Positions 1-35,729 of a stretch of DNA of 35,729 nucleotides are shown piece by piece. Below the pieces are notes generated by a model. It had not been told where the DNA came from, did not search any database, and worked only from the letters and a program-made list of their open reading frames with translations. The first letter of the stretch is position 1. The number at the start of each line of letters is the position of its first letter. Origin of the DNA: Mycobacteriales bacterium (lineage in GTDB: Bacteria > Actinomycetota > Actinomycetes > JAFAQI01); NCBI GenBank assembly GCA_035504215.1, contig DATJSI010000092.1:1-35729 (forward strand). The letters are read 5' to 3'. The translations under genes were made by a program, and so were the position numbers.

Positions 1-462
1 ACCGCGCCGATAGACCATGAGCGACCGGTTGAAGGTGATCACCACCTTGCCTTCGGCGGTGTAACCCGTGCTGTGGACGGTCACGATGCCGACGTCGGGC
101 CGGCTGCCCGACGCGCGCGCGGCGACGACCTCGGATGCGGAGTAGACCGTCTCGCCCTCGAACAACGGGTTCGGCAACCGGACGTCGTCCCAGCCGAGGT
201 TCGCGAACACGTTCTGGGAGACGTCGAGGACGGACTGTCCGGTGACGAGAGCAAGCGTGAAAGCCGAGTTGACGAGTGGCCGCCCGTAGTGCGTCTGGCT
301 CGCGTAGTGCGCGTCGACGTGAACTCGCGCGGTGTTCTGGGTCAGCAACGAGAACCACGAGTTGTCCGTCGCGGTGACCGTGCGCCCGAACGGATGGCGA
401 TAGACGTCGCCGACCTCGAAGTCCTCGAAGTAGCGGCCCTCCCAGCCGGTGGGTTGGGTCAT
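1..462 (-). CDS. MaoC-family acyl-CoA hydratase/dehydratase (3' end outside window)
   Basis: The reading frame is open from the ATG at 462 to the window edge, giving 154 codons without a stop, so the C-terminus is missing. The start MTQPTGWEGRYFEDFEVGDV and the later stretch RVHVDAHYASQTHYGRPLVNS match the hot-dog-fold MaoC dehydratases, which hydrate 2-enoyl-CoA thioesters such as crotonyl- or mesaconyl-type substrates. FEVGD near residue 15 and the HxDxxYA motif near residue 48 are typical of the family. Its ATG overlaps the stop of the upstream dehydratase gene (ATGA), so the two are probably translationally coupled. The exact acyl-CoA substrate cannot be told. Confidence 0.85.
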   Translation of the reverse strand, partial: MTQPTGWEGRYFEDFEVGDVYRHPFGRTVTATDNSWFSLLTQNTARVHVDAHYASQTHYGRPLVNSAFTLALVTGQSVLDVSQNVFANLGWDDVRLPNPLFEGETVYSASEVVAARASGSRPDVGIVTVHSTGYTAEGKVVITFNRSLMVYRRG

Positions 463-1445
463 CGGATCGCTCCTGCTGCCGCTTCGGCGGGCGACATGAG
501 GCTCGCGAAGCGCGCCGCGTCGATGTTGCCGCCGGAGATCACCACGCCGATGCGACCGCACGCCTCGATCCGGCCGTTCAGAAGGGCGGCGACGCCCACC
601 GCGCCGCTCGGCTCCACGACCAGCTTCATCCGCTCGAACAGGAACCTCATCGCGTCGGCGATCTCCGCGTCGCTCACGACGACCACCCCGTCGACGAGCT
701 CGCGGTTGATCGCGAAGGTCAACACTCCGGGCTGCTCCGCTGCCAACCCGTCGGCGATCGTGTGCGGTACGTCGATCCGCACGCGCTCGCCGGCCCGCAT
801 CGACTGCTCGTGGTCGTTGCCCGCTTCGGGCTCGACGCCGATGACGCGCGTCGCGGGCACTCGGCCCTTGACCGCGGTCGAGACGCCGGCCATCAGGCCG
901 CCGCCACCCAGCGGGCCCACCACGGCGTCGAGCGGACCGGCCTGCTCGACCAGCTCGAGCCCGACCGTGCCCTGACCGGCCATGACATCCGGATGGTCGT
1001 ACGGCGGGACGATGGTGAGCCCGCGCTCGGCCGCAAGCGCCTCACCCAGCGCGGTGCGGTCCGCGGTGTAACGGTCGTAGCTGACCACTTCCGCGCCGTA
1101 CCCTTCGACAGCCCGGCGCTTGCCTTCCGGCGTGTCGAGCGGCATCAGGACCGTGGCGGTTGTACCGAACTCGCGGGCCGCGATGGCCACCGCCTGGCCG
1201 TGGTTGCCGGAGGAGTAGGTGGCAATCCCGCGCGCCCGCAGATCGGCGGGCAGGGCGCACACCGCGTTATAAGCGCCACGGAACTTGAAGGCGCCACCTC
1301 GCTGGAAGCTCTCGCACTTCAGGTAAACCTGAGCGCCAACGGCTTCGTCGAGCGTGGTCGATGTCAACACGGGTGTCCGGTGGGCGTGACCGCGCAGCCG
1401 CTCGGCTGCGGCTTCGACGTCGGCAAGGCTCAAGCGATCGCTCAC
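459..1445 (-). CDS. Threonine/serine dehydratase, PLP fold type II
   Basis: This 328-residue protein belongs to the PLP-dependent threonine ammonia-lyase/serine racemase family, which deaminates L-threonine or L-serine to a 2-oxo acid. The PLP lysine is Lys54 in GGAFKFRGAYN. The SSGNHGQA loop lies at about 78-85 and the phosphate-binding GGGG at about 180-183. There is no C-terminal ACT regulatory domain, so it resembles the short catabolic type rather than biosynthetic IlvA. I place the start at the GTG at 1445, just before the conserved SDRLSLADVEAAAERL. An upstream in-frame start at 1502 would add 19 unconserved-looking residues and leave only 13 bases to the divergent gene. It overlaps the downstream MaoC gene by four bases. 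Confidence 0.88.
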   Translation of the reverse strand: MSDRLSLADVEAAAERLRGHAHRTPVLTSTTLDEAVGAQVYLKCESFQRGGAFKFRGAYNAVCALPADLRARGIATYSSGNHGQAVAIAAREFGTTATVLMPLDTPEGKRRAVEGYGAEVVSYDRYTADRTALGEALAAERGLTIVPPYDHPDVMAGQGTVGLELVEQAGPLDAVVGPLGGGGLMAGVSTAVKGRVPATRVIGVEPEAGNDHEQSMRAGERVRIDVPHTIADGLAAEQPGVLTFAINRELVDGVVVVSDAEIADAMRFLFERMKLVVEPSGAVGVAALLNGRIEACGRIGVVISGGNIDAARFASLMSPAEAAAGAIR

Positions 1446-1515
1446 GGTGAGCAGAATCTCACGCCGCAGGTTGCGGCAGGATGATGCCGCCAGCCGGATC
1501 AAAGGGGGTTGCTAG

Positions 1516-2670
1516 GTGCTCCTCACCCACGACGAACGCGATGTCGTCGACATCGTTCGCCGCTTCGTCGACGACCGGGTGAAGCCGGTCGCGCACGACT
1601 TGGAACGGTCCGACACCTATCCCGAGCAGCTCATCGACGCGATGAAGGAGATGGGGATCTTCGGGCTCGCGATTCCCGAGCCGTACGGCGCAACGCTGGT
1701 GTCGACCCCGTGCTTCGCTGCCGTGACGATCGAGCTGGCCCGCGGCTGGATGAGCCTGGCCGGCGCGATGGGTTCGCACACGGTGGTCGCGACGCTGCTC
1801 GCGAAGTTCGGGACCGAGGAGCAGAAGCAGCGCTACCTGCCACGGATGGCCACCGGTGAGATCCGCGCCGCGATGGCACTGACCGAGCCCGGCGGCGGGT
1901 CCGATCTGCAAGCACTGCGCACCGTCGCCCGCCGCGACGGTGACAGCTACGTCGTCAATGGCGCAAAAGCGTGGATCACGAATGCTCAGCGCGCGGCGCT
2001 GATCGCGTTGCTGTGCAAGACCGATCCCGATGCCGACCCCGCGCACGCGGGGATCAGCATCCTGCTCGTCGAGAAGCAGGACGGTCTCACCGTCGGTAGT
2101 CCCCTTCCGAAGTTGGGGTACCGCGGGGTCGAGACCTGCGAGCTGTCCTTCGACGACTACCGCGCTCCGGTCGCCTCGCTGCTCGGGGCAGCGGAGGGCC
2201 AAGGGTTCGCGCAGATGATGACCGGCCTCGAGATCGGCCGGATCCAGGTCGGTGCCAGAGCGGTCGGGGTCGCGCAGGCTGCGTTCGACGACTCCTTCGC
2301 CTATGCCCAGCAACGCGAGAGCTTCGGCAAGCCGATCTGGCAGCACCAGTCGATCGGCAACTACCTCGCGGACATGGCCACGAGGATCACCGCCGCCCGC
2401 CTGCTCGTGCTGGAGGCGGCGGCGCGGCTCGATGCGGGCGAACGCTGCGATCTCGAGGCCGGGATGGCCAAGCTGTTCGCCTCCGAGATCTGCATGGAGG
2501 CCGCTCTCACCGCGATCCGGATTCACGGCGCGCACGGCTACTCGACCGACGTCGACGTGGAGCGCTACTTCCGCGACGCGCCCCTGATGATCGTCGGCGA
2601 AGGCACCAACGAGATCCAGCGCAATGTCATCGCCCGCCAGCTCGTGCAGCGTGGTGGGCTGCCGTACTAG
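1516..2670 (+). CDS. Acyl-CoA dehydrogenase
   Basis: This 384-residue flavoprotein has the three-part ACAD layout: helical N-terminal domain (about 1-115), beta domain with the FAD/substrate loop MALTEPGGGSDLQ (about 118-130), and C-terminal helical domain. The motif MIVGEGTNEIQR near the C-terminus carries the probable catalytic base Glu362. Such enzymes oxidise acyl-CoA to 2-enoyl-CoA and pass electrons to ETF. The GTG at 1516 fits the usual N-terminus (LLTHDERDVVDIVRRF). It is divergent from the dehydratase gene and followed after 58 bases by a hydroxyacid dehydrogenase. That pairing suggests short or branched-chain (for example valine) catabolism, but this is inference. Confidence 0.9.
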   Translation: MLLTHDERDVVDIVRRFVDDRVKPVAHDLERSDTYPEQLIDAMKEMGIFGLAIPEPYGATLVSTPCFAAVTIELARGWMSLAGAMGSHTVVATLLAKFGTEEQKQRYLPRMATGEIRAAMALTEPGGGSDLQALRTVARRDGDSYVVNGAKAWITNAQRAALIALLCKTDPDADPAHAGISILLVEKQDGLTVGSPLPKLGYRGVETCELSFDDYRAPVASLLGAAEGQGFAQMMTGLEIGRIQVGARAVGVAQAAFDDSFAYAQQRESFGKPIWQHQSIGNYLADMATRITAARLLVLEAAARLDAGERCDLEAGMAKLFASEICMEAALTAIRIHGAHGYSTDVDVERYFRDAPLMIVGEGTNEIQRNVIARQLVQRGGLPY

Positions 2671-2728
2671 TCGGATGCACCACCGTCGCCCACGGGTGGC
2701 GCTGCCCTGCCGCGGGTAGCGTCCGATC

Positions 2729-3589
2729 ATGCGAGTGACGATCATCGGGCTGGGCAAGATCGGGCATGCGTTCGCCGGGCGGGCGCTGGACAAGGGCCAC
2801 GAGGTCACGGTCTGGAACCGGACCGCCGGCGTCGGGGCGGATCTCGACGAAGCCGGCGCGACCCGGGCGGACAGCATCGCGGACGCCTGCAAGGCGGCCG
2901 AGGTCGTGCATGTCGTGGTCGCGGACGACGCGGCGGTGGAAGCGGTCTGCCTCGGGCCGGACGGAGTGCTGAGCGCGCTCGGGCCGGACGGAGTGCTCGC
3001 CAACCACAGCACGGTGTCGCCCGGCCTGGCGCGCCGGTTGGCGGCCGACGGCCCCGACGGGCGTGTCCTCGACGCGCCGGTCATGGGATCGCCCTCGCTG
3101 GTCGCGGAGGGCGGCTCGCGGCTGCTGATCGGTGGCGACGAGACCACCGTGAACCGGCTGGCGCCGCTCTGGGACGACCTCGCCGCCGGCTACACCTACT
3201 GTGGTGGCCCCGGCACCGGCGCGACAGTCAAGATCCTGTCCAACCTCCAGCTCGTCGTCGGGGTGACGGCGATGGCGGAGGGCATCCGGATCGCCCGGGC
3301 CCATGGCCTGCCCGACGAGCTGGTCGAGTCGGTCTTCGGCGGCTCCCCTGTCACGAGCAAGGCCACCCAGCAACGACTCGGGTCGTTGCTGTCCGCGGAC
3401 CACGACGGGTGGTTCCCGCCGTACCTCGCCCGCAAGGATGTCCGGCTCGCGGTCGCGTTGGCCACCGAGGGCGGAGTGCCGGTCGAGCTCGGGCCGGCGA
3501 CCGACCGGCTGCTCACGACCGTGGTGGACTCCGGCACGGACTGGCCGGACTTCACCGCGGTGATCGAGGCACTCGCGCCGGGCGGCTGA
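2729..3589 (+). CDS. NAD(P)-dependent beta-hydroxyacid dehydrogenase (3-hydroxyisobutyrate dehydrogenase-like)
   Basis: 286 residues. The N-terminal Rossmann domain opens with MRVTIIGLGKIGHAFAGRAL (GxGxxG at 7-12), followed by VWNRT, typical of the 6-phosphogluconate/3-hydroxyisobutyrate dehydrogenase family. DAPVMGSPSLVAEGG at about 115-129 corresponds to the substrate loop. Lys168 with Asn172 in GATVKILSNLQ is the catalytic lysine pattern. Retention of this lysine favours a hydroxyacid dehydrogenase over an imine reductase. It follows the acyl-CoA dehydrogenase on the same strand and may act in the same branched-chain pathway. An in-frame 27-base tandem duplication at residues about 75-90 repeats LGPDGVL. 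Confidence 0.85.
   Translation: MRVTIIGLGKIGHAFAGRALDKGHEVTVWNRTAGVGADLDEAGATRADSIADACKAAEVVHVVVADDAAVEAVCLGPDGVLSALGPDGVLANHSTVSPGLARRLAADGPDGRVLDAPVMGSPSLVAEGGSRLLIGGDETTVNRLAPLWDDLAAGYTYCGGPGTGATVKILSNLQLVVGVTAMAEGIRIARAHGLPDELVESVFGGSPVTSKATQQRLGSLLSADHDGWFPPYLARKDVRLAVALATEGGVPVELGPATDRLLTTVVDSGTDWPDFTAVIEALAPGG
2951..2997 (+). repeat. In-frame direct repeat within the hydroxyacid dehydrogenase
   Basis: The 20-base string CTCGGGCCGGACGGAGTGCT occurs at 2951-2970 and again at 2978-2997. The period is 27 bases (nine codons), so the frame is kept and the protein reads LGPDGVL twice. This looks like a recent tandem duplication. Confidence 0.9.
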
Positions 3590-3614
3590 GCCCGATCGGG
3601 GCCGCGCCGCCGGC

Positions 3615-3980
3615 TCACGGAACCAGCGCAGAGACCTTCTTCGGCACGCACATCCGCCAAGCCTCGACCAGCAGTTCCCGCAGCTCGACCTCGTCGATCT
3701 CAGCGAGCCGCACCCGCACCCAGTTGTAGCGCTCGTCCGAGCGGACCGGCATCAGGAACTTCTCCGGCTCGGCGGCAACCAGCGCCACGCGCTCCTCTTT
3801 CGGGAACCCGAAGCCCATCAGCGTCTCGTCGGGTGACACGGAGGCATAGACCAGGCTGCGGATCCGGAACTTCACGTGGTCGCGGATCAGGTGCTCTTCG
3901 GTGCGCGGGAGAGCGAGCGCGATCGCGCGGATGTCCTCGAGGTCGACGCCTTTCACGCAGCCGACGGTAACGGCCGGCAC
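3615..3980 (-). CDS. MmcQ/YjbR family protein
   Basis: 121 residues. The order LEDIRAIALALPRTEEH, KFRI, LMGFGFPKEERVALVAAEP, FLMPVRSDERYNWVRVRL and ELRELLVEAWRMCVPKK is that of the small MmcQ/YjbR proteins. These adopt a double-wing fold often described as DNA-binding-like, with no firmly established reaction. It stands alone, convergent with the upstream hydroxyacid dehydrogenase. The ATG at 3980 is used; a few residues later there are alternative starts before the conserved VDLEDIRA. Confidence 0.85.
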   Translation of the reverse strand: MPAVTVGCVKGVDLEDIRAIALALPRTEEHLIRDHVKFRIRSLVYASVSPDETLMGFGFPKEERVALVAAEPEKFLMPVRSDERYNWVRVRLAEIDEVELRELLVEAWRMCVPKKVSALVP

Positions 3981-3998
3981 CGACAGGACACCGGACGC

Positions 3999-5114
3999 TC
4001 AGTCGGCCACGTCGGCCAGCGAGCTGGCCCGGATCCCTGCGCTCCACTTCTCCTCGATCCGGCCGAACCGCCAGATCGCGAGCGCGAGGACCCAGGTCAC
4101 GACGAACAAACCGACAATGATGAAGCCGAGGGTGTTGATATCCGCATTCTGCATGTCGGTCCAGAAGCGGCCGTTGATGTTCAACTGCTGAGAGAGCAGG
4201 CCGAGCAACTCGACCGTGCCGATGACCAGCGCGACGATCACCGACAGCGTCGTGATCGTGATGTTGTAGTAGACCTTGCGGACCGGCTTGGAGAAGGCCC
4301 AGCCGTAGGCGAAGTTCATGAACGTGCCGTCGATGGTGTCGAATAGGCACATGCCGGCCGCGAAGAGCACCGGCAGGCAGAGGATCGCGTACCACGGCAG
4401 GCCGCTGGCGGCGCCGGCGGATGCGAGCACGAGCAACGCCACCTCGGTGGCGGTGTCAAAGCCGAGGCCGAACAGCACACCCACCGGGTACATCTGCCCG
4501 GGTTTGGTGATCGACTTCATGATCGGACGAAGGATTCGGTTCATCAGCCCGCGGTTGTTCAGGTGCTGCTCGAGGGTCTCTTCGTCGTAGACCCCACGGC
4601 GAATATCGCGGAAGACCTTCACGATCCCCACGAGGATGATCACGTTGATCACGGCAATGATGTACAGGAACGTGCCGGACACGCTTGTGCCGATGAGTCC
4701 CGTGTAGTGGTGAAGGCCCGAGTTGTCGTTCTTGACCGGCCCGACCAACGCCCGCACGCCAAGAGACAACAGGAAGGCGAGCGCGAACACGATCGTCGAG
4801 TGGCCGAGGGAGAACCAGAAGCCGACCGACATCGGTCGCTGACCATCGTTCATCAGCTTTCGGGTGGTGTTGTCGATCGCGGCGATGTGGTCGGCGTCGA
4901 AGGCGTGCCGCATGCCCAGGGTGTACGCCGTGACGCCGATCCCGACCCCGAAGGTCTTGGTGCCGAGGCTGTAGTGATGCGGCGAAACCAAGGCGACGAC
5001 GGTGAACCACCCGATCACGTTCAGCGCAATGATCACCGAGGCCATGCCGGCGAGCTTCGCCCACTCGGTGCGCGACAGGCCCTGACGGATCTGGGCCAGC
5101 TTCGCTGGCGGCAT
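3999..5114 (-). CDS. High-affinity nickel/cobalt permease (NiCoT, HoxN/NixA family)
   Basis: The protein has 371 residues from the ATG at 5114, the usual NiCoT size. It is hydrophobic, with about eight membrane segments. The NiCoT signature HAFDADH (His70, Asp75, His76) in the second segment binds the metal. GHSTIVFALAF, GFDTATEVALL and FDTIDGTFMNFAYGWAF are the other family signatures. It imports Ni2+ and/or Co2+ across the cytoplasmic membrane; which metal cannot be told. I chose 5114 because AGGA lies seven bases before this ATG. In-frame starts at 5261 and 5486 lack a ribosome-binding site and would add low-complexity Ser/Thr sequence. No urease or hydrogenase genes are in the window. Confidence 0.93.
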   Translation of the reverse strand: MPPAKLAQIRQGLSRTEWAKLAGMASVIIALNVIGWFTVVALVSPHHYSLGTKTFGVGIGVTAYTLGMRHAFDADHIAAIDNTTRKLMNDGQRPMSVGFWFSLGHSTIVFALAFLLSLGVRALVGPVKNDNSGLHHYTGLIGTSVSGTFLYIIAVINVIILVGIVKVFRDIRRGVYDEETLEQHLNNRGLMNRILRPIMKSITKPGQMYPVGVLFGLGFDTATEVALLVLASAGAASGLPWYAILCLPVLFAAGMCLFDTIDGTFMNFAYGWAFSKPVRKVYYNITITTLSVIVALVIGTVELLGLLSQQLNINGRFWTDMQNADINTLGFIIVGLFVVTWVLALAIWRFGRIEEKWSAGIRASSLADVAD

Positions 5115-5133
5115 TAATCCATCCTGCCCTAAC

Positions 5134-5148
5134 TGCGACAGTGTCGCA
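5134..5148. promoter_or_regulatory. Perfect palindrome upstream of the nickel/cobalt permease
   Basis: TGCGACA-G-TGTCGCA is a perfect 7+7 inverted repeat centred about 27 bases upstream of the permease ATG. Position and symmetry suit an operator for a metal-responsive repressor, but no matching regulator is encoded nearby, so the assignment is inference. Confidence 0.45.
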
Positions 5149-5197
5149 ACCAGCAGGGCCGGCCGGTACGGCGAAAACCCGTCTTCTGTGGACGATG

Positions 5198-5219
5198 CGG
5201 TGGATGACCCGGTGGATGA
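5198..5219. repeat. Tandem CGGTGGATGA repeat in the permease upstream region
   Basis: CGGTGGATGA occurs at 5198-5207 and 5210-5219 (12-base period). TGTGGAC strings flank the repeat at about 5187, 5254 and 5265. The region may contain protein-binding repeats; it is not coding if the permease starts at 5114. Confidence 0.4.
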
Positions 5220-5304
5220 GTGGATCTTGCTGGGGGTAAATACGGCGTCGGTTGTGGACATCGTGTGGACGCAAAAAGATCTTGAAAAAAGTTCGCGAAA
5301 CCTC

Positions 5305-5333
5305 TTGTGCCCGTGGGTCGCACCCACTAGACA
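5305..5333 (+). promoter_or_regulatory. Possible promoter for the structured RNA
   Basis: TTGTGC (5305-5310) and TAGACA (5328-5333) are separated by 17 bases, resembling sigma-70-type -35 and -10 elements, although the last -10 base is not T. Transcription would begin near 5340, just before the first hairpin of the candidate RNA. The spacer itself holds GTGGGT-CGC-ACCCAC. Confidence 0.3.
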
Positions 5334-5339
5334 TTCACC

Positions 5340-5549
5340 TGTCACCGGGAAGCCGGAGGCCGGGTCAGAGGAAACTCTGATCACGTCAGGGGAGACTCTG
5401 ACACGAGCGGTGAGTCGGGAAACCGGATCACCGAGCGGGGCTTCAGGGCACCGGTACCGGCAAGGCAACGCACGGTAGCCGAGCAATCGGCTTACCGGTG
5501 CAGCGGAGCCGAGTGAGGCCCCTCCAACTCATACTTGGAGGGGCCTCAC
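5340..5549 (+). ncRNA. Candidate structured RNA with GNRA-capped hairpins
   Basis: Four successive inverted repeats on this strand each close on a GNRA tetraloop. (A) 5364-5381, TCAGAG/CTCTGA with GAAA. (B) 5385-5402, GTCAGGG/CTCTGAC with GAGA. (C) 5408-5433, CGGTGA/TCACCG outer stem, a G-A mismatch and an inner stem with GAAA. (D) 5470-5501, GCAC/GTGC, GGTA/TACC and GCCGA/TCGGC with GCAA and two single-base bulges. Hairpins A and B are near-duplicates; where they differ, pairing is kept (A-U to G-U, G-U to G-C). The array ends in a 15-bp hairpin. On the opposite strand the loops would be TTTC, TCTC and TTGC, so the RNA most likely reads plus. It could be a small RNA or the leader of the MIP channel gene, which starts 120 bases later. 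I do not recognise the family. Confidence 0.6.
5513..5549 (+). terminator. Perfect 15-bp hairpin, probable intrinsic terminator
   Basis: GTGAGGCCCCTCCAA (5513-5527) pairs without mismatch to TTGGAGGGGCCTCAC (5535-5549) around the loop CTCATAC. There is no U-tract, which is common for actinobacterial terminators. It lies upstream of both flanking genes. It therefore terminates neither coding transcript, but it would end the candidate RNA or act as an attenuator for the MIP gene. Confidence 0.7.
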
Positions 5550-5669
5550 GCCATTCTGCCCAACATCTTCTGCGCGACCGGGCAGCGACACACTGAAGAT
5601 CGCGCGAATTCTCCGCTACTGCGTGATGACCGCTTGCGGCTCGCGCGCCCTCGTAGCGTTGAGGTCGAG

Positions 5670-6503
5670 ATGGAGCACACCGATGCATTGCCGGCGCAAA
5701 GCGGTGTCCATCTGGTCGAGTGGGCGTGCGAGTTCGCCGGCACCGCCGCGTTGCTCGTCGGTGGGTTGTCGGCCGTGTGTTTCGACTTCGGCCCGGGAAC
5801 GCCGTTGCACGCCGTGCCGCATTCCGCCCGGCTGCTGATCACCGGCTTGCTGTTCGCCGGCACCGGCAGCCTGATCGCGATCAGCCCGCCGGGCCGGCGC
5901 AGCGGCGCGCACATCAACCCGGTCGTCACGCTGGCCTTCTGGACCCAGCGCAAGGTCCACCCGCACGACGTCTTCGGCTACGTGATCGCCCAGTGCACGG
6001 GAGCCATCCTCGGGGCCGCGATCGTGCGACTGCTGTGGCAGCACAAGGCAAGCGTTCTCGATGTCGGCGCAACGACACCGGGACGCGGGCTGTCGGATCC
6101 CGAAGCAGCGCTCGTCGAGGCGCTCATGACGGCAATCCTCATCATCACCATTCTGTTCATGACCTCGAGCGCTCGGACCGCACGGTGGACACCGCTCGTG
6201 CTGTGGCTGGTGATCGCGACCCTCGTCTGGCAGGGCGCGCCCTACACCGGCACAAGCTTGAACCCGGCGCGCAGCCTCGGTCCCGCGCTCGTCGCGCCAC
6301 TGTGGTCGCACTTCGAGGTGTACGTCGCCGGACCGCTGCTCGGCGGCGCGGTCGCGGTCGCGGTGTTCGCGGCGTTTCGCGACCGGCACGTGCTCACTGC
6401 CAAGCTGTTCCACGATCCGGCGTACCCGTCGACGTTGGCGACCAGCCTGCCGACGGCTCCCGGTCCGGACGCCGCCCGCAGACTTTCCGGTTCAGCCGGC
6501 TGA
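5670..6503 (+). CDS. MIP-family channel (aquaporin/glycerol facilitator type)
   Basis: 277 residues with six predicted membrane spans and two half-membrane loops. The first pore motif is NPV (83-85, SGAHINPVVTLAFW) in place of the usual NPA. The second is canonical NPA (198-200, GTSLNPARSLGPAL), followed by the selectivity arginine Arg201. MIP channels conduct water or small neutral solutes; the solute cannot be assigned here. The ATG at 5670 has GAGGT about nine bases upstream. The longer frame from 5535 would begin inside the terminator-like hairpin and is rejected. A possible -10 (TAGCGT, 5654-5659) lies close to the start. Confidence 0.88.
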   Translation: MEHTDALPAQSGVHLVEWACEFAGTAALLVGGLSAVCFDFGPGTPLHAVPHSARLLITGLLFAGTGSLIAISPPGRRSGAHINPVVTLAFWTQRKVHPHDVFGYVIAQCTGAILGAAIVRLLWQHKASVLDVGATTPGRGLSDPEAALVEALMTAILIITILFMTSSARTARWTPLVLWLVIATLVWQGAPYTGTSLNPARSLGPALVAPLWSHFEVYVAGPLLGGAVAVAVFAAFRDRHVLTAKLFHDPAYPSTLATSLPTAPGPDAARRLSGSAG

Positions 6504-6534
6504 GCAGAGCGCGTCGCGATGAAGCCCTTACTAC

Positions 6535-7080
6535 TCAGGACCCGGGGCACTCCATGTCGACCCAAGCAGTCAGTGCGGCGCCAGCGTTGCGCAGCTTGAC
6601 GTTCGTGCCCAGACCTTGGAGAGACTTCGCCATCGACTGCAGGCTGGTCGCCTTCGACATGATCGAAACCATCCGCGAGTACGCCGCCTGGACGGTCCGC
6701 AGGTCGCCCTGCAGAGAGCTCGGCACTTGCGGCGAGAGCACGCCGATGTCGTGCGAAACCGCAGTGAACACCCGGACCAGGTTGGCCTTGTACGTCGCGA
6801 ACGACGTCCCGCCTCCGGTGGCGAGCTCGTGCTCGATGGCGAGGATCTGCGCCTTGTAGGCGGTGCCTTCGTGGCACAGCGATCCGGTGCCCGTCACCGG
6901 CGGCACCGATGGCGAGCTGGCGGCGGTGGCCGGACTCGACACAGCGGTTGACGGGCTCGACGCGGCCGCCGCGGGCGTGGACGGCGGCGCGCCGGCACTC
7001 GGGCTGCTCGATGAGCTGCACGCGCTCAGGAAGAACAGCCCGCACAGTGCAACGGCTCCGAACGCATGACGAACGCGCAT
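6535..7080 (-). CDS. Putative lipoprotein, function unknown
   Basis: 181 residues. A positively charged start and hydrophobic stretch lead to the lipobox LSAC with lipidation at Cys21. A Ser/Pro/Ala-rich low-complexity linker follows to about residue 62. The C-terminal 115 residues look helical and contain two cysteines (GSLCHEG and DMECPGS), one near each end, which may form a disulfide. The protein should sit on the outer face of the membrane. I do not recognise the domain. It is convergent with the MIP gene, 31 bases away. Confidence 0.75.
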   Translation of the reverse strand: MRVRHAFGAVALCGLFFLSACSSSSSPSAGAPPSTPAAAASSPSTAVSSPATAASSPSVPPVTGTGSLCHEGTAYKAQILAIEHELATGGGTSFATYKANLVRVFTAVSHDIGVLSPQVPSSLQGDLRTVQAAYSRMVSIMSKATSLQSMAKSLQGLGTNVKLRNAGAALTAWVDMECPGS

Positions 7081-7134
7081 GGCTACCCCACCCCTGATCT
7101 TGCCCTCCGCAGGAGCGTAACCGCCTGTGCTGCG

Positions 7135-7980
7135 TCAGCCGCCGAACTCGGCCGGGCGGTGGCGACTGGCGATCTCGAAAAGCAGGATCGTTGCGGCATT
7201 CGCGACATTCAGCGAGTCGACGCCGTTGCTCATCGGGATCGAGACCGAGCCCTCGACGTGTGGCGCCCAGTCGCGATGGATGCCGTAGCGCTCGCTGCCC
7301 AGGACCAACGCCACGCGGGAGCGATAGGCCATTGCCTTATAAGTCGTCTGCGCGCGGGTGTCCGTACCAAGGACTTGTACGTCGTACTCGTGCAGCCAGG
7401 CGGCGGCCTCGTCGATGGAGCAGTCGAGCATCGGCATCGTGAGTGACGCGGCCATGCTCGCGTGGATCAGGCGCGGGTGACTCAGCCGCACGCGCCGGTT
7501 GGTGAGCAGCACCGCCGCCGCTCCCGCCGCCTGTGCCGAGCGCACCGCGGTGCCGACGTTGCCGAGCACCTCCAGCCCGTCCAGCACCAGGACCAGCGCA
7601 GGGTCGCCGAGTACGACGTCCGTGAGCTGCCATTGCCGGGACACCGCGATCGCCGCGAGGCCGTCCCATGAGTCTCGATCGCTGATCCGTGTGGCCAGCC
7701 GGTCGGCGACGGCGTACGCAGGCGCGCCGGTGCGCTCCGCCCGGGTGAACACGTCGATCGCACGGTTCCCGCGAAAGCGTTCCGGTGAAACCAGCAGGGC
7801 GATCAGCTCGAGGCCCGCGTCGAGACCGGACTCGAGCTCCCACAACCCGCTGAGCACGATCAGCCGTTGCGGGTTCGGCTTGCTGTTGTTCTGGATCGCG
7901 AAGTACTGCGCGACCGCCGGATGCTTCGGACCGGCCGTCGGCAGCCGCGACCAACGCTCGTCGCCGCCGGCACCCGTCAT
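7135..7980 (-). CDS. SpoU/TrmH-family RNA 2'-O-methyltransferase
   Basis: 281 residues. The C-terminal SPOUT domain has all three motifs: motif 1 LEVLGNVGTAVRS (Asn141, Arg147), motif 2 VLGSERYGI (Glu230), and motif 3 IPMSNGVDSLNVANA (Ser256, Asn258). Motifs 2 and 3 form the trefoil knot that binds S-adenosylmethionine. The N-terminal about 125 residues form a separate substrate-binding region. Family members methylate ribose 2'-OH in tRNA or 23S rRNA, and some confer thiostrepton-type resistance; the target here is not evident. It is on the same strand as the lipoprotein, 54 bases upstream of it. Confidence 0.92.
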   Translation of the reverse strand: MTGAGGDERWSRLPTAGPKHPAVAQYFAIQNNSKPNPQRLIVLSGLWELESGLDAGLELIALLVSPERFRGNRAIDVFTRAERTGAPAYAVADRLATRISDRDSWDGLAAIAVSRQWQLTDVVLGDPALVLVLDGLEVLGNVGTAVRSAQAAGAAAVLLTNRRVRLSHPRLIHASMAASLTMPMLDCSIDEAAAWLHEYDVQVLGTDTRAQTTYKAMAYRSRVALVLGSERYGIHRDWAPHVEGSVSIPMSNGVDSLNVANAATILLFEIASRHRPAEFGG

Positions 7981-8016
7981 CGCCGCGACCCTAGTCGGCT
8001 GACGGCGAGGGTAGGG

Positions 8017-9183
8017 CTAGACGATGCCGGCGACGCCGCCCTTGACCATGCGGCCCGCGATGATCGCGCGCTGGATCTCGCTGGTGCCTTCCCAGATCCG
8101 CTCGACCCGCAGTTCGCGGTAGAAGCGCTCCGCGACGTTCTCGCGCATGTACCCGCGGCCGCCGTACACCTGCACGGCGCGGTCGGCAATCCGATGCGCA
8201 GCTTCCGAGGCGTAAAGCTTCGCCATCGAGCATTGAGCATGCTGGACCTTCAGGTCACGGCCTTCGTCGGCGCCGCGGGCCGCCTCGTAGGTGATCATCC
8301 GCGCCGCGAACAGCTCGGTGATGCTGTCGGCGAGCATCGCCTGGATCGCGCCGTAGGTCGCGATCGGAACTCCCCCGACCACCCGCTCCTTCGCGAACTC
8401 GGTCATCTCCTCGACCAGTCGCTGCGCCGCACCGACACACCGGGCAGCGACCATCATGCGCTCGAAGCGGAACCACTCGTACGCGAACCGCATGCCGTCG
8501 CCCTCGGCGCCGACCAGGTTGGCGGCCGGCACCCGGACGCCCTCGAAGCACACGATCGGGTGGTGATGGCTGATGGTGTGCGAGTAGGCCGGCGTCCGCA
8601 CCACGGTCACACCCGCCGAGGGCAGGTCGACGAGGAACATCGCATGGGCGCCCTCGTTGGGGCCGCCCACCAGCTTGGCCTGGAAGAACGCGTAGTCCGC
8701 CGTGTTGTACGACGTCACGTGCCACTTCTCGCCATCGAGCACGTAGTCGTCGCCGTCCTTGCGCGCGGTCGCGACGATGTCGTCCACGTCCGAGCCCGCC
8801 CCGGCTTCGGTGATCGCGTAGCACTCCTCGCGGTCGCCGGACACCGTCGGTCGTAGCCAGATGTCGCGCTGGCGCTCGGTAGCGACGTCGACGAACCACG
8901 ACGGCGGTGTCGACGCGACCCAGCCGAGGGCGTTCGTGACTCGCCCCATCTGCTCCTGTACGAGCACCTGCTGGATGCTCGTCAGGCCCTGACCGCCGAG
9001 CTCGACCGGGATGTTGGTGGCACACAGGCCGAGCTCTTTCGCCCGCTCGCGCTGGGCCTTGAGGACCGGCTCGGGGAGCACGCCGTCGTTCATCTCCGCT
9101 TCGACTTCGTGCGGGATGAGCTCGTCGGCGAAGGTCCGGGCGCGGTCCTGAAGCTCGAGGTCTGCGGTGGACAACGCGTACAT
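8017..9183 (-). CDS. Acyl-CoA dehydrogenase of the TetR regulon
   Basis: 388 residues with full ACAD architecture. The FAD loop is CYAITEAGAGSDV (about residues 121-133), EKWHVTSYN follows in the beta domain, and RIWEGTSEIQR near the C-terminus carries the probable catalytic base Glu365. It oxidises an acyl-CoA and feeds ETF. The ATG at 9183 has AAGGGG upstream. Its promoter (TTGGCA-17-TAGACT) overlaps the 16-base palindrome at 9207-9222, shared with the divergent DAO flavoprotein gene. This places it in the amine/acid catabolic regulon, where it could act after the ADP-forming CoA ligase. Confidence 0.92.
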   Translation of the reverse strand: MYALSTADLELQDRARTFADELIPHEVEAEMNDGVLPEPVLKAQRERAKELGLCATNIPVELGGQGLTSIQQVLVQEQMGRVTNALGWVASTPPSWFVDVATERQRDIWLRPTVSGDREECYAITEAGAGSDVDDIVATARKDGDDYVLDGEKWHVTSYNTADYAFFQAKLVGGPNEGAHAMFLVDLPSAGVTVVRTPAYSHTISHHHPIVCFEGVRVPAANLVGAEGDGMRFAYEWFRFERMMVAARCVGAAQRLVEEMTEFAKERVVGGVPIATYGAIQAMLADSITELFAARMITYEAARGADEGRDLKVQHAQCSMAKLYASEAAHRIADRAVQVYGGRGYMRENVAERFYRELRVERIWEGTSEIQRAIIAGRMVKGGVAGIV

Positions 9184-9206
9184 CGACAGCGCCCCTTCCG
9201 GGTCTT

Positions 9207-9222
9207 GACTGACTGTTCAGTC
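9207..9222. promoter_or_regulatory. Operator copy 1, probable TetR-family site
   Basis: GACTGACTGTTCAGTC matches the consensus palindrome GACTGAACGTTCAGTC at 14 of 16 positions. It lies between the divergent acyl-CoA dehydrogenase and DAO flavoprotein genes. It is nearly identical to the copy that precedes the tetR gene in this window. Confidence 0.75.
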
Positions 9223-9247
9223 TATGCGAGCGTTCGGCCCGTGCCAA
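9219..9247 (-). promoter_or_regulatory. Promoter of the regulon acyl-CoA dehydrogenase
   Basis: Read on the minus strand, TTGGCA (9247-9242) and TAGACT (9224-9219) are separated by exactly 17 bases. The -10 hexamer runs into the palindromic operator, so repressor binding would block RNA polymerase. Confidence 0.55.
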
Positions 9248-10458
9248 CGGCGTCGGACGCTCCACTCTCCACCGCCGACGCGGTGGTCGTGGGCGGCGGC
9301 ACGATCGGCGGCTGGTGCGCCTATTTTCTCCGCCGTAGCGGGTTGGACAAGGTCGTCGTGGTCGAGAAGGACCAGCTCGGCCAGGGCGCGAGCAGCCGCG
9401 CGGCGGGCATCGTCCGCAGCCAGGGCGGCACTCGCTGGGCGGTGGATCTCGCGGAGTGGTCGCGCGAGTTCTACCTGTCGCAGGCGGAACAGCTCGGCGT
9501 CGACTCGGGCTTCACCCGCCAGGGCTACTTCCTGCCGTGCTTCACCGACGCCGACCTCGCGGCGGCCGAGGCACGCATGGCGATGCAGCGCGAGGCCGGG
9601 CTCGACGTGCAGTGGCTGGACCCGGACGAGGCCGACCGGATCAACCCGACGATGGCACCGGGCAAGACACGGGGCGGCACCTACTTCGCCGGCGACGGCT
9701 ACATCACCCCGCCCCGCAACGTGCTGGCCTACGCGGTCGCTCTCGCCCACGCCGGCGTCGAGGTGCGCGAGCACACGGCGTTCACCGGGCTGACGACGTG
9801 TGCCGGCCGGGTCACCGCCGTCGAGACGACCGCCGGACCGATCGCCACCGAGCGCGTCGTCCTCACCGGCGGCCCGAAGCTGCGTGCCGTCGGCGCGCTG
9901 GCCGGCATCCGCATCCCGGTCGGAGGCGTCCGCCACCAGGTCGCGGTGACCGAGCCGCACCCGGACTTCGAGCCCGACCGCGTGCCGATGGTCTTCGACC
10001 TGGTTGCCGGGCTCTACTGGCGGCCGGAGGAGCGCGGGCTGCTGTTCGGCATGAGCAACCCGGACGAACCCGAGGGCAAGGCGACCGAGATCGACCTGCC
10101 CTACCTCGAGCGGATGCGCGGTCGGCTGGCCGAGCTCGTGCCGGTCACGGAGAAGCTCGGGCTGCGGCGTACCTGGGCCGCGACCATCGACTTCACCCCC
10201 GATCATCTGCCGATCCTCGGCCCGGGTATCACCGCCGACGGCCCGCTCGACGGTGTCACCGTCGCGGCGCCGGGCGGGCACGGCATGATGTGGGGACCCG
10301 GTGTGGCCCGTGCCGCAGCGGACCTCGCTCTATCCGGTACGACGACCGTCACCGACTGCACCGATCTCGGCCTCGACCGTTTCGACCCCGAGGGCCGCAG
10401 CAAGCTGCCCGCCGACCCGATCGCCCTGCCGTTCCCGGAAAGGACCGCTTCGACATGA
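9241..10458 (+). CDS. FAD-dependent oxidoreductase, DAO family
   Basis: 405 residues from the GTG at 9241. The FAD Rossmann motif is ADAVVVGGGTIGGWCAYFL (GxGxxG at 18-23), followed by VVVEKDQLGQGASSRAAGIV, characteristic of D-amino-acid, sarcosine and dimethylglycine oxidase/dehydrogenase relatives. The C-terminal FTPDHLPILGPG and APGGHGMMWGPGVARAAADL match the second half of the FAD-binding fold. It probably oxidises the C-N bond of a secondary or tertiary amine or amino acid. No upstream ATG fits and no strong ribosome-binding site is seen. The stop overlaps the cupin ATG (ATGA), so the pair is coupled. Confidence 0.88.
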   Translation: MPTASDAPLSTADAVVVGGGTIGGWCAYFLRRSGLDKVVVVEKDQLGQGASSRAAGIVRSQGGTRWAVDLAEWSREFYLSQAEQLGVDSGFTRQGYFLPCFTDADLAAAEARMAMQREAGLDVQWLDPDEADRINPTMAPGKTRGGTYFAGDGYITPPRNVLAYAVALAHAGVEVREHTAFTGLTTCAGRVTAVETTAGPIATERVVLTGGPKLRAVGALAGIRIPVGGVRHQVAVTEPHPDFEPDRVPMVFDLVAGLYWRPEERGLLFGMSNPDEPEGKATEIDLPYLERMRGRLAELVPVTEKLGLRRTWAATIDFTPDHLPILGPGITADGPLDGVTVAAPGGHGMMWGPGVARAAADLALSGTTTVTDCTDLGLDRFDPEGRSKLPADPIALPFPERTAST

Positions 10459-10817
10459 GTCATGCCGACACCGGCACCCCGCACCTGCACGCCATCGCCG
10501 ACGGCGCCGAGCTCGAGGAATGGGGCCCCCTGGACGAGGCCAGCGATCCGGAGAACACCCCGATGACCACGTCCGGGCTCACCCTCTGGAACGACGGCAC
10601 GCAGGAGGTCGGCATCTGGGAGTGCACTCCCGGGCCGTCGTACTGGGAGCTCGAGACCCACGAGGAGATCTACATCATCTCCGGCTCGATGACGGTGACC
10701 CGCGAGGGCGAGAAGTCACTCGACGTCGGCGCCGGCGACGCGGTCGTCTTCCCGCGCGGCTGGAAGGGCACCTGGCAGATCCACGAGACGCTCCGCAAGC
10801 TCTACGTCATCTTCTAG
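10455..10817 (+). CDS. Small cupin-domain protein (cupin_3/DUF861 type)
   Basis: 120 residues forming a single cupin barrel: THEEIYIISGSMTVTREGEK is the first cupin half and GDAVVFPRGWKGTWQIHE the second. This is the arrangement of the (S)-ureidoglycine aminohydrolase-like cupin_3 family. Only part of the usual histidine metal set is visible, so it may be a binding or auxiliary protein rather than an enzyme. It is translationally coupled to the DAO flavoprotein, suggesting action on the same substrate or product. The last four codons are repeated just after the stop, giving a second in-frame TAG. Confidence 0.87.
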   Translation: MSHADTGTPHLHAIADGAELEEWGPLDEASDPENTPMTTSGLTLWNDGTQEVGIWECTPGPSYWELETHEEIYIISGSMTVTREGEKSLDVGAGDAVVFPRGWKGTWQIHETLRKLYVIF

Positions 10818-10829
10818 ATCATCTTCTAG
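10807..10829 (+). repeat. Tandem duplication of the cupin stop region
   Basis: TCATCTTCTAG is present at 10807-10817 and again at 10819-10829 (12-base period), duplicating the final codons and stop so that two in-frame TAG codons occur four codons apart. Confidence 0.9.
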
Positions 10830-10837
10830 CGCTCCTG

Positions 10838-10864
10838 CGCAGCGCGCCGCAGCCGCGCGCTGCG
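10838..10864 (+). terminator. Possible terminator after the DAO-cupin operon
   Basis: CGCAGCGCG (10838-10846) pairs with CGCGCTGCG (10856-10864) across a nine-base loop, giving a GC-rich 9-bp stem about 20 bases after the cupin stop. There is no U-tract. Confidence 0.45.
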
Positions 10865-10945
10865 GTGCAGCGGTGTTCGCGAACGGCAACGGCGGGTCGC
10901 AGCGCTGTGCCATCATGCGGCTGGATCGGATCGGGGGGCGGGGCA

Positions 10946-12919
10946 GTGAAACGGGGTCGGTTAGTCACGGTATTTGCGCTGGGCATCGCGTTGATGAGCG
11001 GGATGCCGGCGGCAGTCGCGACCGGTAGCGGGTTCACGCCGAAAACGGCACCATCGCTGAACGGCACCGGCAGCGGCCTACAGCTCAACGCGGTCTCTTG
11101 TTCCTCGCCCGGGAACTGTGTGGCAGTCGGGACCGACTCGGGCATCGGCGCGATCGACGTGGAGTCCGACGGCAAGTGGCGTGCCGTGCCGTCCGGCGCC
11201 CGCACCGGGGCATCTTCGACCGACCTCGTATCGGTGTCCTGTCCGGCCGCAGGAGCCTGCGTTGCGGTAGGGACGTCGGGCAGCCAAGGCGTGATCGAAA
11301 CCCAGAAGGGCAGCTCCTGGAGCGGAACGCTGGCGACCGGCAGCGACGGCGCGCTCCTGTCGTCGTACCAGGGCTCGCTGTCGTCCGTGTCGTGTCCGGC
11401 CGCGGGGTCGTGCGCCGCCGTAGGGCAAGCGATCGTGAACAACCCGCACACCGGTCTGTTGGACACCGACGGGTTGATCGCGGACCTCGTCCCCTCCGGC
11501 AAGAAGAGCGTTTGGTCGGCGCGCAAGGCCCCTGAGTACTACAAGGACGCGCCCGAGGGCGCCTCGCTCGCGAGCGTCTCGTGCTCGAAGCCGGGGGAAT
11601 GCCGCGCCGTCGGCTACGCACTGGACGACTCGTCGAACCACTACCAGTACGCACTGGTCGACGACGCAAAGAACTACGCCTGGTTCTACGGTTCGGCGGC
11701 CGTCCCGGCAGACACCGACGGCGGCTCAGCCGCCCTGCGGTCGATCTCGTGTATCGGCGACACGTTCATTTGCATGGCCAGCGGCTACTACCCCGAGAAG
11801 AACCACGGCGCGATGCCGATGATCCAGACGATCGACGCCGTCGACCACGCCCAGGTCACCGCCGGGCTCCTACCGATCGAGGATACGTCGGCGGAGCTGC
11901 TCGCGACGTCGTGCGCGTCCGACGGGACGTGCGAGTCGGTGGGAGATGCCTACGACAGCCCCGGGGACCCGACGTACGGATACGGCTGGGACGGCTACAT
12001 CGTCAGCCACACGTACGGCGCACCTGCCGGCAAGAGCGCCGGGGTGGTCGCTTCGAACACCCGCAGCCCGGGAGACGCCAACACGGTGCAGCACAACGAA
12101 GCGCTGACCGCTGCGTCGTGCACGGTCGGTGGGGTCTGCATCGCCGTCGGCCACTATCTCGACACGAAGGGCTACGAGGCGGGTGTCATCGACACGCGCA
12201 AGTACGACAGCGACGGCAACATCACGAAGGAGACCGACGTCAGGGCCCCAGAGCCGGCGAACGACCCTTCGACCGACGACCAGGCCCTACTGAACGGCGT
12301 GAGCTGCAACAACTCGACGCACTGCGTTGCGGTGGGCAGCTACCTCAACGACAGCAATCCACACGGCGTGATCGAGTCGCTCGGCGGGGCGAGCCCGCCG
12401 CCGCCCACCATCACCCGCATCACGCCCGCGCACGGTCATCCGTCGGGCGGCACGAAGGTCACAATCAGCGGCCTGCAACTGGCGCATGTCACCGCGGTGA
12501 AGTTCGGCAACAAGTCCGGCACCGGGCTCCACGTGGTCAGCTCCACGGAGCTGACGGTCAAGGCGCCCGCTCACGCCGCCGGCGTTGTCAACGTGCGCGT
12601 GCTGACCGGTGGTGGGGTCAAGAGCTCAGTCACGGCCGCTGACCACTACACCTACGTCGACCGGCCGGTGGTCACGAACGTCAGCCCGGCGAAAGGCACC
12701 CATCACGGCGGAAACAAGGTGACCATCACCGGCCACCATCTGTCCGGCGCCACCAAGGTGAAGTTCGGCGGCGCTGCCGTCGGCCACGTGAAGGTTCTGT
12801 CGGCCGGCTCCATCGTCGTCACCGCACCCGCGCATTCGGTGGGCCAGGTCGACGTACGTGTCGTCACGAAGGGCGGCACCAGCAAGGCCGACAAGAACGA
12901 CGCCTACCGCTTCACCTGA
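10946..12919 (+). CDS. Secreted Cys-pair repeat protein with two IPT/TIG domains
   Basis: 657 residues from the GTG at 10946, which follows a G-rich ribosome-binding site. A Sec signal peptide (VKRGRLVTVFALGIALMSG, ending near AVA at 25) is followed by eight repeats. Each centres on an LxxVSC-x5-C-xAVG-like motif, at about 11090, 11228, 11375, 11568, 11735, 11895, 12105 and 12293. Spacing of about 45-65 residues and the buried-looking AVG strand suggest blades of a beta-propeller, each stapled by a short disulfide loop; that is inference. Two IPT/TIG immunoglobulin-like domains follow (about 12400-12660 and 12664-12916). No membrane anchor, sortase motif or catalytic residues are seen. Role unknown, probably extracellular binding. 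Confidence 0.85.
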   Translation: MKRGRLVTVFALGIALMSGMPAAVATGSGFTPKTAPSLNGTGSGLQLNAVSCSSPGNCVAVGTDSGIGAIDVESDGKWRAVPSGARTGASSTDLVSVSCPAAGACVAVGTSGSQGVIETQKGSSWSGTLATGSDGALLSSYQGSLSSVSCPAAGSCAAVGQAIVNNPHTGLLDTDGLIADLVPSGKKSVWSARKAPEYYKDAPEGASLASVSCSKPGECRAVGYALDDSSNHYQYALVDDAKNYAWFYGSAAVPADTDGGSAALRSISCIGDTFICMASGYYPEKNHGAMPMIQTIDAVDHAQVTAGLLPIEDTSAELLATSCASDGTCESVGDAYDSPGDPTYGYGWDGYIVSHTYGAPAGKSAGVVASNTRSPGDANTVQHNEALTAASCTVGGVCIAVGHYLDTKGYEAGVIDTRKYDSDGNITKETDVRAPEPANDPSTDDQALLNGVSCNNSTHCVAVGSYLNDSNPHGVIESLGGASPPPPTITRITPAHGHPSGGTKVTISGLQLAHVTAVKFGNKSGTGLHVVSSTELTVKAPAHAAGVVNVRVLTGGGVKSSVTAADHYTYVDRPVVTNVSPAKGTHHGGNKVTITGHHLSGATKVKFGGAAVGHVKVLSAGSIVVTAPAHSVGQVDVRVVTKGGTSKADKNDAYRFT

Positions 12920-13015
12920 CGGCCTGTCGATGGAGACGACGTCGTGATCTTGCAAGCCCGTTACCACGACTGAGGCTTGGTTCAGCCCGGGTCAGCCCTC
13001 CGGCTCTCGGTCGCT

Positions 13016-15142
13016 CTAACGCGGGTCTGCCGCCAAGCCCTTGGGCGCTGTCAGCTCGAGGTGGACGTCAACTGCGACGGCGCCCGAATCGCTGCACACC
13101 AACGGGTTGACCTCGATCGCGTCGAGGTCCTCACCCAGCTCGATGACGAGTTGCGACAGGGCAGCCGCGGCGCGCGCAACCGCGTCGACGTCCGCCGGCG
13201 GCCCGTGCCGCGGCGCCACCAGCAGCCGCTCGACCAGGGTCCGGGCTATCAGTTCGCGCGCGTGGCCGGCGTCCAGTGGCGGCAGGGTCGCGGCGCGATC
13301 GGCAACCTGCTCGACGAGCAACCCACCCGCACCGAGCAACAGGATCGGTCCGAGGTTCGGGTCACGCACCGCACCGAGCAGGATCTCGACGCCCGGTGGG
13401 ACCTGACGGCTCACGACGGCGCGCGGACCGAGCCGCTCGCGCAGGTCGCGGTACGCCGCCATCAGCTCGTCGTCGTTCCCGATCCCGACGACCACTCCCC
13501 CGACGTCGGTCTTGTGCGCGATGTCCTCGTCGGTCTTCAGCACGACGGGATACCCGATCGCACTCCCAGCCGCGAGCACCGCGCCTTCATGGTCGACCGC
13601 GTGCGTCGTCGCAACGTCGATCCCGTAGTCGGCGAGCAGCGCGAACCGCTCCGCGGTCGACCGCAGTCCGGTGGACAGCCGCTCCCGCCACCGGGCGCGG
13701 CGCGCCTCATCGATCGTCGGCGGAGGTGCGGACCATCGCCGATCGCCGTGGTCGAGCAGGTGGCCGAGCGCGCGTAGGCCGCTGCGCGTCCCCTCGAGCA
13801 CGGGGATGCCGGCCGCCCGCAGCTGCGCGGCGGCGCGCAGGTCGAGCGCCGACGGCATGTGACTCAGTACGACGACCGGCAGCTCGGTGCCCGCGGCGGC
13901 CCGTCGTACCGCGTCGCGGTAGGACTCGTCGCCATCGAGCTCCTCGATGAGGTCGACCGCGAGCGCGACCGCGCGGACATCGTCGTCGCCCGCAAGGTCG
14001 AGCAGCACGTCGCCGAACAGGTCCTCGGTGTCGGCGCCGTTGCCCCACACGTCGAGCGGGTTCGTGGCGATCAACCCAGGGTCGAGCCGTTCGGCGACCT
14101 GCGCGAGCGTCGGCTCCGACACCTCCGCAAACGGCACCCGCGCCGCCGCAGCGACATCGACGATCAGCGCGCGCTCGGCACCGGAGTCGAGCACCGCGGC
14201 GATGCCGCTGGCCGGCCCGCGCCGCGGCCGCGCGCGACGACCGGCCGCGAACAGCTCGACCGTGTCCAGCAGCTCGCCGAGGTCGGCGACCAGGTGCAGC
14301 CCGTGGGCATCGGCGAGCGCCTCCCAGGCAGCGGTCCCGCCCGCGACCGCTCCGGAATGCGCCGCAACCATCGAGCGGCCGCGCTCACTGGTGCCCACCG
14401 GCAACACGACCACCGGCACCTCCTGCTCGGCCGCACGATCGAGCGCCGCCCGCAGCGCGAGGGTTTCACGCATGGTCTCGAGCACCAGCGCGACGACCTG
14501 GGTCCGCTCGAGCGCGAGCATGTACTCCAGGTACGCCGCGGTGGTCGTCACGAGCTCCTGACCGGAGGACACCGCAAGGGTGAAGCCGAGGCCGCGACGA
14601 GCCCGCAGCACTGCCGAGAACACCGAGCCCGAGTGGGTCACCATCGCGACTGGTCCGGGCGGGATCGGGTCGGGCTCGAGGTAGCCCATCGCGCGAACGC
14701 CGGACGTGACGTTCACGAAGCCCATGCACCCGCCGCCGCACAGCTGCATCGACGCGTCGCGGGCAATCGCGGCAAGCCGGGTGCGGAGGGACGGCAGCCC
14801 GTCGATCGGCGGCTCGTAGGCGTTGCCGAAGATCACTGCCGCGCGGTCGCCGCGCTTCGCGGCGATCGACAGCTCACCCTCGAGCGCGCCGTCGCCGACG
14901 CCGAGCAGTACGAGGTCGATCGCGTCACCGATCTCCGCCAGCGACGGGAAGCACGGGCGCCCGGCGATCTCGGCGTACCGCGGGTTGACCAGGTGGACGC
15001 TGATGTCCGCCGGACTGCGCAAGACCTCGGTGACCATGCGCTCGCCGAAGCTGCCCGGGCGCGGACTCGCACCCACGACCGCGATGCTGCGCGGCTCCAG
15101 CAGGCAGCGCAGCGCCTCCCGGTCACCCGGCCGCGCGCTCAT
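13016..15142 (-). CDS. ADP-forming acyl-CoA synthetase (fused alpha-beta)
   Basis: 708 residues. Domain order is a CoA-binding Rossmann domain (AVVGASPRPGSFGERM, about 21-36), two succinyl-CoA-synthetase-like flavodoxin domains, and a C-terminal ATP-grasp domain from about 490 (ending LDAIEVNPLV). His262 in AAHSGAVAGG matches the conserved HSGA/HTGA motif, proposed to carry the phosphohistidine. HKTDVGGV marks the ATP-grasp. Such enzymes interconvert acyl-CoA, ADP and phosphate with carboxylate, CoA and ATP. The ATG at 15142 overlaps the stop of the PYROXD2-like gene (ATGA), so the two form one operon driven from the promoter at 16845-16873. It may activate the carboxylate made by that oxidoreductase. 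Confidence 0.9.
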   Translation of the reverse strand: MSARPGDREALRCLLEPRSIAVVGASPRPGSFGERMVTEVLRSPADISVHLVNPRYAEIAGRPCFPSLAEIGDAIDLVLLGVGDGALEGELSIAAKRGDRAAVIFGNAYEPPIDGLPSLRTRLAAIARDASMQLCGGGCMGFVNVTSGVRAMGYLEPDPIPPGPVAMVTHSGSVFSAVLRARRGLGFTLAVSSGQELVTTTAAYLEYMLALERTQVVALVLETMRETLALRAALDRAAEQEVPVVVLPVGTSERGRSMVAAHSGAVAGGTAAWEALADAHGLHLVADLGELLDTVELFAAGRRARPRRGPASGIAAVLDSGAERALIVDVAAAARVPFAEVSEPTLAQVAERLDPGLIATNPLDVWGNGADTEDLFGDVLLDLAGDDDVRAVALAVDLIEELDGDESYRDAVRRAAAGTELPVVVLSHMPSALDLRAAAQLRAAGIPVLEGTRSGLRALGHLLDHGDRRWSAPPPTIDEARRARWRERLSTGLRSTAERFALLADYGIDVATTHAVDHEGAVLAAGSAIGYPVVLKTDEDIAHKTDVGGVVVGIGNDDELMAAYRDLRERLGPRAVVSRQVPPGVEILLGAVRDPNLGPILLLGAGGLLVEQVADRAATLPPLDAGHARELIARTLVERLLVAPRHGPPADVDAVARAAAALSQLVIELGEDLDAIEVNPLVCSDSGAVAVDVHLELTAPKGLAADPR

Positions 15143-16812
15143 CCCCGCTTGGACGGCAGCAAGCCGGCGACCCGCTGCCGGTTGGCCGCGGACTTGCTGT
15201 CCTTGATCGCCGCCTTCGCCGCCTGCCAACCCGGGATGCCGCACACGCCGCCGCCGGCGTGGGTCGCCGAGCTGGCGTAGTACAGGCCCTTGATCGGAGT
15301 GCGGTAGTCGGCGTATCCCGGTGCAGGCCGCATGTGGAACAGCTGCTCGATCGAGAGCTCGCCGTGGAAGATATTGCCGCCCACCAGGCCGTACTCGTGC
15401 TCCATCTCATAGGGCCCGACCACGTCGCGATGCAGGATCGAGCTCTTGAAGTTCGGCGCGAGCTCGTTGTAGCAGTCGATCATCCGGTCGGCGTACGCCT
15501 CGAGCTCTTCCTGGTGCGGTTCCTCGCTCCAGGTCTCCGGCACCCACTGGGTGAACAGCGACATGATGTGCGTGCCCTCCGGGCACAGCGTGCGGTCGAA
15601 CGTCGACGGGATGACGCCGTCGCTGAACGGACGCACCGCCGCCTTGCCGTTACGGGCGTCCTGGAAGGCCTCTTCCATGTACTCGATCGTCGGTGCCATC
15701 TCGACCGAGCCGGTGTGGTGCTCCTGCAGGTTGGTGCCCGGGTCCGCGATGAAGTCCGGCAGCTCGGCGAGCGCGAGGTTGATCTTCACGACCCCGCTGC
15801 GGGTCTTCCAGGTCTCGATGTCGCGCACGAAGTCGGTCGGCAGGTTGCCGGGCCCGACATGGTCGAGGAACGCGGTCCGCGGGTGGAGGCTGGTCACCAC
15901 GACCGGCGCACGCAGCTCGTCGCCGTTGGCGAGTACGGCGCCCTGCACCCGGCCGCCTTCGACCAGCAGGCTCGCGACCGGCGAGTTGAGCTTGATCTCG
16001 GCGCCGAAGCTGCGCGCCGACCGCTCGATCGAGTCCGCGACGGCGCCCATGCCGCCTTCGGGGAAGCCCCAGTTGCCGAGGTGGCCGTCGCCGATGTCAC
16101 CGATCGAGTGGTGCGCCATGACGTACGCCGTACCGGGCTCGCACGGGCCGGCCCAGGTGCCGATGACGCCGTTCACGGCCATCGCACCCTTGACCTGCGG
16201 CGACTCGAACCAGTCGTCGAGAAGATCCGCGATGCTCATCGACATCAGCCGGGTGATGTCACCGATCGTGCGGACGTTGACACCGCGGTGGCGCCAGGCC
16301 AGCCGGAGGGTGTCGACGAGGTCGGCCGGTTTCTTCGAGCCGAGCTTCGGCGGAACGGTGAGCAGCAGCGGGCCGAGGACGTCGGCGAGCCCGCCCATCC
16401 AGGCGTCCCACTCGATCATCGCGTCGGCGTCCTTCTTGGACCACTTCGAGATTTCCTCGTAGTTGCGCTTGGCGTCGTCGGCGAGGATCTTGATCGAACC
16501 GCCGTCCGGGAAGGCCTGGTAGTACGGACCCATCGGGTAGACCTTGTAACCGTGCCGCTCGAGCGAGAGCTCGCGCATGATCGTCGGCGGCAGCAGGCTC
16601 ATCACGTAGGACAGCCGGGTGACCTTGAACTCCGGCGCGTCCGGCCACGGGCTTTCGGTGGTCGACGCGCCGCCGGTCTTGTGGCGGGACTCGAGCACCA
16701 CCGTCTTCGCACCGCTTCGGGCGAGGTACGCCGCTGCGACCAGTCCGTTGTGCCCGCCACCGACGACGATCGCGTCGTAGTTGCTGCTCACCATGTCCGT
16801 CTCCGCTGTCAT
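15139..16812 (-). CDS. PYROXD2/phytoene-desaturase-like FAD oxidoreductase
   Basis: 557 residues. The N-terminus DAIVVGGGHNGLVAAAYLARSG is the dinucleotide-binding fold, followed by VLESRHKTGGAS. The C-terminal GLYYASSATHAGGGVCGIPG closes the FAD site. This is the pattern of the PYROXD2 and CrtI-like amine oxidoreductase superfamily, whose bacterial substrates are mostly unknown. It heads an operon with the ADP-forming CoA ligase and is preceded by operator copy 2. ATGs at 16812 and 16794 are both possible starts. No carotenoid genes are near, so phytoene is an unlikely substrate. Confidence 0.88.
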   Translation of the reverse strand: MTAETDMVSSNYDAIVVGGGHNGLVAAAYLARSGAKTVVLESRHKTGGASTTESPWPDAPEFKVTRLSYVMSLLPPTIMRELSLERHGYKVYPMGPYYQAFPDGGSIKILADDAKRNYEEISKWSKKDADAMIEWDAWMGGLADVLGPLLLTVPPKLGSKKPADLVDTLRLAWRHRGVNVRTIGDITRLMSMSIADLLDDWFESPQVKGAMAVNGVIGTWAGPCEPGTAYVMAHHSIGDIGDGHLGNWGFPEGGMGAVADSIERSARSFGAEIKLNSPVASLLVEGGRVQGAVLANGDELRAPVVVTSLHPRTAFLDHVGPGNLPTDFVRDIETWKTRSGVVKINLALAELPDFIADPGTNLQEHHTGSVEMAPTIEYMEEAFQDARNGKAAVRPFSDGVIPSTFDRTLCPEGTHIMSLFTQWVPETWSEEPHQEELEAYADRMIDCYNELAPNFKSSILHRDVVGPYEMEHEYGLVGGNIFHGELSIEQLFHMRPAPGYADYRTPIKGLYYASSATHAGGGVCGIPGWQAAKAAIKDSKSAANRQRVAGLLPSKRG

Positions 16813-16832
16813 CGAGCGCCCGAATCGGGTTT

Positions 16833-16848
16833 GACTGAATGTTCAGTC
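16833..16848. promoter_or_regulatory. Operator copy 2, probable TetR autoregulatory site
   Basis: GACTGAATGTTCAGTC differs from a perfect palindrome by one central base. It lies between the PYROXD2-like gene and the divergent uORF-tetR-potA unit, overlapping the minus-strand -10. TetR regulators usually bind such a site beside their own gene. Confidence 0.8.
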
Positions 16849-16873
16849 TAGGAACTGATAAGGTCCAGGACAA
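16845..16873 (-). promoter_or_regulatory. Promoter of the PYROXD2-CoA ligase operon
   Basis: On the minus strand TTGTCC (16873-16868) and TAGACT (16850-16845) are spaced by 17 bases. The -10 is the same hexamer, in the same register to the operator, as at the promoter of the acyl-CoA dehydrogenase at 9183. Confidence 0.55.
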
Positions 16874-16895
16874 GAACTCGCGGGCAGGAGATCGC

Positions 16896-16946
16896 ATGAC
16901 GACGTCGATCAGCCCGCGCGTTTTCACTCTAAGGTTGCACCAATGA
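16896..16946 (+). CDS. 16-codon upstream reading frame overlapping tetR
   Basis: An ATG at 16896, preceded by GCAGGAG with suitable spacing, opens a frame encoding MTTSISPRVFTLRLHQ. Its TGA (16944-16946) overlaps the tetR ATG (16943-16945) as ATGA. tetR has no comparable ribosome-binding site of its own, so its translation probably depends on ribosomes ending this frame. The peptide shows no known leader features. Expression is inferred, not seen. Confidence 0.5.
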   Translation: MTTSISPRVFTLRLHQ

Positions 16947-17638
16947 GCGCGTTGGCCCCTGAGAGCAACGAGTCGAGCAGCAGCGGTGCGCCGGATGGCC
17001 GACGCGAGCAACTGCTCGATGCCGCCCTGGCGGTGATCGCCGAGCGCGGCTTCCCCGAGACCCGCATCGCGGACGTCGCCGCGCGGGCCGGCACGAGCCC
17101 GGCGCTCGTCATCTATTACTTCAAGACCCGCGACCAGCTGCTGACCGAGGCGATCCGCCTGTCCGAGGACCGCTGGTACGCCGAGGGCACCGCGCGGATC
17201 GCCACCATTCCCTCGGCGGCCGGTCGGCTCGAAGAGCTGGTCGCCATGACCTGCATGCCCGAAGAAGAGGGCGATCCGGTGTCGTGGACGCTGTGGCTCG
17301 ACCTGTGGGCGCAGGCCGCGCGGCACCCCGAGGTGGCTGCGGTCCGCCGCGAGTTCGACGAGCACTGGCGGCAGACGATCGTCGACCTGGTCCACGAAGG
17401 CCAGCAGTCGGGCGAGTTCTCGGCGATCGACGCGGACAACTTCGCGGTCGTGATGTCGGCGCTCCTTGACGGATTCGCCATCCAGATTGCACTGTGTGAT
17501 CCCGTCGTCAACCACGAACGGACGTTCCGACTCAGCATGGAGTTCGCGGCCGGTCAGCTCGGCTTCGCCTGGTCCCCGAAGCCGCGTGGTCGGCGCGAGC
17601 GGGTGGGGCAGAGCACGCGTGCTCCTCGACCCGCCTGA
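16943..17638 (+). CDS. TetR-family transcriptional regulator
   Basis: 231 residues. The N-terminal helix-turn-helix covers about 20-70: REQLLDAALAVIAERGF, then TRIADVAARAGTSPALVIYYFKTRDQLL. The C-terminal ligand domain resembles the BetI-type subgroup, and a basic tail follows from about 208. It most likely represses the 16-base palindrome found beside its own gene and at the other catabolic genes here, and is released by a pathway substrate or intermediate. It is cotranscribed with potA (24-base gap) and seems translationally coupled to the 16-codon frame before it. Confidence 0.93.
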   Translation: MSALAPESNESSSSGAPDGRREQLLDAALAVIAERGFPETRIADVAARAGTSPALVIYYFKTRDQLLTEAIRLSEDRWYAEGTARIATIPSAAGRLEELVAMTCMPEEEGDPVSWTLWLDLWAQAARHPEVAAVRREFDEHWRQTIVDLVHEGQQSGEFSAIDADNFAVVMSALLDGFAIQIALCDPVVNHERTFRLSMEFAAGQLGFAWSPKPRGRRERVGQSTRAPRPA

Positions 17639-17662
17639 CCGCGGAGCAAGGAGGCAGCGCGG

Positions 17663-18796
17663 GTGGCTGGTGGCCAGGTCGACCTGATCGGTCTGACGAA
17701 GCGGTTCACCGAAGTCGCGGTCGACGAGATCGACCTCGCGATCGCGAGCGGTGAGTTCTTCTCCTTGTTGGGTCCGTCCGGTTGCGGCAAGACCACGACG
17801 CTGCGCATGATCGCCGGCTTCGAACAGCCCACCAGCGGCCAGATCCTGCTCGACGGCAGTGACGTCTCCCGCGTGCCTCCGGACAAGCGCAACGTCAACA
17901 CGGTTTTCCAGAACTACGCGCTGTTCCCGTTTCTCAGCGTCTACGACAACGTCGCCTTCGGGCTTCGCTACCGCAAGGTGAGCAAGCAGGAAATGGCCCG
18001 AAAGGTCAACGAGGCGCTCGACCTGGTCGAGATGCGGCCCTACGCCAAGCGGCGTCCGGCCGAGATCTCCGGCGGTCAGCAGCAGCGGGTTGCGCTCGCC
18101 CGGGCCCTCGTCCTCAACCCCGCGGTCCTGCTCCTCGACGAGCCGCTCGGCGCGCTCGATGCGAAGCTGCGACGCGCGCTCAAGGTCGAGCTCAAGGCGC
18201 TGCAGGAGCGGGTCGGCATCACGTTCCTCTATGTCACGCACGACCAGGAAGAAGCGCTGACGATGTCCGACCGGCTCGCGGTCATGTCGGCCGGCAAGCT
18301 GGCCCAGGTCGGTTCGCCGCGCGAGGTCTACGAGGCGCCTGCATCGACGTACGTCGCAGACTTCCTCGGGGTCTCCAACCTCATGAACGTCGAGGTGGTC
18401 GAGGTCGGCTCGCGGTGCATGGTGAAGCTCGGCGAGTCCGTGTTGTCCGTCGAGCCGAACGGCACGACCCCGAGCCGGGGTTCGGCGATGCTCTGCATCC
18501 GACCCGAGAAGGTCGACCTCGAGCCGCACGGAACTCCTGGCGACAACCGCGCGCCGGCGATGATCGAGCGCAGCGTGTTCCTCGGGTCCTCGACGCAGGT
18601 CTACGTCCGGCTCGCGGCCGGCCCGTCGCTGCAGGCGCAGCTCACCGGCGAGAAGGCTGCCGTCGACCTCGCGCAGGGCACGCCGGTCAGCGTCCACCTG
18701 CCACCTCACGCGCTGCGAGTACTACCGGAGGACCCGGCGTTCACGGCGAAGGCGGCCGACGATTGGGACGCTGCAGATCCCGGCGAGCCCGCCTGA
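17663..18796 (+). CDS. potA: ABC transporter ATP-binding protein, PotA type
   Basis: 377 residues. The nucleotide-binding domain shows Walker A GPSGCGKTT (37-45), a Q-loop at VFQNYALFPFLSV, signature ISGGQQQRVALARAL, Walker B LLLDEPLGALD and the H-loop THDQEEALTMSD. The C-terminal third is a TOBE-type regulatory domain with IRPEKVDLEP. This layout is that of polyamine/opine/iron-type importers (PotA family). The GTG start at 17663 follows AAGGAGG. It is the only ATPase for the PotD-PotB-PotC components encoded at 24142-27359, from which it is separated by about 5.3 kb of unrelated genes. The true substrate is unknown. Confidence 0.92.
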   Translation: MAGGQVDLIGLTKRFTEVAVDEIDLAIASGEFFSLLGPSGCGKTTTLRMIAGFEQPTSGQILLDGSDVSRVPPDKRNVNTVFQNYALFPFLSVYDNVAFGLRYRKVSKQEMARKVNEALDLVEMRPYAKRRPAEISGGQQQRVALARALVLNPAVLLLDEPLGALDAKLRRALKVELKALQERVGITFLYVTHDQEEALTMSDRLAVMSAGKLAQVGSPREVYEAPASTYVADFLGVSNLMNVEVVEVGSRCMVKLGESVLSVEPNGTTPSRGSAMLCIRPEKVDLEPHGTPGDNRAPAMIERSVFLGSSTQVYVRLAAGPSLQAQLTGEKAAVDLAQGTPVSVHLPPHALRVLPEDPAFTAKAADDWDAADPGEPA

Positions 18797-18934
18797 CTCC
18801 TCCGGCGGAAGTTCCACTCAGCACGTGGTCACCGGTGGACTCCGAGCCTCGCTGTTTCCTCCTCGCAACTAGTGGCTCGGAATCGGCCGAGATTTGGTGG
18901 ACGGGCGCTGCGCTTTGGCTGACAACATGACGGG

Positions 18935-19681
18935 GTGACTGGCACGGACGTCGAGTCGGGCTCCGATGCTGAGGTGGCACTCGCGGCCGCCTCAGCTGGT
19001 GCGGCAGTCGTGCGTCGGCTGTTCCATCAACCCCTGGTTCGCTACGACAAGTCGTCGACCGACTTCGCGACGCAAGCCGACCTCGAGAGCGAGGAGGCGA
19101 TCCGCGCTGTCATCCTCGCCGCGCGACCTTCCGACACGTTCGTGGGTGAGGAACGCGGTGAGAGGCTCGGCGCAGAAGACGCCCGCCGATGGCTGGTCGA
19201 TCCGCTCTGCGGGACGTTGAACTATGCAGCAGGCACTCCCCTCGCGGCGACCAACGTCGCGCTCGCGACGTCGGCTGGGGTCCAAGTCGCCGTGTCGGCA
19301 GACCCGATCGCCGAGGAGTACTTCTGGACCGACGGTGAGGCTGCATGGCTTCGCCAGGGAGGTCTCGATACGCGACTCGAGCCGACGGCATCGTCGAGTC
19401 TGGTCGACGTCAACTGCGATGGTCTCGGCGACTTCATCGGACCCCAACTTGTTGCCGACAGCGAACTGCGAAGCCGCTACGGACCCCGCGTACTGTCGAC
19501 CACCCTCGCGCTGGCATGGGTCGCCGCGGGCCAGCGTACCGCGTACATCACCGATGGTGACCTGGCCGGGAGTGTCCACTTCACCGCAGGCATTGCACTG
19601 TGCCGCGATGCGGGCTGTGTTGTGAGCGACCTGATGGGTGATCCGACCTATTACCGGACGCGGCCTCATAGCGGCCGCTGA
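18935..19681 (+). CDS. Inositol-monophosphatase-superfamily protein with altered metal ligands
   Basis: 248 residues with the IMPase fold: TQADLESEEAIR (about 47-58), GEERGE (71-76, Glu72 and Glu73) and WLVDPLCGTLNYAAGTP (87-102). The usual DPxDGT motif reads DPLCGT, so the second aspartate is Cys92. The usual C-terminal WDxAAG reads VHFTAG, replacing the second metal aspartate with His. Asp89 is kept. The set Asp/Cys/His suggests either a lost phosphatase activity or a switch from Mg2+ to a softer metal. The GTG at 18935 is the best start. It follows potA on the same strand after 138 bases and begins the accessory block. Confidence 0.8.
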   Translation: MTGTDVESGSDAEVALAAASAGAAVVRRLFHQPLVRYDKSSTDFATQADLESEEAIRAVILAARPSDTFVGEERGERLGAEDARRWLVDPLCGTLNYAAGTPLAATNVALATSAGVQVAVSADPIAEEYFWTDGEAAWLRQGGLDTRLEPTASSSLVDVNCDGLGDFIGPQLVADSELRSRYGPRVLSTTLALAWVAAGQRTAYITDGDLAGSVHFTAGIALCRDAGCVVSDLMGDPTYYRTRPHSGR

Positions 19682-19879
19682 CTCAAGCACCCATCGACAC
19701 CTGGTGCACCTGGTCGGCAAGTACCTACCCTGACCGTCGGGTGCTGCCGAATCGACTCAGAGAGCCGGCTATGGTCGGTCGGCTCCTCCGGCTTGATTCG
19801 TCGGTGAGGTGGCGACCTGACTGTGACCCATAACTGTGCGTGTGTCCGCATCAGAACACCGCTTCCGGTCGCCGCGGTT

Positions 19880-20404
19880 CTATCCAGATATGTGTCCTCG
19901 AGCACGGCAAGCGTCAGCGTGCTGCTGACCTAACAAGGTAGAGGCCTCGCCGGTGCCACCGGTCAGCACCAAGCAGGCGAAGTACGTTCGACCGCGATGC
20001 CCTTCGGGCTTATAGAAACGCACCGTAACGCGACGGTTGATCAGGTTGCCAGCATCGCAGGCGGGGGTGCAACTGTTGAATCGCTGGACGGCGTGAGCTC
20101 GGGCGGTGTGGGTGGACCATCCTTGGTAGTGGAGCCCTTTCAGTACGTAGATCGCGTCACCCCCGCAGTCCACTGTCATATTGACGGGCTTGAAGCGCGC
20201 ACTCTTCGTCGGATGCAGACAGTTCGCAACGACGAGCACTCGGCTTGGCGAGCTGTGCGTCCCTGCGACCGTCGAAGACACACGCGAGCCGATCGGACCT
20301 GGCGTGGCGAACTGCCTCGACACGGTGCATCCCGTTACAGCGACGAGCATGACGAGCAATCCCGCCCATCTCGCGCCACTCACACGGTTTTGACGCTGGA
20401 ACAT
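19880..20404 (-). CDS. Putative lipoprotein with conserved cysteines
   Basis: 174 residues from the ATG at 20404. A basic N-terminus and hydrophobic stretch (WAGLLVMLVAV) lead to the lipobox VTGC (Cys26). The mature part has regularly placed cysteines: VVANCLHP, VDCGGD, FNSCTPACDAG and FACLVL. This order resembles actinobacterial secreted proteins of unknown function, whose cysteines probably form disulfides. The longer upstream extension of this frame is Arg-rich and overlaps the neighbouring gene, so it is not used. It is the last gene in a probable minus-strand run with 20476-20730 and 20793-21614. Confidence 0.65.
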   Translation of the reverse strand: MFQRQNRVSGARWAGLLVMLVAVTGCTVSRQFATPGPIGSRVSSTVAGTHSSPSRVLVVANCLHPTKSARFKPVNMTVDCGGDAIYVLKGLHYQGWSTHTARAHAVQRFNSCTPACDAGNLINRRVTVRFYKPEGHRGRTYFACLVLTGGTGEASTLLGQQHADACRARGHISG

Positions 20405-20475
20405 CACCGAAGGTTGTGTTGATAGCCGATCAGACCGAACAAGCTCGGTTCGAACGAAGGTGTGGAGCCGACCCT

Positions 20476-20730
20476 TTAGGGGCTTGCCTTTGCAACGACC
20501 TTCGGTGGTGTATTCGGTGTGCTGATCCCTAGCAGCTCGGTGCGGTCGCGGCTGACCATGATCACGTCGCCGAGTGCTCCGATCGGTGCGGTCGGTGCAA
20601 ACGCTGTCGTGGAGCTCACGACGGTGCCGGGCAAGCCAACACCGCTGGCGAGCGGTCCAGCCCCGAACGCCATCGAGGTAGCCAGCGTGGCCGAGCTGAC
20701 GAGCCGCGCGACTCCGGAGCACACGAGCAC
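20476..20730 (-). CDS. Small hypothetical protein
   Basis: From the GTG at 20730 this frame gives 84 residues: a mildly hydrophobic Ala/Gly/Ser/Thr-rich stretch (ARLVSSATLATSMAFGAGPL) and a more polar end (GDVIMVSRDRTELLGI). Codons in this frame are mostly GC-ending, and the gaps to both minus-strand lipoprotein genes are short (62 and 71 bases). An opposing plus-strand frame at 20519-20806 is also open and cannot be excluded. No family is recognised. Confidence 0.3.
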   Translation of the reverse strand: MLVCSGVARLVSSATLATSMAFGAGPLASGVGLPGTVVSSTTAFAPTAPIGALGDVIMVSRDRTELLGISTPNTPPKVVAKASP

Positions 20731-20792
20731 ATTGTTACCCGAACACCGTCGACCACAGCATCCAAGCGGACGCCGCCAACTCCCCGAAAAGG

Positions 20793-21614
20793 TTAGAGCC
20801 TGGTGAATCGGCCGTTCCGCCACACCCATTCGAGGTGCAGCGACCGGTCGGGACAGCACGAAGGGACATGCCGGGAGGTGAAGCCGCCGGCCTTGGTTCG
20901 AACCACGTCGTCGTACACCGAGAACGTGTTGGTCTGGAAGTAGTGCGATGCCGGTCTCGCGGTCGCAGCGAGCAGTGTCGCCAGCAGTTCGGGATGCCGC
21001 GCCGAGGATCGACCGTCGTACACGTAGAGCGCCGAAGGAGGCGTACCGGCGCCGAAGTTGCAACGGACCTCAACGACTGCATCCGGAAACCCGTCGTCGC
21101 CGAAGTCGTACAGGATGTGCCGCAGAACTGTGATGTGACCGTATCGACCACACCGATCCGGATAACTGACCCTGTTCCACTCGACGTGGGCCAGCCTGGC
21201 TCGCACGGGCACATCGACCAGATCCGTACTGCAACGGGTCGTACGACCGTTGTGACTACTGTCAACCCGCACCGGCACCTCAGCACTCGAACTGCCCGCC
21301 CGGCCCACGGTGAACGGGATGGTTGCATGACCTGCAGAGTTCGCCAAAGCGAAGCGCGTGACACTATCTCGCGCGAAGGTCATCGTCACCGAGACGCGCG
21401 CGAAGGGCTGGGTCGAGGCGCCGACTCGCACATTCGCGTATCTGTGCACCCCTCGTTTGCTAAGTGTGACCCTGCAATGCCGCGAGCTATCCGCTTCGCT
21501 GCCCGCGCTTCGGCTATGCGGGGGCTGGTTCACGACCGATGACGACGCGCAACCAACACACGCCAAGCCAACCGTCACCACAGCCAAGAGCCAGCGCTGC
21601 AACCGGCATCTCAA
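20793..21614 (-). CDS. Putative lipoprotein, function unknown
   Basis: 273 residues. The signal MRCRLQRWLLAVVTVGLACVGC gives a lipidation site at Cys22. The first half holds beta-rich sequence resembling an immunoglobulin-like module (ARVSVTMTFARDSVTRFALANSAG). The C-terminal half has LYDFGDDGFPDAVVEVRCNFGAGTPPSALYVYDG. That pattern appears in actinobacterial secreted proteins that report on a short acidic D-x-D-G-type motif, and it ends in SCCPD and WVWRNGRF. The protein would be surface-exposed. It heads a short minus-strand run of secreted or small proteins and is divergent from the YCII gene. Confidence 0.7.
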   Translation of the reverse strand: MRCRLQRWLLAVVTVGLACVGCASSSVVNQPPHSRSAGSEADSSRHCRVTLSKRGVHRYANVRVGASTQPFARVSVTMTFARDSVTRFALANSAGHATIPFTVGRAGSSSAEVPVRVDSSHNGRTTRCSTDLVDVPVRARLAHVEWNRVSYPDRCGRYGHITVLRHILYDFGDDGFPDAVVEVRCNFGAGTPPSALYVYDGRSSARHPELLATLLAATARPASHYFQTNTFSVYDDVVRTKAGGFTSRHVPSCCPDRSLHLEWVWRNGRFTRL

Positions 21615-21805
21615 CGTCGTTCAGCCTCCCTCGCTGATCGCGGTTGGCGGATCCAATCGCGGGCGCACCGCGCGATCTCACCCATACGGAGACGCTTGAG
21701 GCCACACCGGGGTTGCCCGATCGCGGTCGGCCAGCGCTGAACCTCGGAGCGAGTTGCCTACTGGTCGTTCCCATCGGGTAGGACTCCGGATGATGGAGGT
21801 GCCAT

Positions 21806-22141
21806 ATGCAGTTCTTGATGTTGATCTACCGAGACCGTGTCCCTGTCGGAGCCTCGAACGGCCCAGCCGGTAGCGACGTAGAGGCATGGGTTACGCGATT
21901 GACTGAGAGAGGTATTCGGCTCGCCGGCGATCCGGTCGCTCCCGACAACGAGGCACTCACGGTTCGAGTTCGTAACGGCTCGACCAAGGTGGACAAGGCC
22001 GCGTTTCTGGACACCGGTGGCGCACTCCTTGGGTTCGACCTCCTGGAGTGTGTGGACCAGGACCAGGCGGTCGCCGTCGCCGCGGAGCACCCGCTGGCGG
22101 TGCGACACGTGCTGGAGCTGCGCCCCATCAGGTCCGACTAG
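21806..22141 (+). CDS. YCII-related domain protein
   Basis: 111 residues starting MQFLMLIYRD. TERGIRLAGDPVAPDNEALTVRVRNG, LLGFDLLECVDQDQAVAVAAEHP and a final VLELRPI match YCII/DGPF-type ferredoxin-like alpha-beta proteins. Actinobacteria often encode these beside ECF sigma factors, but no sigma factor gene is seen here. The biochemical role of the family is largely unknown. GGAGGT lies just upstream of the ATG. Confidence 0.85.
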   Translation: MQFLMLIYRDRVPVGASNGPAGSDVEAWVTRLTERGIRLAGDPVAPDNEALTVRVRNGSTKVDKAAFLDTGGALLGFDLLECVDQDQAVAVAAEHPLAVRHVLELRPIRSD

Positions 22142-22291
22142 ACGCCCAGGAGCATCACCTAGCCGCTTGAGAACGAAGCCTCTCCTGTTTGATACAGGCC
22201 CAGGCTCAAGATCGCTCAGCAGCGGCGGGGGTGGCGGGGTGTTTGCACTACATGCGAAAGACGCCATCGTTCGGGCCCGCGGGTTGCCGTC

Positions 22292-22885
22292 CTACACCAT
22301 CCCGCTGCTTAGCTGGTCGGCCGTCATGCGGTCGGCAGTGACCAAGGAGTCCCAGGTACCCGTGCCGTCCGAGAGAGGCGTGAACCGGTAGTCGCCAGTT
22401 TCCAGGAAACCGGCCCACCACTCGATCGGCACCGCCAACGAACTGATCTTGTGGCTCTCATCGAGGGGGTACTCGTACATTCGGGCGGTGATGGTCCCGC
22501 GCCGGCGAGAGTCATCTCCGCAGTACATGATGATCGGGTCGCCGCACCACATAACTGGCAGCCAGCGCGGGTCATCTTCGTCGAACTCGGCGATGCTCGC
22601 GTAGACGGTTGGGTAATCATCGAGGGCTTGCGCTAGCGACCGTGTCTGAAGGCTCGGGCCGATCCACCCACCCCACCACTCCTGTTCAGACGGCTGGTGG
22701 TAACCGTTGTGCCAGCCGAACAGTGTGATGAGATCCTCCGGCGGATCGAGGTCGACAGCACCTAGTTGGCCGCGGATGTCGGCTTCCGTTAGGCCCGGCT
22801 GAAGTCCTTCGACGACGGGACAACGAACCTGGACAAGCGCACGCTCAAGGCGTTCCAAGGCCTCTTGCAACCGCTGGGACACCAA
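22292..22885 (-). CDS. SMI1/KNR4 (SUKH) family protein
   Basis: 197 residues. GLTEADIRGQLGAVDLDPPEDLITLFGWHNGYH is the N-terminal SUKH core. WLPVMWCGDPIIMYCGDD and the later WAGFLETGDYRF are consistent with the rest of the SMI1/KNR4 fold. Family members often serve as immunity proteins against contact-dependent or polymorphic toxins, but many stand alone. No toxin gene is visible beside it, so an immunity role is only possible. It is encoded in the accessory block and convergent with the YCII gene. Confidence 0.8.
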   Translation of the reverse strand: MVSQRLQEALERLERALVQVRCPVVEGLQPGLTEADIRGQLGAVDLDPPEDLITLFGWHNGYHQPSEQEWWGGWIGPSLQTRSLAQALDDYPTVYASIAEFDEDDPRWLPVMWCGDPIIMYCGDDSRRRGTITARMYEYPLDESHKISSLAVPIEWWAGFLETGDYRFTPLSDGTGTWDSLVTADRMTADQLSSGMV

Positions 22886-22986
22886 CGCATCCTACGATCT
22901 AGTCAGCAGAGCGAACGATGGGAACTTACTCTTCCGTTTCGTCGGGGCGTTTTGCTATCGACCAGCGCGCCTGGACTTGAAGAGAG

Positions 22987-23166
22987 ATGAACGGCGGAAG
23001 CATCCAGTCGCGCCGGATCTCGGCAGCACGGCAGCTCTGGCGCAGGGAACGGCACTACCTGTTCGGCACTGAACTGACCAACCTCGCGGATGGCCTGTCG
23101 ACGGATCCCGCGCCTGGGCGTGAGTCTGCCGAAACACGCCTGAGGCCACACCACACGCTGCGATGA
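22987..23166 (+). CDS. Small hypothetical protein just upstream of a lipoprotein
   Basis: An ATG at 22987, preceded by GAAGAGAG, opens a 59-residue frame beginning MNGGSIQSRRISAARQLWRR. It has a basic, probably helical first half and a polar tail. Its TGA is four bases before the ATG of the lipoprotein gene at 23171, so the two could be cotranscribed and coupled. No family is recognised. Short length and poor spacing of the ribosome-binding site keep confidence low. Confidence 0.4.
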   Translation: MNGGSIQSRRISAARQLWRRERHYLFGTELTNLADGLSTDPAPGRESAETRLRPHHTLR

Positions 23167-23170
23167 TCGT

Positions 23171-23836
23171 ATGGTGAGCACGAGGCGAGCCGGCTGGTTC
23201 GGTTGGGCTGTGCTCGGCGTTCTTCTGGTGTCCGGGTGTTCAGGTGGAGGAGGCCACCCGAAGCCGGAAACGGCGCCCGGCGAGGACCCGACCCAGGTCG
23301 TGCAGCGATACACGCCCTTTCGTCCGGACGGATCGCTCCTCGCAGGATTGAGCATCCGGCGATCGCTGCGCGGCACCTGCACCGACAGAGGCGCAGTACT
23401 GCCGAACACCTATGTCTGTGGTGTGGACTTAAGCCGAGCAAGCAGCCCTGTCGTGGGCCTTTGTTACCCGAAGCCGACGCATAATCAGCTGATCTGCGTC
23501 GCCAGCCCAGGAGCGCACACGGCAGTGAAGTTCCGCTCGACCCGGCCGCTGCCGCCCCCGACCACGAGTCCGCCGAATGCACCCCCCACGCAGTTGCTCC
23601 TCTCGGATCGAGCGGTATGTGACTCGGTCCAGGCGTTCGGGCCCAACGGGAGGCTCCTGATCGAAGGCGCCCCCGGGCAGGACGGCTCGTTGCGCGTGAC
23701 CTACGAGTGCGACGGTCCCGTCAGCGCAGTGTTCGGACCGATCAACGAGGCGACCACGACCTGGGCCGTGAGAGCACGCGTGACCGTAACCCAAGGCCCG
23801 CTCCGAACGCTCTTCGTCAAACGCGCGTGGCGCTAG
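23171..23836 (+). CDS. Putative lipoprotein, function unknown
   Basis: 221 residues. The start MVSTRRAGWFGWAVLGVLLVSGC gives a clear lipobox with Cys23, then a Gly-rich and polar linker. The exported part has a pair of cysteine-containing motifs (GTCTDR, YVCGVD, GLCYPK, LICVAS), a Pro/Thr-rich hinge (PPPTTSPPNAPPTQL), and a second beta-rich part with VCDSV and TYECDGPV. The cysteines suggest disulfides in the extracytoplasmic space. No enzymatic motif is seen. Confidence 0.7.
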   Translation: MVSTRRAGWFGWAVLGVLLVSGCSGGGGHPKPETAPGEDPTQVVQRYTPFRPDGSLLAGLSIRRSLRGTCTDRGAVLPNTYVCGVDLSRASSPVVGLCYPKPTHNQLICVASPGAHTAVKFRSTRPLPPPTTSPPNAPPTQLLLSDRAVCDSVQAFGPNGRLLIEGAPGQDGSLRVTYECDGPVSAVFGPINEATTTWAVRARVTVTQGPLRTLFVKRAWR

Positions 23837-23861
23837 TGCAGCACGGCACGTACCGCCGGGA

Positions 23862-24044
23862 TCAGGTGTGGCAGATGTCCGCGATGGCACCGCTCAACGA
23901 AACCCCTCGCGTCAAGAGGCGATGAGCCGCGGCGTTATGACCTGCGTGTGAATCAGTCGCAGCCAGATCAAGCAAACGAGCCAGCTTGTCACCATCAGCA
24001 CGAAGCACCAAGCCGGCCTTTACCCCAGCAACGTCGGCCCTCAC
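23862..24044 (-). pseudogene. Open frame without a convincing start, possible gene remnant
   Basis: The 305 bases between the lipoprotein and potC contain one protein-like frame. From the GTG at 24044 it reads 60 residues ending GAIADICHT. AAGGAGG directly abuts that GTG, too close to serve it. Upstream the frame stays open and protein-like (DCAKDSATEFQLVNGVRQAA) into the end of potC without any ATG or GTG. It may be the 3' remnant of a gene cut off when the accessory block joined the potC end. No family is recognised. Confidence 0.3.
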
Positions 24045-24141
24045 CTCCTTGGCCGCTTGCCGGACGCCGTTGACGAGCTGGAACTCTGTGGCACTGTCCT
24101 TCGCGCAGTCCTGTCGCGACAGTGTCGAGGTTCGCGGCGGG

Positions 24142-25086
24142 TCAGATGCCGGCGAAATTGGCTAGCGACTCCTCGCGGGACGATCGCTCGCCGCGGGTCA
24201 TCCAGCGGTAGCCGACGTAGCCCAGGATCGCTACCACGAACGAGAAGAGCAGCATCAGCGTCGCCAGCGCGTTGAGGGCCGGCCCGCCGTTGCCGCCGTG
24301 GGTGTTGGAGTAGATGATCACCGACATCGGCTGCGTCGCCGCGTTCGACGACAGCAGGTCGACCAGGACGAAGTCGTCGATGACACCGGAGAACACGAGT
24401 ACGGCGGAGGCGAAGATCGCCGGAGCGAGCATCGGCAGCAGCACGCGGCGTACCGCTTCCAGCTTCGAGGCACCGAGGTCGGCCGCGGCTTCCTCGTACT
24501 GACGCCCGATCGACACCAGCCGCGCGCGCACGATGATCGCCGGCCAGCTGAGGTTCCAGGTCACGAGACCGAGCGTTTCGGCCAGCGTTCCCAGCCGGAT
24601 CGAGGTGAACAGCGTGTTGAACACGAAGAACAGCGCGACGCCGAAGATCAGCTCCGGGATGACGAAGGAGAAGACCATGACGAAGTTCGCCGCGGACGCC
24701 GGTCGGCTGCGCCACCGGTCGACGCCGATCGCGAAGGCCACGCCGATCGGCACCGCGATGAGCGTCGTGTAGAGCGACAGCTTCAGCGTCTGCTCGACCG
24801 CGGCGTGCAGCTGTGGGTTGTGCAGGACGGAGTTCAACGGGTCGGTCGTGTACCAGCGCATCGAGAAGCCCTGCCACACGCTCTGCGACTTGCCGTTGTT
24901 GAACGAGAAGAGGACCGCGAGGCCGATCGGCAGCAGCGACCATGCGACGTAGAGCCAGGTGAAGCCCTCGAGGAAGATCGGCCGCCGCCACGGATTGCCG
25001 ATGAACCGGCGCGGTTTCGGCGCGGGCACGGCCGCGGTCGCGGGCGGCGCGGCGGCGCTCGGCGCCGGAGCCGTGATGTCGCTCAT
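24142..25086 (-). CDS. potC: ABC transporter permease, PotC type
   Basis: 314 residues. A Pro/Ala-rich N-terminus of about 30 residues is followed by six membrane segments typical of binding-protein-dependent permeases. The EAA-loop contacting the ATPase is EEAAADLGASKLEAVRRVLLP. It ends LANFAGI. It forms the membrane channel with PotB. The gap to the upstream potB stop is 13 bases, so both are in one operon with potD. It is convergent with the accessory block, whose other end abuts potA. Confidence 0.92.
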   Translation of the reverse strand: MSDITAPAPSAAAPPATAAVPAPKPRRFIGNPWRRPIFLEGFTWLYVAWSLLPIGLAVLFSFNNGKSQSVWQGFSMRWYTTDPLNSVLHNPQLHAAVEQTLKLSLYTTLIAVPIGVAFAIGVDRWRSRPASAANFVMVFSFVIPELIFGVALFFVFNTLFTSIRLGTLAETLGLVTWNLSWPAIIVRARLVSIGRQYEEAAADLGASKLEAVRRVLLPMLAPAIFASAVLVFSGVIDDFVLVDLLSSNAATQPMSVIIYSNTHGGNGGPALNALATLMLLFSFVVAILGYVGYRWMTRGERSSREESLANFAGI

Positions 25087-25099
25087 CGCCGTACGCCGA

Positions 25100-26041
25100 T
25101 CATGCGTTCGCCTTCGACGCGCGGTTGGTCGCGATGACGTAGTAGAGCATCGGGATCACGAGGACCCCGAGCAGCATCAGCGACAGCGCGGCACCCTGAG
25201 TCTGCAGCTGCGTCGACGACAGCTGTTCCTCGATCGTGTTGCCGATCATCGCCGTGTTGGTGGCACCGGAGAGCATCTGGTTGGTGAAGTAGTCGCCGAT
25301 CATCGGCAGCACCGTCACGAGCAGCCCGGTGAGGATCGCCTGCCGGGACAGCGGCAACGTCACCCGCACGAACGTCCGAACGCGGCTCAGCCCGAGGTCG
25401 CGTCCCGCTTCGATCAGGCTCGGGTCGATCCGGTCCAGGCCGGCGAACAGCACCAGGATGAGATACGGAATGTAGCCGTAGACCAGGCCGAGGATCACGG
25501 TGGACGCCTTGCCGCCGAGCCACACCACCGGATGCCCGATCAGGTGCAGGTCCACGAGGATGCGGTTGACATATCCGTCGGTCTGGAGCAGGTCGATCCA
25601 CGCCAGCATCCGCATCATGTAGCTGACCCAGAACGGCGCGAGCAGCAACCCGAGCAGCAGGCCCTTCTGCTTCCCGGCGAACCGGCTGACGAAGTACGCC
25701 GCGGGATAGCCGATCAGCAACGAGAGCAGTGCAGCGACGCCGACGTAGACCGCCGTCCGGAGCACCTCCGGGCCGAGGAACGCGCCGGTCCCGGAGAACT
25801 CGTGGAAGACGGCTCGGTAGGCCGCGCCGCTCCAGTGCAACGGGTCCCACGCCGGCACCGGTGTGCCGATGATCTCGTTGATCGTCCCCCCGGCAACCGC
25901 AAGTGCGACGTAGAACGGCACGAGGAAGAGCAGGATCAGCCAGATCATCGCGGGCGCGGACAGGCCCGCCCACAGCACGCGCCGGGGCGCCTTCGGCGCG
26001 TCAGAGCGGCGGCGCAGGCGCGGTGGCGCGAGTGTGCTCAC
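25100..26041 (-). CDS. potB: ABC transporter permease, PotB type
   Basis: 313 residues from the GTG at 26041, which has GAGG about 11 bases upstream; a longer frame from 26122 would overlap potD. A basic N-terminus is followed by six membrane segments beginning LSAPAMIWLILLFLVPFYVA. The EAA loop is EAGRDLGLSRVRTFVRVTLP. With PotC it makes the heterodimeric channel of a polyamine-type importer. It lies 28 bases after potD. Confidence 0.92.
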   Translation of the reverse strand: MSTLAPPRLRRRSDAPKAPRRVLWAGLSAPAMIWLILLFLVPFYVALAVAGGTINEIIGTPVPAWDPLHWSGAAYRAVFHEFSGTGAFLGPEVLRTAVYVGVAALLSLLIGYPAAYFVSRFAGKQKGLLLGLLLAPFWVSYMMRMLAWIDLLQTDGYVNRILVDLHLIGHPVVWLGGKASTVILGLVYGYIPYLILVLFAGLDRIDPSLIEAGRDLGLSRVRTFVRVTLPLSRQAILTGLLVTVLPMIGDYFTNQMLSGATNTAMIGNTIEEQLSSTQLQTQGAALSLMLLGVLVIPMLYYVIATNRASKANA

Positions 26042-26069
26042 CGGCTGGGCCTCGGCGCGGGTCCGGCCA

Positions 26070-27359
26070 CTACACGCCGCGGGTGACGTTGAGCCAGTCC
26101 TGCTGCCACACCCCGTTCGCACTTGCGGGTAGCTCGAGCTCGTGCAGGCCGCGGCTGAAGTACGACTCGAGAACCACCGTCGAAGTGAGGTTCTTCGGCA
26201 GGATCTTCTCCTTGATCAACCGCTGGGGGGTCACGCCGTACAACGGCTGCATGTAGCCGTTGTAGCTGATGTTCTCGAGCGCGTTGTCGGTGTTCAGGAA
26301 GTAGTTCAAGAACAGGTGGGCGAGCACCGGGTTCTTGCCACCGGCCAGTACCGCCATCGTGTCGTTCGCCACCGGACCCTTGCCGTCCGCGGGGAACCAG
26401 TAGCTCACGACGTCCACCGACACGCCCTTCGGCATGTATTGCGCGGCTGCCGCGATGTCGCCCGACCACGAGTGGTGGATCCACATCTGACCACTCGGGA
26501 TGTTCGTGTAGTCGTTGTTGTCGATGTGGACGTTGACCAGCTTGGCGAGATCGAGCAGGGTCTTCTCGGACGCGGTCAGCAGGTTGACGTCCGTGGTGTT
26601 GAGATCGGTCTGCCCGTTGTACATCAAGCCGAGCGAGAGCCCCTCGCGGTAGTCGTCGAGGATCGCGATCTTGCCCTTGTACTTCGGCTGCCAGAGGAAC
26701 GACCACGGGTTCGTGAGGCTCGCCGGGCTCCCCGGGACGTGGTCGTTGCGCCACGAGATGCCGGTCGTGTAGATCGTGTACGGGACGGTGTATTGCCACT
26801 TCCCGTCGTAGAAGGGGTTCGTGAACTCCTTCCACGCGTTGGAGATGTTCGGGATGTAGCTGTGGTTCAGCGGCCGGATCAGCTTCGTCTCGACCAGCGG
26901 ACCGAGCTGGTCGACGGTCGGGATGAACACGTCGAACTCGAGCTGCCCGGTCTGCAGCTTCGCCATGGCTTCTTCCATGGTGTTGAACGTCGTGACCTGG
27001 ACCTTGCAGTTGTACTTCTTCTCGAAGTTCTTGATCGACTGCGGGTTGATGTACGCGACCCAGTTGTAGAGCTTCAGGGTCGCGTTCTGTTCGGGCTGCA
27101 TGCCGCTCGCGATCGGCTTGTTGTCCGAGTAGATCGGCCAGGTCACCGGGTTGTTCGGTCGCGGCAGCCCGGGGGTCGCGGTGCCGCCGCCCCCACCACC
27201 GCCGCCGGATGAGCTGCTGGTCCCCCCACCGCAAGCCGAAAGCACCGGGGCCAGGCCGGCGAGCGCACCGGCGCCGAGTCCGCCCCTGAGCAGGTCACGT
27301 CTGGAAAAGCCGCCCGGTCGATCACCCTCGGACCAGCCTTGCCGTGGATGGTGCGTCAG
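26070..27359 (-). CDS. potD: ABC transporter substrate-binding lipoprotein, PotD type
   Basis: 429 residues if read from a CTG at 27359. The sequence LKLYNWVAYINPQSIKNFEK, FDVFIPTVDQLGPLV, MWIHHSWSGDIAAAA and the final VWQQDWLNVTRG match spermidine/putrescine-type binding proteins. The N-terminus FSRRDLLRGGLGAG is a twin-arginine signal and ends in the lipobox LSAC (Cys43), followed by a Gly/Ser linker. The first in-frame GTG (27245) would cut off this signal. GGGGAGG (27371-27365) stands five bases before the CTG, and no ATG, GTG or TTG is available between the preceding stop and that point. It probably binds a cationic amine or amino acid outside the membrane. Confidence 0.88.
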   Translation of the reverse strand: MTHHPRQGWSEGDRPGGFSRRDLLRGGLGAGALAGLAPVLSACGGGTSSSSGGGGGGGGTATPGLPRPNNPVTWPIYSDNKPIASGMQPEQNATLKLYNWVAYINPQSIKNFEKKYNCKVQVTTFNTMEEAMAKLQTGQLEFDVFIPTVDQLGPLVETKLIRPLNHSYIPNISNAWKEFTNPFYDGKWQYTVPYTIYTTGISWRNDHVPGSPASLTNPWSFLWQPKYKGKIAILDDYREGLSLGLMYNGQTDLNTTDVNLLTASEKTLLDLAKLVNVHIDNNDYTNIPSGQMWIHHSWSGDIAAAAQYMPKGVSVDVVSYWFPADGKGPVANDTMAVLAGGKNPVLAHLFLNYFLNTDNALENISYNGYMQPLYGVTPQRLIKEKILPKNLTSTVVLESYFSRGLHELELPASANGVWQQDWLNVTRGV

Positions 27360-27372
27360 CGAAACCTCCCCA

Positions 27373-27391
27373 GACTGAACGGTGGGTCAGT
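27373..27391. promoter_or_regulatory. Relaxed operator-like inverted repeat before potD
   Basis: GACTGA (27373-27378) and TCAGT (27387-27391) are the two half-sites of the regulon palindrome but are eight rather than four bases apart. They sit immediately upstream of the potD ribosome-binding site. Confidence 0.4.
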
Positions 27392-27429
27392 GGTAGGAAA
27401 CTACGACGTGGCCGCGACGGCAAGCCCTA

Positions 27430-28827
27430 TCAGGCATCGTCCCGGGTCAGGTCGGCCGCGCAACGCTCGAAGTTCGCCACGAACCGCTCGATGTCGGCCT
27501 CGTCGTGCTGCACCGACATCAGCCATTGCTCGATCTTCCCCCACGGCGGCAGGAACACCCCGCCGTTGTGCTGATACAGCCAGTGCGCATGGTTGTAGCG
27601 GTCGTCGATTCCGAGGAACCCGCGGTAGTTGCGCACCGGCTCCCGACGGAAGACGACACACCCCTTCGCGCCGACCGCGACAACATGAGCGTCGAGCCCG
27701 TTCTCCGCGATGATGCGCTCGAACTCGCTCACTACCTGCCCGCGGAGCCGGTCGATCCGGGCGTAGGCCTCGTCGGTCGCAACCTCGGTGAGCATCGCCC
27801 GCGTCGCGGCCATGGCGAGCGGGTTGCCGTTGAAGGTGCCCACCTGCTCGTAGTCGCCGTTGGCAAGGTGCTCCATGACCTCGGCGGTGCCGCCGACCGC
27901 GGCGGACGCGACGCCGCCGCCGATCGCCTTGGCCAGGCAGACGATGTCGGGAGTGACGCCGACCGCGCCGGTGGCGCCCGACGGTCCCGCAGTGAGACCG
28001 GTCTTGACCTCGTCGTAGGCGAGCAACGCACCGTGCGCGTGCAGCAGGTCCTTCGCGCCGGCGAGGTAGCCGGGCTCGGGTGTGATGATCCCGGCGTTCA
28101 TCATGATCGGCTCGACGATCATGCCGGCGACCTTGCCCTGGTAGTCGTCGAGCAGCGCGGACAGTGCCGGCAGGTCGTTGAAACCGACCACGAGGGTCAG
28201 GTCGGTGATCGCGCTCGGGATGCCCGAGCTCGCCGGCGCCTGGTTGGGCCGGAACGCGTCGCCGACCTCGTCCTCCTCCGGGGTCACCGAGACCTGCACT
28301 GAGTCGTGGTGCCCGTGGTAGCAGCCCTCGACCTTGATGATGTAGTCGCGGCCGGTCACCGCGCGCATGATGTGCACCGCGTCCATCGTCGACTCGGTGC
28401 CCGAGTTGCCGAACCGCCACAGCGGCAGGCCCCAGCGCCGCTGCAGCTCCTCGGCGACGATGATCGCGTTCTCGGTCGGCTGCGCGAAGTGGGTGCCGCG
28501 CGCGACCTGGGCGCGCACCGCCTCCACGACCGCGGGGTGCGCGTGCCCGGCGAGCGCCGCGCCGTAACCACCGTGCAGGTCGACGTACTCGTTGCCGTCG
28601 ACGTCGTAGATCTTCGACCCGCTGCCGTGGCTGAGCCAGACCGCCTGGGGCCGGGTGATCTGCCAGTTGGAGGTGACGCCGCCGGCGAGCGCCGAGCTCG
28701 CTCGCGCGGTGAGCGCGGCCGACTGCGGCTGGCGCTCGACGAACCGCTTCTCCTGCTCCGCGATGACCCGTTCGAGGGCCAGCGAGAGGTCGCGTTTTGG
28801 TTCGGTTTGGACGGACACGATGGTCAC
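27430..28827 (-). CDS. Class III aminotransferase (glutamate-1-semialdehyde aminomutase-like)
   Basis: 465 residues from the GTG at 28827; GTG at 28818 has better ribosome-binding-site spacing and is equally possible. PLP contacts are visible: NSGTEST (141-147), YHGHHDS, AYDEVKTG with Asp272, and the Schiff-base Lys300 in CLAKAIGGG. The fold and GSA-aminomutase-like features place it in subgroup II. It transfers an amino group between a pathway amine and an oxo acid; the amine is unknown. It is followed by potD, potB and potC on the same strand and preceded by operator copy 3. Confidence 0.9.
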   Translation of the reverse strand: MTIVSVQTEPKRDLSLALERVIAEQEKRFVERQPQSAALTARASSALAGGVTSNWQITRPQAVWLSHGSGSKIYDVDGNEYVDLHGGYGAALAGHAHPAVVEAVRAQVARGTHFAQPTENAIIVAEELQRRWGLPLWRFGNSGTESTMDAVHIMRAVTGRDYIIKVEGCYHGHHDSVQVSVTPEEDEVGDAFRPNQAPASSGIPSAITDLTLVVGFNDLPALSALLDDYQGKVAGMIVEPIMMNAGIITPEPGYLAGAKDLLHAHGALLAYDEVKTGLTAGPSGATGAVGVTPDIVCLAKAIGGGVASAAVGGTAEVMEHLANGDYEQVGTFNGNPLAMAATRAMLTEVATDEAYARIDRLRGQVVSEFERIIAENGLDAHVVAVGAKGCVVFRREPVRNYRGFLGIDDRYNHAHWLYQHNGGVFLPPWGKIEQWLMSVQHDEADIERFVANFERCAADLTRDDA

Positions 28828-28841
28828 TCCGAATGTCGTTT

Positions 28842-28857
28842 GACTGAACGTTCAAAC
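28842..28857. promoter_or_regulatory. Operator copy 3, upstream of the aminotransferase
   Basis: GACTGAACGTTCAAAC keeps the left half and centre of the palindrome but has two changes in the right half. It is 15 bases upstream of the aminotransferase start, in the 126-base gap shared with the Rieske gene. Confidence 0.65.
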
Positions 28858-28918
28858 TGGCTTCAACGTACGGCGAACCGGCCTGCTTTGACAAGCATCC
28901 CGCAGCCTGGTCGGATGC

Positions 28919-28947
28919 TGGACAGTGAACCGGCCCGCGCTTATCTT
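28919..28947 (+). promoter_or_regulatory. Promoter of the Rieske oxygenase gene, probably leaderless
   Basis: TGGACA (28919-28924) and TATCTT (28942-28947) are spaced by 17 bases. The ATG of the Rieske gene begins seven bases after the -10, at the expected transcription start, and no ribosome-binding site is present. The mRNA is therefore probably leaderless. Confidence 0.6.
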
Positions 28948-28963
28948 GACTGTATGGTCAGTC
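28948..28963. promoter_or_regulatory. Operator copy 4, spanning the Rieske start codon
   Basis: GACTGTATGGTCAGTC has intact outer half-sites GACTG and CAGTC. The Rieske ATG (28954-28956) lies in its centre, directly after the -10 element, so a bound repressor would cover the transcription start. Confidence 0.7.
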
Positions 28964-30150
28964 AACTAGCCTCCCGCGCGCCCGCGCCGCTCGACCCGGC
29001 CGAGCTGGCCAACTCCCTGCTTCCGTTCGGCGAGAGTCGCATGCTCCCCCGCGCCGCCTACGTCGACCCCGCGGTGTTCGAGTGGGAGCGGGCCAACTTC
29101 TTCGGCGGCGGGTGGATGTGCGTCGGCCGCAGCGAGGACGTCGCGAACCCCGGCGACCAGCGGGCCGAGGCGGTCGGCCCGGCCGGAGTGCTGCTGGTCC
29201 GCGGTGACGACGGCGTCCTGCGCGCCTTCGCGAACTTCTGCCGGCACCGGGGCCACGAGCTGCTCGGGTGCGGTGCAGCGATCAACCGGCGCGTCATCGC
29301 GTGCCCCTACCACTCCTGGGGCTACGAGCTGTCCGGGGAGCTGCGAGCCGCCAAGGGCTTCAAGGGCCGCGAGGGCTTCGACACCTCGTCGTGGGGACTG
29401 GTGCCGCTGCCGGTGAACGAGTGGCACGGGCTGATCTTCGTCGACGGCTCGGGCCAGGCGGCACCGCTCGAGGAGCAGCTCGGCGACATCGAGGAGGTCG
29501 TCGCGCCGTACGAGATGGAACGGCTCAAGGTCGCCGGCCGGCACGAGTACGAGACGACCGCCAACTGGAAGATCCTCACCGAGAACTACCACGAGTGCTA
29601 CCACTGCCCCGTCATCCACCCCGAGCTGTGCCAGGTGAGCCCGCCTTCGAGCGGGCACAACTACGCCGCGTCGGGGGCCTGGGTCGGCGGCACGATGGAC
29701 CTGCGCGAAGGCATGGTCACGATGTCGCTCGACGGGACGAGCAACGGCGTGCCGCTGCGCGGGCTCGACGCCGAGGGCCTGCGCACGGTCATCTACCTCA
29801 ACGTCTTCCCGAACATCCTGGTGAGCCTGCACCCCGACTACGTGATGGTGCACCGGCTGACGCCGCTTGCCGCGAACCGGACGAGGATCGAGTGCACCTG
29901 GGCGTTCGCGCCCGAGGCGGTCGAGCGGCCCGAGTTCGACCCGTCGTACGCCGTGGACTTCTGGGACATCACCAACCGGCAGGACTGGGGCGCCTGCGAG
30001 TCGGTGCAGCGCGGCCTGACCTCGGAGCACGCGGTGCCGGGCCCGCTGTCCCCCGAGGAGGACGCGGTCTACCAGTTCGTGACGATGGTCGCGCGCGGCT
30101 ACCAGGGCCAAGCCGTGCGGAACATCTCGAGCGCCACTGTCGCCGGCTGA
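28954..30150 (+). CDS. Rieske non-haem iron oxygenase, alpha subunit
   Basis: 398 residues. The Rieske [2Fe-2S] ligands are Cys96-x-His98 (CRHRGHELL) and Cys117-x2-His120 (CPYHSWGYELSG). The catalytic domain has NWKILTENYHECYHCPVIHPEL with iron ligands His217 and His222, the probable bridging Glu214, and Asp344 in NRQDWGACE. The ECYHC pattern and single-subunit size recall choline-, betaine- and carnitine-type monooxygenases, which hydroxylate or N-demethylate quaternary amines. That fits a Pot-type importer and DAO flavoprotein in the same regulon, but the substrate is not proven. No dedicated reductase or ferredoxin is adjacent. Confidence 0.92.
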   Translation: MVSQLASRAPAPLDPAELANSLLPFGESRMLPRAAYVDPAVFEWERANFFGGGWMCVGRSEDVANPGDQRAEAVGPAGVLLVRGDDGVLRAFANFCRHRGHELLGCGAAINRRVIACPYHSWGYELSGELRAAKGFKGREGFDTSSWGLVPLPVNEWHGLIFVDGSGQAAPLEEQLGDIEEVVAPYEMERLKVAGRHEYETTANWKILTENYHECYHCPVIHPELCQVSPPSSGHNYAASGAWVGGTMDLREGMVTMSLDGTSNGVPLRGLDAEGLRTVIYLNVFPNILVSLHPDYVMVHRLTPLAANRTRIECTWAFAPEAVERPEFDPSYAVDFWDITNRQDWGACESVQRGLTSEHAVPGPLSPEEDAVYQFVTMVARGYQGQAVRNISSATVAG

Positions 30151-30183
30151 CCGCCGGGCTCGACCCCACCGGGTGAGCGACGC

Positions 30184-30588
30184 TCACGGCACCCGGTTCG
30201 CGTCGTTGTCGAGCCACTCGCCCGACACCGTCGACAGGAACTCCGGCTGGCGTCGCGCGCCGAGCCCTAGGTAGAAGTCCACCGCGTCATCCGCCTGCCA
30301 GCCGACATGCTGGCCGGGTACGGCGTCGACCAGCGCGCGGACCATCGCCGTACCGATTCCCTGGCGTCGCGAGGCCGACTGCGTCCACAGGTCGACGAGA
30401 TAGGCATTGCAGACGTGGTCGGAGAGCAGCCGGCCCATGCCGACGACCCGATCGCCCGACCACGCAAAGACCACGTGCTGGGAGTTCTCGAAAGAGCGCC
30501 GCAGCGCGGCCGGGCTCCGGCCGTTGTCGAACCGGTCGGCCGCGAGGTCGGCCTTTGCCTGATCCCAGTCGACCCCGTCGCAGGTCAT
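30184..30588 (-). CDS. GNAT-family N-acetyltransferase
   Basis: 134 residues from the ATG at 30588; an in-frame GTG at 30618 would add ten residues. VVFAWSGDRVVGMGRLLSDH is the early strand pair, and LVDLWTQSASRRQGIGTAMVRALVD contains the acetyl-CoA loop (RRQGIG). VDFYLGLGAR is the usual C-terminal strand-helix. It transfers an acetyl group to an unknown amine or protein. It lies on the same strand as the desaturase, 37 bases or less downstream, and convergent with the Rieske gene. Confidence 0.87.
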   Translation of the reverse strand: MTCDGVDWDQAKADLAADRFDNGRSPAALRRSFENSQHVVFAWSGDRVVGMGRLLSDHVCNAYLVDLWTQSASRRQGIGTAMVRALVDAVPGQHVGWQADDAVDFYLGLGARRQPEFLSTVSGEWLDNDANRVP

Positions 30589-30625
30589 GGTCAACCGCCA
30601 GCCGGGATCGGTCGCCACGTTTCGT

Positions 30626-31558
30626 TCAGCCCGCGGTCGCGCCGACCCGCGCCCGGTCCGCCGACAGCCGCTCCTCGTACTGGGTTGCCATCTGCTCGAG
30701 CTGGTCGAGATGCGCGGCAAGGTCGGACTGCGCCTGCTGTGCCACGGGCGAGTGGAACGTCGTCTCGAAGACCTTCCAGTGCCGAAGGATCGGCGCCACC
30801 ACCTCGTCGCGATGGATTCGCAGGTCGTAGATGCCGGCCTTCGCGATCCGCACGCTCTTGCGCGAGAAGTTCGGGATTGCGGTGCCGGGCATCTGGAAGC
30901 CGAGCACCTCCGCGGCAACCGCGACGACCGTCTGGTCGGGATCCACCTCCATCGCCGCGCGTACCAGATCGCGGTAGAAGACCATGTGCAGGTTCTCGTC
31001 GGCGGAGATGCGCGCCATCAGCTTGTCGGCGACGGGATCACCGCAGATCCTGCCGGTGTTGCGATGCGCGATCCGGGTCGCCAGCTCCTGGAAGCTCACG
31101 TAGGCGAGCACCCGGACCAGGTCCTTGCCGGCGGCGGAGTACCCGTTCTGCATCGTGGCCATCCGGCCCCGCTCGAGCTCGATCGGATCCGCGGCCCGCG
31201 TCACCAGCAGGTAGTCGCGGATGCACATCGCGTGCCGGCCTTCTTCGGCCGTCCAGCGATGCACCCAGGTCCCCCACGCGCCGTCGCGCCCGAACGCGGT
31301 CGCGATCTCGTGGTGGTAGCTCGGCAGGTTGTCCTCGGTGAGCAGGTTCACCTCGAACGCGGTCTGCGCCACGGGAGACAGCGACGACTGGTCCGGAGTC
31401 CATTCGATGCCCTCGTCGCCCACGAAGTCGCGACCCAGCCGCCACGGCACGTACTCGTGCGGCATCCACTCCTGCGCGAGGGAAAGGTGACGGTTGAGGT
31501 TGACCTCGACCGTCGGTTCGAGCTCGCGAAGAAGGTCCAGCGGATCCAACGTCTGCAT
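30626..31558 (-). CDS. Soluble acyl-[ACP] desaturase
   Basis: 310 residues of the ferritin-like di-iron desaturase family. Iron ligands are visible as Glu75 (LLTEDNLPSYHHE), Glu106-x2-His109 (AEEGRHAMCIRD), Glu159 (VSFQELATRIAHRN) and Glu188-x2-His191 (ADENLHMVFYRD). It introduces a double bond into acyl-ACP, using electrons from ferredoxin. The FprA-type reductase encoded at 32543-33904 could supply these. The start MQTLDPLDLL at 31558 follows GGGTGAG and fits the family; the longer frame to 31915 overlaps the opposite-strand genes. Actinobacterial DesA1/DesA2 proteins are similar in size. Confidence 0.93.
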   Translation of the reverse strand: MQTLDPLDLLRELEPTVEVNLNRHLSLAQEWMPHEYVPWRLGRDFVGDEGIEWTPDQSSLSPVAQTAFEVNLLTEDNLPSYHHEIATAFGRDGAWGTWVHRWTAEEGRHAMCIRDYLLVTRAADPIELERGRMATMQNGYSAAGKDLVRVLAYVSFQELATRIAHRNTGRICGDPVADKLMARISADENLHMVFYRDLVRAAMEVDPDQTVVAVAAEVLGFQMPGTAIPNFSRKSVRIAKAGIYDLRIHRDEVVAPILRHWKVFETTFHSPVAQQAQSDLAAHLDQLEQMATQYEERLSADRARVGATAG

Positions 31559-31657
31559 CTCACCCTGCCTTCGTGATCGACTGATCCTTCCCCGATTTGG
31601 CCCATACAGTCGCACGGCTCGATGGTCCAACGCCAATATGCGGCGTACCTTCACCTC

Positions 31658-31786
31658 ATGGGCAACAAGAACAAGGCAGGCCGCGAGCCTAAAAAGCCGA
31701 AGAAGAGCTCGAAGCTCAAGGCGGCGCCGGTGGCCACCACGGTCATCCCTACGGCGCAACATCCGACCGAGCACAAGTCGCAATAG
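31658..31786 (+). CDS. Small lysine-rich protein
   Basis: 42 residues beginning MGNKNKAGREPKKPKKSS, very basic in the first half, with a Thr/His/Gln-containing tail. Short proteins with an MGxxNKAGREPKKPK-like start recur in actinobacteria without assigned function. The frame lies in the gap between the desaturase and the membrane protein gene. No ribosome-binding site is obvious, so it may be leaderless. Confidence 0.65.
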   Translation: MGNKNKAGREPKKPKKSSKLKAAPVATTVIPTAQHPTEHKSQ

Positions 31787-31822
31787 ACCGTTCTGGGCGC
31801 GGCTCACGCCAAGATTGATGCC

Positions 31823-32602
31823 ATGACCGATCCGCCCGAACCGTCCCACTCGTCGATTTCTGCGGCCGACGCGAAGGGACGGTGGCTCACCGAGCGGGTC
31901 GAGGCCGATATCCACCGCGCCGAAGAGCGCTACGTCCCCGCCTGGCTGCGGCCGACCGACGCCGAGAACCGGATCCCGGCCGGCATCGCGATCGCGGTGG
32001 CGATCGTGCTGCAGCTACGCCTGCCGAACCGGTACGGCGTGCACCCGCGCTGGATCCTGCCCGCGCTCGAGGCGGCGCTGCTGGTCGCGCTGACGATCCT
32101 GAACCCGGTGCGGCTCACGCGCCGCACGGCGTTCGGACGGTACGCGGCGATCCTGCTGGTCGCGCTGATCACCGCCGACAACGTGATCAGCGCGATCCTG
32201 CTCGACCATGACATCCTCACCGGCGGCGCCAGCAACGACGCGACCGGCCTGCTGGCCAGCGGCTCGGCGATCTATCTGACCAACATGATCGCGTTCGGGT
32301 TGTGGTACTGGGAGATCGACCGCGGCGGACCGTTCGCGAGAACCCAGGGCGAGGATCCGCACCCGGACTTCCTGTTCCCGCAGATGACCAGTCCCGAGCT
32401 CGCGCCGGCGGACTGGGAGCCGCGGTTCCTCGACTACCTCTACGTCAGCTTCACGAACGTCGTGGCGTTCTCTCCGACCGACACGATGCCGCTCGGGCGT
32501 GGGGTGAAGACGTTGATGGCGGTGCAGAGCCTGGTCGCGCTGTCAACCATCGGGCTGGTCCTCGCCCGCGCCGTCAACGTCCTCAACGTGGCCCACCACT
32601 AG
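31823..32602 (+). CDS. DUF1345-like integral membrane protein
   Basis: 259 residues with about five membrane segments (IPAGIAIAVAIVL, ILPALEAALLVALTIL, AAILLVALITADNVI, AIYLTNMIAFGLWYW, LMAVQSLVALSTIGLVLARAV) after a charged N-terminus of about 50 residues. The stretch YVSFTNVVAFSPTDTMPL followed by ARAVNVLN is typical of the uncharacterised DUF1345 proteins. Transport or signalling cannot be inferred. Its last 60 bases overlap the 3' end of fprA on the other strand. Confidence 0.8.
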   Translation: MTDPPEPSHSSISAADAKGRWLTERVEADIHRAEERYVPAWLRPTDAENRIPAGIAIAVAIVLQLRLPNRYGVHPRWILPALEAALLVALTILNPVRLTRRTAFGRYAAILLVALITADNVISAILLDHDILTGGASNDATGLLASGSAIYLTNMIAFGLWYWEIDRGGPFARTQGEDPHPDFLFPQMTSPELAPADWEPRFLDYLYVSFTNVVAFSPTDTMPLGRGVKTLMAVQSLVALSTIGLVLARAVNVLNVAHH

Positions 32603-33904
32603 GACGCCGGACGCCGCGAGCAGCTTCTCCCACCGGGAGAGCTTGATCCGCGCGCTACCTCGCTCGGCGCCCAACGCGACTTCCGCCGCGTCGATCGCGG
32701 CCCAGCCGTCCAGGCCGACCGGATGCGCGCCGCGGGTCACGGCGAGGCCGAGCGCCGTTCCGGGCGCGACGTCACGCGCCCGCAACGCGTCGGCGTCGCC
32801 GAGGATCACCCGCACGGTTGCTGTGGCGTCAGAACGATTCGTGCCGATCACGCCGGTCGCGCCTCGCTTGATCCAGCCAGCGGCATACTCGCCCCACTCC
32901 CCATCAGCGCGCTGCACGCGATGGTCGACGACCGCCAGCGTGCCGGACTGCTCGTCGAACGGCAGCCCGTCGAGCGCCGTACCCCGGTAGCCGGCCGAGC
33001 GAAGGACCAGCTGCGCGCCGATCTCCTCGGTCGAGCCGTCCGGGTGCTCGACCCGAAGTCCCTCGACCGAGTCCGTGCCGAGCACCGCGACCGGCGTGGA
33101 GTGAAAGTGCAGGTAGATCCGGCGCGGCGCACCGGTGAGCGAGCGCTGAGACCAGCCGCGGAAGACCTCGAGGTTGCGGCGTACGACGGTGTCCTCGGGC
33201 TCGCCGACGTTCTCCATCGCGGCCGGGTCGAGGACGACGTCGACGCCGGAGAGCTCGCCGAGCTCGCGCAGCTCCTTGGTCGTGAACTTCGCATGCTCGG
33301 GCCCGCGCCGGCCGACGATGTGCACCTCGGTGATGGACGATCGGCGCAGGCAGTCCAGGACCTCGTCACTGACGTCGGTGGGCGACAGCTCCTCGGGATC
33401 GCGGATGAGGATGCGCGCTGCGTCGAGCGCGACGTTGCCGAGTCCGATCACGACCGCGCTGCGGGCCGTGAGGTCGAAGCCGGCAACGCTGGCGTCGGGA
33501 TCGTCGCAGTACCAGTTCACGAACTCGCGCGCGGACAGGCTGCCCCGAAGGTCCTCGCCCGGGATGCCGAGCTTGCGATCGGTTGCCGCGCCGTAGGAGT
33601 AGACGACCGCGTGGTAGTCGCCGAGCAGCTCGGCGACGGTGATGTCGGTGCCGACCGTGATGTTGCCGAAGAACCGCACGTGCTCGTTGTCCAAGGTGCG
33701 CTGCAAGGTGATGCCGAGCGCCTTCATCTTCAGGTGGTCCGGCGCGACGCCATACCGCAGCAGGCCGAACGGCGTCGGCAACCGGTCGAAGATGTCGACC
33801 GCGACCGGGACCTCGGTCTGGTCGACAAGAGCGGCCGCGGTGTAGATGCCGGCCGGGCCGGCGCCGACGACGGCGACCCGCAGCTCTTCCTCGACCGCAG
33901 TCAC
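32543..33904 (-). CDS. fprA: Ferredoxin/adrenodoxin-NADP reductase, FprA type
   Basis: 453 residues. The FAD-binding start LRVAVVGAGPAGIYTAAAL (GxGxxG), FDRLPTPFGLLRYGVAPDH, the NADP fold SAVVIGLGNVALDAARIL and the C-terminal AGWIKRGATGVIGTNRSDA are diagnostic of the FprA/adrenodoxin reductase family. It moves electrons between NADPH and ferredoxin, and could serve the nearby desaturase and perhaps the Rieske enzyme. The GTG at 33904 has GAGG upstream. The C-terminal tail after about residue 435 overlaps the membrane protein gene tail to tail. Confidence 0.95.
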   Translation of the reverse strand: MTAVEEELRVAVVGAGPAGIYTAAALVDQTEVPVAVDIFDRLPTPFGLLRYGVAPDHLKMKALGITLQRTLDNEHVRFFGNITVGTDITVAELLGDYHAVVYSYGAATDRKLGIPGEDLRGSLSAREFVNWYCDDPDASVAGFDLTARSAVVIGLGNVALDAARILIRDPEELSPTDVSDEVLDCLRRSSITEVHIVGRRGPEHAKFTTKELRELGELSGVDVVLDPAAMENVGEPEDTVVRRNLEVFRGWSQRSLTGAPRRIYLHFHSTPVAVLGTDSVEGLRVEHPDGSTEEIGAQLVLRSAGYRGTALDGLPFDEQSGTLAVVDHRVQRADGEWGEYAAGWIKRGATGVIGTNRSDATATVRVILGDADALRARDVAPGTALGLAVTRGAHPVGLDGWAAIDAAEVALGAERGSARIKLSRWEKLLAASGVLVVGHVEDVDGAGEDQPDG

Positions 33905-33983
33905 AGCGCCTCATCCTAGGGACGAGCGGCGCCGCCGCCACAGCCCGCTCAGTAGGGTTGGTGCTCGGCCGAAAGGAGTCACC

Positions 33984-35408
33984 ATCGACGCGGTGGTCGT
34001 CGGCGCGGGGCCGAACGGGCTGGCCGCCGCGGTGACCCTCGCCGAGGCGGGACTGCGGGTCACCGTGCTCGAGGCCGCGGACTCCATCGGCGGCGGCATG
34101 CGCACGGCGGAGCTGACCCTCCCCGGCGTCCGCCACGACGTGTGCTCCGCGGCGCATCCGCTGGCGGCGGGATCGCCGTACTTCGCCGGTCTGCCACTCG
34201 CCGAGCACGGGCTGGAGTGGAAGCGCGCTCCGCTCGACCTGGCCCATCCGCTCGACGGTGGGCACGCCGCAACGATGGTGCGATCCATCGACGAGACCGC
34301 GGCCGGCCTCGGGGTCGACGGCCGGGCCTGGAAGCGCATCTTCGGCCCGGCCGCGCGCCGGTTCACCCCACTCGCCGACGACCTGATGCGCCCGATCCTC
34401 CACGTCCCGCGCCATCCCCTCGACCTCGCTAGATTCGGCGTGCCGGCGCTGCTTCCCGCGACCGTTCTGGCCCGAAGCTTCCGCACCGAGCCGGCTCGAG
34501 CGCTGTACGCCGGATGCGCCGCGCACCTCATCACGCCGCTGACCCAACCCGCGTCCGCGTCGGTCGGGATGATGCTGATCAGCGCGGGCCACCACGCCGG
34601 CTGGCCGGTCGCCGCCGGCGGCTCGCAGGCGATCGGCGATGCGCTGGCCGGATACCTGACCTCGCTGGGTGGCGTGATCGAAACGGGTCGCCGGGTCGGC
34701 GCGCTCGCAGACCTGCCGGAGCACGACGTCGCGCTGTTCGACACCTCGCCGACCGACCTCGTCGCGATCGCGGGCGACCGCCTGCCGGCACGGATCCGGC
34801 AGTCCTATCGGCGGTGGCGTTACGGTCCCGCGGCGTTCAAGCTCGACCTCGCGGTCGAGGACGGCGTGCCGTGGCATGCCGAGCAGTGCCGGCGCGCCGG
34901 AGTGGTGCACGTCGGCGGGTCGCTGGAGGAGATCGTCGCGTCCGAGGCAGCGGTCGCGCGCGGTCGGCTGCCGCAACGCCCGTTCGTCCTGGTCGGCCAG
35001 CAGTACCTCGCCGACCCGTCTCGCTCGGCCGGCAACGTCCACCCGGTGTGGGCCTACGCGCACGTGCCCAAGGGATATGCGCAGGACGTTTCAGAGCTCG
35101 TGATCGACCAGATCGAACGCTTCGCACCCGGCGTCCGCGACCGCATCGTCGGGCGGCACACGACCACGCCCGAACAGCTGCAGGCCTACAACCCGAACTA
35201 CGTCGGAGGCGACATCGCGACCGGTGCAAACTCCGGACGGCAGCTCCTGTTCCGGCCCCGACTCGCGCTCGACCCCTACGCCACCGGGATCCCGGGCGTC
35301 TATCTCTGCTCGGCCGCCACCCCGCCGGGGGCCGGTGTCCACGGGATGTGCGGGCACCACGCCGCGCGCAGCGCGTTGCGACAGCTCGAACGAGGTAGCG
35401 CGGCCTGA
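33984..35408 (+). CDS. PYROXD2/phytoene-desaturase-like FAD oxidoreductase, second copy
   Basis: About 474 residues. IDAVVVGAGPNGLAAAVTLAEAG is the FAD Rossmann start, followed by VLEAADSIGGGMRT. The C-terminal GVYLCSAATPPGAGVHGMCG closes the cofactor site. It is distantly related to the PYROXD2-like enzyme at 15139-16812 but about 80 residues shorter. AAAGGAG (33972-33978) stands five bases before an ATC at 33984, where homologues would start with ATG. The next in-frame GTG (33993) lies inside the conserved DAVVVGAG strand and is too far from that site. The frame upstream enters fprA and is Arg-rich, so it is not coding. It is divergent from fprA. Substrate unknown. Confidence 0.82.
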   Translation: MDAVVVGAGPNGLAAAVTLAEAGLRVTVLEAADSIGGGMRTAELTLPGVRHDVCSAAHPLAAGSPYFAGLPLAEHGLEWKRAPLDLAHPLDGGHAATMVRSIDETAAGLGVDGRAWKRIFGPAARRFTPLADDLMRPILHVPRHPLDLARFGVPALLPATVLARSFRTEPARALYAGCAAHLITPLTQPASASVGMMLISAGHHAGWPVAAGGSQAIGDALAGYLTSLGGVIETGRRVGALADLPEHDVALFDTSPTDLVAIAGDRLPARIRQSYRRWRYGPAAFKLDLAVEDGVPWHAEQCRRAGVVHVGGSLEEIVASEAAVARGRLPQRPFVLVGQQYLADPSRSAGNVHPVWAYAHVPKGYAQDVSELVIDQIERFAPGVRDRIVGRHTTTPEQLQAYNPNYVGGDIATGANSGRQLLFRPRLALDPYATGIPGVYLCSAATPPGAGVHGMCGHHAARSALRQLERGSAA

Positions 35409-35409
35409 C

Positions 35410-35643
35410 TCAGTCGAGCGTGGGCGTCTCGCCACCGGTCCGGTCGAGTTCGACGCCCAGCTCGCGGGCCTCGTCCCGGTCGAGATCGAAGCGGTCGTCG
35501 AGCTCTTCCTCGTCGCCCGCCTCTGCCTCGGCGTCGTGCAGCGACCCGACGCCGTCGCGGTCGCGCCGCGGGTCGTCGTACGGGTCGTCCCGCAGGCTGT
35601 CGAGGCTGACCACCTCGGTACGGTCCATCGACTCATCGGCCAT
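35410..35643 (-). CDS. Small acidic hypothetical protein
   Basis: 77 residues from the ATG at 35643, strongly acidic (YDDP, AEAEAGDEEELDDRFDLD) and ending EARELGVELDRTGGETPTLD. It is probably disordered and cytoplasmic. Short acidic proteins with a similar EAxExGVxLD ending occur in actinobacteria, without known function. A longer frame to 35697 begins with less regular sequence and is not preferred. It is convergent with the second PYROXD2-like gene, one base apart. Confidence 0.65.
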   Translation of the reverse strand: MADESMDRTEVVSLDSLRDDPYDDPRRDRDGVGSLHDAEAEAGDEEELDDRFDLDRDEARELGVELDRTGGETPTLD

Positions 35644-35729
35644 GAGGCACAGTGTGCCCCGCCCGGTGGGCGGCGTACCAGCCCACGGACGATCCACTGA
35701 CGAAGCGACACTAGGGTCGCGCGGGTGAG

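Follow-up and report, generated by a model that had tools for sequence, protein, structure and literature searches.

A family of structured RNA genes in Actinomycetes with a phased array of DnaA-box-like sites upstream of the promoter

Comparison among Actinomycetes genomes indicates that the non-coding RNA encoded at positions 5340-5549 on the + strand of the window (the whole 35,729-nucleotide stretch of DNA that was analysed) belongs to a family of structural RNAs in this class that has not been described before, and that it is an independent gene. The gene, its fold, its promoter and a phased array of sites resembling the boxes bound by DnaA, the initiator protein of chromosome replication, were established by this comparison of sequences, and the position of the array over the RNA promoter suggests a link between replication and an RNA that has so far gone unrecognised. 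The best explanation, which we consider probable, is a new Actinomycetes family of structural RNA genes that are controlled by DnaA and whose products bind protein and act in trans. Opinion is evenly balanced on the fuller proposal, namely that a widespread RNA, with its transcription governed by DnaA through the phased boxes, relays the status of replication initiation to a protein in trans.

Fold and distribution of the RNA

The minimum free energy predicted for 5340-5549 (+) is -126.2 kcal/mol, whereas dinucleotide shuffles give -79.5 ± 4.6 kcal/mol, none of the 200 being as stable (z = -10.25). The first-pass annotation, made from the letters of the window alone, had judged that chance would rarely give four consecutive GNRA-capped hairpins with two near-duplicates among them. 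The + strand is preferred over the region 5320-5560 (fold z of -8.8, versus -5.1 on the - strand). Furthermore, a covariance model built from seven homologs, with the window left out, matched the window on the + strand with 126.6 bits (E = 1.6e-26), and its sole significant match on the - strand was the self-complementary terminal hairpin (27.4 bits). The start of the RNA is a prediction, accurate to about ±3 nt.

All parts of the RNA lie on the + strand. Domain 1 (5344-5455) is formed by closing helices around three hairpins: P1 (5344-5348/5451-5455), a further closing helix predicted by the fold (5352-5354/5447-5449) and P2 (5356-5361/5439-5444), with a P1/P2 topology that covaries among relatives. 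These helices enclose hairpin A, the first copy of P3 (5363-5382; loop GAAA, 5371-5374), hairpin B, the second copy of P3 (5385-5402; loop GAGA, 5392-5395), both assigned from the fold, and hairpin C, or P4 (5404-5437; loop GAAA, 5419-5422), assigned from the fold and covariation. Domain 2 is the interrupted hairpin D, or P5 (5458-5511; loop GCAA, 5483-5486), which is backed by the fold, the alignment and covariation and bears the conserved motif GCAACGCACGG/CCGGUGCAGC. The RNA ends in a perfect 15-bp hairpin (5513-5549; stem 5513-5527/5535-5549), a probable terminator, with a covarying stem and an almost invariant 7-nt loop, CUCAUAC. The four GNRA loops and the perfect hairpin are thus present as originally described. 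Hairpins A and B are indeed near-duplicates, as had also been proposed, and because the relatives in an alignment of homologs (A1) have a single hairpin in the P3 region, they probably arose by local tandem duplication of P3.

The structure of alignment A1 can be written P1-P2-(P3, P4)-P5-terminal hairpin, with 90.9% of cells paired. Changes on both sides were found in 22 pairs, a number as high as this occurring in 0 of 500 shuffles, and pairing fell to 32-43% when the partners were slid by 1-3 columns as a control. Each of the sequences, when folded singly, gives nearly the consensus shape. In addition, a second lineage (A2) has the same topology and 11 doubly changed pairs, which constitutes independent covariation; the check on relatives that had been suggested along with the original observation thus yielded a fold that covaries in two lineages. 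Among the hairpin loops of 61 members, 202 of 319 (63%) are GNRA loops compared with 3% in shuffles, each RNA having between one and ten GNRA hairpins. Judged from these comparisons, the RNA fold is under selection.

Homologs are spread over many families of the class. A BLAST search with the region from the window matched 29 of the 99 related class genomes searched, some matches being to the terminal hairpin alone, and the covariance model reached E ≤ 0.01 in 44 of 148 genomes of the class, the weakest matches including the palindromic hairpin on its own. Of 394 class genomes, 49 contain a terminal hairpin with the loop CUCAUAC and a variable stem, and a reversed control gave none. Those carriers that have names are Actinomycetes assembled from metagenomes and classified as Frankiaceae, Streptosporangiaceae, Nanopelagicales and Nocardioidaceae; the genomes of one genus (g43), several of which are single-contig and whose complete genomes measure 5.6-7.7 Mb, carry a variant with the terminal loop CCCUUAC. 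In families taken, from genome size and synteny, to be Streptomyces or Mycobacterium, neither the covariance model (in the genomes sampled) nor searches with the patterns of the promoter and of the box pair gave a match, and absence of the RNA from these genera is not proven. Hairpins with the CUCAUAC loop also occur without the RNA upstream, one directly after a gene (L165; G130:C2:5090) and one at L124 (G212:C19). The loop is therefore not specific to the RNA family, and it may mark terminators more widely in these bacteria.

The source genome of the window has a single covariance-model match, at the window locus, and some other genomes have at least two copies, including tandem pairs. In two such pairs (L034 and L035) the RNA genes lie about 380 and 490 bp apart, and their bodies have diverged while the terminal hairpins have been kept; G111 and G288 of family f38 (L119-L122) each carry two diverged paralogs on separate contigs. 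Members are 133-551 nt in length and usually include the second hairpin domain. A natural member without domain 2 (L059 in G005, 5718-5850) passes from domain 1 directly to the terminal hairpin, and two members (L067 and L132) appear to have been enlarged by arrays of repeated CCGAGCRAUCGG hairpins, to as much as 551 nt in L067.

A search of the window against Rfam 15, in which membership was defined as a covariance-model score at or above the gathering threshold, returned ASdes as the sole match, outside the RNA region. This match (31176-31243, +; 40.3 bits against a threshold of 40) is antisense within a desaturase-like open reading frame (30626-31915, -) and is probably conserved coding sequence rather than a small RNA. 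The RNA region itself, searched at E values of up to 10, matched miRNA models only, on the terminal hairpin and far under their cut-offs, and 13 member loci gave nothing but a tRNA. A known Rfam RNA was therefore ruled out as the identity, in keeping with the earlier statement that the structure could not be assigned to a known RNA class. No matching report of DnaA-regulated or GNRA-rich actinobacterial RNAs was found in the part of the literature that was covered.

Promoter and upstream box array

The promoter in the window is of the sigma70 type, TTGTGC-N17-TAGACA, with a -35 element (5305-5310, +) that is conserved among members and, after a spacing of 17, a -10 element (5328-5333, +) that reads TAGAAA, TACAAA or TACACA in relatives. 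A promoter of the type CTTGTGC-N17-TAGAAAT upstream and the terminal hairpin downstream are constant across families. The promoter pattern alone was found in 14 of 394 genomes, in at least ten of them at the RNA locus, with two matches in the reversed control.

The sequence upstream of this promoter, on which the first-pass annotation did not comment, is rich in DnaA-box-like 9-mers, which were counted within one mismatch of TTRTCCACA in the 150 bp upstream of the -35 element. At 42 loci, with the window left out, 80 such boxes were found, compared with 0.78 expected from the remainder of the loci and 2.35 ± 1.4 in dinucleotide shuffles; 37 less similar loci gave 67 boxes compared with 1.9 in shuffles. 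The words TGTGGAC, CTGTGGA and GGGATAA were among the top words enriched upstream in a de novo search. Across the class, and counted from the -35 element, the boxes recur at about -118, -106, -95, -53 and -41, and the spacing within each group is about one helical turn.

The boxes in the window, all on the - strand, agree with these positions, although just two of the six are within one mismatch. These two are TCGTCCACA (5187-5195; one mismatch), at -118, a phase that recurs class-wide, and ATGTCCACA (5253-5261; one mismatch), at -52, the most conserved position. The remaining four have two mismatches each: the weaker box TCATCCACC occurs twice, at -106 (5199-5207), again in the class-wide phase, and at -94 (5211-5219), where it was detected in the box scan; the weak box TTACCCCCA lies at -74 (5231-5239), where relatives have GGGGATAAC; and the weaker box GCGTCCACA lies at -41 (5264-5272), 11 bp from the previous box. 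At two other loci (L116 and L117) the boxes are on the opposite strand and still clustered, as is possible for binding sites. In M. tuberculosis and S. coelicolor, TTGTCCACA is listed as the DnaA box with high affinity (PMC4285127).

Nearness of the RNA locus to oriC is not general. The RNA and its array lie 1.39 Mb from dnaA in one genome (G313), and in four complete genomes, in one of which the locus was recognised by the promoter only, the RNA lies 218-317 kb from dnaA and is transcribed away from it. These distances rule out the array as an origin of replication.

In the proposed mechanism, DnaA would bind the row of boxes cooperatively along one face of the DNA, and the bound DnaA would set the activity of the promoter depending on how much DnaA is present or on its ATP state. 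The RNA, which is poor in single-stranded sequence, would in turn bind a protein or complex in trans through its GNRA hairpins, toward which it may act as a scaffold, a mimic or a sponge, and the status of replication initiation would thereby be passed to this partner. However, tightly folded RNAs are still able to base-pair via their loops, which counts against a reading in terms of protein alone.

The main rival within the DnaA frame is a site of the datA type that titrates or inactivates DnaA, the transcript being secondary and serving, for example, to clear or remodel the DnaA complex. datA binds DnaA and lowers initiation. The present locus resembles datA, DARS and datA-like clusters in having DnaA boxes outside oriC that adjoin a transcription unit, and at the sequence level it is a DnaA-box cluster of this kind; there is also precedent in the clusters reported in B. 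subtilis and S. coelicolor and in the effect of transcription on datA in E. coli (PMC10950094). However, the boxes here differ from those of datA and DARS in lying at constant distances from the -35 element of the promoter of a conserved structured RNA. Furthermore, the RNA fold itself is selected, as indicated by covariation in two lineages and by GNRA enrichment, so that a datA-like locus is unlikely to be the whole story and, as an explanation, is judged to be unlikely overall.

It is also conceivable that a protein other than DnaA binds the row of TTRTCCACA-like sites and that the RNA responds to something else, for example growth rate or stress. We regard this as distinctly unlikely, since the motif agrees with the DnaA box published for Actinobacteria (PMC4285127) and boxes with the same kinds of deviation occur at dnaA in several of the carrier genomes.

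Relation to other RNAs and to neighbouring genes

Ms1, the natural first candidate for such an RNA in Actinobacteria, binds the RNA polymerase core, and a divergent RNA of the Ms1/6S type that binds RNA polymerase would share several properties with the RNA described here. Like Ms1, MTS2823 and scr3559, which are actinobacterial, about 200-300 nt in length and highly structured, have a sigma70-type promoter and occur in many genera, it is a structured RNA of comparable size with its own sigma70-type promoter and a GC-rich 3' hairpin. Moreover, it is found in metagenome-assembled genomes filed as Frankiales, an order in which Ms1 was not detected (PMC9130861), and it lies 218-317 kb from dnaA in the complete genomes of one genus. 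However, Ms1 folds into a long hairpin interrupted by a bubble at its centre (PMC4191392), whereas the consensus of the window-type RNA is multibranched and contains no such hairpin. Ms1 adjoins a HAD-IB hydrolase gene (PMC9130861), whereas the window-type RNA is not beside a HAD hydrolase gene, the HAD loci being elsewhere in the genomes. Ms1 is usually transcribed toward ori (PMC4191392), whereas the window-type RNA is transcribed away from dnaA in the complete genomes. The regions at the Ms1 position in two families inferred to be mycobacterium-like (f5) and streptomycete-like (f19) have a different promoter, GGAGTACAAAG, and gave no significant match to the covariance model, and no comparable phased array of DnaA boxes was noted in the Ms1 regions examined. 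In addition, one genome (G023) carries both an RNA closely homologous to that of the window (L055) and an Ms1-like intergenic region at its HAD locus (L179:2274-2626), which by eye has CACCCACGCG and CGCCTGGTAAC in common with other Ms1 regions. As the two lie at separate loci, window-type RNA and Ms1 appear to coexist. Ms1 was ruled out as the identity by neighbourhood, fold, model search and this coexistence, and a divergent relative with an Ms1- or 6S-like function is very unlikely.

6S RNA is likewise a free-standing structured RNA gene; however, it is a long hairpin with a bubble resembling an open promoter, whereas the window-type RNA is multibranched, has GNRA hairpins and gave no match in Rfam. 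The number of repeated hairpins varies among relatives, as in sponge RNAs of the CsrB/CsrC type, from which the window-type RNA differs in that its repeats are GNRA-capped.

The genes flanking the RNA in the window are NicO (-) and MIP (+), and the RNA is on the same strand as MIP, a position that speaks for the switch initially envisaged, one acting in cis on MIP or NiCoT. MIP is a neighbour of the RNA in the window alone, and NicO in the window and a single close relative; the neighbours in other lineages, most of them identified by eye from sequence and not by family search, include methionyl-tRNA synthetase, GroEL, the ribosome-silencing-factor/NadD region and an acetyltransferase. No conserved protein neighbour that might give a clue to function was found across the member loci compared. 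The alternative pairing of CACCGGT with ACCGGTG on which the switch was based exists in the window, but CACCGGT is not kept at that position by relatives, which have CUGGUA, CUGGUG or similar sequences paired with the 5' strand of P1, so that the idea of a switch is unsupported. With varying neighbours, a promoter of its own, a terminator-like hairpin that ends about 120 bp ahead of the likely MIP start codon (5670) and an unconserved alternative pairing, a riboswitch or leader is hardly credible and was ruled out.

Implications for replication control in Actinomycetes

If the RNA is indeed a DnaA-controlled gene with a trans-acting product, Actinomycetes, in which little is known of how replication is controlled beyond oriC, would possess a layer of RNA regulation coupled to the protein that initiates replication. 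The finding would also add a new RNA family backed by covariation, and one genus with complete genomes would offer the RNA as an origin-proximal gene. Furthermore, the conserved promoter together with the box array can flag an RNA that is too divergent in sequence for ordinary searches.
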